Assembly (NCBI RefSeq): GCF_000317145.1
Contig: NC_019697.1
Location: forward strand, 62,001 to 126,000
Source: Chamaesiphon minutus PCC 6605
GTDB lineage: Bacteria; Cyanobacteriota; Cyanobacteriia; Cyanobacteriales; Chamaesiphonaceae
Direction of reading: 5' to 3'
Length of the DNA: 64,000 nucleotides
Under the pieces are notes generated by a model. That model ran no database searches and was not told the DNA's origin. It saw only the letters and a list, made by a program, of their open reading frames with translations. The position numbers were made by a program, and so were the translations under genes. This document shows, one piece after another, positions 1 to 64,000 of this stretch (position 1 is the first letter of the stretch; every line of letters begins with the position of its first letter).

Positions 1-1
1 C

Positions 2-571
2 GAAGGCCAAAAAACAGCCGCATTCGAGCTTGTCGATGCTCTGGGTGACGCTCCAGATTGGTTGTGTATTCCAGTAGGCAATGGTGGTAATATCACGGCT
101 TATTGGATGGGTTTCAATCAATATTACCAGCATGGGAAATCCCAAAAACTCCCTCAGATGATGGGTTTTCAAGCATCAGGTGCTGCACCGCTAGTCAGTG
201 GCATTCGCGTCAAAAGTCCCGAAACTCTCGCCACGGCAATCCGCATCGGCAATCCAGCAAACTGGGATAAAGCAGTAGCAGCTAAAAATGACAGCAATGG
301 CGAATTTAATGCTGTTACGGACGACGAAATTATTGCTGCTTATCGGTGGTTGGGTAGCCGCGAAGGGATCTTCTGCGAACCTGCGAGTGCGGCTTCGGTG
401 GCTGGCTTGCTCAAAGTCAAAGATCGCGTACCGAGCAATGCTACGGTAGTATGTGTCTTAACTGGCAATGGTCTCAAAGACCCCGATACAGCGATCGCTA
501 ACAAGATCAATCCTTTCCAACAGGGTATTGCCGCCAATATGGATGCTGTTGCCGCCGCCATGGGATTTTAA
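2..571 (+). CDS. thrC: threonine synthase, C-terminal part
   Basis: Pyridoxal-phosphate enzyme converting O-phosphohomoserine to threonine, in the cytoplasm. The gene is cut by the window edge, so only the last 189 codons are present. The frame is open from base 2. The visible part holds the PLP phosphate-binding loop (PVGNGGN) and the C-terminal half of the fold-type II domain, ending in the AVAAAMGF tail I associate with cyanobacterial ThrC. A TTG inside the frame at 62 should not be taken as the start. No operon partner is visible; the next gene follows after about 210 bases. Confidence 0.9.
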
Positions 572-781
572 ACTAATTGATAATTGATAATTAGGGTTTA
601 GGGTGGGGATTCAAACCTTGCCCTAACAAAACAATTCACCTGAAAGTTGGGGAATTTAGCCCCCTATTCTTTGTTAAATTTAAGAGTTAGCAAAAGGTAG
701 GGGTAATTTATTGTCGCAGTTGTATGGGCGGCAAACCTGCCTACACTTGGAACGATTAGCTGTTAGTACCAGATTTTTTCT

Positions 782-1279
782 ATGCTCGATCTACATGTAT
801 CTTGGGATGAATACCATCAGTCGATCGAGTTATTAGCCAAGCAAATTTATCAATCTCAATGGGAATTCGATCGCATTATTTGTCTGGCTAGAGGTGGTTT
901 GCGAGTGGGAGATATTCTCTCACGCATCTTTAAAAAACCATTAGCAATTTTGGCGGCTAGTTCCTATGGTGGCGATCGAGAACGTGGTAAATTATCGATC
1001 GCCAGTCAAATTACCATGACTGACCCTAGCATGGGCAGTCGGGTATTAGTAGTTGACGATCTGGTAGACTCTGGTGTCACATTGCAACAAACAACGGTTT
1101 GGTTGCGCGATCTGTATCCAGAAATTGAGGAACTAAAAACGGCGGTGATTTGGTATAAAGCTTGTTCGCTCTATATCCCCGACTATTACGTCAGTTATCT
1201 CCCGAGCAATCCCTGGATTCATCAACCATTTGAGAAATACGATAACTTTGACATACTCACCATGTTAAAGCAACGGTGA
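782..1279 (+). CDS. purine-type phosphoribosyltransferase
   Basis: A 165-residue type I phosphoribosyltransferase. Residues 88-100 carry the PRPP-binding loop (VLVVDDLVDSGVT), preceded by a beta-strand with ARGGL around residue 36 as in hypoxanthine/xanthine/guanine transferases. The C-terminal segment with WIHQPFEKYD resembles the hood region of Gpt/XPRT-like enzymes. It probably salvages a purine base with PRPP, but the base cannot be read from sequence. It stands alone, with an ATG start and about 210 bases of AT-rich leader. The length is normal for the family. Confidence 0.8.
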   Translation: MLDLHVSWDEYHQSIELLAKQIYQSQWEFDRIICLARGGLRVGDILSRIFKKPLAILAASSYGGDRERGKLSIASQITMTDPSMGSRVLVVDDLVDSGVTLQQTTVWLRDLYPEIEELKTAVIWYKACSLYIPDYYVSYLPSNPWIHQPFEKYDNFDILTMLKQR

Positions 1280-1321
1280 TTCTTGGCGGCTCACAGCAAC
1301 TTGCTATCAAAGTAGTATTAC

Positions 1322-1376
1322 TGTCGCTGGAGTTCGGGATACAGGCTCCCGAACCGATACCTCGTCTGGGGCGACA
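1322..1376. other. compact nested stem-loop element
   Basis: An outer pair TGTCGC/GCGACA encloses an inner perfect 8-base stem GTTCGGGA/TCCCGAAC with a 7-base loop. It lies between the stop of the phosphoribosyltransferase and the convergent DUF2470 gene, so a terminator-like or repeat role is possible. No U-run follows. The function is unknown. Confidence 0.35.
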
Positions 1377-1437
1377 ATCTTAAACACGAGGCTGAACCCA
1401 TAATTGGCGTGAGGGGTTATGCATCCACCCATCCACT

Positions 1438-1728
1438 CTATTTTGGCTCCTTCAACACTCTGGCTTGCTTAATCATGGCAATGAGGGTGTGGTGAGCGTC
1501 TTCGGAGTCTGTCAATTCGCGATCGAAGGGAATTCTAAGGCTGACGGTTTCACCATCGACTTGGGCGGTAAGATCCATACCTAGAGGATCGATCGCACTC
1601 ATGGCTGCTGTCTCTGCGGTGGGCGTTTTGCCATAGAATTGGGCGTATGTGAGGACTGCTTCAGCGTGATCGTCATTCATATGTTTACAGATGCGATCGC
1701 TAATTGCGGGAGTAATGAGATCTGCCAT
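1438..1728 (-). CDS. DUF2470 domain protein (HugZ-like C-terminal domain)
   Basis: A 96-residue protein consisting only of the DUF2470 domain. This is the alpha/beta module found at the C terminus of HugZ/HutZ haem-utilisation proteins and as free-standing proteins in cyanobacteria and plastids. The N-terminal helix has the characteristic HMNDDHAEAV motif. The split-barrel FMN-binding half of HugZ is absent, so haem oxygenase activity should not be assumed. Binding of haem or of glutamyl-tRNA reductase is known for relatives, and any such role here is inference. The ATG start is clear and no operon is evident. Confidence 0.75.
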   Translation of the reverse strand: MADLITPAISDRICKHMNDDHAEAVLTYAQFYGKTPTAETAAMSAIDPLGMDLTAQVDGETVSLRIPFDRELTDSEDAHHTLIAMIKQARVLKEPK

Positions 1729-1807
1729 GAGAATATTTAGGTGTAGTAGCTTACAAAAATCTATCTCGATCGTACCGCAAACATCGATTATAATCGGCTA
1801 ATTCACC

Positions 1808-1939
1808 CTAAATATCGCTAAATTTTCGCTCTTTGAGATCGCCGCGATTATTGTAGGCAATAGTATAGTTAGGATTGAGTTGAATGGCACGATTGGATTG
1901 GGCTAAGCCCCGATCGTCTCCTGTCTCAGATCGTCCGCT
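1808..1939 (-). pseudogene. remnant of a TPR-encoding gene
   Basis: Between stop codons, this strand reads about 43 residues containing a canonical TPR half-unit (RAIQLNPNYTIAYNNRGDL) and then stops. There is no start codon, and the frame differs from the TPR protease gene that ends just upstream at 1948. It looks like the broken end of another TPR gene, or a duplicated last repeat of its neighbour that lost frame. It is too short to be functional alone. Confidence 0.55.
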
Positions 1940-1947
1940 CTATCTGA

Positions 1948-3393
1948 CTACGAGCCAGTCTTCTTATTTAGCTTTTGCCATTGCCCGATCCTGACGATCG
2001 TTTTCTGGTACTGCTCGGCATTACTCTGTTGTTGATATAATTTGGCAGATTGCTGGAGATCGGCAAGTCCACCAGCACGATCTTTGAGCGTAAAGAAGCG
2101 AAGATCGGCGCGCTTAGCGTAGACGCTTGCATTGTTGGGATTGAGTTCGATCGATCGAGTAAAATCGGTTAATGCGCCTTGACGATCGCCACGGAGGATT
2201 TTGAGGAAGGCTCGGTAGCTATAGTATGTAGCTTCCATGGGATCTTGTTGAATTGCCAGGTTGTAGTCGGCTAATCCGCCCACAATGTCTCTATTTTTAA
2301 CCTTTAAGAGGCCGCGATTGCTGTAGGCGGGTGCATACTTGGGGCTGAGTTCGATGGCAAGATCGTAGTCAGCCATTGCGCCTGGTAAATCCTGCAATTT
2401 ATGGGCTTTCAAATTCCCACGATTGCTATAAGCTTCGCCATAGTTAGCATCGAATTGAATGGCACGATTATAGTCTGCCAAGCCGCCCTCGAAATCTTGA
2501 ATTTTGACTTTGAGCACGCCGCGATAATTATAAGCGATCGCATCTTTGGGTTTGAGGGCAATCGCACGATCGTAGTCGGCTAATGCGCCGCGATAGTCGC
2601 GATTATTATACTTCTGGGCTGCCGAGGCGACGTAATCATCGGCTGGGGAACTAGCACTCTGGGCGATAGTTACTGCTGCTGGCTGACTGATGGGGACGCC
2701 CATGTTACTGGCAATTGCGATGAAACGATCGATCGGAATCCCGACATTAAAGCCCGTTTTACCACCTAAACTATTATCGCCCAGCCGTTCGCGATCGCCT
2801 CTACCATGAATGGCGACTACTTCGGCACGCTCGTTTAATACTGCTCCACCACTCATTCCTGGTAACGTGTCGTTACTATAAACCAGCGAGTAACCCGCCT
2901 CGAAGGTTTTCTGACTATTGGCAGAAACTTTACCTTCCCTAAACACGAATATCGATTTAGTCAGCACTCGTGTCGCAGCAGGAAAACCAGCGACATATAG
3001 ATCCATTCCTGACTTGAGGCTGCGAGAATTTCCCAGTTTGGCAGTGGGATATTTGGCATTTGCCTTAAATTTGACAATCGCAAGATCGACACTACCAGGT
3101 GCAGGCTTAATCGAGCTACTAATTGCCGAGTACTGACGATCGTCTGATGTGGTAATTTTATAGTCAACTTTATTTCTCACCACATGAGCGGCAGTGAGCA
3201 CCGTATAAACATCGCCTTGACGTTGCAAAATTACCCCCGAACCGATACTGTTGGGTTCGGTAATTAAAACGGTAATAGCTCTAGCTGTTTCACCAATTTC
3301 TACCGAAGTTTTGGCAACCGCGCTCGGCTGTACGAGCGGCATTGTTGCTGCAATACCAATTAGTCCCGCCAACACGGATATTTTAGGTGACAT
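1948..3393 (-). CDS. secreted trypsin-like serine protease with TPR repeats
   Basis: A 481-residue exported protease. I chose the ATG at 3393 because it gives a clean signal peptide (MSPKISVLAGLIGIAATMPL..., cleavage near AVA-KT). The longer reading back to 3642 adds a non-signal-like extension and would run into the divergent gene. The S1 catalytic triad is visible: H70 in TAAHVV, D103 in SVDLAIVKF and S181 in PGMSGGA. Residues about 250-460 hold five TPRs with the usual AYxNRG pattern. The protein is likely periplasmic, with TPRs presenting or recognising substrates. It is divergent from the gene at 3581, with about 190 bases of shared promoter region. Confidence 0.8.
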   Translation of the reverse strand: MSPKISVLAGLIGIAATMPLVQPSAVAKTSVEIGETARAITVLITEPNSIGSGVILQRQGDVYTVLTAAHVVRNKVDYKITTSDDRQYSAISSSIKPAPGSVDLAIVKFKANAKYPTAKLGNSRSLKSGMDLYVAGFPAATRVLTKSIFVFREGKVSANSQKTFEAGYSLVYSNDTLPGMSGGAVLNERAEVVAIHGRGDRERLGDNSLGGKTGFNVGIPIDRFIAIASNMGVPISQPAAVTIAQSASSPADDYVASAAQKYNNRDYRGALADYDRAIALKPKDAIAYNYRGVLKVKIQDFEGGLADYNRAIQFDANYGEAYSNRGNLKAHKLQDLPGAMADYDLAIELSPKYAPAYSNRGLLKVKNRDIVGGLADYNLAIQQDPMEATYYSYRAFLKILRGDRQGALTDFTRSIELNPNNASVYAKRADLRFFTLKDRAGGLADLQQSAKLYQQQSNAEQYQKTIVRIGQWQKLNKKTGS

Positions 3394-3580
3394 GAGAGTA
3401 TAACTAGTGGATGAGATTGATATTAATTTAAATTTACCCGAGCGAATGCCAGCGATTGACATCGCGGCTAGATTCCCAAGTAAGGTATCGAAAACCGATC
3501 TAATTTTAGATGAAAAATTTCGGAATGATGTCGATTGCGTATGTAGTTTTAAAATTAAACAGCGGTTTTGGTAATTTAAG

Positions 3581-4897
3581 ATGGCCAGCATTCGATCGAG
3601 TCTCACAATCGCGTCTTTATTAATCTTGACTAGTGGCATCATCCCATTAGGGTTTCAATTTCCATTAGCAGCCAAAGAGCTAGACACCAATACCAAAATC
3701 GCTCGCTATCGCGCGCGGGGATATGCGGGTATCGATGAGTTTTTAAAAACGAATGGTGCCGAAATGGCGAGATTGCGTACCCAAACCAATAGTCCCCGCT
3801 GGAAACAATTAAGTCAAACGCTCGATCGAATCTGCCAGCAACGCGATTGTGAAGCTTCGCGATTATATTGGCATACCGATTTAGCCCAAGCAAAACAAGT
3901 CGCCGCTGCTACTAACAAACCGATTCTATCGCTGCGGATGCTAGGCAATCTCGATGAAGAGTTGAGTTGTGCCAATAGTCGCTTTTTTAGAATTACGCTG
4001 TACTCAAATCCCGAAATTGCCAAGTTATTGCGCGATAAATACGTCCTACATTGGCAATCCGTTCGCCCCGTACCCAAAATTACGATCGACTTTGGCGATG
4101 GACGAAAAGTTCAGCAGACAATTACCGGAAATAGCATTCATTATATTTTAGACAAAACCGGACATCCGATCGATGGTTTGCCAGGATTATATGCCCCCCA
4201 AGCCTTCAAACGTCAACTAACTCAGGGTGCTGAATTTGTAGCTAAATATCACCAATTACCAGAAAAAGATCGTCAAACTGCACTCGATACCTATCACCAA
4301 ACTCAACTTGCCAATCTCCAAGCTAATTGGCAGCGAGATTTAGATAAATTAGGCATCAGTATCCCACTGCCAAAATCGATTACATCTCTAAATACTCCGC
4401 CCACCGCCGCCGAAGCTGGTGGAATTGCCGTCTCCAAAAGCGCGATCGAATCGCCAATTATCCAACTTAGTCGTGCTTTTTCTCAGCGTACAGATATTCT
4501 CAAAAAAGCCACTGAAGATCCACTCTGGGTCAAACTCGGCGAATTACACCAGGAAGATGCCACTTTAGCCGCAAACAGTCGCGCACTCATCCGCCGCAAA
4601 CAACCCCAGCTAGCCAGCCTTGCAGCTAAAGATAAGGAGAATTATTCCGACCCGCTCCCCGAACTAGTTACTAAATTTCAAAAACTAATGGCGATCGATA
4701 GCATTCGCAATGAATATCTCCTCCACAGTCAACTTCACCAATGGTTGATGGGCAATCGCTTTCCTGTCGATATCGAAACCCTTAATACCCGCGTCTACGA
4801 TCGATTATTTCTCACACCGAAAAGCGATCGCTGGTTGGGTTTAATGCCAGGAGATGGGTATACCGGGATCGATCGGGATGGGATAGTTGAGAATTGA
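3581..4897 (+). CDS. secreted thioredoxin-fold protein of unknown function
   Basis: A 438-residue protein with an N-terminal signal peptide (residues 1-31). Residues about 85-220 look like a thioredoxin-like fold: LDRICQQRDCEASRL, then a strand (KPILSLRML) and LSCANSRFFR at 129-137. This pattern occurs in secreted thioredoxin-like proteins of cyanobacteria and planctomycetes. No CxxC redox pair is present. The C-terminal half is helical, charged and unassigned. It reads away from the secreted protease, and the two may act together in the periplasm, which is inference from context only. Confidence 0.6.
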   Translation: MASIRSSLTIASLLILTSGIIPLGFQFPLAAKELDTNTKIARYRARGYAGIDEFLKTNGAEMARLRTQTNSPRWKQLSQTLDRICQQRDCEASRLYWHTDLAQAKQVAAATNKPILSLRMLGNLDEELSCANSRFFRITLYSNPEIAKLLRDKYVLHWQSVRPVPKITIDFGDGRKVQQTITGNSIHYILDKTGHPIDGLPGLYAPQAFKRQLTQGAEFVAKYHQLPEKDRQTALDTYHQTQLANLQANWQRDLDKLGISIPLPKSITSLNTPPTAAEAGGIAVSKSAIESPIIQLSRAFSQRTDILKKATEDPLWVKLGELHQEDATLAANSRALIRRKQPQLASLAAKDKENYSDPLPELVTKFQKLMAIDSIRNEYLLHSQLHQWLMGNRFPVDIETLNTRVYDRLFLTPKSDRWLGLMPGDGYTGIDRDGIVEN

Positions 4898-4904
4898 TAG
4901 TTGA

Positions 4905-4990
4905 TAATAGTAGGGTGGGCAGTGCCCACCACACAGGTTTAAGTCAATTTCTATCTAACAAATATTTGCACACAACTACTTATTTGATAC
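4905..4990. repeat. GTGGGCAGTGCCCAC repeat, copy 1
   Basis: Centred on TAGGGTGGGCAGTGCCCACC, which recurs at 14046, 31740 (inverted, imperfect) and 42691. The flanks are AT-rich and similar between copies, including ACTACTTA near the right end. It has the form of a small non-coding palindromic repeat. Confidence 0.6.
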
Positions 4991-5007
4991 TCGATAATTA
5001 ATAATTT

Positions 5008-5799
5008 ATGAAGGTTAGGGCTTTGAGATTATGTGCTGTACTTGGATCGATCGTGACTTGTTGGTTATTTCCTACTGCTATTAAAGCTAGTCAAGATCTA
5101 AAATTACCCAAATCTGAAACGGTTATTAATGCAGATATTAACGGTAATGGTAAGATCGACCGAGTGGTGGCTAGTTATTTTAGTCGTCCAGTTTTGGTAT
5201 TAGATGATAGTCGCGCCAATACTTGTAAAACGGTGCCAGGGAAATTCGTTCGCTATACAATGTACGCTGACGGACAGAAAAATGGCCAAGTTATCTTTGA
5301 AGAAAATTATGGCAGTACCCGCGCTAGTTATTGGGTACATCGATTAAAAATCGGTAAAGATATCGATGGCGACGATCGCAAAGATTTAGTTTTTTATATG
5401 GGCGATGATACCAGCGATGAAACAACTTATTTAATCCAAAAACCAACAGGATTCAAGGCTGTGTTTGCGGGTTCTATGGGACTTCCCAGTTATTCGATCG
5501 ATTCGCAACTAGCATTAGTAACAACAATGAATAAAACTATACTGGCGACGTGGGATCGATCGGCAGAAGTTTGGAAAAGTAATAAATATGGTTGGGTGAA
5601 GGGCGATTGTGTGGCAATTCGCGCGCAGCCAGGTTTAAATTCCAAAATAGTCACATTGGGATTCGATCGAAATTTAGTGACACTTGCCCCATCTCAACCT
5701 GTTGGCGACTGGATTGCTGTCGATAATGATGGTCAAAGTGGCTGGATTAACAAAAAGTATTTGAGTTTTTCTTCGCCAGTACGCTGGTTTAATAGATAA
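5008..5799 (+). CDS. secreted protein with calcium-loop-like repeats and an SH3b domain
   Basis: A 263-residue exported protein. Residues 1-28 form a signal peptide. Two acidic loops (DINGNGKIDRV near 43 and DIDGDDRKDL near 118) resemble FG-GAP/EF-hand-type calcium loops. The last 70 residues form a bacterial SH3 domain (CVAIRAQPGLNSKIV ... SGWINKKYL). Bacterial SH3 domains often bind cell wall, so a periplasmic wall-associated role is plausible but not shown. It follows the thioredoxin-fold gene in the same direction after about 110 bases, separated by a palindromic repeat, and ends in a strong hairpin. Confidence 0.6.
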   Translation: MKVRALRLCAVLGSIVTCWLFPTAIKASQDLKLPKSETVINADINGNGKIDRVVASYFSRPVLVLDDSRANTCKTVPGKFVRYTMYADGQKNGQVIFEENYGSTRASYWVHRLKIGKDIDGDDRKDLVFYMGDDTSDETTYLIQKPTGFKAVFAGSMGLPSYSIDSQLALVTTMNKTILATWDRSAEVWKSNKYGWVKGDCVAIRAQPGLNSKIVTLGFDRNLVTLAPSQPVGDWIAVDNDGQSGWINKKYLSFSSPVRWFNR

Positions 5800-5832
5800 C
5801 AGGGGTCTAAATCCCCACCTTTAGGCGGATTA

Positions 5833-5867
5833 TTTTGAGGGTGGAGTTTAAATCTCCACCCTCAAAA
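5833..5867. terminator. strong hairpin between convergent genes
   Basis: Two perfect 14-base arms (TTTTGAGGGTGGAG / CTCCACCCTCAAAA) enclose a 7-base loop. It lies between the convergent SH3b and pirin genes and has A/T-rich arm ends on both strands, so it could terminate both. Confidence 0.7.
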
Positions 5868-5890
5868 CTTCGCTATCAACTATCAACTAG

Positions 5891-6595
5891 TTAAGCAACC
5901 ATATCGAATAGCAGCACTTCCGCATCGCCATCAATTCCGTGGATATCAATTTTAGTTTCGCGATCGATCGCCACGCCATCCCCAGTTTTGAGTTGATGCT
6001 CGTTCAATTTTACCGATCCGCGTGCTACTTGCAACCAACCAACTCTACCCGGTGCAAACGTATGGCTGACAGTTTCACCCGCTGATAAAGTAGTAGCATA
6101 CAAGCTGATATCTTGGTGAATCACTACCGAGCCATCGCGACCGTCGCGAGAGCCTACGAGTCGCAGCTTACCGCGCTTGTCAGCTTCAGTAAAATGCTTT
6201 TGCTCGTAACTGGGTGCGATCCCCTTTTGCTCTGGCAGAATCCAGATTTGCAGCAAATGCACGGTTTCAGATTGAGAAGCATTAAATTCGCTGTGACGAA
6301 TCCCCGTTCCCGCAGACATGCGTTGGACGTCGCCAGGAAGAATCACAGATCCTGTGCCGATGCTATCTTTATGCTCTAACGCGCCTTCGAGAATGTAAGT
6401 GACAATCTCCATGTCCTGATGACCGTGGGTGGGAAACCCCTGTCCCGGATCTACAAAGTCTTCATTAATCACCCGCAGATCGGCATAACCCATATACTTG
6501 GGATCGTGGTAATTACCAAACGAAAAAGTATGGCGGCTATCTAACCATCCAAAGTTAGCAACGCCTCTATCTTGCGCGGAGCGAATTGTCAGCAT
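5891..6595 (-). CDS. pirin-family (YhhW-like) protein, probable quercetin dioxygenase
   Basis: A 234-residue bicupin. The metal ligands of the N-terminal cupin are all present: H57 and H59 in THGH, and H101 and E103 in RHSEF, which match the YhhW ligand positions as I recall them. Family members cleave flavonols such as quercetin or act as redox sensors; the substrate here is unknown. The start is fixed by an excellent ribosome site (AGGAGGAA, 7 bases before the ATG). It is divergent from a LysR regulator, the usual arrangement for an inducible pirin gene. Confidence 0.85.
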
Positions 6596-6675
6596 ATTTA
6601 GGTTCCTCCTAACTGTTTTTTAGGAACACTACTATTATGAATTGAATCTAATCGAAAGACAATACGCTAAATTAT

Positions 6676-6688
6676 AGACACACTGTCT
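6676..6688. promoter_or_regulatory. putative LysR operator
   Basis: A perfect palindrome AGACA-CAC-TGTCT in the 123-base gap between the divergent pirin and LysR genes. It is dyad-symmetric with an AT-rich left flank (AATTAT), as expected for a LysR site overlapping both promoters. The assignment is by position and symmetry only. Confidence 0.55.
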
Positions 6689-6718
6689 CCAAAATCGATA
6701 CAATTCCCGATCGAGATT

Positions 6719-7603
6719 ATGGCCAAAATCGAACAAATGCGAGCTTTTACGCAGGTAGTCACGGCGGGTGGTTTTGCCGCTGCGGCGCGTAAAATGGGAT
6801 TGTCTCGATCGGTTGTTAATAAGCTGGTAATTGCCCTCGAAAAAGATCTGGGGGTACAACTATTGCAACGTAGTACGCGAGTAGTGAGTCCTACAGAGAC
6901 AGGACTGGCTTTTTACGAACGATGCGTCGAGATTTTAGCAAGCTTAGAAGCCGCCGAGCGATCGGTAATGCAGCTACACACCGAACCCAAAGGCAGATTG
7001 CGAATCAATGCGCCGATGACTTTTGGCACGATGTATCTAGCTCCAGCGATCGCAGATTTCTTGCTACAATATCCCGAACTTCAGGTGCAATTAACCTTAA
7101 ACGATCGCTTTGTCGATCCGATCGAGGAAGGTTTCGATGTCACCATCAGAATTGCCGCACCGCAACCGACTTCGAGTTTATTCGTCCAACCATTAGCCCC
7201 CGCCGAACGGATATTGTGTGCGGCTCCCAGTTATTTAGAACGGCATGGTATTCCCACACACCCGCGAGAATTATCCACGCATTCTTGTTTGCATTACGGA
7301 CAACTAGCCATCGAAAATCGCTGGACATTAATAGGTGCAGATGGCGAACATACAGCGATCGTCCGAGGAATATTGTGTTCTAATAATGGTGAAGTACTCA
7401 GAGAAGCTGCAATTCAAGGACTGGGAATTACGCTCTTACCTCGCTTTATCGTATCGGATGCGATCGACAAAGGACTATTGCAAATTGTTTTGCCAGCCTA
7501 TGATCCGTCGGTACTTGCCGTTGAAATATTGTATCCAATCGATCGACATTTATCGACCAAAATTAGACTGTTGGTAGACTTTTTGAAGGTAAGATTCGGG
7601 TAA
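6719..7603 (+). CDS. LysR-family transcriptional regulator
   Basis: A 294-residue regulator. Residues 1-60 form the winged helix-turn-helix ([20 protein letters not shown]...[17 protein letters not shown]), and residues 90-290 the periplasmic-binding-protein-like effector domain. It belongs to the AaeR/DsdC-like group with the [16 protein letters not shown] signature. It is divergently paired with the pirin gene and is likely its regulator, acting at the palindrome in between and probably responding to an aromatic compound. Effector identity is not deducible. The length is normal. Confidence 0.88.
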
Positions 7604-7660
7604 CAATAATCGATCGAGGTAGGAGTTTCAGCAGGCTCTGAAAAGATCTCAAATCGGTGC

Positions 7661-7771
7661 CAATACAGTTCGGTTAGTGAGTCGATCGGCGGTTGAAACC
7701 GCTGCTAGTGATGCAAAGTCCGCGCAGGCGGACTAAAAATAATCAAGATTAGACTTAACCGAACTGTATTG
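7661..7771. repeat. MITE-like element with 16-base terminal inverted repeats
   Basis: Perfect 16-base inverted ends (CAATACAGTTCGGTTA / TAACCGAACTGTATTG). Inside are two hairpins, GCGGTTGAAACCGC and AGTCCGCGCAGGCGGACT, modules that are common in cyanobacterial intergenic DNA. There is no coding capacity. It fills most of the gap between the LysR and hydrolase genes. Confidence 0.7.
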
Positions 7772-7894
7772 AAATGGGTTATTTAGTTGAGTGTTGAAAA
7801 TCTCCCTCTCCTGGGAGAGGGAGATACGATCGACAATCACTTACGATCGATAGTGGATCGTTCGATCGATTCTTGCAAAGTAGAGGTTAAATCT

Positions 7895-8806
7895 ATGTTC
7901 GTACCGCACGGTTTCGGTCAGCGATCGCTAGTTACATCTCTAGGACGAGTCGTTTATTATACCGCAGATGGTCAACCTTGGGATAACGCGAGTGCAGATG
8001 CCAAGACGCTGATATTTTTGCACGCTCTAGGGGGCGGTTCCTCTGCTTATGAGTGGTCGAAAGTTTATCCGGCTTTTGCCGCAGACTACCAGGTTCTGGC
8101 ACCCGATCTGATTGGTTGGGGACGCTCTGAGCATCCCGCCCGCGATTATCGAGTGGAAGACTACGTGCAAAATATCGTCGAATTTATCGAACGCACCTGC
8201 GATCGACCCGTCACAGTCATGGCTTCTGGCTTAACAGCGGCATTTACCGTGCGGGCGGCGGTGAAACGTCCAGAGCTGTTCGAGTCATTAATTTTGGTAA
8301 CTGCTGCTGGCTTGAACGATTTCGGACGCAACTATTCGCAGGACTTTTTTGCCCAAGTGGTGAGAACGCCGATTTTGGATCGTGTCTTCTACAGCACTGG
8401 GATTGCGACATCCTTTGGGATTCGCGGATTTTTGGAGCAACGCCAGTTTGCCAGTGCCGATCGCGTCTATCCCGAAATCGTCGAAGCCTACCTCCAATCA
8501 GCACAGCAATATAACGCGGAATATGCAGCCCTAGCGTTCGTGCGCGGCGATTTGAGTTTCGATCTAGCCCAGTACCTGCCGCAACTGACTACCCCAACTG
8601 CGCTGATTTACGGGCAGAAAACTGAGTATACCAGTCCAGATCTCGGACGCCGCTTTGCCCAGATCGCTCCTACTGCGATTCGCGCGTTTGAATACCTCAA
8701 TGACACCAGACTGACGCCCCACCTAGAACTTCCGGCAATGGCGATCGGTTTGATTCGGAAGTTTCTACCACTGCTTCAGAACGCGCATCACCGATCTGAG
8801 GTATAG
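7895..8806 (+). CDS. alpha/beta-hydrolase fold protein with altered nucleophile
   Basis: A 303-residue alpha/beta hydrolase. I chose the ATG at 7895, which has AGAGG 8 bases upstream; the frame continues upstream to 7787 only through a non-coding hairpin (CTCCCTCTCCTGGGAGAGGG). The oxyanion-loop region reads LHALGGGSSAYEW, followed by APDLIGWGRSEHP and a cap domain. At the nucleophile elbow the sequence is VTVMASGLTAAF, so the position expected for Ser is Gly112. A C-terminal His is kept (LTPHLELP). Cyanobacterial relatives, as I recall, read ASSLT here. It may therefore be catalytically dead or use another residue. It stands alone. Confidence 0.8.
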   Translation: MFVPHGFGQRSLVTSLGRVVYYTADGQPWDNASADAKTLIFLHALGGGSSAYEWSKVYPAFAADYQVLAPDLIGWGRSEHPARDYRVEDYVQNIVEFIERTCDRPVTVMASGLTAAFTVRAAVKRPELFESLILVTAAGLNDFGRNYSQDFFAQVVRTPILDRVFYSTGIATSFGIRGFLEQRQFASADRVYPEIVEAYLQSAQQYNAEYAALAFVRGDLSFDLAQYLPQLTTPTALIYGQKTEYTSPDLGRRFAQIAPTAIRAFEYLNDTRLTPHLELPAMAIGLIRKFLPLLQNAHHRSEV

Positions 8807-8888
8807 TCCGCTGTTGTAACATAATATATCTCTCTTCTCCCCGCACCCTGCGCCAAGCTTCCATCCCATACCTGAATCCAGCAACGGA

Positions 8889-9605
8889 TCAGAACGAGTT
8901 CAATCGATAACCGAATCCGCGTACTGTTTCGATCGGGTTTTCGCAGCCAGATTCGGCTAACTTCTTGCGGAGGAGGCGAATTTGAGCGGCGACGACGTTG
9001 CTAGTAGATTCGGAGTCGAATGCCCAGACGCGGTTGCGAATTTGGTCGTGGGTGAGGGTGCGATCGGGATGTTGCATGAGATATTCTAACAGTTGAAATT
9101 CTTTGGCTGTCAGACCGATCGCCGTTTCGGTGCCTTGCCGATCGGCGATCGCGATCGCGTTCTTGTTGTAGTCTAATCGCAGATTGCCCACCTGCAATCG
9201 CTCTGCTTGGAATACCTGGGCGCGCCGCTGGAGGGCGCGGATTCTGGCGAGTAGTTCTTCCATCCCAAAGGGTTTGACTAGGTAGTCATCGGCTCCAGCG
9301 TCCAATCCGGCGATCTTATCTTCCATCCGATCGCGGGCGGTGAGCATTAGAATCGGAAGTGTATATTTTTCAGCACGTAGGCGTTGACACAGTTCGATGC
9401 CAGAGATTTTGGGCAACATCCAATCGATAATCGCCAGGGAGTATATAGATTCTCGCTCCGAGACGCTCCGCGCACGATCGTGGGCGAGATATTCCCAGCC
9501 AGTTTTACCATCTACTACCCAATCGACGATGTATTGATGATGAGCGAGGCTTTTTTGAACGATTGCCCCTAAGTCTGGCTCGTCTTCAATCAATAAAATT
9601 TTCAT
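8889..9605 (-). CDS. OmpR-family response regulator (RppA/CopR-like)
   Basis: A 238-residue two-component regulator. The receiver domain has the acidic pocket at IEDEP, phospho-acceptor D61 (IIDWMLPK), T (MLTARD) and K (LVKPFG). The C-terminal winged helix ends in the OmpR signature (TVRGFGYRL). The DRMEDKIAGLDAGADDYLVKPFGM stretch is typical of the cyanobacterial RppA/CopR metal- or redox-responsive group. An extra loop of about nine residues sits before D61. No histidine kinase gene adjoins it. It is divergent from a DUF305 gene, with a TTTCAT-N5-TTTCAT direct repeat between them, suggesting that it controls that gene. Confidence 0.85.
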   Translation of the reverse strand: MKILLIEDEPDLGAIVQKSLAHHQYIVDWVVDGKTGWEYLAHDRARSVSERESIYSLAIIDWMLPKISGIELCQRLRAEKYTLPILMLTARDRMEDKIAGLDAGADDYLVKPFGMEELLARIRALQRRAQVFQAERLQVGNLRLDYNKNAIAIADRQGTETAIGLTAKEFQLLEYLMQHPDRTLTHDQIRNRVWAFDSESTSNVVAAQIRLLRKKLAESGCENPIETVRGFGYRLNSF

Positions 9606-9654
9606 ACTTGAGTCAGTGTCTAATCACTAGCTTAAAATCTCGATCGACCGAGCG

Positions 9655-9671
9655 TTTCATCTGAATTTCAT
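9655..9671. promoter_or_regulatory. direct-repeat operator, CopR-like
   Basis: TTTCAT, five bases, TTTCAT: an 11-base period direct repeat in the 121-base gap between the response regulator and the DUF305 gene. OmpR-type regulators bind such tandem sites, and from memory this matches the box described for the copper regulator CopR in Synechocystis. Confidence 0.6.
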
Positions 9672-9726
9672 CCCCTTGCTTTAACATATTAGTAAAGCAA
9701 GATCGTTACTATTTTATCCACAATTT

Positions 9727-10410
9727 ATGAATCATAAAAATCGCTCGTTTGCCCCTATCGCCATCTTGGTGGGAACGCTCGGTCTTGGTTCTGTCGCGAT
9801 CGCAGGTTTCACACTCAATCGTAGTCCAAATTCCACCATCGCTCAAAACTCGGACGGGATGATGAATCATGGTGGCATGAATCATGGTAGCACGATGAAT
9901 CATAGTATGGATGTTGGCCCTGCTGATGCCAATTACGAGCTGCGGTTTATCGATAGTATGGTTCCCCATCATCAGGGTGCCTTGGTGATGGCGCAAGAAG
10001 TAATTCAAAAATCCAAACGATCCGAACTAATTAAATTTGCCAAAAACATCATTACCGAGCAGAAAAAAGAAATCGCGCAGATGCAACAATGGCGCAAGCA
10101 ATGGTATCCCACAGCATCGGCAACACCAATGATGTGGCACACAGAAATGAATCATCAAATGGCGATGACTGCCGAGCACAAACAGTCGATGATGATGAGC
10201 ATGTCGTTGGGGAAAGCTGATGCTGGTTTCGACAAACGGTTTCTCGATGCCATGATTCCCCACCATCAAGGTGCTGTCACAATGGCACAAGATTCATTAA
10301 AAAAATCCAAACGTCCAGAGCTGCAAAAACTCTCTCAAAGTATTATTAAGTCTCAACAGTCAGAAATCGATCGGATGAATCAATGGCGACAATCATGGTA
10401 TGGGAAGTAA
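9727..10410 (+). CDS. copM: CopM-like periplasmic protein with two DUF305 domains
   Basis: A 227-residue exported protein. It has an N-terminal signal segment (residues 1-38), then a Met/His-rich linker (MMNHGGMNHGSTMNH) of the copper-binding type. Two tandem DUF305 domains follow, at about 67-128 and 157-226; each has the F(I/L)D(S/A)M(V/I)PHHQGA motif. Synechocystis CopM is a DUF305 protein that binds copper and contributes to resistance. The divergent CopR-like regulator and its operator support the same role here. The name is a family-level call; whether it protects against copper or another metal is inferred. Confidence 0.7.
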   Translation: MNHKNRSFAPIAILVGTLGLGSVAIAGFTLNRSPNSTIAQNSDGMMNHGGMNHGSTMNHSMDVGPADANYELRFIDSMVPHHQGALVMAQEVIQKSKRSELIKFAKNIITEQKKEIAQMQQWRKQWYPTASATPMMWHTEMNHQMAMTAEHKQSMMMSMSLGKADAGFDKRFLDAMIPHHQGAVTMAQDSLKKSKRPELQKLSQSIIKSQQSEIDRMNQWRQSWYGK

Positions 10411-10430
10411 GTCAATTACCCTCGATATTC

Positions 10431-10466
10431 TTTGGTAGGGTCAATTCATGAATTGCCCCTACCAAA
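10431..10466. repeat. GCAATTCATGAATTGC palindrome, copy 1
   Basis: A near-perfect palindrome centred on AATTCATGAATT with TTTGGTAGGG/CCCCTACCAAA arms. It is followed by a tail (ATTAAATCCTCATTCCT, near 10494) that also occurs beside the copy at 26126. It sits between the convergent copM and mutL genes. Confidence 0.7.
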
Positions 10467-10520
10467 GGTCGGAGTGAGGGTGTATCTGCATATTATTAAA
10501 TCCTCATTCCTAAATATGTC

Positions 10521-12287
10521 CTAAATACCGTGACTTTTACCGATTACCCAATGACGACGGAAAGATCGAGCCAGACTGCTTTCTTTGAATGCCAGATAAA
10601 TTGGTCTGCCGTGCGGACAGGTACGCGGGTTGCGGGTGCGTTGCCAGCGATCGAGTAAACTTTGCATCTCTGGTAAACTCAGCGATGTGCCATTGCGAAT
10701 CGCACAGCGACAGGCAACGGCGACTTGAGCGGCTTGCAAATCTCCGCCCTGGCTGAGTTCGGTAATTGCCGCTGCGAGATCTTCGCGCATCAATAGGGGT
10801 GCGGGAGCCGTCCGAATCGCCCACAAGCCTTCGCCAAAGGGATCGATCGTAATTTCGATCTGCTGTAATTGCTCTATTTGCCGCTCTGACAGGTGTGAGA
10901 GAATAATCGGCGGTTCGAGTGGTAAAAGCTGCCAAGCACTAACTATTTGCTCGTATAGCACCCGCTCGTGAGCGATATGTTGCTCTACCAGCCACAGTCC
11001 ATCGGCGTGTTCGGCAATGATATAAGTATTGAGGACTTGTCCGACAGCACGCAATTCGAGTAAGCCTAAACCATCTCCATCATTGGTATTAGTAATCGAT
11101 CTTTGCGGAATGTGATAAGCTCCTTGCTGTTCGGCGACTGCGAGCAATTTGCCGATGCGACTGGATCGATCGTCATCATCGGTTTCAGCCTGAAGATTCA
11201 ATGCTCGATCGAGTGCTTGCGCTACTTGCGCTTGCCAGTATTCTACCTGCTGGAGATAGATTTCCACCTTAGCGGGATGGCGATTCCAGTCGATGTAGTG
11301 CGGCGGAATCTGAAGGTGTAAAAAGCAGACGGGGTATCGATCGCGCGGTAATGTTCGTGCCAATCCACTGACGATCGTTTGTTCCAATTCTGGTGCCCGG
11401 ACAATCCGACCGTTGACGGCAACCTTCACCCAGTCTAGCCGATGGCGATGACATCGATCGGGCAAGCCCAAAGTTAGCTGAATTTTCGACTCCGCTTCAG
11501 GTGCGGCACTCAATTTGGGTGCCGCAATCGCGCGGTAGGTTTGACTCGTTGCTTGCGCCTGTTGCAACTCTAGTTCGAGGCGTTCTTGAAGCTGGTTGAG
11601 GGGGCGAGCGGTTATTTCCACATGATGAAGATCGTCCACCCGCACTTTTGGTAATATTTGGGGGATAATTTGCTGTGTGGTTTTAGCACCGATAATCTGA
11701 AACCACGGACGATGTTGCTGCTCGATAGTCCAATTCACATGGGGATGACATAGAGCCAGATGATAAATTACCGTCTGTACTTGACGCAGTTGACAATTAA
11801 GATTGGGCAAACCCTCCCGTCTAGCTTCCCAGTCGCCAAACAGATCTGCGACATCAATTGCCGTTCCTGGTGCGATCGCGACTTCTTGTTGGCGCACGAC
11901 TTCACCCTGATGGTTGTAGACTAAATGCCAACCATCGCAACTATGACGAGGGCGACTGTAAATCTCCAGATTGGCAAGCTGCGCCAGACTGTGCAGAGCC
12001 TCCCCCCGAAATCCCAAACTAGTAATGTGAAATAGATCGTCTCGATCGTCAATTTTACTCGTACTATGCGCTGTCGCCGCTTGTTGCAAATCGGCGAGTT
12101 CGATCCCACTGCCATTATCTGCCACCCGAATCCGCCAGCGATCGGGAAATAAGGACACGGTAATTCTCGTCGCCCCAGCATCGATCGCATTTTCACACAG
12201 TTCGCGCACCACCGCCCCCAGAGAGTCAATGACTTCTCCAGCAGCAATCAGGTGAATGACTTCGATAGGTAGTGTGTGAATCGGCAT
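10521..12287 (-). CDS. mutL: DNA mismatch repair protein MutL
   Basis: A 588-residue MutL that couples mismatch recognition by MutS to strand removal. The N-terminal GHKL ATPase has motif I (ELCENAIDAGAT), motif II (DNGSGI) and motif III (SLGFRGEALHSLA). A proline/acid-poor linker follows, then the C-terminal dimerisation domain with CRCAIRNG and NPRTCPHGRP. The endonuclease metal motif expected as DQHAxxE reads EQHIAHERVLYE, so the Asp is Glu and the Ala is Ile. It is a stand-alone gene, flanked on both sides by the AATTCATGAATT palindromes. Confidence 0.95.
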   Translation of the reverse strand: MPIHTLPIEVIHLIAAGEVIDSLGAVVRELCENAIDAGATRITVSLFPDRWRIRVADNGSGIELADLQQAATAHSTSKIDDRDDLFHITSLGFRGEALHSLAQLANLEIYSRPRHSCDGWHLVYNHQGEVVRQQEVAIAPGTAIDVADLFGDWEARREGLPNLNCQLRQVQTVIYHLALCHPHVNWTIEQQHRPWFQIIGAKTTQQIIPQILPKVRVDDLHHVEITARPLNQLQERLELELQQAQATSQTYRAIAAPKLSAAPEAESKIQLTLGLPDRCHRHRLDWVKVAVNGRIVRAPELEQTIVSGLARTLPRDRYPVCFLHLQIPPHYIDWNRHPAKVEIYLQQVEYWQAQVAQALDRALNLQAETDDDDRSSRIGKLLAVAEQQGAYHIPQRSITNTNDGDGLGLLELRAVGQVLNTYIIAEHADGLWLVEQHIAHERVLYEQIVSAWQLLPLEPPIILSHLSERQIEQLQQIEITIDPFGEGLWAIRTAPAPLLMREDLAAAITELSQGGDLQAAQVAVACRCAIRNGTSLSLPEMQSLLDRWQRTRNPRTCPHGRPIYLAFKESSLARSFRRHWVIGKSHGI

Positions 12288-12313
12288 TTAAGAACGTTTC
12301 TGGCGTTACTGGC

Positions 12314-12357
12314 AAATAATGGTAGGAGCAATTCATGAATTGCTCCTACCATTATTT
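12314..12357. repeat. GCAATTCATGAATTGC palindrome, copy 2
   Basis: A perfect 44-base palindrome. The arms begin AAATAATGGTAGGAG and the centre is AATTCATGAATT. It starts 27 bases upstream of the mutL start codon, so it lies in the mutL leader. Confidence 0.8.
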
Positions 12358-12478
12358 TCGGGAATTAGTCGTCCATTTTAGCGGACAAAATTATTTTGGT
12401 TTTGGATGCTATAAACTACCGCAAGGTCTGCCTGCGATTTCTAACCGATTGGATCTCAATTCTATTAACAATCGATCT

Positions 12479-12616
12479 CTAAACAGCGTAAGCGTGCTTC
12501 AACGCCCAAATGACTAGGAAAATAATGCCACCCAATACCAGCGTCGAAGAGATAGCGATGGCTGCGGGCGTATCTGCCCCTTTGAACTTCATGATGCCGC
12601 GATCGAGATCTGACAT
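12479..12616 (-). CDS. 45-residue single-span membrane protein
   Basis: A small open frame with ATG at 12616 and TAG at 12479. The N terminus is charged (MSDLDRGIMKFKGAD), and residues about 18-40 form one hydrophobic span (AIAISSTLVLGGIIFLVIWAL), followed by KHAYAV. The clean start-to-stop structure, strong hydrophobic helix and plausible topology argue that it is real. It resembles the low-molecular-mass thylakoid proteins of photosynthetic complexes in size and layout, but I do not recognise it as any named subunit. Confidence 0.6.
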   Translation of the reverse strand: MSDLDRGIMKFKGADTPAAIAISSTLVLGGIIFLVIWALKHAYAV

Positions 12617-12828
12617 AGTTACTAATTTAAAAAGAACAGTTTCTTCATTCTAGTATACTCACATCTGGTACTAATACATAAAAACTAGTGTAAAGCGTAG
12701 ATAGTCGGGTACCGGAGGTAATCGACCGATGCTAAGATACTGTAGTTTGATTCTCCCCCAGGAGCGACTGAGCCAACGATCGCCCGTACATGCTCTTTAA
12801 GTAGAGACTACACCAACGAGAAAAGATT

Positions 12829-13845
12829 GTGGGAATTGCAGCAGAAAACATCTCCAAAGGCTTTGGCAACTTCCAAGCTGTCGATCGTGTAAATCTCGAA
12901 ATCGCGCAAGGTTCGCTAATTGCCCTCCTCGGCCCTTCCGGTTCGGGTAAATCGACCCTCTTAAGACTGATCTCTGGATTAGAAACCCCAGACGAAGGAC
13001 GGCTGTGGCTGGCAGGAAAGGACGCCACCACACAGAGCGTGCGGGAACGCAATATCGGCTTTGTCTTCCAAAATTATGCCTTATTCAAACATCTGACGAT
13101 CGGTCAAAATATCGCCTTTGGACTGGAGATTCGATCGATCTCCGCCTCAAAAGTCAAAAAAAAGGTTGCCGAACTCCTCGACTTAATCCAACTCAGCGGC
13201 TTAGGAAATCGCTATCCAGCGCAACTTTCTGGCGGACAACGCCAACGCGTAGCATTAGCTAGAGCTTTAGCCATCGAACCCAAAATTCTCCTGCTAGACG
13301 AACCGTTTGGAGCCTTAGATGCCAGAGTCCGCAAAGATTTACGCGCCTGGTTGCGGCAACTCCACGAACGCTCTCGCGTCACGACGGTATTTGTCACCCA
13401 CGATCGATCGGATGCAATGGAAGTCGCCGATAAAATTGTCATCATGAATAAAGGACGCATCGAACAAATTGGCACTCCCGCCGAGATTTACAATCGTCCG
13501 GCTAATGCCTTTGTGATGGGTTTTGTCGGGCCTGTAAATATCTTACCCAGCAGTGCAAATATCTTCCAATGTCATAATTTTGCACCTACCAATTCCGAAA
13601 TATTTATCCGGCCTCAAGATATCGCCATCGAAACCGGATCGAGCAGTAACACTGTAGCTGCCAAAGTTCAACGTTTGACTCATCTCGGCTCGGAAGTTCA
13701 AGCAGAATTAGCTCTAGCTGATGGGCAATTAATTACCGCACATTTGAGTAGGGAACACTTCGACAAGCTGCAACTAGAACCCCAACAGCAGGTATTTGTT
13801 AAGCCGAAAGCAGCTAAAACTTTTCCAGTTGATTTTTCAATTTAA
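12829..13845 (+). CDS. cysA: sulfate/thiosulfate-type ABC transporter ATP-binding protein
   Basis: A 338-residue ATPase of the CysA group, energising import of sulfate or thiosulfate at the cytoplasmic membrane. It has Walker [10 protein letters not shown] (36-44), Q-loop FVFQNYALF, signature LSGGQRQR, Walker [12 protein letters not shown] and H-loop [14 protein letters not shown] shortened TOBE-like C-terminal domain follows ([11 protein letters not shown]). The start is GTG with a purine-rich GAGAAAAG just upstream. The permease and binding-protein genes are not in the window, so it is an orphan ATPase here. It could serve a related anion transporter. Confidence 0.85.
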
Positions 13846-13936
13846 TTATTTGCGATCGCCTGCAATAGTATCCAAACTAATAATAGTGTTAACAATAGAA
13901 TGCATTCATTTGACGTTATTTTATTTCACTCACTCG

Positions 13937-14006
13937 GACAAATCTACAAACGAATTCATCGGTAAGATCGACCCCTCCTTTGCTTAACAGAGAGGTATCC
14001 AGTCGA
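13937..14006 (-). pseudogene. decayed 3' end of an AAA ATPase gene
   Basis: About four fifths of these 70 bases match the 3' end of the intact AAA ATPase gene at 20940-21009, on the same strand and ungapped. The reading LLSKGGVDLTDEF corresponds to LLRKGRVDFTYEF in the intact protein. The rest of the gene is missing. The 483-base gap holding this remnant otherwise contains only the repeat at 14010 and the promoter region of the next gene. Confidence 0.75.
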
Positions 14007-14009
14007 TCG

Positions 14010-14119
14010 CTAAGTAGATGGGCGTAATTAAATATAAGATATCGCGTAGGGTGGGCACTGCCCACCAGCTAGGTTTCAGGCAAAATCTATTTTACAAAAA
14101 ATTGCGCCTACCTACTTAG
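14010..14119. repeat. MITE-like element around GTGGGCACTGCCCAC, copy 2
   Basis: Imperfect 21-base inverted ends (CTAAGTAGATGGGCG... / ...CGCCTACCTACTTAG) around the central GTAGGGTGGGCACTGCCCAC palindrome shared with 4905 and 42680. It abuts the AAA ATPase remnant. Confidence 0.65.
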
Positions 14120-14328
14120 TTGAGATCGTGTGTTCTGGATTGAGATCGAACCCGATCGCGTGCAGATCGATTCGCCCGAATCTAGTCTTCCGAACCAAAG
14201 TGTCTGGGCACAATCCAAAGAGCGAGATTTTAGTGGAAGTGACATTCCATGAAGATCTTAATCTCATTATCGCAAATTGATTAGAATGGGGCAATCAAGA
14301 TGCCGCCACCACATATAGCCTTTCCATC

Positions 14329-15315
14329 GTGCGACGAGTTAAACTTCTTTCCACCGGAAAATATCTGCCCAAAAACCGAGTTACCGCCAGCGACATCGAG
14401 CAGCGGTTGGGCTTGCCCAAGGATTGGGTCGAACAAAAATCAGGAGTCCTAGTTCGCCACTTTGTAGAAGATGAAACTGCATCATTGATGGGAGCCTTAG
14501 CCGCTAAAGATGCACTAGCAGCCGCTGGATTGTCGATCGAAGATATCGATTGTATTATAAGCACCAGCGGTATTCCAGAGCAATCTATCCCCTGTACGGC
14601 AGCCTTAGTCCAAAAACATCTGGGTGCGATCGATGCAGGGATTCCGGCTTTCGATATCAATTCGACTTGTCTGAGCTTTATTACTGGCTTCGATACTATC
14701 TCCTATTTAATCGAGGCAGGCAGATATCGCCGAGTGCTACTGGTTGCCAGTGAAGTCTGTACGGGCTTGAATTGGCACGATCGAGAAAGTTGTACCTTGT
14801 TTGGCGATGGTGCGGCAGCAGCGATTCTAGCTAGGTCTGAGCGGGGAGAAAGCGCGCGCATCTTGACTTCTAGCATGGAAACTTACAGCAAAGGGGCGCA
14901 CCTGACTGAATGCACGGGTGGTGGCAATAAATATCATCCCAAAGACTATGCCGATAACCTCGAATCCTTTCTGTTTAGAATGGATGGCAGAGGTGTCTAT
15001 CGGATGGCATCGGAAATTTTGCCTCGGTTTGTAGATAGCCTGTTGCAAACTGCCGAACTGAAGATCGCGGATCTGCAAATGGTTATCCCTCACCAAGCCA
15101 GCCTCATGGCAATGCGATTAATCTGCAAACAGCTAGGGATTGCACCAGAGAAATTTATGACCATTATTCAAACTCATGGTAATACAATCGCCGCATCGGT
15201 ACCGATGGCTCTCCATGAAGCAATTCACCAAAACAAGATCCAGCGCGGAGATCTGGTGCTGTTGCTGGGTACTTCTGCGGGATTTTCGGTCGGCGGGATT
15301 GTCTTGGAATACTAA
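14329..15315 (+). CDS. beta-ketoacyl synthase III-like condensing enzyme
   Basis: A 328-residue FabH/OleA-type thiolase-fold enzyme that would perform a decarboxylative or Claisen condensation on acyl-CoA or acyl-ACP. The full catalytic triad is present: C114 (INSTCLSF), H255 (IPHQAS) and N285 (THGNTIAAS). The glycine-rich C terminus (LLGTSAGFSVGGIVLEY) is also normal. It is more divergent than housekeeping FabH and opens a six-gene same-strand cluster, so a specialised lipid role is likely. The start is GTG; no in-frame ATG lies nearby and no good ribosome site is visible. Confidence 0.88.
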   Translation: MRRVKLLSTGKYLPKNRVTASDIEQRLGLPKDWVEQKSGVLVRHFVEDETASLMGALAAKDALAAAGLSIEDIDCIISTSGIPEQSIPCTAALVQKHLGAIDAGIPAFDINSTCLSFITGFDTISYLIEAGRYRRVLLVASEVCTGLNWHDRESCTLFGDGAAAAILARSERGESARILTSSMETYSKGAHLTECTGGGNKYHPKDYADNLESFLFRMDGRGVYRMASEILPRFVDSLLQTAELKIADLQMVIPHQASLMAMRLICKQLGIAPEKFMTIIQTHGNTIAASVPMALHEAIHQNKIQRGDLVLLLGTSAGFSVGGIVLEY

Positions 15316-15360
15316 ATTTGGCGATCTGTAGTAATAAACTGTATCTGTCAGGGCAAATAT

Positions 15361-16563
15361 ATGAGTCTCTTAATTCTATCGATCGGGTTATTATTTTTAG
15401 CTGAAAGAATTGGTAAATACCTGCTTGTCGAAAACTTTTTTCAGCGAGAAGATGAGATAGATAGATCGATCGAGCCAGTTGTCGAATCCAAAGTCAGTAT
15501 CTTGCAACCGATTTTGAGTGGCGACCCTACTTTATGGGATTGTCTGGCTAAGAATTTACAAATGAAAACTAGTTATCCTACTGAATTTTTGTGGTTAATC
15601 GACGACGATGATGCCGAGGCACAAATCGGCTGCCGCCAATTAATAGATCGATATCCAGATATTAGCATCAAGCTGATTTCATTACCACAAGCCCCAGAGC
15701 GAATCAGTCCCAAGATGTTTAAATTAATTGAAGGATTGCAGCAGGCCCTAGGTGAGATGGTGGTAGTGCTAGATGATGACACAATTTTACCCGATCGAGG
15801 ACTCGATCGGGCGATTCCATTTCTCAATCGACCTGCGGTTGGAGTTGCATTTGGCTTACCTTATTATCTGAATTTTTCAAATATTTGGTCTGCATTAGTA
15901 TCTTGCGTTGTCAATAGTAGTAGCCTGCTCACCTACGTTCCTTATACGTTTTTGACAGCACCTTTTACTATTAACGGGATGTTTTTTGTCATGAAACGCG
16001 AAGTTCTCGATCGGGTCGATGGCTTTTCGGGACTAGAAACATCAATTGTCGATGATTTTGCGATCGCCAAACACTTTCGATCGCACGGCTATCTGCTGGC
16101 ACAGACGCCCGTTTGTCATGGCATCAGTACCCAAATTAAAGATGCCAATCATTATTTTAGCCTTTTAAATCGTTGGTTTATTTTCCCACAGGAATCGATC
16201 CTCAAATCGATAAATATTCGCGAACTCGCCATATTTTATAGTACGGCACTGATTTCAACCTTCATCCCGTCGATTGTCGTCGGCTATCTGGTCTTATTCC
16301 CTTCTGTGTCCGCTACCATTTACGCGTTTATCTATTTTGGCGTCAATGCTTATATTTTGACACAATTTAATACTAAATATCTTAACAATGCTACACCCGA
16401 TCGACAAATATTGTTATTATTAGCGATCCAACTGATTATGCCAGTGCATATTATTTTAGCTTTGTTTTCGCCACGGCGGATCGAGTGGCGGGGGAAAACG
16501 ATCGAACTTAATGCTGATGGCAGCTTTGAAATTATCAAACAGCGAAGTGTACCAGAGATTTAG
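15361..16563 (+). CDS. GT21-like membrane glycosyltransferase
   Basis: A 400-residue family 2/21 glycosyltransferase resembling ceramide glucosyltransferase and HpnI. One N-terminal membrane helix is followed by a GT-A domain with D-motifs LIDDDD (79-84), VVVLDDDT (134-141), catalytic-region VDDFAIA (230-236) and NRW (270-272). Two or three membrane helices follow (about 287-365), then the ceramide-transferase-like tail PRRIEWRGKTIEL. It probably adds a sugar to a lipid made by the neighbouring enzymes at the inner membrane face. It follows the condensing enzyme after 45 bases. Confidence 0.82.
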   Translation: MSLLILSIGLLFLAERIGKYLLVENFFQREDEIDRSIEPVVESKVSILQPILSGDPTLWDCLAKNLQMKTSYPTEFLWLIDDDDAEAQIGCRQLIDRYPDISIKLISLPQAPERISPKMFKLIEGLQQALGEMVVVLDDDTILPDRGLDRAIPFLNRPAVGVAFGLPYYLNFSNIWSALVSCVVNSSSLLTYVPYTFLTAPFTINGMFFVMKREVLDRVDGFSGLETSIVDDFAIAKHFRSHGYLLAQTPVCHGISTQIKDANHYFSLLNRWFIFPQESILKSINIRELAIFYSTALISTFIPSIVVGYLVLFPSVSATIYAFIYFGVNAYILTQFNTKYLNNATPDRQILLLLAIQLIMPVHIILALFSPRRIEWRGKTIELNADGSFEIIKQRSVPEI

Positions 16564-16578
16564 ATGAGTTAAAAGTTA

Positions 16579-17448
16579 ATGAATATTGTCCTCTGTTGCT
16601 GCATTATTGGTATGGTGAGTCTAGTTTTGCTGTGGACTTTGGGAGAAACATTGTGGTGGTGGTATCTGTGGAGCAAATCTACAAGATTTGCTACTACGCC
16701 CCAATTCTTATGGCAAAATGCGGTTTTTTTTCTGACTGGAATTAGTAATTATGCCAGTGCAGATTTAGCACCAGAACAAAGAGATTTTTTAAAAGAACTA
16801 GGCGATCGAATTAATATAGATCTCATTGTCGCTACACCTTTTCCCTACGACTGCTCGACTGCTCGCGAATTTTCTAGATGTCAGATTTGGCACCATTTGG
16901 GAGATCGAGAATTGCCCTTATGGTTAATCTCGTTATATAACTTTTGGCAAACTTTATTAGTGACAATCTTAGAAAAGCCCTACGGCAATACCATCGCTCG
17001 ATGTATCGGCAATCGACTGGGAACTGCGGCATCGCGAGATCGTAATTTATGGCTGATTTGTGGCAGCATTGGCGCGGGACTTGCCTTAGCCGCTGCCCCA
17101 AAACTTCGGGAAGAATTACAAGTCAATCTAATTATTATTGCTTACGGCGGAGTATTTAAAGCATCTGCTGGATTCGATACTGTCGATCGATTTTATCACT
17201 TGACTGGGAGCGAAGATACTTGGGCCAAACTTGGCAAATTTATCTTCCCCGGACGGTGGTTTCCTACAGGCGCATACGCCAGAGCAATTCGCGATAATCG
17301 AACGATCGAGCAATCTACTGGCAATCATCAACATCTCGAATATTTAAGCGATCGACGGGCGACTATTTCAAACTTATCCTATCGCACGTTAACATTAGAT
17401 ACAATAACTCAACTCTCAATTTGGCAAGAAAAAGGTATAAAGTATTGA
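16579..17448 (+). CDS. membrane-anchored alpha/beta-hydrolase-like protein
   Basis: A 289-residue protein not assignable to a named family. Residues 5-31 are a membrane helix. The rest has strand/turn features of an alpha/beta hydrolase: a nucleophile-elbow-like LWLICGSIGAG with S163, a candidate acid D213 in HLTGSEDTW, and a candidate His in GNHQHLEYL (H252), in the right order and spacing. The elbow is CGSIG rather than GxSxG. It would fit a hydrolase acting on an acyl or lactone intermediate of the cluster, by analogy with OleB, but that is inference. It is tightly spaced, with 15 bases before it and 7 after. Confidence 0.55.
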   Translation: MNIVLCCCIIGMVSLVLLWTLGETLWWWYLWSKSTRFATTPQFLWQNAVFFLTGISNYASADLAPEQRDFLKELGDRINIDLIVATPFPYDCSTAREFSRCQIWHHLGDRELPLWLISLYNFWQTLLVTILEKPYGNTIARCIGNRLGTAASRDRNLWLICGSIGAGLALAAAPKLREELQVNLIIIAYGGVFKASAGFDTVDRFYHLTGSEDTWAKLGKFIFPGRWFPTGAYARAIRDNRTIEQSTGNHQHLEYLSDRRATISNLSYRTLTLDTITQLSIWQEKGIKY

Positions 17449-17455
17449 TATTTTT

Positions 17456-18454
17456 ATGAAAATATTAGTTACCGGAGCAACAGGTTTTCTAGGCAAACAA
17501 TTAGTAGTCAAACTCAGCAAACTCGGACATGAAGTTACGGCATTGGGTCGTAATTATAGCATCGGCGATCGATTAGTTACCGAAAATGTCAGATTTGTAT
17601 TTAGAGATTTGAGAGATCGAGAAGGCATAATTGCCGATCTACAAGGACAAGACTATGTTTTTCATTGTGGTGCCTTATCTTCCCCCTGGGGCAAAGAGCG
17701 TGATTTTTATGAGATTAATTATTTAGGTACTAAAAATATCATCGAAGGCTGTCAACTCCATCGCATTAAGCGATTAATTTATGTGTCTACATCTGCTGTT
17801 TATTGCGATTATCGAGATCGATTAAATATTTTAGAAGATACATCTTTACCTATCCCCGTTAACGCCTATGCTCGCAGCAAACAATTAGCCGAACTCGAAG
17901 TTAGCAAAGCGCACCAAGCTGGTTTACCGACAATTTCTATTAGACCGCGCGGTATTTTTGGCCCCGGCGATACGGCAATTTTACCCCGATTGATGAGAGC
18001 AAATCGGCGCGGAGGAATTCCATTTATCGATCGAGGTCAAGCCTGTATTGACATTACCTATGTCGATAATGTCATCGATGCTTTATTGCTATGCCAAAAT
18101 GCGCCAGATATCTTATTAGGCAGAATTTTTAATATTACCAATGGAGAACCAATTACTATTGCTAACTTATTGACAAAACTATTTGCTAAGTTAGATGAGC
18201 CATGCCGACTCAGACCAATTTCACTACGCGCGGCAAATTGGACTGCATCGCTAATGGAACTTATCGCCAATACAATATTGTTAGGGAAAGAACCCATTCT
18301 CACCCGTTATACAGTAGGATTACTAACCTATAGTCAAACATTAGACATTTCAGCAGCGACTCACGAATTAGGCTATCAACCTCGCGTGAGTATCGACGGT
18401 GGATTAGATGTTTTTGCCCGATGGTATCAAACTAATAATAAACCAAGTTGCTAG
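17456..18454 (+). CDS. NAD(P)-dependent epimerase/3-beta-HSD-like dehydrogenase
   Basis: A 332-residue extended short-chain dehydrogenase. The Rossmann motif GATGFLG is at residues 7-13 and the catalytic pair Y138xxxK142 (YARSK) follows a Ser/Thr strand (YVSTSAVY). It has the C-terminal half of the 3-beta-hydroxysteroid dehydrogenase/OleD group (RPRGIFGPGD, ITYVDNVIDALLL). In a lipid cluster it would reduce a beta-keto acyl product, as OleD does, or act on a sugar nucleotide; the former fits the neighbours better. Its stop codon lies inside an inverted repeat. Confidence 0.82.
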   Translation: MKILVTGATGFLGKQLVVKLSKLGHEVTALGRNYSIGDRLVTENVRFVFRDLRDREGIIADLQGQDYVFHCGALSSPWGKERDFYEINYLGTKNIIEGCQLHRIKRLIYVSTSAVYCDYRDRLNILEDTSLPIPVNAYARSKQLAELEVSKAHQAGLPTISIRPRGIFGPGDTAILPRLMRANRRGGIPFIDRGQACIDITYVDNVIDALLLCQNAPDILLGRIFNITNGEPITIANLLTKLFAKLDEPCRLRPISLRAANWTASLMELIANTILLGKEPILTRYTVGLLTYSQTLDISAATHELGYQPRVSIDGGLDVFARWYQTNNKPSC

Positions 18455-18545
18455 TTATATATTTTCGGTATAAAAATTAAATAGAGTAGATATATTTTCT
18501 ATTTCCTATTCTCTATTTTTACCAATTTTTAGCAACTAGCAACTT
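18445..18545. repeat. inverted repeat spanning the SDR stop codon
   Basis: Perfect 12-base arms AAGTTGCTAGTT (18445-18456) and AACTAGCAACTT (18534-18545) enclose partly complementary AT-rich DNA. The transcript could fold into a long stem just before the next gene, as a processing signal, attenuator or small mobile repeat. Confidence 0.55.
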
Positions 18546-18563
18546 AAGTTAATAGCAATCGAT

Positions 18564-19409
18564 ATGTCACTTAAAGTTAACTTTTTTTCAGCCGGATATT
18601 GTACGCACCCAGAAGCAGTAGTCATCCGCGATGGTAAATGGCAGTCAGCAAATTTTCCCTCTCTATTTGCTGCGATCGTCCATCCAACGCTCGGTGTAAT
18701 TCTATTCGATACTGGTTATTCTAGTCGATTTTTTCAAGAAACTCGTGCTTTGCCATTGCGGTTATATGCTCTAGCTACGCCTGTATATTTCCAGCCAGCA
18801 GATAGTGCTGTCTCTCAGCTCCAGCAATCAGGCATCTCGCCAGAATCGATAAACTATATCATTATTTCTCACTTTCATGCCGATCATGTCGGCGGTTTAC
18901 AAGATTTTCCAAATGCACGATTTATCTGTTTTAACTCTGCGTATCAAGCAGTAAAAAATCGGCAGGGATGGAGTGCGCTGAAGGCTGGTTTTTTGCCAGG
19001 GTTATTACCTACTGATTTCGAGCATCGCCGCATCTCGGTAGAAGATCTCCAGACTGTCTCATTACCTCCACAGTATCTTCCATTTGACACTGGCTGCGAT
19101 CTATTTGGTGATGGTACTCTCCTAGCAGTCGAATTACCAGGTCATGCTACGGGACAGCTAGGCTTGTTTGTGGTTGATGCTGACGAACGCACTTATTTTC
19201 TCATCGCCGATGCTTGTTGGCTCAGTCGTGCTTATCAAGAGTTTATCAGACCACATCCGATCGCCAGTCTCATTTTTGCCAACGATCGAGAGTATGTAGA
19301 TACACTCGCCAAAATTCATCAATTGCATCAGTTCAATCCAGATCTAAACATCATTCCCACCCATTGTGCGAAAACTTGGGAGAGATTAAATAAATCGATG
19401 ACATCATAA
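18564..19409 (+). CDS. metallo-beta-lactamase-fold hydrolase
   Basis: A 281-residue MBL-fold enzyme with a binuclear metal site: H103, H105, D107 and H108 in SHFHADHVGG, a further His in LPGHATGQLG, Asp in IADACW and the final His in IPTHC. It resembles N-acyl homoserine lactonase/UlaG-type family members that open lactones or thioesters. In this cluster it probably hydrolyses an acyl or lactone intermediate. It is the fifth gene of the cluster, 109 bases after the SDR. The substrate is not deducible. Confidence 0.82.
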   Translation: MSLKVNFFSAGYCTHPEAVVIRDGKWQSANFPSLFAAIVHPTLGVILFDTGYSSRFFQETRALPLRLYALATPVYFQPADSAVSQLQQSGISPESINYIIISHFHADHVGGLQDFPNARFICFNSAYQAVKNRQGWSALKAGFLPGLLPTDFEHRRISVEDLQTVSLPPQYLPFDTGCDLFGDGTLLAVELPGHATGQLGLFVVDADERTYFLIADACWLSRAYQEFIRPHPIASLIFANDREYVDTLAKIHQLHQFNPDLNIIPTHCAKTWERLNKSMTS

Positions 19410-19589
19410 AAAGGTAATGGTAATGGGTAATGAGTAAAAGATCGATTCTCTTTCCATGTGCCTCCCCATCTCCCCGCTTCTTCGCTCCCATCTCTACCTT
19501 TTCATACCTAAATCCAGCAGTCACGCCAGTAGGGTGAGCAATGTCTAGCATTTACGTTTCTAATTAATTCAAATTAAAATTAATAATAA

Positions 19590-20924
19590 GTGAACGATAA
19601 ATTAGCAATTGTGGGTCAATATTTATTGATAAAATATGGGCGGACTTTTAAAAGTCGCAAACAACTTTTAGCATGGCAAAACACCAAAGTTGTCAATTTT
19701 TTACATCAGGTTTTACCCAAATCCCGGTTTTATCGCGATCGATATGAGGGCTTGAATCTGAGTGATTGGCAAACATTCCCGATCGTGGATAAATCGGCAA
19801 TGATGGCCAATTTTGATGACTTAAATACAGTCGGAATTAGCAAAGACTCGGCATTTGAGCTTGCGATCGAAGCAGAAACAACGCGCAACTTTAGCCCCAC
19901 CATTCAGGGGTATACGATCGGGTTATCTTCGGGGACGAGTGGCAATCGGGGCTTATTTATCGTCAGTCCAGCAGAGCGACAAATATGGGCGGGTACGATT
20001 TTAGCAAAAGCACTACCACACTCGATTTTTACGCCCGAACGGATTGCTTTTTTCCTCAGAGCTAATAGCAATCTTTATGAAACAGTCCGACGCCAACACA
20101 TTCGCTTTGAGTATTTCGATCTATTTGCCAATCTCCAAAATCACATCGAGCGGCTCAACCGTATCGAGCCGACAATTTTAGTCGCACCACCCTCAATGTT
20201 ACTGCTGTTAGCAGCCGCTCGATCGAGCGGCGATCTAAAGATCTTCCCAGAGAAAATCATCGCTGTGGCGGAGGTGCTAGACCCCTTAGATGAAACATAT
20301 TTGCGTGAATGTTTCAGTCGTCCCATCCATCAATTGTATCAATGTACGGAAGGTTTTTTAGGCAGTACTTGCGCTTATGGTACGTTACATCTCAATGAAG
20401 ATATCTTAGTAATTCAAAAAGAATATATCGATCGCCAATTGGGAAAATTTATGCCAATTATTACGGATTTTAATCGGCGAACTCAACCAATTATTCGCTA
20501 TCGCTTAGATGACATTTTAACCGAACGACAAGATCCCTGTCTCTGCGGCTCGGTATTCACAGCTTTAAGCAGCATCGAAGGGCGATGCGACGATCTGTTT
20601 TGGTTGCCCGATCTCACTGGCGAGAGATTAATATCGATATTTCCAGATTTTATCCGCAGAGCCATTATGACAGCTTCAGCAGATATTCAGGCATATCGAG
20701 TCGTGCAAATAAGTCCGACGGCGATCGAAGTTTTTGTCAAAGTACCGCCAGAATTACAAACATCGATCGAGCAGCAAATCTCTGTGTCCTTAATCGATCT
20801 TTTCAATCGATCGCATTGTCAAATTCCGAATATATTTTACCAAGAATATGTCCAGCACACCGAACACCGCCACAAGTTGCGCCGGGTTCAGCGAGCATTT
20901 ACCCCAGACAATCGATCCAGCTAA
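19590..20924 (+). CDS. F390-synthetase-like adenylate-forming enzyme
   Basis: A 444-residue member of the PaaK/F390-synthetase branch of the adenylating superfamily. The ATP-binding loop reads GLSSGTSGNRG (111-121). YQCTEGFLG corresponds to the adenine-binding motif and IIRYRLDDIL to the ribose-binding Asp region. Such enzymes activate a carboxylate as an adenylate, often to make a CoA ester. I recall a family model for 'F390 synthetase-related' proteins found beside condensing enzymes and dehydrogenases, as here. The start is GTG. It is the last gene of the cluster, and the leader (180 bases) contains a C-rich low-complexity stretch. Confidence 0.8.
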   Translation: MNDKLAIVGQYLLIKYGRTFKSRKQLLAWQNTKVVNFLHQVLPKSRFYRDRYEGLNLSDWQTFPIVDKSAMMANFDDLNTVGISKDSAFELAIEAETTRNFSPTIQGYTIGLSSGTSGNRGLFIVSPAERQIWAGTILAKALPHSIFTPERIAFFLRANSNLYETVRRQHIRFEYFDLFANLQNHIERLNRIEPTILVAPPSMLLLLAAARSSGDLKIFPEKIIAVAEVLDPLDETYLRECFSRPIHQLYQCTEGFLGSTCAYGTLHLNEDILVIQKEYIDRQLGKFMPIITDFNRRTQPIIRYRLDDILTERQDPCLCGSVFTALSSIEGRCDDLFWLPDLTGERLISIFPDFIRRAIMTASADIQAYRVVQISPTAIEVFVKVPPELQTSIEQQISVSLIDLFNRSHCQIPNIFYQEYVQHTEHRHKLRRVQRAFTPDNRSS

Positions 20925-20936
20925 GCTATTCGCGTA

Positions 20937-22127
20937 CTAGACAAATTTATGAACGAATTCATAGGTAAAATCAACCCGTCCTTTGCGTAACAGTGCGGGG
21001 TCCATTCGATCGGTAGTATTGCAAGTCATTAAAACTACCAACTTTTGTTGGAGATGAATTCCCGATTCATCGATCACACTTTGATAGAGGGTGCCATCGA
21101 GTAAACCTAAAATATGTTCGGTTTTACTATTTTCTTGAGCGGATTCGAGGGCGCGATTTTTGGCTAGATTATCAGCTTCATTAATAATCAAACAAATCCG
21201 TGCTAAATAACTCGGCGGTACGAAATTTTCGACAGCATCATGATCGAGGATGAAAATTACATACCCCAATGGCATCAAGACTTCTTTAGCGATCGCTTGC
21301 GTCCAGACGGTTTTACCAGTTCCAGGTTCGCCGTTAATTAGTACGGCTACCTGTTGTTCGCTCAAAATTGCTTGTTGAACGCGATCGGTAAAGCTTTGAA
21401 TTTCGGCTGGAAACGATCGAATCGGATACTCACTATTAATTTTACCAACGCGACTCTTATAGCCGCTTAAAATCACTGCTACATCGAAGGTAGCCTTATT
21501 AATTAACGGTGCTAAATCTGGAGCCGAAATTGTATATTGACGTTTACCTTTCTCAAATGTCTCGACTTGCACCCAGATATCGTATTCTTTCCAGTATGCC
21601 GAAACATAGCCTAAGACTTCTAGTCGCTCCCAGGTGGTGAATCGTTCGGGTGGAAAATAGAAATACCGCTCCCAATAATATTGAGTAATTAGATCGGGTG
21701 TGCCTAAAATTTCTAAAATGTTTTTGACAGTAATTTCTTCTAGCCGATTTAACACATAATCGATCGGAATACTATCGCGACTGACTAATTGGACTATCGG
21801 TGTTTGGGCAACTAAAACATCTTTGTGACGTCGATCGGGCGAAGCCGGATCGGGCGTGATAAAATTCCACAGTTCGTTAAATTCGTACTGCACGCTATCA
21901 GAAAATACATTCAGAATATTCGCCCACCAGGAATACTGTTTGCGACTGAGTGCATCGGCAACATCGCTGACAAAATCGGCACTGCGTTTGGCCAAACTCC
22001 AGGTATCATTAATGACAATATTGGCAAAAAAGCCGATATCTAAATCTCGATTTAGGGGTCGCCAGCCCGATGCTAATAATCCTTTACTTTGAGCGTTATT
22101 ACTCTGATTGAAATTGTCGTAGCCCAT
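20937..22127 (-). CDS. AAA-family ATPase of unknown role
   Basis: A 396-residue ATPase. The N-terminal 240 residues are not a recognised domain. The C-terminal third is an AAA module with Walker A GEPGTGKT (266-273), Walker B-like ICLIINEADN (Asn replaces the usual first acidic residue), sensor 1 LMTCNTTDRMDP and an arginine-finger-like region LLRKGRVD. It is convergent with the lipid cluster, its stop lying 12 bases beyond the ligase stop. A decayed copy of its 3' end lies at 13937, on the other side of that cluster. Substrate and partners are unknown. Confidence 0.75.
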   Translation of the reverse strand: MGYDNFNQSNNAQSKGLLASGWRPLNRDLDIGFFANIVINDTWSLAKRSADFVSDVADALSRKQYSWWANILNVFSDSVQYEFNELWNFITPDPASPDRRHKDVLVAQTPIVQLVSRDSIPIDYVLNRLEEITVKNILEILGTPDLITQYYWERYFYFPPERFTTWERLEVLGYVSAYWKEYDIWVQVETFEKGKRQYTISAPDLAPLINKATFDVAVILSGYKSRVGKINSEYPIRSFPAEIQSFTDRVQQAILSEQQVAVLINGEPGTGKTVWTQAIAKEVLMPLGYVIFILDHDAVENFVPPSYLARICLIINEADNLAKNRALESAQENSKTEHILGLLDGTLYQSVIDESGIHLQQKLVVLMTCNTTDRMDPALLRKGRVDFTYEFVHKFV

Positions 22128-22162
22128 ATTTATTATTTATCCTAAAATTTGCTCTGAGAGCT

Positions 22163-22741
22163 TCAGGCTCTTGGCACGCAATCTAATTGTGCTAAATATT
22201 GTGGTGGTACCGCATCTACCAACCACACATCGTTATCCGTCAGGTAAAAGCTATAACCGTCAGCAACCATTGCCAGCGTATCTATCCCCAAGATGACACT
22301 TTCACCCCGCCTAGCACCCACCTTGAATGCCGTATTCAGATCTGTGGTGAGATGGACGTGGTGGCGAGACATCTTCTGCAATCCCGTTGCAAAAATTGCG
22401 GCGATCGCTTTGATGTGAGTGCCATGATAGAGAGTATCTGGGGGCGTTTGAGCTGTAAGCTGTAAGTCGATATCGATCGAATGTCCCTGATTGGCGCGAA
22501 TCAGATCGCCAGATTCATTAAATGCAAAACGTTGTTTATCATTGGTGGCAACTACCTGGTGTAGATCGGCTAGACTAATCTCAAATCCGTGTGCTGATGC
22601 TGCTGCTAAGAGCTTATCTACTTCAATCCAGCCTCCGGGCAAAAGTTCCAATCCCAGTCGTTCTGGCTGATGGCGCAGGTGTTTGGATAAGTATTTACTA
22701 ATTCTAACGTGGCGTTGGGAAATTTGCAGGTTACCAGCCAT
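22163..22741 (-). CDS. kptA: RNA 2'-phosphotransferase KptA/Tpt1
   Basis: A 192-residue enzyme that transfers an RNA 2'-phosphate to NAD. The N-terminal winged helix has SKYLSKHLRHQPE with the conserved Arg/His. The C-terminal ADP-ribosyltransferase-like lobe has LYHGTH, HHVHLTTD and GARRGESVIL. The length and motif order match bacterial KptA. Bacteria have no splicing reaction that makes such ends, so the natural substrate is unclear; that is a known puzzle of the family. It is downstream of the AAA gene start by 35 bases, in the same direction. Confidence 0.92.
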   Translation of the reverse strand: MAGNLQISQRHVRISKYLSKHLRHQPERLGLELLPGGWIEVDKLLAAASAHGFEISLADLHQVVATNDKQRFAFNESGDLIRANQGHSIDIDLQLTAQTPPDTLYHGTHIKAIAAIFATGLQKMSRHHVHLTTDLNTAFKVGARRGESVILGIDTLAMVADGYSFYLTDNDVWLVDAVPPQYLAQLDCVPRA

Positions 22742-22827
22742 AAAAGTTGTTATATTGCGCTAATTCATCGATCTTTAGGATACCCAGGATTTCGATCGAC
22801 TAATACGATCTACATTAGCTCTGAGCA

Positions 22828-22860
22828 AGATCCCCGACTTCTTCAAGAAGTCGAGGATCT
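22828..22860. repeat. AAGTCG hairpin repeat
   Basis: An inverted repeat with arms AGATCCCCGACTTCTT / AAGAAGTCGAGGATCT (one mismatch). It belongs to a repeat type that is common in cyanobacterial intergenic DNA, and lies between kptA and the L,D-transpeptidase stop. Confidence 0.65.
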
Positions 22861-22865
22861 ATTAC

Positions 22866-23546
22866 TTAGGGGACAATTTCAACTAAAGTACCAGTGCGAG
22901 CTACCAGATAAACTTCATCGACATCGGTATTTTTGAGCGAGACGCATCCCCACGTCCAATTAATTTGCTTATCGATTAAATCTTCTGACTTTGTTGGTAC
23001 GCCATGAATGCCAACATCACGCCCGATTGGTGCATACCAAGGAATTTTACCAGTTTGTTTGGCACTCAAATGTTTGCGCCACGAGTCGGCATTAGGATAG
23101 TCCAACCACAAGAATTTCGACCATTCAGGATGGGGATAAAGATCTCGAATATGCAAGATGCCTTCGGGGGTACGCCTGTCGCCTTCGATAAATTTATCGC
23201 CTTTAGGGTTGTCGCCTAACACGATCGGATAAGATTTAATTGGTTGTTTATCTCGATAGATAGTTAAGCGATGTTTTGATTTTTCAATTAAGATTGAAAT
23301 CTGCGATTTATTAATGTTATCACCTACTATTTTTGCGATCGGCAGTTCGGTTTTAATAAATTTGGTAGGTGGTTGATGGTAAGCAGGTTGGCTCTGACAT
23401 GTTTCGCAGAAGACTTGACTCCATAATGAGACTGGGACAATATACCCCCATCGAGCCAGCGATCGATAGATCGCCCCGATCGCAACTATACTTAATACTG
23501 TCACTAAGCCGATCTTGGCCGATTCCGGTAACTTCTTCCATCGCAT
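22866..23546 (-). CDS. L,D-transpeptidase (YkuD domain), membrane-anchored
   Basis: A 226-residue envelope enzyme that would cross-link peptidoglycan or attach proteins to it. An N-terminal membrane helix (KIGLVTVLSIVAIGAIYRSL) precedes the YkuD domain, which starts at ISILIEKSKHRLTIYRD. The active-site motif is visible: IHGVP and then NWTWGCVSLKNTDVDEV with the catalytic Cys. I prefer the ATG at 23546 (MRWKKLPES); an in-frame GTG lies four codons upstream, and neither has a clear ribosome site. Confidence 0.85.
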   Translation of the reverse strand: MRWKKLPESAKIGLVTVLSIVAIGAIYRSLARWGYIVPVSLWSQVFCETCQSQPAYHQPPTKFIKTELPIAKIVGDNINKSQISILIEKSKHRLTIYRDKQPIKSYPIVLGDNPKGDKFIEGDRRTPEGILHIRDLYPHPEWSKFLWLDYPNADSWRKHLSAKQTGKIPWYAPIGRDVGIHGVPTKSEDLIDKQINWTWGCVSLKNTDVDEVYLVARTGTLVEIVP

Positions 23547-23796
23547 GATTAACTGCACTGTAGAGGTCGATCGTCCATATCATAACAGCTAGATAAACTT
23601 GCTATTACTTATTTAAGTCGTAAGTGGTTGTTGCCGCGACCCATCCATCCAGCTACCCCTCCACTCTCCAAAAACTCCCAATTCCCATTGATAACTGTAA
23701 CAACCCGAAAATTTACCGATCTCAAACCTGCTAAATAAATTACAGTTAGAGAAGCTAATCAAATATCGAGATCGTATCAGACGGGGAAAACTGGCT

Positions 23797-25707
23797 ATGC
23801 ACCTAAGCGAAATCACCCATCCAAACCAGTTGCACGGTTTATCAGTTCGGCAACTAGAGCAAATCGCGCTAGAAATCAGAGAAAAACATCTTCAGACCGT
23901 GGCGACTAGTGGCGGTCATTTAGGCCCAGGTCTAGGTGTTGTCGAGCTGACGTTGGCACTGTATCAAACATTGGATCTCGATCGAGATAAAGTTGTTTGG
24001 GATGTGGGACACCAAGCTTATCCCCATAAATTAATCACGGGCAGATACAATCGCTTTCACACGCTCCGCCAGAAGGATGGAATTGCAGGCTATCTCAAAC
24101 GCGGAGAGAGTAAGTTCGACCACTTTGGAGCCGGACATGCGTCTACAAGCATTTCTGCGGCCTTGGGAATGGCGATCGCTCGCGATCTCAAGGGTGAAAA
24201 CTTTAAATGCGTAGCCGTCATCGGCGATGGTGCGCTGACAGGGGGGATGGCTCTAGAAGCGATCGATCATGCGGGACATTTACCCAAAACTAATTTATTA
24301 GTGGTGTTAAATGATAACGAGATGTCGATCTCGCCCAATGTCGGTGCAATTCCGCGCTATTTAAATAAATTGCGCGTCAGTCCGCCGATTCAGTTCCTCA
24401 GCGACAACATTGAAGAACAACTCAAACATATTCCATTTGTAGGCGAATCGATTTCGCCCGAACTCGCACGAGTCAAAGAAGGGATGAAGCGGCTTGCCGT
24501 CCCCAAAGTTGGTGCGGTATTCGAGGAATTAGGATTTACCTATATCGGCCCTGTAGACGGCCACAATCTGGAAGAATTGATTAGCACCTTTGAAGGTGCT
24601 CATAAACATGCAGGCCCTGTCATCGTTCACGTTGCCACTACCAAAGGTAAAGGATACGCCATCGCCGAAAGCGATCGCGAAGGCTATCACGCTCAAAGTC
24701 CCTTCAATCTCGCCACTGGCAAAAGTGCCCCCGCTAGTAAACCCAAACCACCGACTTATTCCAAGGTATTCGCCGATACCCTGATCGCGCTGGCAGAAAA
24801 CGACCCGCGCATCGTGGCAATTACTGCCGCCATGGGTACGGGGACTGGTTTAGATAAATTCCAGGCCAAATTACCCGATCGTTATGTCGATGTCGGTATT
24901 GCCGAACAACATGCAATTACGCTCGCCGCTGGTTTAGCCACCGAAGGGATGCGTCCGGTAGCCGCGATTTATTCGACTTTCTTACAAAGAGCCTTCGATC
25001 AGATCGTCCACGATGCTTGCATCCAACATCTCCCGGTATTCCTGTGTCTCGATCGAGCCGGAATCGTTGGAGCTGATGGCCCGACACACCAAGGGATGTA
25101 CGATATTGCTTATCTCCGCTGTATTCCGAATATGGTGCTGATGGCTCCCAAGGATGAGGGCGAATTACAGCAGATGTTAGTTACTGGTATCAATTATACC
25201 GATGGGCCGATCGCCATGCGCTACCCGCGCGGCAACGGTTACGGGGTGCCATTGATGGATGAAGGTTGGGAAGAATTACCGATCGGTAAAGCTGAAATAC
25301 TTCGTGAGGGTGATGATGTGCTGATGATTGCCTACGGCTCGATGGTACACCCGACGCTGCAAGCGGCTGGACTCCTGAGCGAACACGGCATTTCGGCGAC
25401 GGTAATTAATGCCCGATTTGCCAAACCGCTAGATACCGAACTATTTGCGCCATTGGCTCGATCGATCGGTAAAGTGGTGACGGTGGAAGAAGGTTGTCTG
25501 ATGGGTGGTTTTGGTTCGGCAATTGCCGAATCGCTGATGGATCTCAATGTGGTGGTACCGATTAAACGAATCGGCGTCCCCGATATCTTGGTAGAACATG
25601 CCACTCCCGATGAGTCTTTAGGTAGTTTGGGTTTAACGAGTTCTCAAATCGCCGAAACTGTCAGAACTACGTTTTTCACCCAAAAGCCTGTGGCTGTAGG
25701 TGTCTAA
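23797..25707 (+). CDS. dxs: 1-deoxy-D-xylulose-5-phosphate synthase
   Basis: A 636-residue thiamine-diphosphate enzyme that condenses pyruvate and glyceraldehyde-3-phosphate, the entry step of the MEP isoprenoid pathway feeding carotenoids, phytol and quinones. It has the ThDP motif GDGALTGG...NDNEMSI, the catalytic [10 protein letters not shown] region, the pyrimidine domain with [15 protein letters not shown] and a C-terminal transketolase-like domain. The length is normal. The ATG start follows GGGGAAAACTGGCT. It is a monocistronic gene followed by a repeat island. Confidence 0.96.
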
Positions 25708-25722
25708 CTCAAAGCATTAATT

Positions 25723-25817
25723 CCCAAAAACCAAAGGTAGGGACAATGTCTTGTCTTGCTGAACCGTCGGGAAACAAAGGCGTGCGCAAGCCGCTTCATG
25801 AATTGCCCTTACCTTTG
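25723..25817. repeat. GCAATTCATGAATTGC palindrome, copy 3, split by an insertion
   Basis: Arms CCAAAGGTAGGGACAA and TTCATGAATTGCCCTTACC reconstitute the same palindrome as at 10431, 12314 and 26126 once the 48-base insert at 25747-25794 is removed. The arms extend into CCCAAAAA/GTTTTTGGG. Confidence 0.75.
25747..25794. mobile_element. constant-tail variable-hairpin insertion, copy A
   Basis: Begins TGTCTTGT and ends CCGC, with a stem CTTGC/GCAAG between. It interrupts the palindrome at 25723-25817 exactly, leaving ...GGACAA and TTCATG... at its edges. It shares its tails, but not its core, with copies at 54651, 62901 and 63133. Confidence 0.65.
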
Positions 25818-25889
25818 TTTTTGGGACGATGGCTCTGCTGTCGTTTCGGAATAAGGAGTGCTTGCGATCTCTTCTGGTGCTTGGAGAAC

Positions 25890-25955
25890 CCGGATCTGGG
25901 GGTGCCGACCCCCAGACCCCCCGCTGAGGAGGCGGGACGCCGCCCCTCAGACTCC
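25890..25955. repeat. GC-rich double hairpin
   Basis: Two adjacent hairpins: CTGGGGGTGCCGACCCCCAG and CTGAGG...CCTCAG around GGCGGGACGCCGCC. The whole 25708-26359 gap is a non-coding repeat island holding these, the split palindrome, another palindrome at 26126 and a C-rich tract. Confidence 0.6.
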
Positions 25956-26125
25956 CCTGCGTATGTGGATTGTCTGTGCAAAGTATATATGGGGTCGGTT
26001 CGGACTTAGTAGCTACGGGGTAGGGTTTGACTGGTAATAGTCTTGGTGGGTTGGGCACGAAGCCCTCCCCTACACATGACTTAGGAATGAGGATTTAATA
26101 ATATACAGATCTATCCTTTCTCGAT

Positions 26126-26165
26126 CCGTCGGTAGGGGCAATTCATGAATTGCCCCTACCGACGG
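26126..26165. repeat. GCAATTCATGAATTGC palindrome, copy 4
   Basis: A perfect 40-base palindrome with arms starting CCGTCGGTAGGGGCAA. It is framed by a wider inverted repeat, AGGAATGAGGATTTAATA on the left (near 26083) and ATTTAATCCTCATTCCT on the right (to about 26196). The same right-hand tail follows the copy at 10431. Confidence 0.8.
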
Positions 26166-26215
26166 AGGAATTGCACGTTATTTAATCCTCATTCCTTACC
26201 GTGATGAGTGTTCTT

Positions 26216-26283
26216 TGTCCCCTTGTCTCCTTGTCTCCTCGTCCCCCCCGTCCCCCCGTCTCCCCGTCCCCTTGTCCCCTAAC
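26216..26283. repeat. C-rich short tandem repeats
   Basis: Low-complexity DNA of TCCCC/TTGTCTCC units (CCCCTTGTCTCCTTGTCTCC, then CCGTCCCC units). Related G-rich tracts on the same theme occur at 30840-30872. It is typical of cyanobacterial short tandem repeats. Confidence 0.6.
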
Positions 26284-26359
26284 TCCCTAAATCCAATCCG
26301 GAATTGTTAACCTAGAAGAGGTAGTTAAGATCGATCGCCATTAAAACTAGGAAAAAGCG

Positions 26360-26932
26360 ATGAAAGAGGTTGTTGGTGAAATTAGAACCCACATTTTGAT
26401 TCTGGTAGCACTAGTCGGGACAATGTGGGGACTGGAAGTTCTCGATACGTATGTTTTTCGTCACGGACTCGATACCTTGGGTATTTTACCCCGACAGCCA
26501 ATTGGGTTGCGGGGGATTTTATTTGCGCCATTTTTGCATGGTAGTTTTGGCCATTTAGCGGCAAATACAGTTCCATTCATTATTCTCGGTTGGCTGATTA
26601 TGGCGCAGAGTGTCTCTAACTTTGTCGTTGTCTCGGTTATTTGTGCGGTGCTGGGTGGTTTGGGAACGTGGGTGTTTGGTGCTAGAGGTTTACATATCGG
26701 TGCGAGTGGGCTGATTTTTGGATATTTGGGGTTCCTACTGGCACGATATTATTTCGATCGCCGCCTCAGTTCTGGGCTGGTAGCTTTATTTGTCGGGACT
26801 ACCTATGGAAGCGTATTGTGGGGAGTTTTACCCTCAATGCCAGGGATTTCCTGGGAAGGACATTTATTTGGTTTCCTCAGCGGGATCTTTGCTGCCAGCT
26901 TTGTGCGCGATCGCGCTTCGTCGCGGGTGTAA
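26360..26932 (+). CDS. rhomboid-family intramembrane serine protease
   Basis: A 190-residue polytopic membrane protein. The rhomboid core is intact: HGSFGHLAANTVPF in transmembrane segment 2, nucleophile Ser in GASGLIFGYLG (segment 4) and the catalytic His in WEGHLFGFLSG (segment 6). Compact six-segment rhomboids of this size cleave transmembrane substrates within the lipid bilayer; the substrate is unknown. The ATG start follows AGGAAAAAGCG. It is preceded by the repeat island and stands alone. Confidence 0.88.
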   Translation: MKEVVGEIRTHILILVALVGTMWGLEVLDTYVFRHGLDTLGILPRQPIGLRGILFAPFLHGSFGHLAANTVPFIILGWLIMAQSVSNFVVVSVICAVLGGLGTWVFGARGLHIGASGLIFGYLGFLLARYYFDRRLSSGLVALFVGTTYGSVLWGVLPSMPGISWEGHLFGFLSGIFAASFVRDRASSRV

Positions 26933-27073
26933 GTTAAGCAAAAGTAGTTCATTTAGCTGTTAAATATCGTACAAAAGTCCGATTTAATTCGATCGGAGTT
27001 CTGTGAAAATAAATGAAAGTTGAAATATATATTTCGACAGACTGACATTTTGCATCACCACTAAATCTTTTGT

Positions 27074-27421
27074 ATGCATTCTCTAGAACCAGAAGAAGAA
27101 GATTTCTTATTTTGTCCATCGATTGAATGGGACGATCTGTATCCAGAAGAGACTTTTGGCGATCGATTGCGGCTTTTCTACAACCAGTTTAACAGCAGTA
27201 CCCGCGCACTGTTGGATGATTCCCTGTTTCGGGAAATTGAGTATAATTCGATAGTTATCAGTTTAGAGATACTATGCTCCAATCAGATTATTCATAAACG
27301 TTTGAGCCAAAAACATCAAAAAATTGGTAATGAAATTCGCTGGATTTGGCCGGATACAGTTACGCAGTTTGAGATCGGTACCAAGTCGCCCGATTGGTAT
27401 GGGCAAGTTTTTAAGTTGTAG
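27074..27421 (+). CDS. hypothetical acidic protein
   Basis: A 115-residue soluble acidic protein that I do not recognise. It begins MHSLEPEEEDFLFCPSIEWDDLYPEETFGDR and has a helical middle (FNSSTRALLDDSLFREIEYN). It has no signal peptide, membrane span or metal motif. The codon use resembles its neighbours and the ATG start is plausible. It stands alone, between the rhomboid gene and the phasin-like gene. Confidence 0.5.
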   Translation: MHSLEPEEEDFLFCPSIEWDDLYPEETFGDRLRLFYNQFNSSTRALLDDSLFREIEYNSIVISLEILCSNQIIHKRLSQKHQKIGNEIRWIWPDTVTQFEIGTKSPDWYGQVFKL

Positions 27422-27568
27422 AAATGACCCGAAAAACAATGCTGCCGTAGAGGCTGCGACCGTTTACCGCTACTTGCTGCCCGATACTCACTACTAAAGA
27501 TTCGGATATCTACCCGATCGAGAGTCGCCCTGCCGCCTAAAATAAGGATAATGCTCGAATATTAGGCT

Positions 27569-27892
27569 ATGGATAACAATAACTGGCTGCAACAAATTTT
27601 AATGCTAGGTCTGGGTACGACGACACTAGTGGCCGATCGCGTCCGCGAAGTCAGCGAACAGTGGGTTAAAGAAGGTAAGATCGACTCCGACCAAGCAAAA
27701 TCATTTGTCGATGACTTGATGGGGCAAATGAAGTTAGATCCAGCGAATTTTGAAGCCCAGATGCAACGCACGATTCGGAATACCATGCAAGATCTGGGCG
27801 TACCGCGTCAAGCCGAAATGGACGAATTGCGCGGACGCATCGATAGACTAGAACGCCAAGTCCGAGAATTGGAAAATAAATTATGGAAATAG
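27569..27892 (+). CDS. phasin-like coiled-coil protein
   Basis: A 107-residue helical protein. The N-terminal WLQQILMLGLGTTTLVADRVREVSEQWVKEGKI pattern and the C-terminal heptad coiled coil (ELRGRIDRLERQVRELENKLW) match the small phasin/PhaI-like family annotated in many cyanobacteria. Relatives coat polyhydroxybutyrate granules or act as scaffolds, but no PHB genes are near. It stands alone with an ATG start. Confidence 0.7.
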   Translation: MDNNNWLQQILMLGLGTTTLVADRVREVSEQWVKEGKIDSDQAKSFVDDLMGQMKLDPANFEAQMQRTIRNTMQDLGVPRQAEMDELRGRIDRLERQVRELENKLWK

Positions 27893-27999
27893 GCAAAACT
27901 TGCCAGCAATTATTTCCATAATTTGAATTTATCGCTCCATTGCCATTGCCACTAGCCCCTGATGACTATAATCAGATAGTGGTTCAAATCAAATTGAGT

Positions 28000-28527
28000 A
28001 TGAAAGAAATTTTAGTCAGTTTAGGATTGATGCTCGGATGCGGTATCCTAATTCTAGTCTTTCAGTTTGCTGTCGGGAGACCAGATGCGACTGCCGAGCC
28101 AGCTCCCTTAGCCAATATAATTGCGACCATCGACCGATCTGCTGCTAATCCCGCTAACTTAATTGCCATGGATAATAACGAAAATCAAGTGACAACTGCT
28201 TCGGGACTAAAATACGTGGAGATCGCCGAAGGTACTGGCGAAAGCCCCGCCAAAGGTCAAACTGTATCGGTTCACTATACTGGTACGCTAGAGAATGGCA
28301 AGAAATTTGACAGCTCTCGCGATCGCAACCAAGCATTTGAATTTCAAATTGGTGAAGGTCAAGTTATTAAAGGTTGGGACGAAGGACTCAGTACCATGAA
28401 AGTCGGCGGTCGTCGCAAGCTGATTATTCCAGCCGAATTGGGATATGGCGCGCGGGGTGCTGGTGGCGTAATTCCTCCCAATGCTACTCTGATTTTTGAT
28501 GTAGAACTACTCAAGGTCAAAGGATAA
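28000..28527 (+). CDS. membrane-anchored FKBP-type peptidyl-prolyl isomerase
   Basis: A 175-residue protein folding catalyst. I use the ATG at 28000, which gives a proper N-terminal membrane anchor (MKEILVSLGLMLGCGILILVF); the frame extends upstream only to a TTG. After a linker of about 50 residues, the FKBP domain runs from SGLKYVEIAEGTG to the C terminus. It has the usual pocket residues (YTGTLENGKKFDSS, VIKGWDEGL, IPAELGYGARG, IPPNATLIFDVELL). It is probably periplasmic or thylakoid-lumenal. Confidence 0.88.
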   Translation: MKEILVSLGLMLGCGILILVFQFAVGRPDATAEPAPLANIIATIDRSAANPANLIAMDNNENQVTTASGLKYVEIAEGTGESPAKGQTVSVHYTGTLENGKKFDSSRDRNQAFEFQIGEGQVIKGWDEGLSTMKVGGRRKLIIPAELGYGARGAGGVIPPNATLIFDVELLKVKG

Positions 28528-28623
28528 CAGCGCGATGTGATGGCGGCGGCACAGGCTACCGTCATTACCCCAATGTAGATTTGGGAACATCACCTATCGA
28601 ATGATGGTCATGGAGAAAAGAGG

Positions 28624-29313
28624 ATGCCCGAAACAACCCTATTCACCATGAGTCAATCACTTTCCCTATCTTGGTCCCAGCTTGAGGAAAACCTCCCTCG
28701 AACCAGAGTGCAAGTAGCTAAATTAGACAAATTACCGAACAATGAGCTGATCTTGCTCGCTCAGTCTGGATTGCGTACAGATCGAGCAGCTCTAGCCGAG
28801 CTAATGCGTCGGCATCAGTCCCATGTGGATCGGATTTTGTACCACTTGGCTCCAGACTGGCAAGACCGAGCGGATCTAGCTCAGGAAGTATGGATTCGGG
28901 TCTACAAAAATATCAAAAGTCTCAACGAACCCGAAAAATTTCGCGGTTGGTTGAGTCGAATTGCGACCAATCTATTCTATGACGAGTTACGCAAACGCAA
29001 GCGCGTTGCTCCACCACTGTCTTTGGATGCACCGATTAATGTGGGTGATGGCACAATCGAGTGGGATCTTCCTTCCGATACACCCAATCCCTCCGAACAT
29101 CTGAGTACGGTTGAGTTTTACGACCAATTGCGAGTAGCAATCGCCAAATTACCCGCAGCTTTTCGCACGACCATTGTCTTACGAGAAATTGATGGTTTGT
29201 CATATGAAGAGATTGCAGAGGTGACAGGAGTCTCGATTGGCACTGTAAAGTCGCGGATTGCTAGAGCTAGAGCCGGACTACAATCACAGCTCACTGGATA
29301 TTTTGAATCGTAA
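28624..29313 (+). CDS. sigG: ECF-type RNA polymerase sigma factor (SigG group)
   Basis: A 229-residue extracytoplasmic-function sigma factor. Region 2 covers about 60-130 (LAPDWQDRADLAQEVWIRVYKN, RGWLSRIATNLFYDELRKRKR) and region 4 about 165-220 (TTIVLREIDGLSYEEIAEVTGVSIGTVKSRIARAR). The N-terminal extension and LSLDAP linker are features I associate with cyanobacterial SigG. It is followed after 113 bases by its probable anti-sigma gene. The ATG at 28624 has GGAG 8 bases upstream; an in-frame ATG at 28651 is an alternative start. Confidence 0.85.
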   Translation: MPETTLFTMSQSLSLSWSQLEENLPRTRVQVAKLDKLPNNELILLAQSGLRTDRAALAELMRRHQSHVDRILYHLAPDWQDRADLAQEVWIRVYKNIKSLNEPEKFRGWLSRIATNLFYDELRKRKRVAPPLSLDAPINVGDGTIEWDLPSDTPNPSEHLSTVEFYDQLRVAIAKLPAAFRTTIVLREIDGLSYEEIAEVTGVSIGTVKSRIARARAGLQSQLTGYFES

Positions 29314-29426
29314 CTAATTTTCCTTAACTGGGAATATTAGCAATATATTTAGATTTAGCAACACTCGCTAGAATTAAAATTATTTTTAAGTTAGGACACA
29401 CACAGGGTTAATTTGAGGATCGGAAC

Positions 29427-29924
29427 ATGACAGACAACTTCGATTGGGAGCGATCTGGTGCTATTTTAGACGAACGCTTCGAGCTGCTTAGTGCCTATCT
29501 TGATGGCGAGGTGACGGCGAGCGAACGACAACAAGTCGAAGCATGGCTCGCCACCGATCGCGCATTTCAACACCAGTATCGTCAGCTACAACAGATTAAC
29601 CAGGCCATGCCGTGCCTGACGGTGCCGAGCAGCCAATCGGCTGAGGCTTTGGCAACGGGAGTATTTGGTAAACTCGATCGCCAGCGCAATCGCAAATTTG
29701 CCTGGTTTGGCGGTGGCGCGATCGCCGCTACGTTCTTAGCCGCACTAACTGGATTGGGTGGTTTATTTGGCGGTAACAGTATACAACAACAATTTGCGAA
29801 TAACAAAGCCAACACTCCAGCACCACTAATGCTGGCATTAAACGATCCCATTCTATCTATTCCCGCTAAAACCGAGAATGCGATCGAACTACCAATGACT
29901 TCGCCAGAAGTCAATGCAGACTAA
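29427..29924 (+). CDS. membrane-anchored anti-sigma factor
   Basis: A 165-residue protein. The N-terminal cytoplasmic helical domain (ERFELLSAYLDGEVTASERQQVEAWLATD) is the anti-sigma fold that clamps ECF sigma factors, here without the zinc-binding Cys/His set. One membrane span follows (GGGAIAATFLAALTGLGGLFGG, about 95-117), then a short extracytoplasmic tail. Its position directly after sigG says it holds SigG inactive at the membrane until an envelope signal arrives. It is followed by a strong hairpin. Confidence 0.82.
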   Translation: MTDNFDWERSGAILDERFELLSAYLDGEVTASERQQVEAWLATDRAFQHQYRQLQQINQAMPCLTVPSSQSAEALATGVFGKLDRQRNRKFAWFGGGAIAATFLAALTGLGGLFGGNSIQQQFANNKANTPAPLMLALNDPILSIPAKTENAIELPMTSPEVNAD

Positions 29925-29941
29925 GATTCCAGTGCCGATCG

Positions 29942-30004
29942 ATTTCACTCTCAATAAGTACGATGTCCGTGAATGAGGATACAGTACTTATTTTTGAGTG
30001 AAAT
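29942..30004. terminator. long stem-loop after the sigma/anti-sigma pair
   Basis: Arms ATTTCACTCTCAATAAGTA and TACTTATTTTTGAGTGAAAT pair with one offset around a 24-base loop. It lies between the anti-sigma stop and the convergent gatD stop. Confidence 0.65.
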
Positions 30005-30044
30005 TGCTAGGGGTCGCATTTCTATTGAAAGTTGCTCTAGCTCT

Positions 30045-30839
30045 TTAGTTAATTTCCAATCGCTTTAACATGGCGGCGCGCGCTCGATCGGCTAAACTGT
30101 CATCTAGCGGAGCGAGATCGATTTCGGTTTGATACTTATTCTGGAGAGCGGTTTTAATCATCCAGTCGGCGATGAATGGGTTCTTGGGAATTAATGGCCC
30201 GTGGGAGTAGGTGGCGATCGCATTGTGGTAAAACGCGCCTTCTGTGCCATCTGTGGCGTTATTGCCATAGCCTTTAATAACTTTGCCTAAAGCTTCGGCA
30301 TTGGGGCCAAGAAAGGTTCTCCCGCCGTGGTTTTCAAAGCCGACGATTAGCGGTTTTTGCCCGCCTAGCAGCTCGGTAAGTTCGGCGGCGAGTCTTTTGG
30401 CAGTAATTTCAAATACCACGTTGCCAATGCACCGCTGGGTGTCGATGCCAGGATGTTTGGTTTCGAGATCGATGATGTTCATGCCTTCGATTTTTTCGCC
30501 CAATCCTGGCTCGTAAAATTTACCCAGCAGTTGGGGCGAACCGCAGGTAAACACACCTGGCGCGCCTGCATCTAATTTAGCTTTGATGGCTGCGGCTTTG
30601 GCTCCAGCCAAGTCGCGCATGACGATTTCTTGTTGGCGATCTTGGGCACCGCCACCTGCCATAATATCGACTTGGTGGATCAGATCGGGATCGGAATCGC
30701 GATCGTAGGGGATGACTTCGACGTTAATTCCTCGCCATTGCGCGCGTTGTTGAATGGCAATGACGTTGCCGCGATCGCCGTAAGTACTCATCAGGGTAGG
30801 ATAGAGCCAGCCAATTTTTAGTTCTAGTACTTGGGTCAT
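30045..30839 (-). CDS. gatD: lipid II isoglutaminyl synthase, glutaminase subunit
   Basis: A 264-residue class I glutamine amidotransferase that supplies ammonia to MurT for amidating D-Glu of lipid II. The nucleophile is C99 (GVFTCGSPQLLG) and the catalytic His is H213 (YSHGPLIPKNP), the CobB/CobQ-type arrangement lacking the third acid. Its partner murT lies 1 kb upstream on the same strand, separated by a phytochelatin-synthase gene. It has an ATG start, and the leader contains a G-rich low-complexity tract. Confidence 0.9.
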   Translation of the reverse strand: MTQVLELKIGWLYPTLMSTYGDRGNVIAIQQRAQWRGINVEVIPYDRDSDPDLIHQVDIMAGGGAQDRQQEIVMRDLAGAKAAAIKAKLDAGAPGVFTCGSPQLLGKFYEPGLGEKIEGMNIIDLETKHPGIDTQRCIGNVVFEITAKRLAAELTELLGGQKPLIVGFENHGGRTFLGPNAEALGKVIKGYGNNATDGTEGAFYHNAIATYSHGPLIPKNPFIADWMIKTALQNKYQTEIDLAPLDDSLADRARAAMLKRLEIN

Positions 30840-30911
30840 GTGGGGATGGGGAGACGGGGAGACGGGGAGACACTTGCTTCCTAAAGCCTAAAGCCTAAGC
30901 ACTATATTATT

Positions 30912-31628
30912 TTATTTAGTTACCAGGACAAAACCTCTGGTTTTACCAGAATCGGTATCTGTCGTTCTAATTGCTTGCCATAAATCGACGGCTTTGACCC
31001 AGACTGGGGGATATTTATAGCGAGAAACATCTAAAATTAGAAAGCGATCGGTACGTTGATTGTAAGCTGCGATGGGGGAAATATGACCGCCGCGTTCTTG
31101 GCCGATCGTTTTGCGTAAGTAATTGACGATCGCAAAATTATCTCTTTTTGCTAGATTTTGCACGAGTAGCGATCGAAATTGCGCTAAATCGACGTCGGAG
31201 CCATGGTAAACGGTAACTTTTGCCCCGTGACTGGCTAATAAGCCCCCTAACTGCGCTAATGTCATTCCCCGTTTGGAAACTATATCTGGAGAAATGACTT
31301 TTTTAGCCTCTTCTCGATCGAAAAAATTATCCTGAGTAAATACGCGAAAAGGTTTATGTTGAGCTGATTCTGGAGCGGGTAATCCTAAAGCATTTAATAC
31401 CATTACACTACTAGCTACCCCACAATAAGCCTGATTGATTTGGGTAACAAATTGATTGCTTAACAGAAAATAATCTTGTTTGGCTTGGCTCTCAACTAAG
31501 AGTTGTTCGCCATCACTAGAACTAAACGGAATCAGTTGGGGTGATAGTGGTAGTGTTTGAGCGAGTAGTTTAGGATTATTTAGGGTTAAGGTAAATAATG
31601 CCAAAAAACAGAAAAATTTATGTTTCAT
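30912..31628 (-). CDS. secreted phytochelatin synthase-family protein
   Basis: A 238-residue papain-like enzyme with a signal peptide (residues 1-23). The catalytic triad is complete: C69 (QAYCGVASSVMVLNAL), H182 (GGHISPIAAYN) and D200 (FLILDVSRYKYPPVWV). It contains only the catalytic half, as in the Nostoc alr0975 protein. That protein mainly removes glycine from glutathione and makes few phytochelatins. The signal peptide implies periplasmic action. It lies between murT and gatD on the same strand, an arrangement that could hint at a role in wall or glutathione peptide turnover. Confidence 0.85.
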   Translation of the reverse strand: MKHKFFCFLALFTLTLNNPKLLAQTLPLSPQLIPFSSSDGEQLLVESQAKQDYFLLSNQFVTQINQAYCGVASSVMVLNALGLPAPESAQHKPFRVFTQDNFFDREEAKKVISPDIVSKRGMTLAQLGGLLASHGAKVTVYHGSDVDLAQFRSLLVQNLAKRDNFAIVNYLRKTIGQERGGHISPIAAYNQRTDRFLILDVSRYKYPPVWVKAVDLWQAIRTTDTDSGKTRGFVLVTK

Positions 31629-31738
31629 TGCATTTATTATCTCGACTGATTCTCGTTTTCGATCTCACATCTCAATTTTATATTTAAAAAAGCAGGCGAT
31701 CGCAAATGTTAGTCTTATTGTAATTAGCCGATGCCTAT

Positions 31739-31775
31739 ACTGTGGGCAGTGCTCACCCTACTTCTGCCCACCATT
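31739..31775. repeat. GTGGGCAGTGC repeat, inverted and degenerate copy
   Basis: Reads GTGGGCAGTGCTCACCCTAC, the inverted counterpart of the GTAGGGTGGGCAGTGCCCAC repeat, followed by a second GCCCACC. It lies in the gap between murT and the phytochelatin-synthase gene. Confidence 0.5.
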
Positions 31776-31843
31776 ATACGTTTGAGGTTACAAGTATTGA
31801 GTTTTTCCTATTTGGATCGCTAGTCAATCAAATTAAAATCAGA

Positions 31844-33202
31844 TTATAAAATCTTTTTCCCCGTAAGAATTTCGCGGACATCTAGCATGGCAGAATAGGT
31901 AGGAATAATATGGAGAGTTTCGGTTGTTGCGGTGAGTTCTAAAGCGGTATCGATCGCGTCTTTAAGATCTTCTTTGACGATAATTTTACAACCTTTATCT
32001 CGATCGATCTTGCTGTATTCTAATCGCAATGCCATATCATAGACTCGATCGCCACTAACGACGATAGTGCCGCCAGAATTGACAAATTTTTCGGTATCGA
32101 CATCCCAAATCCACGACACATCGGTACCATCGGGGGTGCGATCGTTGAGTACCATCAGACTAACAGCTCCATTACCCGCCTGCTTGACTTGAGAGACAGC
32201 GCGGATGGTTTCGTTCATACTGGCGGGATTTTTGGTTAATAAAATCCGCACTTTTTTACCGTTATAGACTAGTTCTTCCGATCGACCGAAGGCAGCTTGG
32301 AAATTACCGATCGTATCTAGAATAACTGACTTACTAATCCCGATCGATTCCATGACGGTAATGGCAGCAAGGGTATTATATTTATTGTAAACACCGATCA
32401 ATACTTGCGGCCATTCTTTACTGTCGATCGAGAGTTTACTTTTAGTAAAATCACATTTAGGGCAATCAAAATCACCTTGGTGGGAAAGATACACGCCCTT
32501 ATATTCAAGTGCAGTTCCACAACTAGGACAGTAAATAGAGTCTACAGCATGAGGAATTTCATCTAGATATAACTCCGGTTCGCTCAATCCAAAATATTTA
32601 ACTTGTTTGGGTTTGTCTCCAGTCGTTAATTGTTGCCCCAAGTGCGCCAAAGCTGGATCGTCGCCATTGGTAACGAGAATTGTATCGCCATCTAATGCGG
32701 CAATTGCTTTGCCCCAACGATAGGTAATTGTATCGACTTCACCATATCGATCGAGTTGATCGCGAAATAAATTGAGCGCGAGGACGTATTTGGGTTTGAG
32801 TTGGGGGATTACGATCGGAATTACGTTTTCATCTACTTCCAGAATCCCGTAATCGGCTTTAAGTTTACCTGTCAGACTCGTGTTTTCTAATAACGTGGTA
32901 ATTAAACCATTGACGAGATTGGCTCCGGCTTCATTATGGACGACTTTCCAACCATCTTTTTCTAAAATATCCCGTAGCAATAGCGAGGTAGTAGTTTTAC
33001 CATTCGTCCCAGCGACGACAATTACACCATACTTAATCTGTTGAGACAGCATGGTTAAAATTTGCGGATGTAGCCGTTTGCCAATGGTACCTGGGAGCAC
33101 GCTCGCAGCACCTAGTTTGAAGGTGCGAATTGTCGAGGTAATTGTTTTGGCTGCAAATACCGCAATTCCCAATCTGATTCGATCTAGTAAATTTATCTGC
33201 AC
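31844..33202 (-). CDS. murT: lipid II isoglutaminyl synthase, Mur ligase-like subunit
   Basis: A 452-residue Mur-ligase-fold enzyme that activates and amidates the D-glutamate carboxylate of lipid II with GatD. It has the ATP loop AGTNGKTTTS near residue 63, an inserted zinc ribbon (YCPSCG ... DCPKC) characteristic of MurT, and the C-terminal DUF1727 domain. The start is GTG. In some bacteria murT and gatD overlap; here they are split by one gene. Cyanobacterial wall amidation is consistent with this pair. Confidence 0.9.
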   Translation of the reverse strand: MQINLLDRIRLGIAVFAAKTITSTIRTFKLGAASVLPGTIGKRLHPQILTMLSQQIKYGVIVVAGTNGKTTTSLLLRDILEKDGWKVVHNEAGANLVNGLITTLLENTSLTGKLKADYGILEVDENVIPIVIPQLKPKYVLALNLFRDQLDRYGEVDTITYRWGKAIAALDGDTILVTNGDDPALAHLGQQLTTGDKPKQVKYFGLSEPELYLDEIPHAVDSIYCPSCGTALEYKGVYLSHQGDFDCPKCDFTKSKLSIDSKEWPQVLIGVYNKYNTLAAITVMESIGISKSVILDTIGNFQAAFGRSEELVYNGKKVRILLTKNPASMNETIRAVSQVKQAGNGAVSLMVLNDRTPDGTDVSWIWDVDTEKFVNSGGTIVVSGDRVYDMALRLEYSKIDRDKGCKIIVKEDLKDAIDTALELTATTETLHIIPTYSAMLDVREILTGKKIL

Positions 33203-33204
33203 CT

Positions 33205-33258
33205 TGATTTAGGGGTTAGGGATTAGGGGATAGGGATTAGGTTTTAGGCTTTAGGCTT
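33205..33258. repeat. heptamer short tandem repeats (STRR), block 1
   Basis: Degenerate GGGATTA/GGCTTTA units in the gap between rsmE and murT. These are the reverse complement of the CCTAAAG/CCTAATC units at 34872-34960. It matches the heptanucleotide STRR class of cyanobacteria. Confidence 0.65.
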
Positions 33259-33272
33259 TCTGAAGGTGGCTA

Positions 33273-34061
33273 TTATATCAAGACTTGGGGACGAGTATTC
33301 GTACCTGTTACGGCAGAAACGATCGATAAGGCGACAATTGGTGCGGTGATGGTGCGCAGAATCTGCCGTCCGAGCGATACTAATTGAAAGTCATACTCGA
33401 TCGCGCGATCGATTTCACTAGGCGTCCATCCGCCTTCTGGGCCGATCGCGATGGTAACCCAATCGGTAATTGGGATTTTAGATTGCAAGCATTCTAGCAG
33501 ATGGGGTCGATCGCCTCTAGCTTCGCACCAGTAACGATTTGCGTTGCCAATACTGGCGGGTAGTTGGCTGAAAATGGTCTCTAAAGGTTGTGATTCTTCA
33601 ATTATGGGGATTGTCAGTCGTTCCGATTGTTCGGCGGCTTCTTGGGCAATTTTACGCCATCTCTGAAGCTTTTGCGGGCTGGGTACCAACAGGGTGCGAT
33701 CGCTAATTGCTGGATAGATGGTGGTGACGCCGAGTTCGGTGCAAGCACGCACGATATCGTCGAAGTTATTGCCTTTGGGGAGCGCGCAGATCAACGTAAT
33801 AGCAGGAGAGAGTTCCCGATTGGCAAGGACATCGATTTCGTTATTAAGTGTGCTAATTATGCGTGCATTTCCAGAGCTGGAATGTTGTTGAAAACGATCG
33901 ATCTCAAGTGCTGCCAGATAAAGTTTTCCAGTACCATCGATGGCTTGAAATTGGGCACCATTTTGGAGACGAATGACGCGAGTCAAATAGTGACATTGCT
34001 CTGGCGTCAGCGCGATATAGTTGTTGTCGATTTGGTTAGGCGCGATTGCGATACGTTGCAA
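33273..34061 (-). CDS. rsmE: 16S rRNA (uracil-1498-N3)-methyltransferase
   Basis: A 262-residue SPOUT methyltransferase acting on U1498 of 16S rRNA in the small subunit. The N-terminal PUA-like domain contains HYLTRVIRLQNGA. The knotted C-terminal domain has the SAM-binding signatures AIGPEGGWTPSEI and VSLGRQILRT. The start is TTG, since no in-frame ATG precedes the conserved N terminus. It sits upstream of murT on the same strand, with a heptamer repeat in the 70-base gap. Confidence 0.92.
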   Translation of the reverse strand: MQRIAIAPNQIDNNYIALTPEQCHYLTRVIRLQNGAQFQAIDGTGKLYLAALEIDRFQQHSSSGNARIISTLNNEIDVLANRELSPAITLICALPKGNNFDDIVRACTELGVTTIYPAISDRTLLVPSPQKLQRWRKIAQEAAEQSERLTIPIIEESQPLETIFSQLPASIGNANRYWCEARGDRPHLLECLQSKIPITDWVTIAIGPEGGWTPSEIDRAIEYDFQLVSLGRQILRTITAPIVALSIVSAVTGTNTRPQVLI

Positions 34062-34195
34062 GGTATTTAAGCTTAGTTACCGATTGACTACAGGATGTTT
34101 TGCGGGTATGCTATATATGTGCTACTTAGATCGAATGATGGGGAATACTAGCAAGTATGACTCGAAATGTACAATCATAGCGTTCTGGTAAATAA

Positions 34196-34831
34196 ATGCT
34201 TGTATCTACCACTAATCTAGATCGATGCTATCAGTTATTAGGAATCTGTCGAGGAGCTACGCTCGAAGAACTGAAAACTGCCTATCGTTCGTTAGCCCGT
34301 AAATGGCATCCCGATCTCAATCCTGGGGATTTGGAAGCACATCAACGCTTCATCACACTCAATCAGGCTTACCAACTTTTACTCGACGGGATTGCCAATT
34401 CCACAGAAGATCGTCCCAATTCTACCGGATCGACGCAAACAAAGTCTCAACCATCAACTCCCCCCAATTCAAACGTTAGAGTCACTACTCCTAAATCTCA
34501 GCCGAAACCAGCCACAAGCGATCGAGCGGTTAAAAATGAATCTGAATTAAAATGGCAATTATATTATGAATTGCAATCGTTGTTAAAGCAACAACAATTT
34601 TTAAAAGCGATCGTCTTAATTGAAGGTTTGGCTCATCACTCACCACAAGATCCACAAGTTTGTCAGTGGCAAGGAATTATCTATTCTCAATACGGACATC
34701 AATTAGTACAGCGCAGAGAGTTTGATAAAGCGCGTATTTATCTCAAGAAAGCTCTTAAAGTCGATCCGCACAATCGTCAACTGTGGCAAGAAGTAGATCG
34801 CGCCTTCAATCGGATTACTCAGTTGAGTTAG
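34196..34831 (+). CDS. J-domain protein with C-terminal TPR-like region
   Basis: A 211-residue DnaJ-like co-chaperone. Residues 9-65 form the J domain (CYQLLGICRGATLEELKTAYRSLARKWHPDLNPG) with the HPD motif that stimulates DnaK. A Ser/Thr/Pro-rich linker (about 75-115) follows, then a helical TPR-like region (RREFDKARIYLKKALKVDPHNRQLWQEV). There is no glycine-rich or zinc domain, so it is a type III J protein recruiting Hsp70 to specific partners. It reads divergently from rsmE. Confidence 0.85.
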   Translation: MLVSTTNLDRCYQLLGICRGATLEELKTAYRSLARKWHPDLNPGDLEAHQRFITLNQAYQLLLDGIANSTEDRPNSTGSTQTKSQPSTPPNSNVRVTTPKSQPKPATSDRAVKNESELKWQLYYELQSLLKQQQFLKAIVLIEGLAHHSPQDPQVCQWQGIIYSQYGHQLVQRREFDKARIYLKKALKVDPHNRQLWQEVDRAFNRITQLS

Positions 34832-34871
34832 AGGGATTGGGAGAGGGGGAGACTGGGAGATTAAAGTACGT

Positions 34872-34960
34872 AGTGCAAAAGCCTAAAGCCTAATCCCTAA
34901 AGCCTAATCCCTAAAGCCTAAAGCCTAAAGCCTAAAGCCTAATCCCTATCCCCTACCCCC
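34872..34960. repeat. heptamer short tandem repeats (STRR), block 2
   Basis: At least ten heptamers of CCTAAAG and CCTAATC in mixed order. It lies between the convergent J-domain and kinase genes and ends at the kinase stop codon. Confidence 0.75.
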
Positions 34961-37020
34961 TACCGCTCGATACTGACAAATCCAGCCTTCTCTAGCAAGC
35001 TTTGTCCTTGCTTGGTTTTGAGTAAATTGGCATAAGCTTCGCCAGCTTTTTGACGACCTGGGTCGGTGGTTTTAATAATCACATAAAGTTGGCGAGTGAG
35101 GGGATATTCTTGAGTTTTAATTACTTTAGTCTCTAATTTATTACGTTGTCCTTTGTTGCAATCTGCAACAGATTTCAATGGTTCTTGATAGGGTTTGACT
35201 AAATTATCTGCCGTTTTACCGATCGCCAACGGTTTGGTACTGCAATAATCAACTATAACTTCCTTAGCAGCACCGAAGTAAATCCCGCCAGGATTCTTAG
35301 CAACTTGCTGTAAGCCTTCAGTCGTATTGCTAACGGTTTGAAATTGCAATTTATCCTCTTTCTTCAATACTAAATCCTTGAAAGAAGAAACCGTTCCACC
35401 CGCATTCTCTGGGCGAGAAAAGGCCACGATCGGGATATTTTGACCGCCAACTTGACTCCAATTAGTAACTTTTCCTATATAAATATCTCGTAATTGGTCT
35501 AATGTTAATCCGGTAAGTTTGAGCTGAGGATTGACAACTACACTCAGCGCGTCATAAGCTACGGCTTCTTGTTTTAGTTGATTTGTCTTGACGCGATCGT
35601 CATCTTTGTATTTAGATTTTTCTAAAGATATCGAAGATTGTGCAAAATCAATGTCGCCTTCGAGCAGCCAGCAAATCCCAGCATTAGAACCTGGGTTACT
35701 GCTACACTTACCATTTTTAGTCGATTTGAAATCAGGAGAACTGGCATCTGTATAAACGATATCAAATTGAGGATATACACCTCTAATCGCAGCATCGATC
35801 GAAGATTGTAACTGTCGAGTAGTTGCCCAACTCGTACTTCCCCCAAATTTAAATACCCCCTGCGGCACATCTTTAATTGCTGTAAAAGATTCACCCGTAC
35901 TCTTACTACTAGTTCCTGGTACTAGAGAGTTTCTATTACCTAAAATATACATTGCCAAAGCAGAGAATAATAACAATAGTGCAGTCGATACAACCAAAAC
36001 TGGTAGCAATTTTTTGAATGGGGACAGTCTGTGCGGAGCTAAAGGAACTGCCAGCGGTGCCCGATTGGCTACCTGTATCTGCTGTCTCTCAGAGATCGTC
36101 GGGGGTGGTGGTGGTTGATAACTGATATTCTGACGGGTGATTATTGGCGATAAGGCCGCAATTTCTCTAAAAATGGTTGCTGTAGTATCTGGACGTTGAC
36201 GAGGATCGTCTTGCATCAATCGATCGATGAGATTCGAGAAGTCGGTAGATACATTTGTAGTTTTATCCCGCCAGATTAACAGATTGCGATATGAATCGTG
36301 TAGCTCGACTGGCTCTTTACCCGTGAGTAGATACACAAAGGTACGTCCCAAAGAGAAGAAGTCCGACTGAGCGGAAGTCTCTCCTAGCTCCTGCTCTGGA
36401 GCCGCATAACCGGGCGTAAAGATCCGCGTCTTTTGTCCGCTAGCAGTATTAACGGCGGCTTGCTTGACTGCACCAAAATCGATCGCGACTAATTGTCCGT
36501 CGGGTTGGAGAATGATATTACTCGGCTTGATATCGCGGTGAAAAATGCCGCGCTGGTGAATTTCTTGGAGGATCTGTGTCAACTGCGAGAGCCAACCAAT
36601 CGCCGTTTTTTGGTCGATCGGTCGCTTCATCACTTTGATATACTCTTCTAGATCCATCCCAAAGATCCGCTCCATCACTAGGCAATGTAGGGCTGTCTGG
36701 GAGTCTTTGGGAGAGTATAAAAAGAAATCTTCAACTAAGGGAATACCCGAAATCCCTTCGCCAGCAAGACTTTCTAGCACCCGATATTCACGATCGAATA
36801 ATTCGATCGCTTTGGTATTATTACTTTTGAGGACTTTTAAGACTTTGGGCACCCCACGCTCGGTAACTTCATAGGTATCCCCAAAACCGCCTTTTTTGCT
36901 CATTAATTTGGCAACGCGATATTTGCCTGCTAGGAGCAGTTCTGAGCCACAGTTTTGACAAAATAACATCCGATCGGAATTGTCCGATCGCATACACTGA
37001 GGATTGATACACAGACTCAT
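34960..37020 (-). CDS. zinc-ribbon Ser/Thr kinase fused to a phosphate-binding-type receptor
   Basis: A 686-residue transmembrane signalling protein. It begins with a zinc ribbon with C4, C9, C21 and C24. Next is a Hanks kinase at about 33-290, with GGFGDTY, HRDIKPSN (161-168), DFG (181-183) and APEQ. A Pro-rich linker leads to one membrane helix (about 338-360), followed by a PstS-like periplasmic binding domain at about 385-686 (VFKFGGSTSWATTRQLQ, FSRPENAGGTVSSFKD). The outside domain presumably binds phosphate or a similar ligand and controls the inside kinase; that link is inferred from topology. It lies 124 bases downstream of the ParB-like gene on the same strand. Confidence 0.85.
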   Translation of the reverse strand: MSLCINPQCMRSDNSDRMLFCQNCGSELLLAGKYRVAKLMSKKGGFGDTYEVTERGVPKVLKVLKSNNTKAIELFDREYRVLESLAGEGISGIPLVEDFFLYSPKDSQTALHCLVMERIFGMDLEEYIKVMKRPIDQKTAIGWLSQLTQILQEIHQRGIFHRDIKPSNIILQPDGQLVAIDFGAVKQAAVNTASGQKTRIFTPGYAAPEQELGETSAQSDFFSLGRTFVYLLTGKEPVELHDSYRNLLIWRDKTTNVSTDFSNLIDRLMQDDPRQRPDTTATIFREIAALSPIITRQNISYQPPPPPTISERQQIQVANRAPLAVPLAPHRLSPFKKLLPVLVVSTALLLLFSALAMYILGNRNSLVPGTSSKSTGESFTAIKDVPQGVFKFGGSTSWATTRQLQSSIDAAIRGVYPQFDIVYTDASSPDFKSTKNGKCSSNPGSNAGICWLLEGDIDFAQSSISLEKSKYKDDDRVKTNQLKQEAVAYDALSVVVNPQLKLTGLTLDQLRDIYIGKVTNWSQVGGQNIPIVAFSRPENAGGTVSSFKDLVLKKEDKLQFQTVSNTTEGLQQVAKNPGGIYFGAAKEVIVDYCSTKPLAIGKTADNLVKPYQEPLKSVADCNKGQRNKLETKVIKTQEYPLTRQLYVIIKTTDPGRQKAGEAYANLLKTKQGQSLLEKAGFVSIER

Positions 37021-37144
37021 GCAACCTTAGCTCGATCTACGCAGGTATAGACAATACTCCTATTGTATCGTTTCGGCTAGTTTATGCGATCGGCTATAAG
37101 TCTGGATGCGATCGATCGGAATCATCGATCGCACGCGCCTACAG

Positions 37145-38380
37145 CTATTTTAACTTGTCAATAATTTTCTTAATCGCTGCCTCTTTTAATCCAATATATT
37201 TGGCATCGAGAATCATTTCCCAGCTTTCGATCTGACGATCTGGTTGACTGTTGCGATAGTCAATCAGATTGGGAATAAATTTGACGCTAGTTTTTAGTCC
37301 CGATCTTTCCATACTTACAGTAAGTTGCTGTTGATTCAGAGTATTAATTAGATTGAGGGTATTAGTCGCTTTAGTCGGATCGATCGATGATAAGAAATTT
37401 GATGATGTCTTACTGTTTGCGATAGATTTACTTGTTTTTACAGCAGCTAACTCTTGTGGCTCTGGTTGTTTCGGAGGCTCTAAGTTACTAACAACGGGTG
37501 ATGCTGGAATATCGCTCGTCTTAGCTATTTTATTGCGGGTAGTGGACTTAGTTGTATTCTTAGGCGTAGCTACTTCCGGCTCTGGTTGTTTGGCTAAAGC
37601 TTCATCGCTAGGAATAGATGGTAATGGAATATCGCTGGTTGTAGCTGCTTTCTTACTTATAGTAGATTTAGTCGTTTTCTTCGGAGCGGTTGTTTGCTCT
37701 GGTTGAATGGGTAAAGCTTCCCCACTACGAATAGATGACGAGGTGATGCTAGATCGAGCTGTTTGGTTGTGTGGAATAGGCTCAATAGTTGTAGCTGCGC
37801 TCTCTGTTTGTGACGATCGATCCGAGTTAAGTATATCTAAAATCTCATCGTGCTTAGTAAGTCGATCTAAGATCGGTTGAATTTGTTGCGAGATCTTAGC
37901 TTCTAGTACTGGTAATAATGGCTCTGCCGAAGTCAGTGTGTCTAAGATCTTATCGTGCTGAGCCAGTTGCTCTAAAATCGGTTGGAGTTGTTGAGATATC
38001 TTAGCTTCTACGATCGATTCTACTCGCTTTAATGATAAACGATCGTCTGTCTTATCACTAACATTAACTGCTGGCTCTCCTGATAATAATGCAAGTTGAG
38101 CTATCGCCGATTTTCGATTACTATCGTCGATCACAAAAGCATTCACCATTTCCGCTTTTGCTAAGTTTTTTTCTTTAGCTCTTACGGCTGCATAATATTC
38201 TCGATGTCCCTCAATAACTTTATACTTGCCAGCTCCAGTTTCTTGTAAGATTAACGGACGCAGTAACCCATCAACTTCTAAAATTAAATCGGCTAATTGT
38301 TCTAATTCAGATTCGATAAAATTTGCTCTTGGCAAACTCGATTTAATTGATTTTACATCTACAAAAAAACATTTAATCAT
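37145..38380 (-). CDS. ParB-like protein with long repetitive linker
   Basis: A 411-residue protein. Residues about 20-110 are ParB/Srx-like (LEQLADLI...GLLRPLILQETGAGKYKVIEGHREYYAAVRA); the usual GERR motif reads GHRE. A helical segment has two copies of the AKISQQ(L/I)QPIL(E/D)(Q/R)L unit. A low-complexity linker of near-repeated TTKSTxxKxAxTSDIP units (about 235-325) follows, then a conserved-looking C-terminal domain. No helix-turn-helix DNA-binding domain of the plasmid type is obvious. It is 133 bases downstream of the ParA fusion and likely its partner. Specificity is unknown. Confidence 0.65.
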   Translation of the reverse strand: MIKCFFVDVKSIKSSLPRANFIESELEQLADLILEVDGLLRPLILQETGAGKYKVIEGHREYYAAVRAKEKNLAKAEMVNAFVIDDSNRKSAIAQLALLSGEPAVNVSDKTDDRLSLKRVESIVEAKISQQLQPILEQLAQHDKILDTLTSAEPLLPVLEAKISQQIQPILDRLTKHDEILDILNSDRSSQTESAATTIEPIPHNQTARSSITSSSIRSGEALPIQPEQTTAPKKTTKSTISKKAATTSDIPLPSIPSDEALAKQPEPEVATPKNTTKSTTRNKIAKTSDIPASPVVSNLEPPKQPEPQELAAVKTSKSIANSKTSSNFLSSIDPTKATNTLNLINTLNQQQLTVSMERSGLKTSVKFIPNLIDYRNSQPDRQIESWEMILDAKYIGLKEAAIKKIIDKLK

Positions 38381-38513
38381 TGATTATATCTCAATTTTAT
38401 TTGTGAATCGCTCCTATTTCGATCGAGCAATAACACTCGATCGTTATCTCTCGAATTTCTCAACATTAGCGTAATGCAAATCGCTATCCTATATTTTCTA
38501 GCTTCTGCTTTCA

Positions 38514-39899
38514 CTATTTCAGACCAATCTTAGTCAGAACTTCCTGTGCCAAAACTTCAAACTCCATTGCTGAAACTTGAGCACTGCTCTTGACTTCATT
38601 AGCATACTTAAAGATCGATTTAGGATCTGGATATTCGAGGTCGCCAACAATCACAGTTTTATTAAAAGATTCTGATAAGGCAGTGCGATCGTAAATAACT
38701 GACTCCATTAGTGGCATTTCATATCGTTTACCGATAACTTCTCGTTGCTTGGGGAAAGTATATTCGATAAATCGAGCGTTAGTAGAAATTTTTGAAGCTA
38801 ATACACCCAAGAGCTGGATCGGTTTTTTAGCAATAATCGATCGAGTTTCATCCATTGCTGTAATAAATTTCTTCACCGTAGGTAAACCCTGGTTAGCGAA
38901 AGGCTTGAGATCGGAGGGTATAATTAGATAGTCGGCAGTAAGTAGTGCGACTTCGGCATAAATATCACGAGATGGTGGAGTATCGAAGATAACAATATCA
39001 TAATTGTTTTCTACTCGCTTGAGCTTCTCGATCAGTCTGTTGCGACTTGCCATTATTGTTGTCAATTCGCCCTGCTTGTCGATTAAATTAATATGTGCCG
39101 GAATTACTGCAATTTCTGGATCGCTAAAATATTGTGATTCGCGCACGATCTCATGGATAAAATTGGTGTCGCCACTACTAATTAAATGACAAACGTTGCG
39201 ATCTCGTAAGTCGTCTTCTTCTTCAAATTGAAACTTTACCAAACCCGTTGCAAAAGTACTATTAGCTTGAGCATCGATATCGATTAATAGCACTCGATAG
39301 CCTCTTTTGCTCAGAGCCGCAGCAAGATTAGTGGAGACGGTAGTTTTACCGACTCCACCTTTATTATGATAAATGGCAATAGTTTTCATATCTAACAAGG
39401 GGGAAGATGCAGAAATTGTTAAGGATACAGGCTGCGGTGGTGGCGACAGCGTGGGTGAATTTTGGGCGAACTGTTTGCGGGTAAAGTCACGTCCGATTAG
39501 GGAAATTATATCTGCTAATCGAGCGTCAATATCTTGTGTTGCGCATCGCAAGACTAACTCTACCGTTCCTGCTGTCTGATGATAAATTCTTAAGTCTTTG
39601 CCATTTGTCAACAACCCATAACTAATATCTAAACTAGTTAGATAGCTGCGGAGCTGATATACGTGCTTATCTAAATTTTTGCGCGGATGCTTTGCTTCGA
39701 TAATTAAGCCGATCGAGGGCACACCTAATTTTAATGGTAGTTTTTGGGTAAAAGCGAGAAAGTCTAGCCGAATCTTCCCAAACCTTACTTCCTGATGCCA
39801 TGTGTCGGGAGAGTAGCCTAGTTTTGGTAGTAAGTAGCCAACGATAAGTTTACTTTCGACTTCGCTTTCATTCCGACATAATTCGGGATCGAAACTCAA
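38514..39899 (-). CDS. PD-(D/E)XK nuclease-like domain fused to ParA ATPase
   Basis: A 461-residue two-domain protein. Residues 1-140 resemble the N-terminal nuclease domain of type I restriction HsdR: N-terminal Glu (RNESEVES), D46 in GKIRLDFLAF, E68 and K70 in LIIEAKHP, then VYQLRSYL. A Pro-rich linker leads to a ParA ATPase from 171, with the deviant Walker A KGGVGKTT (180-187), LIDIDAQAN and VIFDTPPS. The start is TTG with AGAGG upstream. An ATG at the ParA boundary has no ribosome site, so the fusion is probably made as one chain. Role unknown: DNA-anchored partition, defence or positioning. Confidence 0.75.
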   Translation of the reverse strand: MSFDPELCRNESEVESKLIVGYLLPKLGYSPDTWHQEVRFGKIRLDFLAFTQKLPLKLGVPSIGLIIEAKHPRKNLDKHVYQLRSYLTSLDISYGLLTNGKDLRIYHQTAGTVELVLRCATQDIDARLADIISLIGRDFTRKQFAQNSPTLSPPPQPVSLTISASSPLLDMKTIAIYHNKGGVGKTTVSTNLAAALSKRGYRVLLIDIDAQANSTFATGLVKFQFEEEDDLRDRNVCHLISSGDTNFIHEIVRESQYFSDPEIAVIPAHINLIDKQGELTTIMASRNRLIEKLKRVENNYDIVIFDTPPSRDIYAEVALLTADYLIIPSDLKPFANQGLPTVKKFITAMDETRSIIAKKPIQLLGVLASKISTNARFIEYTFPKQREVIGKRYEMPLMESVIYDRTALSESFNKTVIVGDLEYPDPKSIFKYANEVKSSAQVSAMEFEVLAQEVLTKIGLK

Positions 39900-39971
39900 T
39901 ATTAACCTCTAGATTTACTGGTGAATTTGATACTAGGATAGCGCGTTAATAGCCAGCAAACTATTAACTTT

Positions 39972-40202
39972 TTAGCTAGTAATTCCGCGCACCATATATC
40001 CCACCACCACACCGATCGCTAAAGCACCTGCTTTACCAGTGTGGAGAAAATCTGTCCAACCAGCTTGCATGTTGCTCATTAGATCTACATTTTGAAACTG
40101 TTGGGCGAGAACTAGCCCATGGCTAAAAGTATCGAGATTGAAGTGTAGATTAGCGACAAGATCGATCGGCATAGCAAGTATAGTAATTAGCATAGATTTC
40201 AT
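39972..40202 (-). CDS. small single-span membrane protein
   Basis: A 76-residue frame upstream of the ParA fusion on the same strand. The N-terminal hydrophobic stretch (MLITILAMPIDLVANL) and C-terminal helix (GALAIGVVVGYMVRGI) bracket a polar middle (NMQAGWTDFLHTGKA). I do not recognise it. The start is ATG without a strong ribosome site, so reality is likely but not certain. Confidence 0.5.
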   Translation of the reverse strand: MKSMLITILAMPIDLVANLHFNLDTFSHGLVLAQQFQNVDLMSNMQAGWTDFLHTGKAGALAIGVVVGYMVRGITS

Positions 40203-40259
40203 AAGTGCTGAAACTATACTTAGTATGCCCGCGAGGATTATCGGATCGATCGATCTCGA

Positions 40260-41624
40260 TTAAGGATTGCTCACGATGCTATTTGCTGAAGTCGGCATCA
40301 AGGTGATATTACGAGCGGGATCGCCGAAGTATGCTGGTTCGCGATCGTGTTTGGTAACTACTAGTGGCGTCGGTGTCACCGCGCCCCACTCTTTGAGCAG
40401 CGATTGCAACAGATTATCCTGCTGTTGGCGGAGTTTGGCGATTTGAGAACCTTTATTTACAATTACAAACCAAACTAACCCCCGATCGCGAGTTGGCAAT
40501 ACGCCACCCAAAGCACTAACTTCATTGAGGGTACCTGTTTTCATTGTCGTCCCGACAGGCATACGTCGATCTTTGAGGGTACCGACAGATTCGGCTCCCG
40601 CCACGGGAAAAACATCGGCGAGATTTAGATTTGCAGGTTGGAGCGTTTGGTGAAGGGTGCGAAAAATTTGACACACCGCGCGGGGAGAAAGACGGTTTTG
40701 CACCCCCAAGCCGGAACCATTAATTAGTTGAATCTCTGCGGGGGGAAATTTGGCAGTAGTCGAGACGATTTTCATCACTTGCGCCGCACCGCCAACGCTA
40801 TCGGCGAGAATTTGAGCAATTTCGTTGTTACTATAAATATTCATCTGCCGCACAATGTCTACCAAAGATAACGATCGATGGCGAATTAATGGCGTAACTA
40901 CGCTTGGCACTTCGCTAGCAACCAGCACTTTACCAGCGATTTTGACTTGGGGAAGTTTCGTGGTAATTGCCGTTGGTGCGGTAGGAAGTTTGACGATATT
41001 TACATCTTTAAATTCGGTATTGAGTAATGCTGGGGAGAGATTAATTCCGGTAAAGGCTTGTTTGAGTAATTCTCCCGCTTTTTGCGGATCGGCTTTATAG
41101 TTCATGTGGAATTTATCCACTACGATTAGATTGCCGCTAACTCGCTCGATCCCCAGCTTATTTAAACTTTGAGCTAGCGCGATCGCATCTTCCCAGACAA
41201 ATAACGGATCGCCGCCGCCGCGCACGATTAAATCGCCTGTTAATGTGCCCTGACTAATTTTGCCATCGGCACTGACGATCGTATCGAACCTTTTATCCAA
41301 TCCCCAGGTAGTAATTGCAGCTAGAGAGGTGGCTGTTTTGGTCAGGGAGGCCGCGGGAACGGGAATTGTACCACGGCGATCGATTAATAGATTACCGTTG
41401 GTCTGAAGCCAAACTGCTTGCTGCTGAGGATCTAAACCCTGTGCCTTGAGGGTTTGGAGATATCCCTCGATCGTTTTTTCGACTTTTGGCTCTACTGGGG
41501 TAGGCACATCGAGCCACGACAACCCCTGCCAGGTAACAGCTTGAGCTGGATATCCCGCTGGCATATTGACACCAGACAGGTTCAACCACATCCCCGCTAA
41601 TCCAGAAGAAACTAATTGCAGCAT
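40260..41624 (-). CDS. dacB: D-alanyl-D-alanine carboxypeptidase (PBP4/DacB family)
   Basis: A 454-residue S13-type penicillin-binding protein that trims or cleaves peptidoglycan stem peptides in the periplasm. The three active-site motifs are present in order: SxxK (AASLTKTATS), SxN (IYSNNEIAQ) and KTG (MKTGTLNEVSA). The family's large insertion lies between motifs 1 and 2. The N-terminal hydrophobic segment is weak as a signal peptide. It stands alone; 620 bases of non-coding DNA precede it. Confidence 0.88.
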   Translation of the reverse strand: MLQLVSSGLAGMWLNLSGVNMPAGYPAQAVTWQGLSWLDVPTPVEPKVEKTIEGYLQTLKAQGLDPQQQAVWLQTNGNLLIDRRGTIPVPAASLTKTATSLAAITTWGLDKRFDTIVSADGKISQGTLTGDLIVRGGGDPLFVWEDAIALAQSLNKLGIERVSGNLIVVDKFHMNYKADPQKAGELLKQAFTGINLSPALLNTEFKDVNIVKLPTAPTAITTKLPQVKIAGKVLVASEVPSVVTPLIRHRSLSLVDIVRQMNIYSNNEIAQILADSVGGAAQVMKIVSTTAKFPPAEIQLINGSGLGVQNRLSPRAVCQIFRTLHQTLQPANLNLADVFPVAGAESVGTLKDRRMPVGTTMKTGTLNEVSALGGVLPTRDRGLVWFVIVNKGSQIAKLRQQQDNLLQSLLKEWGAVTPTPLVVTKHDREPAYFGDPARNITLMPTSANSIVSNP

Positions 41625-42130
41625 ATAAATCGGTAAACGGTTGAGATTGTAAGATGGATACGATCGAATAGGTAAAAACTGAAGCTAAGGCAAGATCGAG
41701 GAGCATTCTTCGCCACAGCGCATCTTCAACCTTGGATCTTAATCGATCGTGGAGATCTCATTAGCTGGTGTCTGCAAAATTATTTTGGAAATCTCACATC
41801 TGGCATCATCAATCGAGATTTATAGTCAATTAGGGTAAGGGGTAAGGGGTCATAGGTAAAAAACATTAACAGTTTCCCCCGCTCCACCGCTCCCCGCTCA
41901 GCACAGCCGTAGATTGAAGCTTACTGGCGGAAACCGACTTTCTGGCATAAATGTATAAATTTAGTCGATCGCTATTCAGCCGGAACCAGATCGGGTATGA
42001 TATTAACTTACATATTACACTCGCATTCTCTTACTTTTTATTAAAAAATTTCCGTGCCATCAGATCGGTTGTTACTGGTGGGAAGTCGGATACCAATCAG
42101 GCTCTTACGCTGTGAGATTGAGCTACAAAT
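41625..42130. other. intergenic stretch without a recognised gene
   Basis: No open frame with a believable start or codon pattern was found on either strand. It contains AT-rich DNA, a short G-rich tract (TAAGGGGTAAGGGG near 41836) and the divergent promoters of dacB and the receiver gene. Confidence 0.4.
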
Positions 42131-42160
42131 GTTAACCAGTTGTTAACCAGTTGTTAACTG
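42131..42160 (+). promoter_or_regulatory. Pho-box-like triple direct repeat
   Basis: GTTAACCA, GTT, GTTAACCA, GTT, GTTAACTG: three octamers at an exact 11-base period. The cyanobacterial SphR box is three octamers of the form PyTTAAPyPy(T/A) with 3-base spacers. The first base here is G and the last octamer ends in G, but the core and spacing fit. It lies 85 bases before the receiver-domain gene. Confidence 0.5.
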
Positions 42161-42245
42161 CCTGCAATCTGTTGCTGGGAGCCAATCCGCTCCGAGCCTT
42201 GTCTAGCTTAAAACCCGTCCCTTTTATTAACTAAAATTTTGATAA

Positions 42246-42668
42246 ATGAAATCAGTTGTTAGTGGTGGAAGATCGAACACCAGTAGAATTCTAATCGTTG
42301 ATGATTCATCGGAAATTCTATCCGTAACCGATGCAATTCTTACGTCAGCAGGGTATGAGACGATCTCTTATACCGACGGCTTAATCGCGCTGCAAATTAT
42401 CGAACTCCTACCGCCAGATTTAATTATTCTCGATATCAATATGCCCACAATCGATGGGTATGAGATGACCAGACGGATTAGAAGTAATTCCAAGTGGGAT
42501 CTAACTCCCATCTTACTATTTACGGCTCTCGATCCAGCCCAAGCTGCTCTGGGGCTAGAATGTGGAGCCGACGATCTCTTGGGCAAACCGATCGCGATCG
42601 AGGAGTTACTCGGCAAGGTTAGTTTATTGCTCCATTCTCGGTATCGTCAACAACTTCGGGCAGGCTAG
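42246..42668 (+). CDS. receiver-only response regulator
   Basis: A 140-residue CheY/PatA-like stand-alone receiver. After a 13-residue lead, it has the acidic pair in LIVDDSSE, phospho-acceptor Asp in LIILDINMP, Thr in LLFTALD and Lys in LLGKPI. There is no output domain, so it would signal by protein-protein contact. No kinase gene is adjacent. The upstream triple repeat suggests possible phosphate control. Confidence 0.88.
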   Translation: MKSVVSGGRSNTSRILIVDDSSEILSVTDAILTSAGYETISYTDGLIALQIIELLPPDLIILDINMPTIDGYEMTRRIRSNSKWDLTPILLFTALDPAQAALGLECGADDLLGKPIAIEELLGKVSLLLHSRYRQQLRAG

Positions 42669-42679
42669 GCTGTGGGCTT

Positions 42680-42761
42680 TAGTAGATAAGTTGTAGGGTG
42701 GGCAGTGCCCACCACCTCGGTTTCAGACATTTATTTAAAATAATTACACCGATCTACTTAA
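42680..42761. repeat. GTGGGCAGTGCCCAC repeat, copy 3
   Basis: Central GTAGGGTGGGCAGTGCCCACC between AGTAGATAAG on the left and GATCTACTTA on the right, the same layout as the copy at 14010. It lies between the convergent receiver and aat genes. Confidence 0.6.
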
Positions 42762-43377
42762 CGATCGATCCCATGCCTACGGACTCATACTCTGTAGGCA
42801 TGAATTTGCATTTGTGTTCGATCGCTGTTGCCAATAAATCTTGATATGTCTTGGTGTCAATCGTATACGCACCAAATCGTTCGAGGTGGGGATTGGTCAT
42901 TTGGGCATCAAATAGCTGAAAATTTTGTCGGCGCAGGTGATTGACAAGATGTACCATGGCAACTTTCGAGCCTTCGGGAATCTGAAAGAACATCGATTCG
43001 CCGATGAAAGCAGCTCCGACGGCAATCCCCAGAATCCCGCCCGCTAGTTCGTTGCCTTGCCAGGTTTCAAAACTATACGCCCAGCCCGCTTGGCACAGTT
43101 CCCAATAGATCTCTTGCAGTTCGTCCGAAATCCAGGTAGTATCTCGATCGGCGCAACCTGCTACAACCGCTCGAAAATCCCCATTAATCCTCACACTAAA
43201 GCGGTTTTGATTGATAACACGCCGCAGTGAAGTAGGATAGCGAAAGCGATCGTCGAGCGGAATCAGCGCATGTTCGCTGCTAGAATACCACTGAAGATCG
43301 CTATCTTCATCGTCTGCCATCAAAAAATGACCCTGCGAGTAGCCTGCAATAATTCCGGGTAGGTAGTAGTTGGACAT
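42754..43377 (-). CDS. aat: leucyl/phenylalanyl-tRNA-protein transferase
   Basis: A 207-residue enzyme that adds Leu or Phe to N-terminal Arg/Lys of proteins, marking them for ClpS/ClpAP degradation (N-degron pathway). It has the family core WAYSFETWQGNELAGGILG, then GAAFIGESMFF and SKVAMVHLVNHLR. The N terminus YYLPGIIAGYSQGHFLMAD matches short cyanobacterial forms. The ATG start is at 43377. The stop overlaps the right end of the upstream repeat. Confidence 0.9.
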   Translation of the reverse strand: MSNYYLPGIIAGYSQGHFLMADDEDSDLQWYSSSEHALIPLDDRFRYPTSLRRVINQNRFSVRINGDFRAVVAGCADRDTTWISDELQEIYWELCQAGWAYSFETWQGNELAGGILGIAVGAAFIGESMFFQIPEGSKVAMVHLVNHLRRQNFQLFDAQMTNPHLERFGAYTIDTKTYQDLLATAIEHKCKFMPTEYESVGMGSIVK

Positions 43378-43592
43378 GTGATTGAGGATTGAGGATTGGG
43401 GTTTGGGGACTTGGGATTGGGGGATTGTTGTAAATCTACCAGTCAGGAGCGACTACTCACTACCCACGAGCGACTATCCACTATTCACTATGCACTACTC
43501 ACTACTCACTATCTAGTATCCTATAACTCTTTCTCAAACCATTATCCTCTCTATTATGATGGTAAGTGAGATGACAACCACAAGCATAAAAC

Positions 43593-44684
43593 ATGGATAT
43601 TGGCATTCCCAGAGAAACCAAAGACCAAGAATTCCGAGTCGGGTTAACTCCGAGCATCGTGCGGACATTAAGCGATCGCGGACATCAAGTATTCGTCGAA
43701 ACTAATGCCGGGAACGGATCTAGCTTTCCCGATGCCGAATATCTCCAAGCTGGAGCTAAAATCGTGCCGACAGCCGCCGCTGCTTGGGATCGAGAAATGG
43801 TTGTCAAAGTCAAAGAACCCCTCGCCAGTGAATACTCATACCTGCAAAAAAACCAAATCCTATTTACCTATCTCCACCTCGCCGCCAATCGCTCCCTCAC
43901 AGAGCAATTGCTCGATACAGGTGTCAGCGCGATCGCTTACGAGACAGTAGAATTACCAGATGGCAAACTGCCCCTACTGGCACCGATGAGCATTATTGCC
44001 GGGAGATTGTCAGTACAATTTGGCGCGAGATTTCTGGAGAAACAACAAGGGGGTAGTGGTGTCCTCCTGGGTGGCGTTCCTGGCGTCCAACCCGGACGAG
44101 TCACCATCCTCGGTGGGGGGATTGTCGGTACCGAAGCCGCACGGATGGCGGTCGGTATGGGCGCGCAGGTGACGATTCTGGATGTGAATGTCGATCGATT
44201 GAGCTACCTAGAAACTATCTTCGGTTCGCGAGTTACTTATCTCTATAGCAATGCCGCTAATATCGAAATCTGCGTCCGCAGTGCCGATCTGGTCATCGGA
44301 GCAGTTTTAATTCTGGGCAAACGTGCGCCGATCCTCGTCTCTAAGGCTCTAGTCGAGCAGATGAAACCAGGTTCCGTGATTGTGGATGTCGCTGTCGATC
44401 AAGGGGGCTGTATCGAGACGCTCCGCCCCACTTCACACACCAATCCTGTCTATATCGAGTCGGGAGTCGTACATTACGGCGTACCAAATATGCCTGGAGC
44501 GGTACCGTGGACGGCAACGCAAGCTTTAAATAATAGTACTGCGCCCTATGTCGTTAAATTAGCCGATCGCGGTTTAGAAGCTCTGACACAGGATTCAAAT
44601 TTGGCAAAAGGAATGAATGTCCAAGCAGGCTCGATCGTGCATCCGGCAGTACAATCGGTTTTTCCAGATTTACCTAGCTGCTAA
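43593..44684 (+). CDS. ald: alanine dehydrogenase
   Basis: A 363-residue NAD-dependent enzyme interconverting L-alanine and pyruvate plus ammonia. It begins with the signature MDIGIPRETKDQEFRVGLTP, has the substrate-binding KVKEP and the NAD motif LGGGIVGTEAARMAVGMGA, and ends with the conserved NMPGAVPWTATQALNNSTAPY region. The length is normal. The 215-base leader includes low-complexity ACTATTCACTA/ACTACTCACTA repeats. Confidence 0.95.
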   Translation: MDIGIPRETKDQEFRVGLTPSIVRTLSDRGHQVFVETNAGNGSSFPDAEYLQAGAKIVPTAAAAWDREMVVKVKEPLASEYSYLQKNQILFTYLHLAANRSLTEQLLDTGVSAIAYETVELPDGKLPLLAPMSIIAGRLSVQFGARFLEKQQGGSGVLLGGVPGVQPGRVTILGGGIVGTEAARMAVGMGAQVTILDVNVDRLSYLETIFGSRVTYLYSNAANIEICVRSADLVIGAVLILGKRAPILVSKALVEQMKPGSVIVDVAVDQGGCIETLRPTSHTNPVYIESGVVHYGVPNMPGAVPWTATQALNNSTAPYVVKLADRGLEALTQDSNLAKGMNVQAGSIVHPAVQSVFPDLPSC

Positions 44685-44906
44685 GTATAATGTATTGCAT
44701 CAGATTTAAATTTTGTCGAACATATCTGCGATCGCCTCAATGGAGCTGGGAAAATCTATTAGTCGCATCCATTCGCGATCGAGCTGTGCGCTCCTGTGGG
44801 TGGCTAAACTATGGCGATCTACCCAATCCATTCGCGATCGATTTGCCACTGCTCGGGAAAGCGCATTTATACTGATAAGCAAGTGTACTTAAATCGGAAC
44901 AGACTT

Positions 44907-45266
44907 ATGGCAACTGAATTCAAGCACATTATGCTGATGGTTAAAAATATCCCGACATCACTGAAGTTCTACAACGAAGGCTTAGGACTCCCAGTCAAGA
45001 TGTCTAGTCCTGGATGGGCAGAATTGGATGCCAATGGTACGACGATCGCGCTACATGCGGCAGAATCAAATGCCGACACTGGCTCCTCACCAATTTTAAG
45101 CTTTCATGTCGATGATATTCAAAGTGCGATCGCAACTCTCGAACAATTAGGCGCAAATCTAGAAGGTCGCGTCCGCGAGCCAGCTTTTGGGAAGGTAGCA
45201 GCGATTCGTACTCCTGACGGTCATTTGGTCAGTTTGCTTCAACCAGCCATGGTAGTTGCTAGCTAG
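44907..45266 (+). CDS. VOC/glyoxalase-fold protein
   Basis: A 119-residue vicinal-oxygen-chelate protein with the two-beta-alpha-beta-beta-beta modules: FKHIMLMVKNIPTSLKFYNEGLGLPV and ILSFHVDDIQSAIATLEQLGA...IRTPDGHLVSLLQP. The metal-ligand pattern (H in FKHI, E in AELD, H in LSFHV) is glyoxalase-I-like but incomplete as read by eye. It could be a glyoxalase, a bleomycin-resistance-type binder or a dioxygenase. I chose the ATG at 44907, since the upstream extension has no family similarity. Confidence 0.75.
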   Translation: MATEFKHIMLMVKNIPTSLKFYNEGLGLPVKMSSPGWAELDANGTTIALHAAESNADTGSSPILSFHVDDIQSAIATLEQLGANLEGRVREPAFGKVAAIRTPDGHLVSLLQPAMVVAS

Positions 45267-45312
45267 TCCCTGATTTTACCACCCATGGAATGGGATGCAA
45301 TTTTAATAGTGT

Positions 45313-45338
45313 CGATCGGTTTTAAATAGAACCGATCG
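45313..45338. terminator. hairpin after the VOC gene
   Basis: Perfect 9-base arms CGATCGGTT / AACCGATCG around an 8-base AT loop (TTAAATAG), 46 bases past the stop. The rest of the 387-base gap to the next gene holds nothing I recognise except the operator at 45554. Confidence 0.5.
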
Positions 45339-45553
45339 AACCTCCCAGATCCAGCAGTTGTTGCGCTCGTCCGCTCAAAATGTTGCTCCTGGCGTATTAT
45401 TACTAGATTTGCCACTGCTAGCCAAGCAAGTTGGCGGACTTCGCACCACAAGCTGCGATTTCAATCGTCAGCGGTTGTTAACCAAGAAGTATTGGACTTC
45501 ATCCGACTTAGCAGTCGTGATACTTGACAAGAACGGAAACACCTGAGTATATT

Positions 45554-45571
45554 AGTAAGTAACCACTTACT
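45554..45571. promoter_or_regulatory. TetR-type operator, site 1
   Basis: Perfect inverted repeat AGTAAGT-AACC-ACTTACT, 83 bases before the secreted-protein gene. Related palindromes precede tetR (46174) and the adaptor gene (46907). Confidence 0.6.
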
Positions 45572-45653
45572 CATTAATTGTTCGATCGCGCTCAGATCGT
45601 CCAAATTGAAATTTGGCGAACCTGCTACGTGGGTCTAACCTCAGAGGTGAAAT

Positions 45654-46070
45654 ATGTCTAAATCTTTGCCATTACTCTTGCTTGGCTCTGTGTCGTCGCT
45701 GTTGTTGTCTGAAATTGCTATTGCCCAAACGCCAGATCTCTCAGTATCGAATGCCAAAGTTCCTAAACCCGCAACGGTTAGCACAAAGATACCTAATGTC
45801 GCCGGGACTTGGAAAGTGTCACTTGGCGAAGAAGGCAGAACCGCAACTTATGTATTTAGTCAAAAAGGCAACGAACTGACAGGTACGATGAAAGGTTTGC
45901 CATTTGGGGATATGCCGATTGCGGGAACGATCGCCAACGATGGTAAAGTGTCTTTCGCTGGCAAAATGCGGGGCATTAAGTTTAGTTTTGCGGGTACGCT
46001 TGCAGGGCAAACGATCAAGGGGACTGCCGATCTCCCAATTGGGCGTAAAAACTGGACAGCGAGCAGGTAA
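45654..46070 (+). CDS. secreted beta-rich protein
   Basis: A 138-residue exported protein. A signal peptide (MSKSLPLLLLGSVSSLLLSEIAIAQ) is followed by a beta-strand-rich domain with alternating glycine turns (GTWKVSLGEEGRTATYVFSQ, GTMKGLPFGDMPIAGTI). This pattern is seen in small lipocalin/avidin-like or DUF4488-type proteins. The start is supported by AGAGGTGA. The TetR-like operator upstream suggests that it belongs to the same regulon as the efflux genes, perhaps as a periplasmic binder of the exported compound; that is inference. Confidence 0.65.
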   Translation: MSKSLPLLLLGSVSSLLLSEIAIAQTPDLSVSNAKVPKPATVSTKIPNVAGTWKVSLGEEGRTATYVFSQKGNELTGTMKGLPFGDMPIAGTIANDGKVSFAGKMRGIKFSFAGTLAGQTIKGTADLPIGRKNWTASR

Positions 46071-46173
46071 GATCGGCTGGACGATCGTCGATTCTCCGAG
46101 GGAGAGGCTACGCCAACGCCATCCTTGCGGCAGAGCCAACTTGACGCTCTTACCACCACCGCGCTACGATCGA

Positions 46174-46187
46174 TGAGTAGTCACTCA
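46174..46187. promoter_or_regulatory. TetR-type operator, site 2 (degenerate)
   Basis: TGAGT-AGTC-ACTCA, the same 4-base spacing as site 1 with shorter arms. It ends 7 bases before the tetR start, suitable for autorepression. Confidence 0.45.
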
Positions 46188-46194
46188 CTTGTTT

Positions 46195-46803
46195 ATGCCT
46201 CGACCTCCCAAAATCACCAATGAAGAAATTTTGGCAGCAGCTAGGCAAGTTTTCTTAGAACAAGGGGAAGGTGGTTCGACAGTAGAGATCGCCCAAAAAG
46301 CTGGCATCTCCGAAGCATCGATTTTCAAACGATTTGCCACCAAGCAAGCTTTGTTTTTAGCCGCAATTGGCGTTTCCGAAACACCCCAATATGCCAAAAT
46401 TTTGTCTAGTCAGACACCAACAGCCGAGATTCGATCGGAATTAACCGAAATCTGTATCCAGATGGTGGGATTTTATCAAGAGGTGATGCCGCGAGTTTTT
46501 ATGATGATGACTCAGACAAAATCATTCCTGCCGCCAATGGTGCCGCCACCGCTCAGAGATAGTCAGTTATTAGCTGGATATCTCGATCGAGCAATTTCTC
46601 AAGGTTATCTCAGATCCTGTGATTCGATGACAGTGGCTCACACGATCGTCGGTGCGATCCAAAACTATTCAATGATTAGCACGATCTCGAACAAGATACC
46701 ATTTCCGATCCCGTTCGTTTTACCCAAGGTTAAATCGATCGAGCCAAAAACTTTTGTTGACAATCTCATTGAAACACTGTGGGTAGGGATTGCCCCAGAG
46801 TAG
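46195..46803 (+). CDS. TetR-family repressor
   Basis: A 202-residue regulator. The N-terminal helix-turn-helix reads ITNEEILAAARQVFLEQGEGGSTVEIAQKAGISEASIFKRFATKQALFLAAIG; the C-terminal ligand domain is helical, with a Met/Pro-rich stretch (MMMTQTKSFLPPMVPPPL). I use the ATG at 46195 (MPRPPKIT), since the longer form starts at TTG. Three operator-like palindromes flank it, and the efflux adaptor starts 140 bases downstream. It probably represses the efflux locus and itself until a toxic ligand binds. Confidence 0.85.
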   Translation: MPRPPKITNEEILAAARQVFLEQGEGGSTVEIAQKAGISEASIFKRFATKQALFLAAIGVSETPQYAKILSSQTPTAEIRSELTEICIQMVGFYQEVMPRVFMMMTQTKSFLPPMVPPPLRDSQLLAGYLDRAISQGYLRSCDSMTVAHTIVGAIQNYSMISTISNKIPFPIPFVLPKVKSIEPKTFVDNLIETLWVGIAPE

Positions 46804-46906
46804 AAGGTAGCTATCTATTATCTCCGTGAGTTACCTGTAATGACAATTCGATCTCCGTATTGGACAGAGATCGTTATAGCTAGATATTTTTTTAGCTAAT
46901 TAATAA

Positions 46907-46918
46907 GTAAGTACTTAC
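46907..46918. promoter_or_regulatory. TetR-type operator, site 3
   Basis: A perfect palindrome GTAAGTACTTAC just upstream of the adaptor gene start. It shares the AAGT/ACTT half-sites with site 1, but without the 4-base spacer. Confidence 0.55.
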
Positions 46919-46942
46919 ATTTTAATGACTAATGAGGAAAAC

Positions 46943-48718
46943 ATGTTAATCGATAAGTCTGTTAATTCAGCTTCGAGCCAGCAATCTCCAGCAGAACATA
47001 GATTAAGTAGCACTCTGGTAACAACAACATCGCACCAACAATCTAGATCGGAAAATTTGGAAACAGGCGATCTCGATCATTCACAGTCTAGCCAGTCGCC
47101 AGCCAAGCCATCGTGGTTGAAATGGAAATGGCTCATTTTCATCCTTCCGCCGATTGTTATAGCATTAGGTGGCCCCGTTGGTTTGGGGTCGAAATTGATG
47201 GAGTTATTGCCAAGCGGATCGGCAGTCAAGCCACTCACTCAGGCAGTCGAGCGTAAAACCGTTGCGACAAGCATCACTGCCAATGGCACGGTTAAAGCCC
47301 ATCGATCGATTAATCTTAGCCCCAAAACCGCCGGAATTATTAAAACCTTACTCGTCAAAGAAGGCGATCGAGTCAAGCAAGATGAGGTAGTTGCGGTCAT
47401 GGATGACTCCAACTTGCGCGGTCAACTCGTGCAATACCAAGGACAACTATTGCAACAGCGGGCAAATCTGCAACAATTGCAAGCTGGCAATCGCCCTCAA
47501 GATATTGCTAAGGCAGAAGCACAATTAGCCGAAGCCGAAGCCAATCTCCAACAATTACAAGCCGGAAATCGCCCTCAAGATATTGCCAAAGCAGAGGCAC
47601 AATTAGCCGAAGCCAAAGCAAATCTCCAACAATTACAAGCCGGAAATCGTCCGCAAGAAATCGCTCAAGCTACTGCCAAGTTGCAGCAAGTCCAGGCAAC
47701 CCTCAAACAGCGAGAGGGGGATTGGCAGCGTTATCAGCAACTGTACAAATCGGGGGCGATTTCTGGGCAAATCCTAGAGCAAAAACGCGCCGATCGAGAT
47801 GTCGCTCAAAATCAGGTTGTGGAGGCACAACAAGTTTTAGCCCTCCAAAAAGCGGGAACTAGACCAGAACAGATTGCCCAAGCCCAAGCGAAGGTCGCCC
47901 AGCAAGCGGAGGCTCTGAGCTTAATCAAAGCGGGTGCGCGGAAAGAAGAAATCGCTCAAGCTAAGGCCAAAGTCGAGCAACAAGTCCAAGCGGTCGCTGT
48001 ACTCAAGGCAGGTACTCGCAAAGAAGAGATAGACCAAGCCATCGCTCAGGTACAAGCTGCGCAAGGGTCTTTAAAAACAATTCAAAATCAGATCGAGGAA
48101 ACAAAGGTTTTAGCTCCTTTTAATGGGATCGTGCTGGAAAAATATGCCGATGTGGGTGCTTTTGTCAGCCCTTCGATGGCAGGTGGTGGGGGAGCTTCAG
48201 CCTCGTCTTCATCCATCTTGATGCTCACTAGCGTTCGCCAGCAAGTAGTCGTCAATCTCTCCGAATCGCAAATCGCCAAGGTCAAATTAGGACAGTCGGT
48301 GGCGATTAAAGCGGATGCCTTTCCTGGCGAGAAATTTACAGGCAAAGTCGAGCAAATTGCCCCTCAAGCCAAAGTGACTCAAAACGTTACTAGTGTTGAG
48401 GTGCGGGTATCTATTGACTCTGCGACAGCCACCAAATTAGCGGCAGGGATGAATGTAGAAGCTGATTTTGCCGTCGGTCAGTTAGAAAATGCAATCTTCG
48501 TGCCCAACGCTGCGGTGGTCAAACAGGCTGAGGGTGCTGGCGTATACGTTTTGGGCGAGGGTAATAAATCCGTATTTCGCCAGATCCAAACGGGTGTGAC
48601 TGTCGGCAAGCAAACCGAGGTGAAATCAGGGCTTCAAGGTAACGAGCAGGTGTTGCTCAGTCCGCCAGCCGAGCAGAAATCTGGTGGGGGTATATCGTTA
48701 CCACGTCCGTCGCAGTAA
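46943..48718 (+). CDS. efflux periplasmic adaptor (HlyD/MacA family)
   Basis: A 591-residue membrane fusion protein bridging an ABC permease to TolC. I prefer the ATG at 46943, which follows TGAGGAAAAC; an in-frame ATG at 46925 lies in the operator edge. A long Ser/Gln-rich cytoplasmic tail leads to one membrane helix (WLIFILPPIVIALGGPVGLG). The lipoyl half-domain, a very long coiled coil with three near-identical 26-residue units (about 175-255) and further AKVxQQ repeats, and a beta-barrel domain (LAPFNGIVLEKYADVGAFVS) follow. It heads the efflux locus behind tetR. Confidence 0.88.
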   Translation: MLIDKSVNSASSQQSPAEHRLSSTLVTTTSHQQSRSENLETGDLDHSQSSQSPAKPSWLKWKWLIFILPPIVIALGGPVGLGSKLMELLPSGSAVKPLTQAVERKTVATSITANGTVKAHRSINLSPKTAGIIKTLLVKEGDRVKQDEVVAVMDDSNLRGQLVQYQGQLLQQRANLQQLQAGNRPQDIAKAEAQLAEAEANLQQLQAGNRPQDIAKAEAQLAEAKANLQQLQAGNRPQEIAQATAKLQQVQATLKQREGDWQRYQQLYKSGAISGQILEQKRADRDVAQNQVVEAQQVLALQKAGTRPEQIAQAQAKVAQQAEALSLIKAGARKEEIAQAKAKVEQQVQAVAVLKAGTRKEEIDQAIAQVQAAQGSLKTIQNQIEETKVLAPFNGIVLEKYADVGAFVSPSMAGGGGASASSSSILMLTSVRQQVVVNLSESQIAKVKLGQSVAIKADAFPGEKFTGKVEQIAPQAKVTQNVTSVEVRVSIDSATATKLAAGMNVEADFAVGQLENAIFVPNAAVVKQAEGAGVYVLGEGNKSVFRQIQTGVTVGKQTEVKSGLQGNEQVLLSPPAEQKSGGGISLPRPSQ

Positions 48719-48813
48719 ATCTCAGATTCCGCCTGGGAAAGGGGAGGGGGAAACGGGAAGACGAGGGACGCTTGCGTTCCTAATTCACTATTCACTATCC
48801 ACTATTCAACATT

Positions 48814-50076
48814 ATGGTTTTATTCAAACAGCGTCCGCACCAAGTTTCGACCTGGGAAATATCAGAGATGGCGATCGAAGCCTTGTGGAGTAATAAACTC
48901 CGCAGTGGTTTGACGATGCTGGGGGTAATTATTGGGATTTCCTCGACGATTGGGATTTCGTCGATCGGGCAAGGCGTACAGAAATCAACGGCTGATAGCA
49001 TTCGGGGATTGGGGACGGATGTATTGCAAGTGATGGCTGGTGCCGCTCAAAGTGGTGGAATCAGTCAGGGACAAGGCTCTTTGACAACATTAAATTGGGA
49101 AGATGCTAAAGCGATCGCCGAACAAGCTCCTGGCGCAACAGTTGTTTCGGCTTTTTTACAGCGGAATACCCAAGTAGTCTATGGCGAGAAGAATACTTCG
49201 ACGACGGTGTATGGTACCGACTTGAGCTATTCACAGGCGCGGAATACTTTCCCAAAATCGGGGCGATTTTTTGACGATGAAGAGCTAAAATCGGCGGCAT
49301 CAGTAGCCGTAATTGCGCCCACAGTCCAGAAAAATCTGTTTCCAGCCAATGTCGATCCGATCGGTACCAAGATTCGGATTCAGGGTGAAATCTATGAAGT
49401 CATTGGGGTAATGGAAGTCAAAGGTTCCCAAGGCCCCCAAGATCGGGACGACGCGGTGTATATTCCCCTGACGAGTATGTCGGCTCGAATCGTTGGGAAT
49501 AATTCGCTGATGGGGATTTCAATTAATGGCATCTATATCAAAGGTCGCGATGAATCACAACTAGAAATAGTCAAGTTTCAAGTTGCTAATATTTTGCGCT
49601 TGCGTCATAACATCGACACACCTGAAGATGATGATTTTAAAATTACTAATCAAGCAGATATCCTTAAAACATTCGACACGATTTTTGGCTTACTCACAAC
49701 ACTAATTATCGCAATTGCTGGAATCTCACTAGTAGTAGGTGGGATTGGAATTGCCAATATTATGTTAGTTTCTGTCGTCGAAAGGACGCGAGAGATTGGT
49801 ATTAGAAAAGCTTTGGGCGCAACCGATCGTGCTATTCTGACTCAATTTCTTACGGAGTCAGTGATTATTTCGGTAGTGGGTGGATCGATCGGTATCATCT
49901 TAGGAATTGGTATCACTTTCGTTTCTGCTACAGCATTTAAGTTTGCTTTTTTGGTTTCGGGCAATGCGATCGCAATCGGTTTTGGTTTATCGACTGCGGT
50001 GGGATTGTTAGCAGGCGTAATTCCAGCTAAAAATGCGGCCAAACTCGATCCGATTGTTGCCTTACGCAGTGATTAA
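48814..50076 (+). CDS. MacB-like ABC transporter permease
   Basis: A 420-residue permease of the MacB/FtsX class without its own ATPase domain. The N-terminal membrane helix (LRSGLTMLGVIIGISSTIGISS) is followed by the large periplasmic MacB_PCD domain (about 50-270), then three helices with the conserved VVERTREIGIRKALGATDRAIL loop. The matching ATPase is encoded separately at 53149. With the adaptor and TolC it would form a tripartite pump driving efflux of drugs, peptides or siderophores from periplasm to outside. It is 95 bases after the adaptor. Confidence 0.9.
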   Translation: MVLFKQRPHQVSTWEISEMAIEALWSNKLRSGLTMLGVIIGISSTIGISSIGQGVQKSTADSIRGLGTDVLQVMAGAAQSGGISQGQGSLTTLNWEDAKAIAEQAPGATVVSAFLQRNTQVVYGEKNTSTTVYGTDLSYSQARNTFPKSGRFFDDEELKSAASVAVIAPTVQKNLFPANVDPIGTKIRIQGEIYEVIGVMEVKGSQGPQDRDDAVYIPLTSMSARIVGNNSLMGISINGIYIKGRDESQLEIVKFQVANILRLRHNIDTPEDDDFKITNQADILKTFDTIFGLLTTLIIAIAGISLVVGGIGIANIMLVSVVERTREIGIRKALGATDRAILTQFLTESVIISVVGGSIGIILGIGITFVSATAFKFAFLVSGNAIAIGFGLSTAVGLLAGVIPAKNAAKLDPIVALRSD

Positions 50077-50080
50077 AACA

Positions 50081-50753
50081 ATGAATAATAATTATCCACA
50101 GTTGCTAATAGTATTGAGCCTCATGATGCAGCCATCATTGAATGTCTGCGATAGCAAACAAGTATCTCAACCAGCAGCCGAAAGATTTTTTACTGCCGAT
50201 CGACTCGACCCAGAATGGTTTACACCCAGCACTTTGGAAATCGACAATTTATCCGAATTTCAAAAAAAATGAGATAATCCTAACGCAAAATATGATAAAT
50301 ATTTTTGATTGCGTCTCAATAGAAAGTTATCTTTATGAGATTTTAAGATATTCACTCGATGTAGAGAAAATATCGATCGATGCTTATGCCAAGGTGTCAT
50401 TAGCCGAGCGCACAAATGACATTTGGTTGGCAATCATTCTCGTTTCCAAGCAAGAACATCAAATCGAGATTGTTTGCTCGACCGAAGTCGATCGTCAGTT
50501 TGGTTATAAATTCGCCAATACAGCGATCGCTTCACTCCACAATCAAGGATTTACAAACATCACTTCAGATAATTTTATTCGACTGCAAGCAACATACAAT
50601 ACTTTGCTCGAAAGATTGCCTTTGGTATATAATGCTCGATCGCTAAATTTATTTTTTCCTGACGAAAGTTATCGAATGGCGATCCTGTATGGATTAATTG
50701 TAGAAATTAAAAAATTCAATAAAATTGGATTGAGCTTGCCGATTTTAAATTGA
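50081..50753 (+). pseudogene. secreted protein gene with a frameshift in an A8 run
   Basis: The first frame starts at ATG 50081 (signal-like MNNNYPQLLIVLSLMMQPS, then RLDPEWFTPSTLEID) and stops at 50272 just after a run of eight A (50262-50269). The +1 frame is open from before that point to 50753 (NEIILTQNMINIFDCV ... SLPILN). Dropping one A joins them into about 223 codons. The N-terminal DPEWFTPSxL motif is one I have seen in exported cyanobacterial serine-hydrolase-like proteins. It could be a sequencing slip, a real mutation or transcriptional slippage. It lies between the permease and tolC genes. Confidence 0.55.
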
Positions 50754-50790
50754 ATTTGCAACTTATGCATTGAATTTACGATTGCAAAAA

Positions 50791-52248
50791 ATGAATACTA
50801 ATTTAACTAAACTAAGAGCGATTCAATTTAAAGCAATTTGTGTTATTTCAGCTTTGATTTTGAGTATTGCGAGTGGGATGGCCGCCGCCGCAAGCATACC
50901 CAGTGCTGACGCTCGCCGACTACAACCAGATCGATCGATGCTCCTGGCTCAAAATACTCCCAGCAACATTGGCAAGATTAACAACGATCTCAACCTCCCC
51001 AAAATAGGTGCTGATGTTCAAATTACCAACACAAAATCTTTGACCTTAAAAGATGCGATCGATATCGCCTTTCGGAATAATCGCGATGTCCAAGTGGCAC
51101 GTCTGGCGGTCGATCGAGATACCGCTGGAATTCGATCGGCACAAGCCGATCAAGCATTACAAATAGGCTTGACAAGTACCCTGCAAAATCAGGGATCGCC
51201 TGTAATCTTTGGTACTCAAGCAACAACTAGCACCAATTCAAATGTCCAAGGACAACTCCAAGCCACTTATATCATCTTGGATGCAGGTCGTAATAGCAGC
51301 AGCGTGCGGGCGGCTGAAGATCAAGTGAAATTTAGCAAACTAGATTTGCTCCGCATCGAACAAAAGCTGCGTGGCGATGTCACCACTGCCTATTACGATC
51401 TCCAAGCTGCCGATTCCTCAGTCATCATCAACCAAGCCTCGATAACTGACGCCAAGCGCAGCTTGAGCGACGCTCAACTCCAAGAAAAAGCTGGTACGGG
51501 AACTAAATTTGACATCCTTCGCGCCCAAGTTCAACTGGCGACAGCCGACCAAAATCTGGTCAATGCCCAAGGGCAACAGCAAACCGCCCGCAAAAATATC
51601 GCGCAGTTACTCAGTGTCGATGATAATACCGAATTCACTACCGCCGATACTGTGCGCGAATTGGGAGATTGGCGGTATTCCCTAGAGGAAAGTATCGTGT
51701 TGGCGTACAAAAAACGTCCAGAAATCCAGCAACAACTAGTCAACCGCAGCATTAGCCAACAACAACAAATCATCGCGGCTGCTGCTGATTCCCCCCAGGT
51801 AAGCCTGTTTGCTAACTACAATCTTGGCAAAACCCTGACTGATTCGACCTCCGCCCAAGATAGCTATAGTGTGGGCGCACAGTTAAGTTGGAGTTTTTGG
51901 GATGGTGGTGCTGCCAGAGCAAATTCTGACAGGCAGAAAGTCAACCAAGAAATCAATGAAAACCAGTTGACCACTCAGCGCAATCAAATTCGGTTTGAGA
52001 TCGAGAGAGCCTTCTACAGCCTCGGCACCAATAAAAAAAATATTACTACTGCCACTCAATCGCTTCAACAGGCAGAAGAAAGTCTCAAACTAGCCCGTCT
52101 GCGCTTTCAAGCAGGCATTGGCACTCAAACTGATGTCATCCAAGCCCAAACCGAATTGGCTACAGCCCGTGGTAATCGGGTCTCCGCGATCCTAAACTAC
52201 AATCGCGCTCTAGCCAGTTTGCGCGTAGCTACGGTGCTAGTTGAGTAA
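50791..52248 (+). CDS. TolC-family outer membrane efflux protein
   Basis: A 485-residue outer-membrane channel. I use the ATG at 50791 rather than a TTG seven codons upstream; it gives a signal peptide ending at GMAAAASIPS. Two outer-membrane efflux repeats are visible, each a long helical hairpin (LTLKDAIDIAFRNNRDVQVARL, and the second from about residue 275), with the late motif ARLRFQAGIGTQTDVIQAQTELA. It forms the outer-membrane exit of the pump encoded around it. Confidence 0.9.
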   Translation: MNTNLTKLRAIQFKAICVISALILSIASGMAAAASIPSADARRLQPDRSMLLAQNTPSNIGKINNDLNLPKIGADVQITNTKSLTLKDAIDIAFRNNRDVQVARLAVDRDTAGIRSAQADQALQIGLTSTLQNQGSPVIFGTQATTSTNSNVQGQLQATYIILDAGRNSSSVRAAEDQVKFSKLDLLRIEQKLRGDVTTAYYDLQAADSSVIINQASITDAKRSLSDAQLQEKAGTGTKFDILRAQVQLATADQNLVNAQGQQQTARKNIAQLLSVDDNTEFTTADTVRELGDWRYSLEESIVLAYKKRPEIQQQLVNRSISQQQQIIAAAADSPQVSLFANYNLGKTLTDSTSAQDSYSVGAQLSWSFWDGGAARANSDRQKVNQEINENQLTTQRNQIRFEIERAFYSLGTNKKNITTATQSLQQAEESLKLARLRFQAGIGTQTDVIQAQTELATARGNRVSAILNYNRALASLRVATVLVE

Positions 52249-52357
52249 TCGATCTGAAATAGATCGAATTCAAGTCGTGACTGGACTTGATGTTGAAAAC
52301 CCAGTGTTTATCTACCCACAGCCTAACTTTCAACTAAATTTTTAGGAACGCAAATAG

Positions 52358-52987
52358 ATGAACATCGCCACAAATAGCTCAGCCAAACTTACGACCAACA
52401 TTCACCTCACCCTTAACAATATGAGTCCTATTGCTCGGATATCTGCCCAGATGTTGGTAAATACGATCGCAATTGTCCTAATTGGCTGGATCTATATTCC
52501 TGCTACCAATGCTCAACCCACAACACCAGCTCCAGAAACTACTCCCCCACCGCCGCAAGATGCTACCCCACCGACACCAAAACAAAGCAGCTATTTTGGC
52601 TTCGGCGGAAATATCGGCATTCAAGGGAGCACTACTTCTCTATCACAAGGCAGTTTTTCATTACTAAATAAGCAGGTTTTAACTGACAATCTAGCGATAC
52701 ATGGTGCGATGACAATATTTGGTAGTTCGGTTTCTTCTCACTCTGTTGCATTGACATTCAATCAGCCGATCTCCAATAACGATCTACCGATCGTTTTCAC
52801 TCCATTTATCGGTGGGGGCATCATCGTACATTATGAAGATGGCACCAAAATTAATCCCCTAGTTACAGGTGGGATTGATGCTAGTACACCTTTTGGTCTA
52901 ACCGGAACGTTACGGATTAATGCCGGATTTATCAACGATCGACAAGCTGATATCGGCATCCTGTTTGGTATTGGCAAAAACTATTAA
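52358..52987 (+). CDS. secreted, probably beta-barrel protein
   Basis: A 209-residue exported protein. A signal-like hydrophobic segment (QMLVNTIAIVLIGWIYIPATNAQ, ending near residue 50) is followed by a Pro/Thr linker (TTPAPETTPPPPQDATPPTP). Then comes a Gly/aromatic, strand-alternating domain of about 130 residues (YFGFGGNIGIQGSTTSLSQG) ending IGILFGIGKNY. This looks like a small eight-strand outer-membrane barrel. A later ATG (52421) could be the true start. It lies between tolC and the ATPase, so it may be an accessory of the export system. Confidence 0.6.
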   Translation: MNIATNSSAKLTTNIHLTLNNMSPIARISAQMLVNTIAIVLIGWIYIPATNAQPTTPAPETTPPPPQDATPPTPKQSSYFGFGGNIGIQGSTTSLSQGSFSLLNKQVLTDNLAIHGAMTIFGSSVSSHSVALTFNQPISNNDLPIVFTPFIGGGIIVHYEDGTKINPLVTGGIDASTPFGLTGTLRINAGFINDRQADIGILFGIGKNY

Positions 52988-53148
52988 TATATACTCGTTC
53001 TTGAAAATTTTTACGTTCCGATCGCATATTTATTATCCACATAAAAAATATTTTTCTATGTGGATACAATCAAATTGGATAGTTTACGCTCTTCAGTATT
53101 GTCGAGATTTATTAAATCTAATGGCATGTATAACATGGATGGTTATTT

Positions 53149-53811
53149 ATGATTGAGATGGAAAATATTATTAAAACCTATCAGCTAGGTGAAGTCCAAG
53201 TTCCCGTACTCAAAGGAATTAATTTGCACGTTGAGGAGGGAGATTATATCTCAATAATGGGAGCATCTGGCTCGGGCAAATCAACATTAATGAATATTAT
53301 TGGGTGTCTCGATCGACCGACTGATGGCGCGTACTATTTAGACAATCTAGATCTCACGAAATTAGCAAAAGACGATCTAGCCTACATCCGCAATCAATAT
53401 ATCGGTTTTGTCTTTCAACAATTTAATCTATTAACACGTTCTACCGCGTTAGAAAATGTGATGTTACCGATGATTTATGGCGGCATTCCCAAATCAGAGC
53501 GACGAGAGCGAGCAGAAGCAGCTTTGATTAATGTCGGCTTGAGAGATCGACTAACTAATCGTCCCAGTCAATTGTCGGGCGGACAACAACAACGCGTCGC
53601 GATCGCACGAGCTTTAGTCAACCAACCCGCACTCCTACTCGCTGACGAACCCACTGGCGCACTCGATACCCAAACATCACAAGAAGTGATGAAGTTATTT
53701 GACAATCTCAATGCCCAAGGCATCACGATCGTCATTATTACTCACGAACCAGAGATTGCCGCCCAAACTCATCGCCAAATTGTCATGCAAGATGGTCTAA
53801 TTGTGGGCTGA
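53149..53811 (+). CDS. MacB/LolD-type ABC transporter ATP-binding protein
   Basis: A 220-residue ATPase: Walker A MGASGSGKST, Q-loop FVFQQFNLL, signature LSGGQQQR, Walker B LLLADEPTGALD and H-loop IITHEPEIA. It belongs to the MacB/LolD group that powers mechanotransmission permeases, so it should drive the permease at 48814. The locus order is adaptor, permease, broken secreted gene, tolC, barrel protein, ATPase. An ATG three codons later is an alternative start. Confidence 0.92.
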   Translation: MIEMENIIKTYQLGEVQVPVLKGINLHVEEGDYISIMGASGSGKSTLMNIIGCLDRPTDGAYYLDNLDLTKLAKDDLAYIRNQYIGFVFQQFNLLTRSTALENVMLPMIYGGIPKSERRERAEAALINVGLRDRLTNRPSQLSGGQQQRVAIARALVNQPALLLADEPTGALDTQTSQEVMKLFDNLNAQGITIVIITHEPEIAAQTHRQIVMQDGLIVG

Positions 53812-53884
53812 ATCGTGTCAGTTTGCTCGAGTAGACCTCGGTTATTTGTTAAGATCGGCAGATAACGATCGATCTCAAAAATCC

Positions 53885-54511
53885 ATGAACTGGCTCGCGC
53901 ACATTTTACTTTCCGAACCAACTGTCGAAAATCGTCTGGGCAATCTCTTGGGCGATCTGGTAAAAGGGAAAGAGCTAGATGGACTCGATATCCCGTTGCG
54001 GCGAGGTGTCGATCGACATTACGCGATCGATAAATTTACCGATACTCATCCAATTTTCAGAATCAGCAAACACAGAATCGACAAACAATATAGTAAATTT
54101 GCAGGTATATTAATCGATGTCATCTACGACCACTTTTTAGTTAAAAATTGGTCGCTCTATTCCGATACGATTTTTACTGCTTTTACAGCAGAAATCTCCA
54201 GCTCATTTCGTGATTATTCAGGTGAAATTCCGCAATCGGCAAGAGCGGTCATCGATCGGATGATAAACGGCGATTGGTTGAATAGTTATCGGTATTTATC
54301 GGGTGTCGAAACTGCTTTGCAAAGAATCGACTATCGCATCGCAGTCCGCATGGGCGACAGAATTAAGCTCGTCGATGCCATGCCCATCCTCGAACGAGAG
54401 TATCTTAGCCTCGATCGAGATTTTAATCTCTTTTTCCCCCAACTCCAACACCACATCCTCCACTGGAACAATCCCCTCCTCGGAGGGGTGCCCAACGGGC
54501 GGGGTGGGTAA
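53885..54511 (+). CDS. acpH: acyl carrier protein phosphodiesterase
   Basis: A 208-residue AcpH-like (DUF479) hydrolase that removes 4'-phosphopantetheine from holo-ACP. The start MNWLAHILLSEP at 53885 is the family N terminus. It has the conserved GNLLGDLVKGK, RHYAIDKFTDTHP and VIYDHFLVKNW motifs for metal binding. The last 14 residues (PLLGGVPNGRGG) come from hairpin-rich DNA (CCCCTCCTCGGAGGGG) and replace the usual terminus, so the 3' end has been altered by a repeat. Confidence 0.85.
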   Translation: MNWLAHILLSEPTVENRLGNLLGDLVKGKELDGLDIPLRRGVDRHYAIDKFTDTHPIFRISKHRIDKQYSKFAGILIDVIYDHFLVKNWSLYSDTIFTAFTAEISSSFRDYSGEIPQSARAVIDRMINGDWLNSYRYLSGVETALQRIDYRIAVRMGDRIKLVDAMPILEREYLSLDRDFNLFFPQLQHHILHWNNPLLGGVPNGRGG

Positions 54512-54650
54512 GATCTATACCACCCACCGATTTCCTCCCACATGATTCTTATCGATCGATTAAATCTGGATGTAGCTGTCGATCTTGAGTCAGTTGAGAT
54601 CGAGCGGATGCTGTGGGGATGGCGTACCCACCACGCCCTACGGGCACCCC

Positions 54651-54701
54651 TGTCTTGTCTCGCATAATCCGGGAGTTTCCCTCCCGGATTATGCGAGCCG
54701 C
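54651..54701. mobile_element. constant-tail variable-hairpin insertion, copy B
   Basis: TGTCTTGT, then a perfect 17-base stem (CTCGCATAATCCGGGAG / CTCCCGGATTATGCGAG) with a 5-base loop, then CCGC. It is preceded by GGGCACCCC, as at copy D. It lies between acpH and the convergent aldo/keto reductase gene. Confidence 0.65.
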
Positions 54702-54718
54702 TCCTGGGAGGGGATTTT

Positions 54719-55708
<990 letters not shown>

Positions 55709-56071
55709 CTATTTGGATCTCCTGTAACTCCTTTAATTTTAAGGTAACCGTTCGCAGGGAGCGTTTCAAGACGATGGAATAGGTGGATGGGTGGATGGGT
55801 AAATGGGTAATGGGTACTGGCAACCTCATCCTGTCGATCCTGCTTGGTATGCTTTCTTAGCTTGATTCGCTAACCCGATCGATTCAATGAGCTAAAATAG
55901 ACCCATTAGGTAAAATATGCAGCAATAGAGCCAATGCTAACCCAGCTTAGAGGACTGTAAAAAGAGGTAATTATCAATTATCTTTTGAGGTCGAAAATAG
56001 CCCAGTTAGTCGAACAGCAATCTAGTACCTAATTTAGCCGATCTAACCTAGAAGCAGAGGTGCGCTCTTTG
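55709..56071. other. intergenic stretch without a recognised gene
   Basis: Contains a short low-complexity tract of GGTGGATGG/GGGTAAATGG units (55781-55820) and AT-rich DNA with the promoters of the flanking divergent genes. No coding frame or structured RNA is recognised. Confidence 0.4.
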
Positions 56072-56641
56072 ATGATTTCTGCAACCGAAAATTTTCCACA
56101 ATTCACCCCTTTAGAATACCTGGAGTGGGAGGCAAAACAAGAGCTGCGTTATGAGTTTATCGATGGCAAAGTTTGTCCGATCGCCAATGAAACTCTCGAT
56201 CGAGCTATAATTGCAACGACAAACTTGAGCAGTATGCTGCAAGAGTATTTAAAATGCACCATTTGTCGAGTATTTGGTGCCAATGTCAAAGTCCAAACAT
56301 TAGAATCTAATTCTTTTTGTTATCCCGATCTTAGCGTCAGCGGCGACGTTCACGATCGCAGTGCCAATAATTTTATCAGTCATCCCTGTCTGATTGTGGA
56401 AGTTTTATCGCCGACTACCGAAGTGTACGACAGAGGCGATAAGTTTGCCTTGTATCGTCAGTCGCCTAGTTTACAAGAATATGTGTTAGTTAGTACCGAT
56501 CGAATACACTTGGACGTATATCGACAGCCAACAGCGGGAATCTGGGAATTTAGTGCTTATAGTTCTGGCGATCCGATCGAATTAATCAGTGTTAATTTGA
56601 GTTTTGAGATCGATCGAGTTTATGATGAGATTGTATTTTAA
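56072..56641 (+). CDS. Uma2-family (DUF820) putative nuclease
   Basis: A 189-residue PD-(D/E)XK-fold protein of the Uma2 family, which is greatly expanded in cyanobacteria and of unknown role. It has the family pattern LEWEAKQELRYEFIDGKV near the N terminus, the acid in YPDLSVSGDV and VEVLSPTTEVYDRGDKFALYRQSPSLQEYVLV. The ATG at 56072 has AGAGG about 11 bases before it. It is convergent with a second Uma2 gene, their stops 45 bases apart. Confidence 0.85.
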   Translation: MISATENFPQFTPLEYLEWEAKQELRYEFIDGKVCPIANETLDRAIIATTNLSSMLQEYLKCTICRVFGANVKVQTLESNSFCYPDLSVSGDVHDRSANNFISHPCLIVEVLSPTTEVYDRGDKFALYRQSPSLQEYVLVSTDRIHLDVYRQPTAGIWEFSAYSSGDPIELISVNLSFEIDRVYDEIVF

Positions 56642-56685
56642 ATAGGACATTAATATTAGTTTATCTCAATTTTAAGCTTGCTATA

Positions 56686-57234
56686 TTAGCGAAAGAGTTG
56701 GGCAATATCGATCGACAGATCGGGAAAAGCTAGCGTAGATATATTACCACTACTCAAACGAATTTCCGCTCTATATTCATTGGCATTGAGATCTCTAAAG
56801 ACAACTAATTCTGATGTTTGCAAATTCATTACCCAATATTCGGGGATACCTGCAAGCGCATATAGATCTCGTTTTACACCCAAATCTTTGATTAGAGTAC
56901 TATCGGCAATCTCGATTAACCAAAATATATCTGCAGGGAATGGATGTCGAGTTTGATAGAGAGTATCGGGAGTTCTGACAATCGCAATATCTGGCTCTGG
57001 CTCTGAGTTATTTGGTAAAGTAATCGGATGAGCTTCACTCACTTCTGCTCGATCTCCTAACAGCGAACGGAGATATTTAGCTGTTCCCCGACAATAAAAG
57101 GAGTGCGCGACACCTTCTGGTGACATCTCAATGATTTCCCCATTAATTAGTTCTACAGATCGATCGTCTAACAATCCCGATCTAATCATCTGGTGGTAAT
57201 CAGTTAAACTCCATTTAGCAGTAATTAGAGTCAT
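56686..57234 (-). CDS. Uma2-family (DUF820) putative nuclease
   Basis: A 182-residue second Uma2 protein, only distantly similar to its convergent neighbour. It has the motif set VELINGEIIEMSPEGVAH, the acid in EPEPDIAIV, and LIEIADSTLIKDLGVKRDLYALAGIPEYWVMNL with the Glu/Lys expected for the nuclease core. I use the ATG at 57234, one codon inside the longer reading. No restriction or CRISPR gene is adjacent. Confidence 0.85.
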   Translation of the reverse strand: MTLITAKWSLTDYHQMIRSGLLDDRSVELINGEIIEMSPEGVAHSFYCRGTAKYLRSLLGDRAEVSEAHPITLPNNSEPEPDIAIVRTPDTLYQTRHPFPADIFWLIEIADSTLIKDLGVKRDLYALAGIPEYWVMNLQTSELVVFRDLNANEYRAEIRLSSGNISTLAFPDLSIDIAQLFR

Positions 57235-57389
57235 CAATTTTTTCCAAATAACTAAACTAATTTTAGCAGAAAATGTGAATCAGAAAGATTTAGTTTGTAT
57301 AGCCAGCATATTCGATCTGCAAGAATGCTGTCAGGTGGGCTACCCTGCGGGATAACCGACGACAACCAATGTAAATCTAAACATTGACG

Positions 57390-57498
57390 ACTATAGTCAT
57401 TCCAGATAAAAGTGAGACAGTCAGATATCCTCAAACCTTTACAAATAGGGGCTTAGCTTGGAGCGGGTTGTCTCAGACTTAATCGAAATGACTATAAT
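57390..57498. mobile_element. MITE with TATAGTCATT terminal repeats
   Basis: Inverted ends of about 30 bases: ACTATAGTCATT...AGTGAGACA on the left, and the reverse complement of ATTATAGTCATT...TCTGAGACA on the right. It has an internal sequence of about 50 bases without coding capacity. The ends resemble those of Tc1/mariner-type elements of cyanobacteria, flanked by TA-rich DNA. It occupies much of the 330-base gap before the uvrB stop. Confidence 0.65.
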
Positions 57499-57567
57499 TT
57501 ACCCCGTAACCGATCGGATCGATCGCGTCATCGGGCTACTTTTTCAAACTTCAACTCCTTGTTATTT

Positions 57568-59574
57568 TTATATATTACCAACAAGCTTGCTTCGCAATTG
57601 TTTGATTCGATCGCGTAGTGTGGCTGCTTTTTCAAACTCCAACTCTTTGGCGGCTACTTTCATTTCTGCTTCCAGTTGGACGATTAGATCCGGGATTTGT
57701 TCGAGCGATAATTCATCGACATGCTCGATGACTGTCTCCAATTGTTGAGCGTTTAAGCGACGGGAAAGATCGAGGAATTGCAGGATTGAATTACTACCTG
57801 TCTTGACGATCGATTGGGGCGTGATATTATTTAATTTATTATGCGCCATCTGAATCCCTCGACGGCGTTCCGTTTCATCGATCGCGGCAATCATGCTATC
57901 TGTTAATTTATCGGCATATAAGATCGCTTGTCCGCGAATATGTCGCGCCGCACGTCCGATTGTTTGAATTAGAGATCGCGTCGAACGTAAGAAACCTTCT
58001 TTATCGGCATCGAGAATTGCGACTAAAGATACTTCTGGTAAATCCAAACCTTCCCGTAATAAGTTCACCCCAATTAAGACATCAAATTCACCATTACGCA
58101 AACCTTGAATAATTTCGATGCGTTCGATCGATTGAACTTCTGAATGGAGATATTTTACTCGCACACTGCGTTCGTGAAAATATTCCGTCAAATCTTCCGC
58201 CATCCGTTTGGTGAGCGTCGTAATTAATACGCGTTCGTTGAGTTTGACTCGATCGCGAATTTCACCTAATAAATCGTCTACTTGTCCCTCTGTCGGACGC
58301 ACGAAGATTTCTGGATCGATTACTCCCGTCGGACGGATGATTTGTTGGGCGATCCGATCCTCTGAGAGTTCCATTTCCCACTCACCAGGGGTTGCCGAAA
58401 CAAAAATACATTGATTCACCTTCTCCCAGAATTCATCCGCCTTTAACGGGCGATTATCTGCCGCACTGGGCAACCGGAAACCATGATCGATCAGTACGGT
58501 TTTGCGCGCTCGATCGCCATTGTACATGCCACGAATTTGCGGAACGGTAACGTGAGATTCATCGACGACCAATAACCAATCATCATCGAAATAATCCAAC
58601 AAACATTCAGGCGGATCGCCAGCTTTGCGTCGAGCTAAATGGCGGGAATAATTTTCCACCCCATTACAAAAACCTACTTCCCGCAACATTTCTAAATCGT
58701 AGCGAGTCCGTTGGTCGATGCGTTGAGCTTCGATTAATTTACCATTAGTTTCTAACTCGACGATCCGCTCTTTTAACTCTGCATCGATATCATTGCAAGC
58801 AGCTTCTAAAGTATCTTCAGGCGTCACAAAGTGCCGCGCTGGATAGATATTCAAACCGCCTAATGTATTAAGAATTTCCCCCGTTACCGGATCGACATAC
58901 CGAATCGCTTCAATTTCATCACCAAAAAATTCCACCCGCACGATCCGATCTTCGTAAGCAGGGCCAATTTCAACAACATCGCCACGTACCCGAAAATTAC
59001 CGCGTTTGAGGTCGATATCATTGCGACTATATTGCACCGAAACTAATTGCCGCAACATCTCCCGCTGGTCGATTTCCATCCCCACCTTCAGCGGAATTGC
59101 CGCCTTCAGATATTCAGCAGGCGTACCCAAACCATAAATACAACTAATCGACGCGACTACGATTACATGTCGATGCTCGAATAAAGATCGAGTCGCCGAA
59201 TGCCGCAACATATCGATTTCATCATTAATTGCCGATGCTTTTTCGATGAAAGTATCACTGACGGCAATATAAGCCTCCGGCTGATAATAATCGTAATAAG
59301 AAACAAAATACTCGACGGCATTATGCGGGAAAAATTGCCGCAACTCGTTACACAATTGCGCGGCTAATGTCTTATTATGAGCTAATACTAATGTCGGTTT
59401 CTGATGCTGCGCGATCGTCGCCGCGATCGTAAATGTTTTGCCCGTACCCGTCGCACCGAGGAGAGTCTGAAACCGCTGTTCGGATTTTAACCCAGCCACG
59501 AGCTGCTCGATCGCCGCAGGTTGGTCGCCAGTGGGTTTAAATGGTGCTTCCAGTTGAAATTCGTTATCGTCCAT
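57568..59574 (-). CDS. uvrB: excinuclease ABC subunit B
   Basis: A 668-residue UvrB, the damage-verifying helicase of nucleotide excision repair. It has Walker [11 protein letters not shown], the beta-hairpin [19 protein letters not shown] that clamps DNA, helicase motifs through [12 protein letters not shown] and [10 protein letters not shown], and a C-terminal UVR motif ([25 protein letters not shown]) that binds UvrC. The start at 59574 matches the family N terminus ([14 protein letters not shown]). Its start codon overlaps the start codon of the divergent gene. Confidence 0.97.
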
Positions 59575-60010
59575 GCGTCTTATTACTACCAGTTACACAG
59601 AACAAAAGACCAGATTGCCTAAAATCGGTCGTTACATTCTAGCGCAGTTTGATGGGGAAGGGGTAATTGTGTACCAGGCATATCGCCCCGAAATTGGGCA
59701 CTTTGCGGCGACTCACGGCTACTTCGGCGGCGACCACTTTAGCACGACGCGGATGAGCTGGATTAAGCCCAATTTCCTCTGGATGATGTATCGCTCCGGC
59801 TGGGGTCAAAAGGAGGGTCAGGAGGTGGTTTTGGCTGTTAAGATTAAGCGCGAAGCCTTCGATACGATCTTGGCTAACGCCGTCCGTTCTAGTTACAATC
59901 CCGATCTCTACCCCACTGAGAAAGAAATGTACCCTTCTAGGGATAATTCTCGCAAATATGGCCGAATCGAAGCATCGAAGCATAGCTTTTACCACTATTG
60001 GGAAAATTAA
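59573..60010 (+). CDS. DUF4291 protein, C-terminally truncated
   Basis: A 145-residue frame with the N-terminal two thirds of DUF4291: [15 protein letters not shown], then [21 protein letters not shown] and [15 protein letters not shown]. Full family members, as I recall, run to about 190 residues and continue into a conserved QWDP region that is missing here. The last 20-25 residues are read through the 3' end of the opposing toxin gene. The ATG overlaps the uvrB ATG on the other strand; a TTG at 59615 is the alternative start. It is probably non-functional. Confidence 0.65.
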
Positions 60011-60140
60011 TAAGCTGCTGACATTTGCTGTTAAAATTCCTGAAAAATAGATCTCCTGTGGCTAGACTATGTTCGGCAAAATAATCGGCGATTTCATTCA
60101 GATCTCGACTAGCCAGAACATTGATAACATAGCGACTCAT
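59937..60140 (-). pseudogene. RelE/ParE-family toxin, truncated
   Basis: A 67-residue frame starting with a typical ParE sequence (MSRYVINVLASRDLNEIADYFAEHS...[14 protein letters not shown]). It then breaks into unrelated residues where about 30 C-terminal residues with the active-site strands should follow (family length about 95). The break coincides with the truncated end of the convergent DUF4291 gene. It starts 3 bases after the antitoxin stop, the usual operon spacing. Confidence 0.75.
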
Positions 60141-60143
60141 AAG

Positions 60144-60404
60144 CTATGCCTGACGAATCTGCTGGAAACGTTCTAAAATTCCATTCACAAATGTTTCACC
60201 ATCAATCGGCGGTGTCCGATCGGATGCAGAAATAGCTTCATCAATTTTGACACCTACTTGCCGACTCCACTCACTATCGGCACGGTCGTATTCATCTAGC
60301 AATCTTAGTGCAATTTCCAGAATTTCTTGAGCAGAGTTATATTTTCCCGCTTGCAGTTTAGTTTTAATAAATTGTTCTTGGTCGGGTGTAAGACTGATAC
60401 TCAT
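60144..60404 (-). CDS. ParD-like antitoxin
   Basis: An 86-residue ribbon-helix-helix antitoxin. The N terminus MSISLTPDQEQFIKTKLQAGKYNSAQEILEIALRLLDEYD is the DNA-binding dimer domain of the ParD/CC2985 type, and the C-terminal helix (ETFVNGILERFQQI) would wrap the toxin. Its cognate toxin gene is broken, so it survives as an orphan antitoxin and may still repress its own promoter. Confidence 0.85.
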   Translation of the reverse strand: MSISLTPDQEQFIKTKLQAGKYNSAQEILEIALRLLDEYDRADSEWSRQVGVKIDEAISASDRTPPIDGETFVNGILERFQQIRQA

Positions 60405-60587
60405 GAGTTCGCTTAAGTTGAATCTGACACGATCGGCACGATTTTATTTTAGCCGATGCTCTTTTCAAAAGATACTCCCTTCCTGCCTTAAGAGTATCAA
60501 TAATGCTTGGGTTTTATATTCGATCGAACAACAGACCGAAGGGAAAGCCAGATTGGTATATTGTTATTATCGAACAGAATGTCGGTT

Positions 60588-61283
60588 ATGACTATACTCC
60601 CACCTCACATCAACGGATCGGCAAGTCCAGAGTTCGATCGATCGCACTTACACCAATTCGTCCAGTGCATCGATCGAGAATTATTGCCGCAGCTTCAACT
60701 CCAAAATAATTCTACCCACAACAATCCAGTGGTGGTCGATCGGCTACCAATTCCCTGGCAGAAGTTGGGTGCTGGCAATTATGCCGCAGTATTTTCTCAT
60801 CCCGAATATCCCCACCAAGTGGTCAAGATTTATGCTCCAGGCATGGCTGGTTTTGAAGAAGAAATTGAGGTGTATCGGCGACTCGGGACTCACCCAGCTT
60901 ACTCGGAATGTCTGTATGCTGGCGCAAATTTCTTGGTACTCAAACGGCTCTATGGCACCACTCTCTATGACAGCGTACATCAGGGATTGAGTATTCCGCC
61001 GCAAGTTATTATTGATATCGATCGAGCCTTGGATGATGCGCGTGCGCGAGGGCTAAATCCCTCCGATGTACACGGGCGGAATGTCATGATGGATCGCGGC
61101 AGAGGATTCGTGGTGGATGTCTCTGACTTTTTACATCAGGGCACTTGCCTTAAATGGCAGCACTTAAAACGAGCTTATTATTGGCTATATCGACCAATTA
61201 TCCAGCCATTGAAATTACACATTCCTTACCCATTGCTAGATGTTGTGCGCAAGAGCTACCGATATTACCGTCGGCTGCTTTAA
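60588..61283 (+). CDS. small kinase-like protein
   Basis: A 231-residue protein with the reduced kinase fold of lipopolysaccharide/RIO-type kinases. The N-lobe reads LGAGNYAAVFSHPEYPHQVVKIY with the ATP-binding Lys. A hinge (FLVLKRLYGTTLYDSV), a catalytic-loop-like LNPSDVHGRNVMMD and a metal-binding Asp in FVVDVSDF follow. It has a basic C-terminal tail. The frame opens at 60507, but ATG 60588 (or 60579) gives a compact start. The substrate is unknown. It stands alone, divergent from the antitoxin. Confidence 0.65.
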   Translation: MTILPPHINGSASPEFDRSHLHQFVQCIDRELLPQLQLQNNSTHNNPVVVDRLPIPWQKLGAGNYAAVFSHPEYPHQVVKIYAPGMAGFEEEIEVYRRLGTHPAYSECLYAGANFLVLKRLYGTTLYDSVHQGLSIPPQVIIDIDRALDDARARGLNPSDVHGRNVMMDRGRGFVVDVSDFLHQGTCLKWQHLKRAYYWLYRPIIQPLKLHIPYPLLDVVRKSYRYYRRLL

Positions 61284-61387
61284 ATTAATTGACAATTAAG
61301 TTTAATTGAGGGCTAATTTCTAACATATCCATTCTCCTCAAAATGCACGGAGTGGCAGCACTAGCTTGGCGGCGATAGACTAAATCG

Positions 61388-61477
61388 TTAACTGCATTCA
61401 AGACAGAACTTATAATGTACCGTATGGATTGCACCACAACTACCACAATGAATCGCTAATACGCCCGAACTCGATCG
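61388..61477 (-). pseudogene. possible zinc-ribbon remnant
   Basis: A frame without a start codon reads HCGSCGAIHTVHYKFCLECS and stops. It has two C-x2-C knuckles spaced as in a zinc ribbon. It could be the last part of a decayed gene, or chance. The rest of the 277-base gap has no recognised feature. Confidence 0.3.
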
Positions 61478-61560
61478 AGCTGTCGATTTCTGCCAGATTG
61501 AGGTGGACTATAATAGAGCTAGAACTTAGACACAAGTAGCCAATAGGCGATCGTCAGGTA

Positions 61561-62781
61561 ATGCGTGAAACCAGTTATGATGTGGTGCTCTACGGTGCCA
61601 GTGGCTTTGTGGGTAAGCAAACCGTCCGGTATTTTGCCGAACGTGCTGGCAATGAGGTGCGGTGGGCGATCGCGGGTCGAGATCGGAACAAGCTAGAATC
61701 AGTCAGGGCAGAAGTACGCATCGATGTCGATATTCTCGTCGCCGATAGTCAAGATAGATCAGCCATCGACGCGATCGTTTCTCAAACGCGAGTATTATTA
61801 AACACGGCTGGGCCATTTGCGCTGTACGGCAATGCGATCGTCGATGCTTGCGTCCGTTACCGTACCCATTATGTCGATATTACAGGCGAAACGCCGTGGG
61901 TAAAAGGATTAATCGATCGATATCACGTTCAAGCTGCCACCGATGGGACGCGGATTATTCCCTGCTGTGGCTTTGATTCGGTACCATCCGATTTGGGTAC
62001 TTATTTGCTGGTGCGTTATCTCCAGCGCGAACTGGGTACTAATTGTACTCATGTGAAAGCTTATTTTCAGGCGGCTGGTGGTTTCAATGGCGGGACGCTG
62101 GCGAGTGGTTTGAATATTTTCGATAGCGGCGAACTAGAGCAAGTCGGCAATCCGTTTTTACTCAATCCGCCGGAATCTGTCCCCACAGATGTAGACAGAC
62201 ATCGCGATCCTACTGCTCCCCAGTACGATACCGAGATGGAGACTTGGGTTTCGCCATTTTTCATGGGTGTCGTCAATACGCGCATCGTCCGCCGCAGTGG
62301 GGCATTATTCGATCGATGGCAGGAATCTTATGGCGCGGATTTTAGCTATCAAGAGTACTTCAAATTCAACCAGCCGTGGGCATGGCTTCAGTCTGCGGCA
62401 ATGGTAGGGGGTCTGGCTGTAATTGGTGGTGCGATTGCGATCCCGCCCCTACGTTCTTTCATAGAATCGATTATCCCGCAAGTTGGGAGCGGGCCGACAG
62501 AGCAAACGATGAATGCAGGTTGGTTTCGGTGCGAACTGTTGGGATGGGGTAGCCAAGGGCAACGGGTGCGGGGGCTGATTGCGGATGTGGGCGATCCTGG
62601 CAATCGCGCTACGGTGAAGTTTGTCTGCGAGTCGGCATTATGTTTGGTGGTGGATTTCGACAGGTTGCCAGGAGGGGCGCAGCGGGGTGGAATTTTGACG
62701 CCAGCGACAGGATTGGGCGATGTATTGGTAGAGCGGCTACAGGGGGCAGGAATGCGCCTGGAAGTTGAGACGATAATCTAA
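61561..62781 (+). CDS. saccharopine dehydrogenase-like/trans-acting enoyl reductase-type protein
   Basis: A 406-residue oxidoreductase-like protein. The N-terminal Rossmann domain has VVLYGASGFVGKQTVRYF and the AGRDRNKLE element expected for NADP. The middle includes the family's CCGFDSVPSDLG, and a hydrophobic segment near 280-295 (AAMVGGLAVIGGAIAIPPL) suggests membrane association. Mycobacterial relatives are trans-acting enoyl reductases in polyketide lipid synthesis; plant and bacterial ones are of unknown function. The start at 61561 is ATG. It stands alone, before a composite palindrome. Confidence 0.82.
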   Translation: MRETSYDVVLYGASGFVGKQTVRYFAERAGNEVRWAIAGRDRNKLESVRAEVRIDVDILVADSQDRSAIDAIVSQTRVLLNTAGPFALYGNAIVDACVRYRTHYVDITGETPWVKGLIDRYHVQAATDGTRIIPCCGFDSVPSDLGTYLLVRYLQRELGTNCTHVKAYFQAAGGFNGGTLASGLNIFDSGELEQVGNPFLLNPPESVPTDVDRHRDPTAPQYDTEMETWVSPFFMGVVNTRIVRRSGALFDRWQESYGADFSYQEYFKFNQPWAWLQSAAMVGGLAVIGGAIAIPPLRSFIESIIPQVGSGPTEQTMNAGWFRCELLGWGSQGQRVRGLIADVGDPGNRATVKFVCESALCLVVDFDRLPGGAQRGGILTPATGLGDVLVERLQGAGMRLEVETII

Positions 62782-62900
62782 ATTAAGTAGATAGTAACCT
62801 TATTTACGCCGTAGACTACTAGTGCTTAGTGTAGACCCAGGGTACCCACCTACCGTGTATACACAAGTCTGGAGGGAAGCGAAAACCCTAAAAATCCCCC

Positions 62901-62971
62901 TGTCTTGTCTCCCTAATCCGTCGGGGAACCCGACGTTGGCGCAGCCACTCCAAAGGAGTTACGGGAGCCGC
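62901..62971. mobile_element. constant-tail variable-hairpin insertion, copy C
   Basis: TGTCTTGT, a core closed by CTCCC/GGGAG and containing two further hairpins (CGTCGGG/CCCGACG and ACTCC/GGAGT, a three-way-junction layout), then CCGC. Removing it rejoins AAATCCCCC with TAAATCCCC, a common cyanobacterial repeat. Confidence 0.65.
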
Positions 62972-63132
62972 TAAATCCCCATTGAAAAGGGGGACTTTGA
63001 CCGGATCTTAGCCCCCTTTTTAAGGGGGTTTGGGGGATTTAGATCTAGAAACGAAGTCAATCAGACTTGTGTATACACGGTAGGGGTACCCACAAGGGGC
63101 ACCCCTACAGATTAATTGCGTAAGGGTGCCCC

Positions 63133-63181
63133 TGTCTTGTCGTTTTTTTATTCGGGGGGAACCCCCGAATAAAAACGCCGC
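63133..63181. mobile_element. constant-tail variable-hairpin insertion, copy D
   Basis: TGTCTTGT, a stem CGTTTTT...AAAAACG with an inner TTCGGGG/CCCCGAA, then CCGC. An uninterrupted inverted copy of the target lies 30 bases away (63085-63103, read on the other strand as GTGCCCCTTGTGGGTACC), which places the insertion ends to the base. Confidence 0.7.
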
Positions 63182-63329
63182 TTGTGGGTACCCGACTATC
63201 TCTACTAAGCACTAGTCTTTCCGTATTGGTGCAAGATGTGAGCTTATCGATTCGTTCAATTGGCAAAAGCGTAAGTTAAGGTCGCACCGCTCGATTGCCA
63301 CCAATTAACTCTCTAGTTGGGACTAAATG

Positions 63330-63548
63330 TTAGTCTTCGTCCCAACCTTCGACGTCGAGTAACTCGCTGACTGGATCTTGGAGTGTGAACCCGAACTCTA
63401 AGAGTTCATTTTTCCAATATTGCCACTTATCGCCATACAGAAAGGCAATCTTCCAAATTCGATCGCTCGGACTGAGAATCTTGGATGCTACCAAAGATTC
63501 GACTTGACGTTGCATTTTCACCATTGGGTGAAGCACTTGCTGAGTCAT
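63330..63548 (-). CDS. DUF4327-like small cyanobacterial protein
   Basis: A 72-residue soluble protein. The sequence MTQQVLHPMVKMQRQVESLVASKIL, IWKIAFLYGDKWQYWKNELLEFGF and an acidic end (ELLDVEGWDED) match what I recall of DUF4327, a family restricted to cyanobacteria and without known function. The start is ATG. It stands alone. Confidence 0.7.
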   Translation of the reverse strand: MTQQVLHPMVKMQRQVESLVASKILSPSDRIWKIAFLYGDKWQYWKNELLEFGFTLQDPVSELLDVEGWDED

Positions 63549-63802
63549 AGATAAAGATTTAATTGTTTTAATGCTTAATGTGAAACTATTTTCCTGCTAA
63601 ATACTCGTGCTAGCTCTAGTAATGCGATTTGCTAGGAAAATCTACCTTTCTACTTGTACCGCACAACAGTGTAAATTGTCAAACTTAATTTGGGTGAGTA
63701 TTTTTACAAGCTTTATAGATATAGTCGGAGATTTTATCTGGGTTTGTCAGTGTGGATGTTGCGATCGGGCGGTTGGGTTATTACCCTCAGCTCCAAATCG
63801 GA
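63549..63802. other. intergenic stretch without a recognised gene
   Basis: AT-rich leader of the DUF4327-like gene followed by DNA with no convincing frame. A 74-codon frame across 63607-63831 has no family features and ends inside the tandem duplication. Confidence 0.35.
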
Positions 63803-63950
63803 TGCGAGTGGGGCTGCTAATTTCGATTTAGCTAGTTCAGCGCGCAGGGTCAAAATTTATAATTGATTTTTTCTTTTGCGAGTGGGGCTGCTAATTTCGA
63901 TTTAGCTAGTTCAGCGCGCAGGGTCAAAATTTATAATTGATTTTTTCTTT
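63803..63950. repeat. perfect 74-base tandem duplication
   Basis: Bases 63803-63876 are repeated exactly at 63877-63950 (unit begins TGCGAGTGGGGC and ends TTTTTTCTTT). The unit includes the last codons and stop of the partial gene read on the minus strand at the window edge, so the extra copy is a fossil 3' end. Confidence 0.9.
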
Positions 63951-64000
63951 GGATTCGACGATTTTACCTGTCGCGAACCAAGTATCGAGCAATTGTTTGA
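63924..64000 (-). CDS. 3' end of an unidentified gene
   Basis: An open frame entering from the right edge on the minus strand reads KQLLDTWFATGKIVESKEK and INYKF before a TGA at 63924. It has only 24 residues, so no family can be named. Its 3' end is duplicated in tandem. Confidence 0.4.
   Translation of the reverse strand, partial: KQLLDTWFATGKIVESKEKINYKF

Follow-up and report, generated by a model that had tools for sequence, protein, structure and literature searches.

The OleABCD system unites condensing, SDR, adenylating and hydrolase enzymes, with an Asp as the nucleophile of OleB. In the alkylquinolone system PqsA-PqsD-PqsE, labour is divided between a ligase, a FabH-like KAS III and an MBL-fold hydrolase. 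The KAS enzymes MxnB and CorB join two chains (PMC4578411, PMC5724707); they belong to the myxopyronin and corallopyronin pathways, where they work for PKS assembly lines, making alpha-pyrones. A Glu deprotonates the simple acyl chain in OleA and PpyS, a position held by Val in MxnB (PMC4578411), and the ceramide loci aasR-epi-acpR-spt-aca bring together an epimerase-type SDR, acyl activation and GT21-type lipid glycosylation (PMC9386255).

Here we describe a six-gene locus that shares part of its enzyme logic with each of these systems, located in a 64-kb window (the whole stretch of DNA analysed) of a cyanobacterium. Our reading, which we put forward tentatively and at a little less than an even chance, is that of a lipid pathway combining a conserved scaffold-building core with a head-group cassette, whose product would be an envelope lipid with a glycosylated beta-hydroxyacyl structure and possibly two chains, a chemistry that we infer.

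Locus integrity and spread of the four-gene core

Open reading frame calls in the window placed six intact, co-directional genes on the forward strand, separated by gaps of 45, 15, 7, 109 and 180 bp. The five genes available for comparison with a congeneric genome had dN/dS values of 0.12-0.24 and are therefore under purifying selection. Promoter and terminator scans of the locus stayed at chance level, and no operon boundary is claimed for this reason. No acyl carrier protein (ACP) was found within the cluster, and a check for phage origin found no match to the ligase among 50,697 phage records.

Four of these genes, encoding a KAS III, an extended SDR, an MBL-fold hydrolase and a PaaK-type ligase, constitute a core found in Bacillota, Proteobacteria, Cyanobacteria, Fusobacteria and Chlamydiota, with its order mostly kept. 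It is carried by hundreds of genomes, among them those of soil Paenibacillus, oral Fusobacterium, cyanobacteria and both uropathogenic and asymptomatic E. coli, a far wider range than the sequence-only reading had supposed. About 12% of complete E. coli genomes have it, and the asymptomatic isolate ABU 83972 carries a 7-gene version. In Paenibacillus, Burkholderia, E. coli and others, the TIGR02304 clusters hold the same four genes as the window, mostly in the same order. The succession KAS-SDR-MBL-ligase was kept in 69 of 100 loci, most of the remainder being truncated or hard to call, and this arrangement recurs far beyond chance. The four core proteins are also co-inherited, with pairwise-distance correlations of 0.80-0.89 among them in a comparison of 71 loci; permutation gave at most 0.25.

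The sequence-only reading had described the six genes as a specialised lipid cluster, and the analysis supports a specialised fatty-acyl gene set. It had named a lack of conserved co-occurrence elsewhere as what would speak against it; for the core, the opposite was found. The idea of a six-gene unit held for the widely conserved core of four, whereas the glycosyltransferase and the 289-aa hydrolase proved swappable. The exact six-gene order is rarer, being restricted to the window, a congeneric genome (its contig stops short of KAS) and a single cyanobacterium from another family (split over two contigs). Some loci deviate, as in G272, where the KAS-glycosyltransferase-hydrolase part and the ligase lie on separate contigs.

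The glycosyltransferase-hydrolase cassette

The first cassette gene (15361..16563, + strand) encodes a 400-aa membrane glycosyltransferase of the GT21 family (PF13506, 82 bits for a cut-off of 21.7), in which D81 is conserved, as are DDD138-140, DD231-232 and R271W272 across 8 sequences. Its nearest solved chain is 26qf, a ceramide glucosyltransferase, which bears out the ceramide-type assignment made from the letters alone. The second (16579..17448, + strand) adjoins it in all 8 loci and encodes the 289-aa protein. No Pfam or NCBIfam profile matched this protein and sequence-based family searches returned noise only, so it was judged by conservation and fold. The triad S163, D213 and H252, previously a guess, turned out to be exactly conserved, being invariant in 12 homologues that are 19-83% identical to the window's protein (the incomplete L054 row included). 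The predicted model places the Ser after strand 156-161, the Asp after 204-209 and the His after 242-246, with the invariant Ser163 at the nucleophile elbow. Every entry listed in a fold search with this model, whose pLDDT is only 57, belonged to the alpha/beta-hydrolases or their close kin (Z 10.6-12.2), lipases and thioesterases among them. On triad conservation and predicted fold, we assign the protein to the alpha/beta-hydrolases, with a predicted N-terminal membrane helix at residues 2-33.

Both genes lie between KAS and SDR, at the place where relatives have an ATP-grasp gene. Where the window has GT21 and hydrolase, TIGR02304 clusters elsewhere carry ATP-grasp/GNAT, sulfotransferase or PAP2/FA_hydroxylase/desaturase cassettes; among relatives, the GT21 and hydrolase pair was limited to Fusobacterium, Paenibacillus caui and some cyanobacteria. 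The core closest to that of the window belongs to a cyanobacterial cluster, L122, ordered KAS - ATP-grasp - SDR - MBL - ligase - GNAT (75% identity for KAS, 64% for SDR, 71% for MBL and 68% for the ligase). The cyanobacterial clusters L152/L123, of GT type and of the window's own order, are less close (68/59/64/59% for KAS/SDR/MBL/ligase), and the ligase tree concurs in setting the window core nearer to L122. As judged from these comparisons, the glycosyltransferase and hydrolase form an exchangeable cassette, swapped between related loci. The core probably supplies one common fatty scaffold, which each group of bacteria would modify in its own way. Among the tailoring enzymes of relatives, sulfotransferase, FA_hydroxylase, desaturase and PAP2 would fit hydroxyl or lipid substrates.

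Core enzymes and rival readings

The first core gene (14329..15315, + strand) encodes a 328-aa KAS III of the PRK07204 family (PRK07204/NF005541, 465 bits for a cut-off of 402). Its catalytic triad, Cys114-His255-Asn285, had been reported complete by the sequence-only reading and is invariant in all 86 homologues. The nearest solved relatives are MxnB (242.6 bits) and CorB (239.5 bits), which have the same triad, and MxnB itself scores 323 against the PRK07204 cut-off of 402, i.e. below it. The position of the catalytic Glu, mapped through the equivalence MxnB V94 = OleA E117 = PpyS E105 (PMC4578411), is held by Ile or Leu in 86 of 86 homologues (Ile87 in the window), and is thus non-Glu here as in MxnB.

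The second core gene (17456..18454, + strand) encodes a 332-aa extended SDR, 3beta-HSD/OleD/NSDHL-like (PF01370, 128 bits; PF01073, 115 bits), with a near-invariant YxxxK motif (Y138xxxK142). Its best NCBIfam match is the OleD model, at 226 bits for a cut-off of 580, and its best solved relative is NSDHL, an enzyme that oxidises rather than reduces.

These two enzymes bear on a two-chain route of Ole/MxnB type, in which KAS III would condense two chains head-to-head into a 2-alkyl-3-keto acid, the SDR would reduce it, the ligase would activate it as a beta-lactone or thioester, the MBL enzyme would open the lactone and the glycosyltransferase would glycosylate a mycolic-acid-like product. The kinship of KAS with the chain-joining MxnB and CorB (PMC4578411, PMC5724707), the OleD match of the SDR and the lactonase-like character of the MBL enzyme all suit this route. 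However, the SDR falls below the OleD cut-off, and Ile/Leu in place of the OleA/PpyS Glu, as with Val in MxnB (PMC4578411), makes the coupling of two plain fatty acyl chains less likely, since a beta-ketoacyl nucleophile would be needed. We consider this route rather unlikely. MxnB and CorB serve PKS assembly lines, whereas the locus has no PKS.

The Ole system itself was rejected. The parallel drawn earlier with OleABCD stands as general logic, but none of the specific marks tested was found: the OleA Glu is missing, the SDR lies far below the OleD cut-off, the ligase is PaaK-type with no match to the AMP-binding family PF00501, and the hydrolase has a Ser instead of an Asp nucleophile. The MBL enzyme and the glycosyltransferase are, moreover, extra to OleABCD.

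The third core gene (18564..19409, + strand) encodes a 281-aa MBL-fold hydrolase (PF00753, 50 bits for a cut-off of 22.7) with a complete and near-invariant two-metal site (H103, H105, D107, H108, H194, D216 and H267). Its nearest solved relatives are N-acylhomoserine lactonases; they are of lactonase type only, PqsE not being among them, and this homology suggests a lactonase as much as a thioesterase. The fourth (19590..20924, + strand) encodes the 444-aa adenylating enzyme, which matched TIGR02304 ("F390 synthetase-related") at 528 bits for a cut-off of 251.9, confirming the PaaK/F390 type assigned beforehand. Its motifs SxGTSG, YQxTEG, RYRxDD and GRxDD are intact, as is Lys429, near-invariant among homologues, and the nearest solved ligase is phenylacetate-CoA ligase 4r1l (PaaK structures).

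PaaK relatives often act on aryl acids, and the Pqs division of labour between ligase, KAS III and MBL matches the present set. By a PqsA-D-E-like logic, the ligase would activate an aromatic or small acid, KAS III would add malonate, the MBL enzyme would act as thioesterase, the SDR would reduce and a sugar would be added, yielding a small glycosylated metabolite or signal instead of an envelope lipid. PqsD is homologous to the window KAS (112 bits), which fits as well as the PaaK-type ligase does. Against it, the glycosyltransferase is nearest to a lipid enzyme, ceramide glucosyltransferase, tailoring in relatives is of lipid type (desaturase, FA_hydroxylase, PAP2) and PqsE is absent from the solved relatives of the MBL enzyme; we find it unlikely. 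The locus also differs from PqsA-PqsD-PqsE in its ligase family, probably its MBL subfamily, and the presence of SDR and glycosyltransferase.

A sphingolipid-like (ceramide-type) pathway, in which a long-chain base would be formed and glycosylated by these genes, is highly improbable. The GT21/ceramide-glucosyltransferase homology, the epimerase-type SDR, as in Caulobacter and E. coli ceramide loci (PMC9386255), and the KdsR-like SDR and GNAT of relatives would agree with it, but the locus has neither serine palmitoyltransferase nor ACP. The genome holds a single alpha-oxoamine synthase, which scores below the TIGR01825 cut-off, the SDR of the locus shares only 25% identity with Epi of E. coli BL21, and AasR and YghO gave no match with the ligase and GNAT profiles. 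Membership in sphingolipid synthesis, tested against the E. coli BL21 genes, was rejected.

Proposed pathway and its reach

In the glycosylated beta-hydroxyacyl lipid pathway that we favour, the ligase would turn its carboxylic acid substrate, which is probably a fatty acid, into an acyl-AMP and then a thioester. KAS III would condense this acyl group either with malonyl-ACP or, in the manner of MxnB/CorB, with a beta-ketoacyl partner. The MBL enzyme would hydrolyse the thioester or a derived lactone, the SDR would form a beta-hydroxy acid by reducing the beta-keto acid, and the GT21 enzyme would place a sugar on the resulting hydroxyl at the membrane. The membrane-anchored serine hydrolase may then trim, re-esterify or transfer the acyl or glycolipid product. 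In the clusters of relatives, this scaffold would undergo amidation or acylation (ATP-grasp and GNAT), sulfation, or desaturation and hydroxylation. Both the order of steps and the acyl partners given here are putative.

Several observations run against this proposal: the cluster lacks an ACP, the MBL enzyme is lactonase-like, the SDR is NSDHL-like, a MxnB/CorB-like KAS also permits two-chain condensation, and some loci, such as G272, deviate. The model of the 289-aa protein is of low confidence, although its fold matches are uniform. In agreement with the earlier statement that no product had been assigned, none was found for KAS-SDR-MBL-F390-ligase clusters, the ATP-grasp/GNAT version included, in the open-access literature searched, publication elsewhere being possible.

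It is conceivable, if doubtful, that these clusters make a new class of bacterial lipids, not yet chemically described, whose KAS III/SDR/MBL/F390-ligase scaffold has spread horizontally across at least five phyla while its head groups (sugar, amino-acid or acyl amide, sulfate, desaturated or hydroxylated chain) were swapped by cassette. If true, this lipid class would have a reach comparable to that of ornithine lipids or sphingolipids. As the cassette swap separates the genes that make the scaffold from those that set the head group, a single comparison of metabolomes in one tractable host could identify what the whole family makes.

The six-gene locus and its catalytic equipment

The six open reading frames that the sequence-only reading had grouped as a lipid cluster were recovered at its coordinates (window 14329-20924), all on the forward strand, and encode in order a KAS III, a GT21 glycosyltransferase, a 289-aa protein, an SDR, an MBL hydrolase and a ligase, with intergenic gaps of 45, 15, 7, 109 and 180 bp. 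Located in a 6.76 Mb cyanobacterial genome, the cluster is bordered upstream by an ABC-transporter ATPase gene and downstream by an AAA ATPase gene in opposite orientation. An RNA 2'-phosphotransferase (Tpt1/KptA) gene also lies just 3' on the opposite strand (22163-22741), and a MurT-like Mur ligase (PF08353, PF08245) is encoded at 31844-33202 on the minus strand. In a congeneric genome, the order GT, hydrolase, SDR, MBL, ligase matches that of the window up to the GT, where its contig stops, and these five shared genes display dN/dS values of 0.12-0.24.

Pfam and NCBIfam profiles provided clear family matches for five of the six proteins: KAS III (PRK07204, 465 bits), GT21 (PF13506, 82 bits), extended SDR (PF01370/PF01073), MBL hydrolase (PF00753) and F390 synthetase-related ligase (TIGR02304, 528 bits). 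This KAS III is distinct from the housekeeping enzyme, because a second FabH-like gene adjoins plsX elsewhere in the genome. Judged from conserved motifs, the active sites look competent: the KAS Cys114-His255-Asn285 triad is unchanged in 86/86 homologues, the SDR has its glycine motif and Y138xxxK142, the MBL protein its full two-metal set, the ligase its adenylation motifs, Lys429 and a pair of Cys-rich motifs, and the GT its Asp motifs and RW. The nearest solved relatives are MxnB and CorB (KAS), NSDHL (SDR), N-acylhomoserine lactonases (MBL), PaaK-type enzymes (ligase) and ceramide glucosyltransferase (GT).

A conserved four-gene core

Four of the six genes, encoding KAS III, SDR, MBL and ligase, form a conserved core. 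Plasmid records searched with the ligase contained annotated clusters in this order from Paenibacillus, Pontibacillus, Ketogulonicigenium, Paracoccus, Paraburkholderia, Pseudomonas, Rhizobium and E. coli, and a scan of one-genome-per-species contigs recovered at least 583 relatives, of which 80 were kept. Of 100 loci, 69 showed the exact order no farther than 5.5 kb from the ligase, the remainder being mostly contig ends or ORF-calling losses. Pairwise protein distances among the four genes were correlated at 0.80-0.89 across 71 loci, against a maximum of 0.25 in 500 permutations; the four are thus co-inherited, in lineages that include Bacillota, Proteobacteria, Cyanobacteria, Fusobacteria and Chlamydiota.

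In 672 of 5,426 complete E. coli genomes (12%; e.g. strain ABU 83972, L157, record 1486371-1493252), the interval from narI to the tRNA-Tyr/purU region carries an island of seven genes that combines the core with PAP2, sterol-desaturase-family and acyl-CoA desaturase genes, all annotated by family names only. Three large Pseudomonas plasmids (L009, L015, L016) all carry the ligase, accompanied on two of them by KAS, SDR and MBL genes amid numerous hypothetical ones; several kilobases separate the core genes in L016.

An exchangeable cassette and its hydrolase

In Bacillota clusters, an ATP-grasp gene takes the position between KAS and SDR that the GT21 and 289-aa protein genes occupy in the window. 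Such a gene lies no more than 5.5 kb from the ligase in 70/100 loci, and a GNAT gene (50/100) and a second SDR (35/100) are often found 3' of the ligase. Other core clusters bring a sulfotransferase, or PAP2, FA_hydroxylase and desaturase genes. GT21 and the hydrolase constitute a cassette: the GT adjoins a hydrolase homologue in eight of eight loci (window, L130, L151, L152, L012 from Fusobacterium, L042, L054 from Paenibacillus caui, and L129). Among 386 cyanobacterial genomes, 10 have the ligase proper and four a close hydrolase homologue, all four within those 10, an overlap with a chance of ~2e-7 for independent genomes, which these are not. Three of the eight loci, but not the window, add a GT1/GT28-type glycosyltransferase (L129:5452-6681; L042:1073-2362; L054:12275-13549), which suggests a two-sugar head group there.

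The core nearest to that of the window belongs to a cyanobacterial ATP-grasp/GNAT cluster, L122 (KAS 75%, SDR 64%, MBL 71%, LIG 68% identity), the GT-type clusters of genome G182 being farther (68%, 59%, 64% and 59%, respectively). In the ligase tree, the window likewise groups with L121, L122 and L041, all bearing GNAT cassettes. These comparisons indicate that cassettes have been exchanged around a core that was retained.

The 289-aa protein had no sequence match in Pfam, NCBIfam or PDB, and is identified here as an alpha/beta-hydrolase. Just eight columns of a 12-sequence alignment (19-83% identity to the window protein) show no variation, including S163, G165, D213 and H252, and thus all three residues of the triad guessed beforehand (S163/D213/H252). 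In a weak AlphaFold2 model (three-row alignment, pLDDT 57, pTM 0.64), Ser, Asp and His follow core strands in canonical order, a predicted N-terminal membrane helix precedes the hydrolase domain, and the fold matches those of lipases, esterases and thioesterases (Z 10.6-12.2). Many cyanobacteria also encode a homologous family of 330-350 aa membrane-anchored hydrolases that retains the Ser-Asp-His, belongs to no Pfam family and is remote from any KAS/GT cluster (L153:6620-7651; L154:6410-7393; L155:6389-7375; L156:6161-7210). The P. caui hydrolase gene (L054:11733-12297), represented by a 134-aa frame only, seems broken near its start by a frameshift or assembly error.

Proposed pathway and novelty

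A ceramide pathway was tested for the cluster and rejected. The Ole parallel initially drawn stood as a broadly similar working, but not as the Ole system itself. Val94 of MxnB is the counterpart of the OleA/PpyS glutamate (PMC4578411). It aligns with Ile87 of the cluster KAS, in a column occupied by Ile or Leu throughout the homologues; that this enzyme simply joins two fatty acyl chains head-to-head, as OleA does, is therefore less likely, although MxnB shows that no such base is required with a beta-ketoacyl partner. Furthermore, the SDR falls below the OleD cut-off, the ligase has no PF00501 match, unlike that of the Ole system, and the hydrolase bears Ser where its Ole counterpart, OleB, uses Asp.

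The best-supported reading is that the cluster would make a beta-hydroxyacyl scaffold. The ligase would convert an acid into its activated form for condensation by the KAS III, the MBL enzyme would release the condensed product by hydrolysis and the SDR would reduce it, after which GT21 could add a sugar onto the hydroxyl and the membrane hydrolase could process an ester. The tailoring genes of relatives (glycosylation, sulfation, amidation) are consistent with a substrate whose hydroxyl and carboxyl are both free.

TIGR02304 and PRK07204 are existing model names with no function attached, and the open-access literature searched assigns no product to clusters bearing them. This analysis newly defines the core and its spread, the exchange of cassettes around it and what kind of enzyme the 289-aa protein is.

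What the first reader, a model, noticed from the sequence alone, without database searches (positions are those of the whole stretch)
37145..39899. HsdR-type nuclease domain fused to ParA, with a ParB-like partner
Seen: one chain carries a PD-(D/E)XK signature (D46, E68, K70, with an upstream Glu) followed by a complete ParA ATPase. The TTG start has a good AGAGG site, and the internal ATG at the ParA boundary has none, so the fusion looks genuine. The next same-strand gene is ParB-like, with GHRE in place of GERR and long repeat-rich linkers. Known: ParA/ParB segregate DNA or position cargo, and HsdR-N domains cut or bind DNA. Inference: a chromosomal partition-like system coupled to DNA cleavage or DNA sensing, perhaps anti-plasmid or anti-phage defence. 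There is no replication initiator or iteron set nearby, so it is not an ordinary plasmid locus.
Basis: partly seen in the sequence, partly recalled or inferred. Interest (0 to 1): 0.75.

Follow-up and report, generated by a model that had tools for sequence, protein, structure and literature searches.

The report
Nuclease-ParA gene with swapped partner cassette
A cyanobacterial chromosome gene joins a probable DNA-cutting domain to a ParA-type DNA-partition motor; relatives show that the cutting part is inherited with the host genome while the motor and its ParB-like partner are swapped together as a cassette, as if a fixed weapon were given changing guidance parts.

Summary
The 461-aa ORF (38514-39899, minus) is an HsdR_N-type PD-(D/E)XK domain fused to a complete ParA, followed by a ParB_N-like gene. 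Related fusions occur in about 15% of sampled cyanobacteria: 44 of 386 genomes have this type and 14 more have a distant sister type. E15, D46, E68, K70 and Y86 are invariant in 109 sequences, and 113 of 114 fusions have the partner next door. The partner has no HTH and no canonical GERR or LG-R/K-G motif. It is ParB_N, coiled coil and a C-terminal HhH or SAP/Rho_N domain. Two unexpected features emerged. (1) In relatives at one fixed locus the nuclease domain follows the flanking genes (identity ~85%, r 0.6-0.8). ParA and ParB do not (r ~0), yet they track each other (r ~0.8), so they are exchanged as one cassette behind a constant nuclease. (2) Most relatives keep an internal ATG exactly at the ParA start, with a Shine-Dalgarno site under synonymous-codon selection, while the fusion starts at a conserved TTG. 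One gene thus probably makes rare nuclease-ParA and common ParA. The window itself lacks the internal site. Best reading: a chromosomal conflict or DNA-surveillance module, not ordinary partition. Biochemistry is untested.

The parts
38514..39899 (-). Fusion gene: HsdR_N-type PD-(D/E)XK domain + ParA ATPase, 461 aa, TTG start
39906..39910 (-). Shine-Dalgarno-like AGAGG before the TTG start
   Evidence: in relatives SD 4-mers peak at -14/-13 before this start
39480..39899 (-). HsdR_N / PD-(D/E)XK domain, residues 1-140; lineage-locked constant part in relatives
   Evidence: Pfam PF13588 and PF04313; Mantel tests
39855..39857 (-). Codon E15, predicted helix-A catalytic/structural glutamate
   Evidence: invariant in 109 sequences
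39762..39764 (-). Codon D46 (PD-(D/E)XK aspartate)
   Evidence: invariant in 109 sequences
39690..39698 (-). Codons E68-A69-K70 (ExK motif)
   Evidence: E and K invariant in 109 sequences
39387..39389 (-). Internal ATG, M171, at the start of the ParA domain; internal start in most relatives, but no SD here
   Evidence: Met in 89 of 96 fusions, SD in 70 of 89
38517..39389 (-). ParA domain, residues 171-461, deviant Walker A HNKGGVGKTT; first half of the exchangeable cassette
   Evidence: AAA_31 180.7 bits; Soj/ParA fold Z 32-35
37145..38380 (-). Partner gene, ParB_N-like, 411 aa; second half of the cassette
   Evidence: PF02195 32 bits; partner beside 113 of 114 fusions
38081..38380 (-). ParB_N fold, residues 1-100, GHREYYAA in place of the GERR motif
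   Evidence: Foldseek match to Spo0J, E 8e-4
37802..38035 (-). Coiled coil, residues 116-193, internally duplicated
   Evidence: model helices H116-149 and H156-193
37148..37378 (-). C-terminal helical domain, residues 335-411, aligned with the HhH region of relatives
   Evidence: pLDDT about 74-95; HHH_3/HHH_6/DUF655 matches in relatives

Best explanation
It is a two-gene chromosomal module of cyanobacteria, sensor/regulator plus nuclease, built on a ParA-ParB chassis. SHOWN by sequence: a conserved, apparently intact PD-(D/E)XK domain fused to an intact ParA; an adjacent ParB_N-coiled-coil partner, usually with a C-terminal HhH or SAP-like nucleic-acid-binding domain; exchange of the ParA+partner half as a unit behind a constant nuclease domain; and, in most relatives, signals for two nested products (a TTG-started nuclease-ParA and an ATG-started ParA). 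INFERRED: ParA dimerises with ATP on DNA, and the partner (dimerised by its coiled coil, without sequence-specific HTH/parS) binds DNA non-specifically or by structure and triggers ParA. The few nuclease-bearing ParA subunits are thereby assembled on, or released onto, target DNA, where paired PD-(D/E)XK domains cut. The most likely target is foreign or aberrant DNA, such as a competing plasmid, incoming phage or transforming DNA, because the recognition half is exchanged by recombination while the effector half is constant, a pattern expected under conflict with mobile elements.
For: Catalytic residues invariant across two sister types that share only about 30% identity in this domain; N-domain dN/dS 0.11. 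Partner beside 113 of 114 fusions. No canonical ParA-binding LG[RK]G motif (0 of 76) and the GERR arginines replaced; variable C-terminal HhH/SAP/Rho_N domains. Cassette exchange: Mantel flank~N r 0.6-0.8 (p 2e-4) for ileS, the 294-aa ATPase and a glycosyltransferase, flank~ParA about 0, ParA~B 0.77-0.81. 25 cassette changes on the N tree against 2 on the ParA tree. AU p 4e-47 against one N-domain clade for cassette group 0. DNA profile L028/L057: flanks and N domain 92-100%, cassette mostly 41-84%, 94-100% again right after the partner's stop. Dual start: SD peak at -13/-12 before M171, AGG for 49 of 53 arginines there against 16% elsewhere.
Against: No activity data. The locus lies among housekeeping genes, not in a defence island, and is vertically stable in Nostocales. 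The nuclease domain is as conserved as IleS, more than is usual for a defence effector. Exchange of a co-adapted ParA-ParB pair could also reflect incompatibility avoidance in a segregation role. The internal SD is absent in the window's own copy, and no cassette exchange was seen within the six Chamaesiphon-type copies.
Confidence: 0.45

Rival explanations
1. An accessory partition/positioning system: ParA and the partner move or space some DNA or protein cargo, and the PD-(D/E)XK domain is only a DNA-binding anchor.
For: Intact ParA fold, co-adapted ParA-B pair, chromosomal stable locus, some relatives with ParA and partner but no nuclease domain (L137, L138, L140, L079).
Against: All catalytic residues are invariant over about 30% identity, which mere DNA binding does not need. 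No HTH in the partner; the genome has its own canonical-looking ParAB.
Confidence: 0.25
2. A DNA repair, recombination or transformation factor: the nuclease processes branched or incoming DNA recognised by the HhH/SAP domain, and ParA distributes it over the polyploid nucleoid.
For: HhH_3 (ComEA-type) and SAP matches in partners; housekeeping-level conservation of the nuclease domain.
Against: Patchy presence (about 15% of genomes) and exchange of the regulatory half do not fit a core repair factor.
Confidence: 0.17
3. A relic of an integrated plasmid partition locus that by chance joined a restriction fragment and is drifting.
For: Frameshifted copies exist (L134, L135, L136, L078, L004, L038).
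Against: Purifying selection (dN/dS 0.11 and 0.07), invariant active site, more than 100 intact copies.
Confidence: 0.03

Closest known systems
ParABS chromosome/plasmid partition (Soj/Spo0J, ParA type Ib)
   Same: ParA fold (Z 32-35 to Soj/ParA structures); ParB_N-fold partner in the same operon.
   Different: N-terminal nuclease domain; partner without HTH, GERR motif or canonical ParA-binding motif; no parS known.
Type I restriction subunit HsdR, N-terminal nuclease domain (PF04313/PF13588)
   Same: PD-(D/E)XK core residues and the Pfam match; weak PDB profile matches to HsdR 3h1t and restriction enzyme BpuSI 3s1s.
   Different: No motor helicase on the chain and no HsdM or HsdS seen near the locus; ParA takes the NTPase place.
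repABC plasmid operons (PMC2783167)
   Same: Parts of one replication/partition operon have different histories while the operon order is kept.
   Different: Here the constant partner is a nuclease domain in the same chain, on the chromosome, with no replication initiator.
ParB-CTPase-fold fusions surveyed in PNAS 2025 (PMC12704722)
   Same: ParB_N joined to other domains.
   Different: The survey's main text reports only the DUF3850 fusion as consistently beside parA, and names no HhH or SAP fusion and no HsdR_N-ParA.
PadC and McdA/McdB positioning systems
   Same: ParA with a non-canonical partner (PadC and McdA structures among the matches).
   Different: No nuclease, no known cassette exchange; cargo here unknown.

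Membership tests
ParA/Soj ATPase | Deviant Walker A KGGVGKTT and ParA fold | tested here: met
   PF13614 180.7 bits; VIA-align Z 34.3, rmsd 2.0 over 255 residues to 8ray
ParA/Soj ATPase | ATP-dependent DNA binding stimulated by ParB | not testable with these tools
   needs biochemistry
PD-(D/E)XK nuclease (HsdR_N) | Conserved E...D...ExK residues | tested here: met
   E15, D46, E68, K70 invariant in 109 sequences; 27 of 27 match HSDR_N_2
PD-(D/E)XK nuclease (HsdR_N) | Fold match of the domain | tested here: inconclusive
   Model confident for only part of residues 1-140; the fold search was filled by ParA; sequence profile matches to 3s1s and 3h1t weak, E 0.02-0.07
PD-(D/E)XK nuclease (HsdR_N) | DNA cleavage | not testable with these tools
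   needs biochemistry
Canonical ParB | ParB_N fold | tested here: met
   52 of 52 members match PF02195 at E up to 1; Foldseek to Spo0J
Canonical ParB | GERR/P-motif and HTH DNA-binding domain | tested here: not met
   GxFE in most, GHRE here; no HTH family matched in the window protein or listed for relatives
Canonical ParB | N-terminal ParA-binding motif LG-R/K-GL | tested here: not met
   0 of 76 with LG[RK]G; motif as defined in PMC12704722
ParABS | parS sites near the operon | not tested
   no site search was made
Type I restriction-modification | HsdM and HsdS partners and helicase motor | tested here: not met
   Helicase motor absent from the chain. No recurrent HsdM/HsdS-like neighbour recognised in 80 loci by inspection, without a dedicated search
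Known anti-phage systems in PADLOC-DB 2.0 | Specific model match | tested here: not met
   Only partial or weak matches (best: the ATPase part of PDC-M28B, 34.7 bits) and nothing for the partner

The most novel reading that the evidence does not exclude
A new class of polymorphic chromosomal immunity: a constant, rarely translated nuclease domain steered by interchangeable ParA-ParB cassettes whose specificity (perhaps by mimicking the partition complexes of plasmids) decides which DNA is destroyed. ParA alone, made from an internal start in most relatives, sets the dose.
Probability: 0.3. Interest if true: 0.88.

Novelty: new variant of a known kind. Interest (0 to 1): 0.76.

Why it matters
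ParA-ParB systems are known for moving DNA or cargo. A conserved nuclease on the ParA chain, with the ParA-ParB half exchanged behind it, would link partition biology to DNA destruction. It would give a natural test of what drives partition-cassette diversity: incompatibility or arms race. The nested-start arrangement offers a simple way to dose a dangerous effector. No description was found in the searched library.

Tried and rejected
Plasmid or phage origin: no plasmid or phage record covers 80% of the protein, best identities about 30% in the ParA part only; viral contigs gave none. Defence island: neighbours are housekeeping; the PADLOC matches of the adjacent kinase are generic kinase matches. 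PDC-M28B resemblance: only the Walker A region aligns. Fold search for the nuclease domain: the list was filled by ParA, so it is uninformative. Mutual exclusion of the two types: no genome holds both intact fusions, but only about 1.6 would be expected by chance, so this is not significant. Programmed frameshifting in split copies: breaks lie at different places (in Walker A, after Walker A, further on), so ordinary lesions. L139's different N terminus is a helicase fragment read through, not a new fusion partner. That scan hit one MAG named Chloroflexaceae, which may be misbinned.

Full report
Setting. The window is G000:C1:62001-126000 of a 6.76 Mb, three-contig cyanobacterial genome whose nearest named relatives for this locus are Chamaesiphon. 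The fusion is single-copy on the chromosome. The genome has four other ParB_N genes, among them a ParA/ParB pair at C1:1.883 Mb that looks canonical.

Observation. ORF 38514-39899 (-) encodes 461 aa from TTG, with AGAGG upstream. Residues 19-109 match HSDR_N_2 above the Pfam cut-off and residues 171-461 are a ParA. The second gene 37145-38380 (-) is ParB_N-like. An AlphaFold2 model is confident for ParA (closest to Soj/ParA, Z 32-35) and partly for the N-terminal domain. It has helix 11-27, then a low-confidence stretch around residues 35-60, strand 65-69 carrying the ExK, helix 76-90 and further strands, which is compatible with PD-(D/E)XK but not proof. The partner model has a ParB_N fold (best match Spo0J, E 8e-4; the PadC ParB-like protein is also among the matches), a long coiled coil, a disordered linker and a confident C-terminal helical domain.

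Family. A scan of 84,980 species genomes gave 80 kept loci, nearly all named as cyanobacteria. Whole-genome search of 386 genomes of the phylum gave 44 intact fusions of this type plus split or ParA-only forms, and 14 of a distant sister type of 450-520 aa. The sister type also has HSDR_N_2 plus ParA. In 12 of 13 cases it also has a downstream gene that ends in a coiled coil and an HhH or SAP/Rho_N-like domain; the ParB_N fold there is weak by Pfam. In all, 113 of 114 fusions with room downstream have the partner, usually within a few bases; in the window the gap is 133 nt. E15, D46, E68, K70 and Y86 are invariant in 109 sequences. The chance that four named sites would all fall among the 16 most conserved columns of 146 is 1e-4. 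The N domain evolves with dN/dS 0.11. This argues for a working metal-dependent nuclease rather than a relic, but cleavage is not shown.

Partner. All 52 sampled partners match ParB_N. The P-motif reads G[HD]FEYYAA in most and GHREYYAA here, and none of 76 has LG[RK]G. The C terminus is helix-hairpin-helix in many members and Rho_N/SAP in others, so the DNA contact is probably non-sequence-specific. Loss of the GERR arginines does not settle nucleotide binding: the 2025 survey of this fold states that neither sequence nor AlphaFold3 currently predicts nucleotide specificity reliably (PMC12704722, section heading).

Cassette exchange. In Nostocales the module sits at recurrent sites, one of them between a 294-aa ParA-like ATPase next to ileS and glycosyltransferase genes. 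Across 17 to 38 loci the N domain follows its flanks: r 0.81 with IleS, 0.61 with the ATPase, 0.65 with the downstream glycosyltransferase, each p 2e-4. The ParA half and the partner do not follow the flanks (r about 0, at most 0.17), but they follow each other (0.73-0.81). Two of the six flanks tested were uninformative for N: the histidine kinase, with little variation, and GT4. The ParA halves form three main groups of 47, 32 and 16 members; the window is in the second. The group changes 25 times on the N tree and twice on the ParA tree, and N-domain data reject one clade for the largest group (AU p 4e-47). Among pairs with N domain at least 95% identical, 22 of 46 have ParA under 65%. For Anabaena catenula against A. 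lutea (L028/L057) DNA identity is mostly 92-100% upstream and through the N domain, mostly 41-84% across ParA and the partner, and 94-100% again directly after the partner. Breakpoints cluster at residues 170-190, with some at 100-140. No such exchange is visible among the six Chamaesiphon-type copies, all in one group. The sister type occupies the same site in at least one genome (L142: ATPase, fusion, partner, glycosyltransferase), so the whole module can be replaced too.

Nested starts. In 96 fusions of this type the codon aligned with the window's start is TTG in 84, with SD 4-mers peaking at -14/-13. The next Met is usually around residue 65-69, inside the domain, so the weak start is needed for the nuclease domain. 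At residue 171, where ParA-only relatives begin, 89 of 96 have ATG, and 70 of those 89 have an SD-like site, against 7% before random codons. The peak is at -13/-12. In the three codons concerned arginine is AGG in 49 of 53 (16% elsewhere, p 2e-33) and Lys/Glu codons end in G in 64% (23% elsewhere, p 9e-19). The sequences are related, so these p values overstate independence, but all three main cassette groups show the site. In the sister type 6 of 13 have one. Inference: most relatives make ParA in addition to a rarer nuclease-ParA.

Reading. A constant effector-like half and an exchanged recognition-like half are what one expects of a system in conflict with other DNA. In repABC plasmids, too, parts of the partition/replication operon have separate histories and coexisting operons are well differentiated (PMC2783167). 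Against this stand the housekeeping surroundings and the strong conservation of the nuclease domain. I therefore put a conflict/DNA-surveillance role at about 0.45, with an accessory segregation or positioning role and a DNA-repair/transformation role as main rivals. Novelty: the components are known, and the library searches found no description of the combination, the cassette exchange or the nested start. That library lacks most subscription journals. The survey closest in topic names only the ParB-DUF3850 fusion as consistently beside parA.

Noticed in passing
L009:4512-5396 and equivalents; G000:C1:3350051-3350929: A conserved 294-aa ParA-like ATPase (KGGVGKTT) lies divergently just upstream of the fusion in many Nostocales and near the sister type in L132, L142, L143; in the window's genome it is unlinked. 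Its role is unknown.
   Followed up: partly
L045:8120-8875 (13 loci): Directly downstream of the partner in 13 loci is a 251-aa protein whose N terminus weakly resembles the Z-alpha (Z-DNA-binding) winged helix (17.5 bits, cut-off 21), with a hydrophobic, probably membrane-spanning stretch.
   Followed up: partly
L134:3380-3460, L135:3140-3200, L136: Broken copies of the fusion: a small deletion inside Walker A in L134 and a one-base lesion in L135, with the nuclease part still open.
   Followed up: partly
L034:4758-5636 (same as in L103): A stand-alone ParA of the same family (81% identical to the ParA half of the fusion) sits just upstream of the fusion, perhaps a leftover of a cassette exchange or a duplication.
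   Followed up: no
L128:3392-4764: Next to the sister-type fusion lies a pair of genes that by sequence look like a DUF4276-type protein and an SMC-like AAA ATPase, a pairing often seen in candidate defence loci (own judgement, not searched).
   Followed up: no
window 34960-37020 (-): Ser/Thr protein kinase fused to a phosphate-binding-protein-like (PBP_like_2) domain, beside the module in this and some other Chamaesiphon genomes.
   Followed up: no
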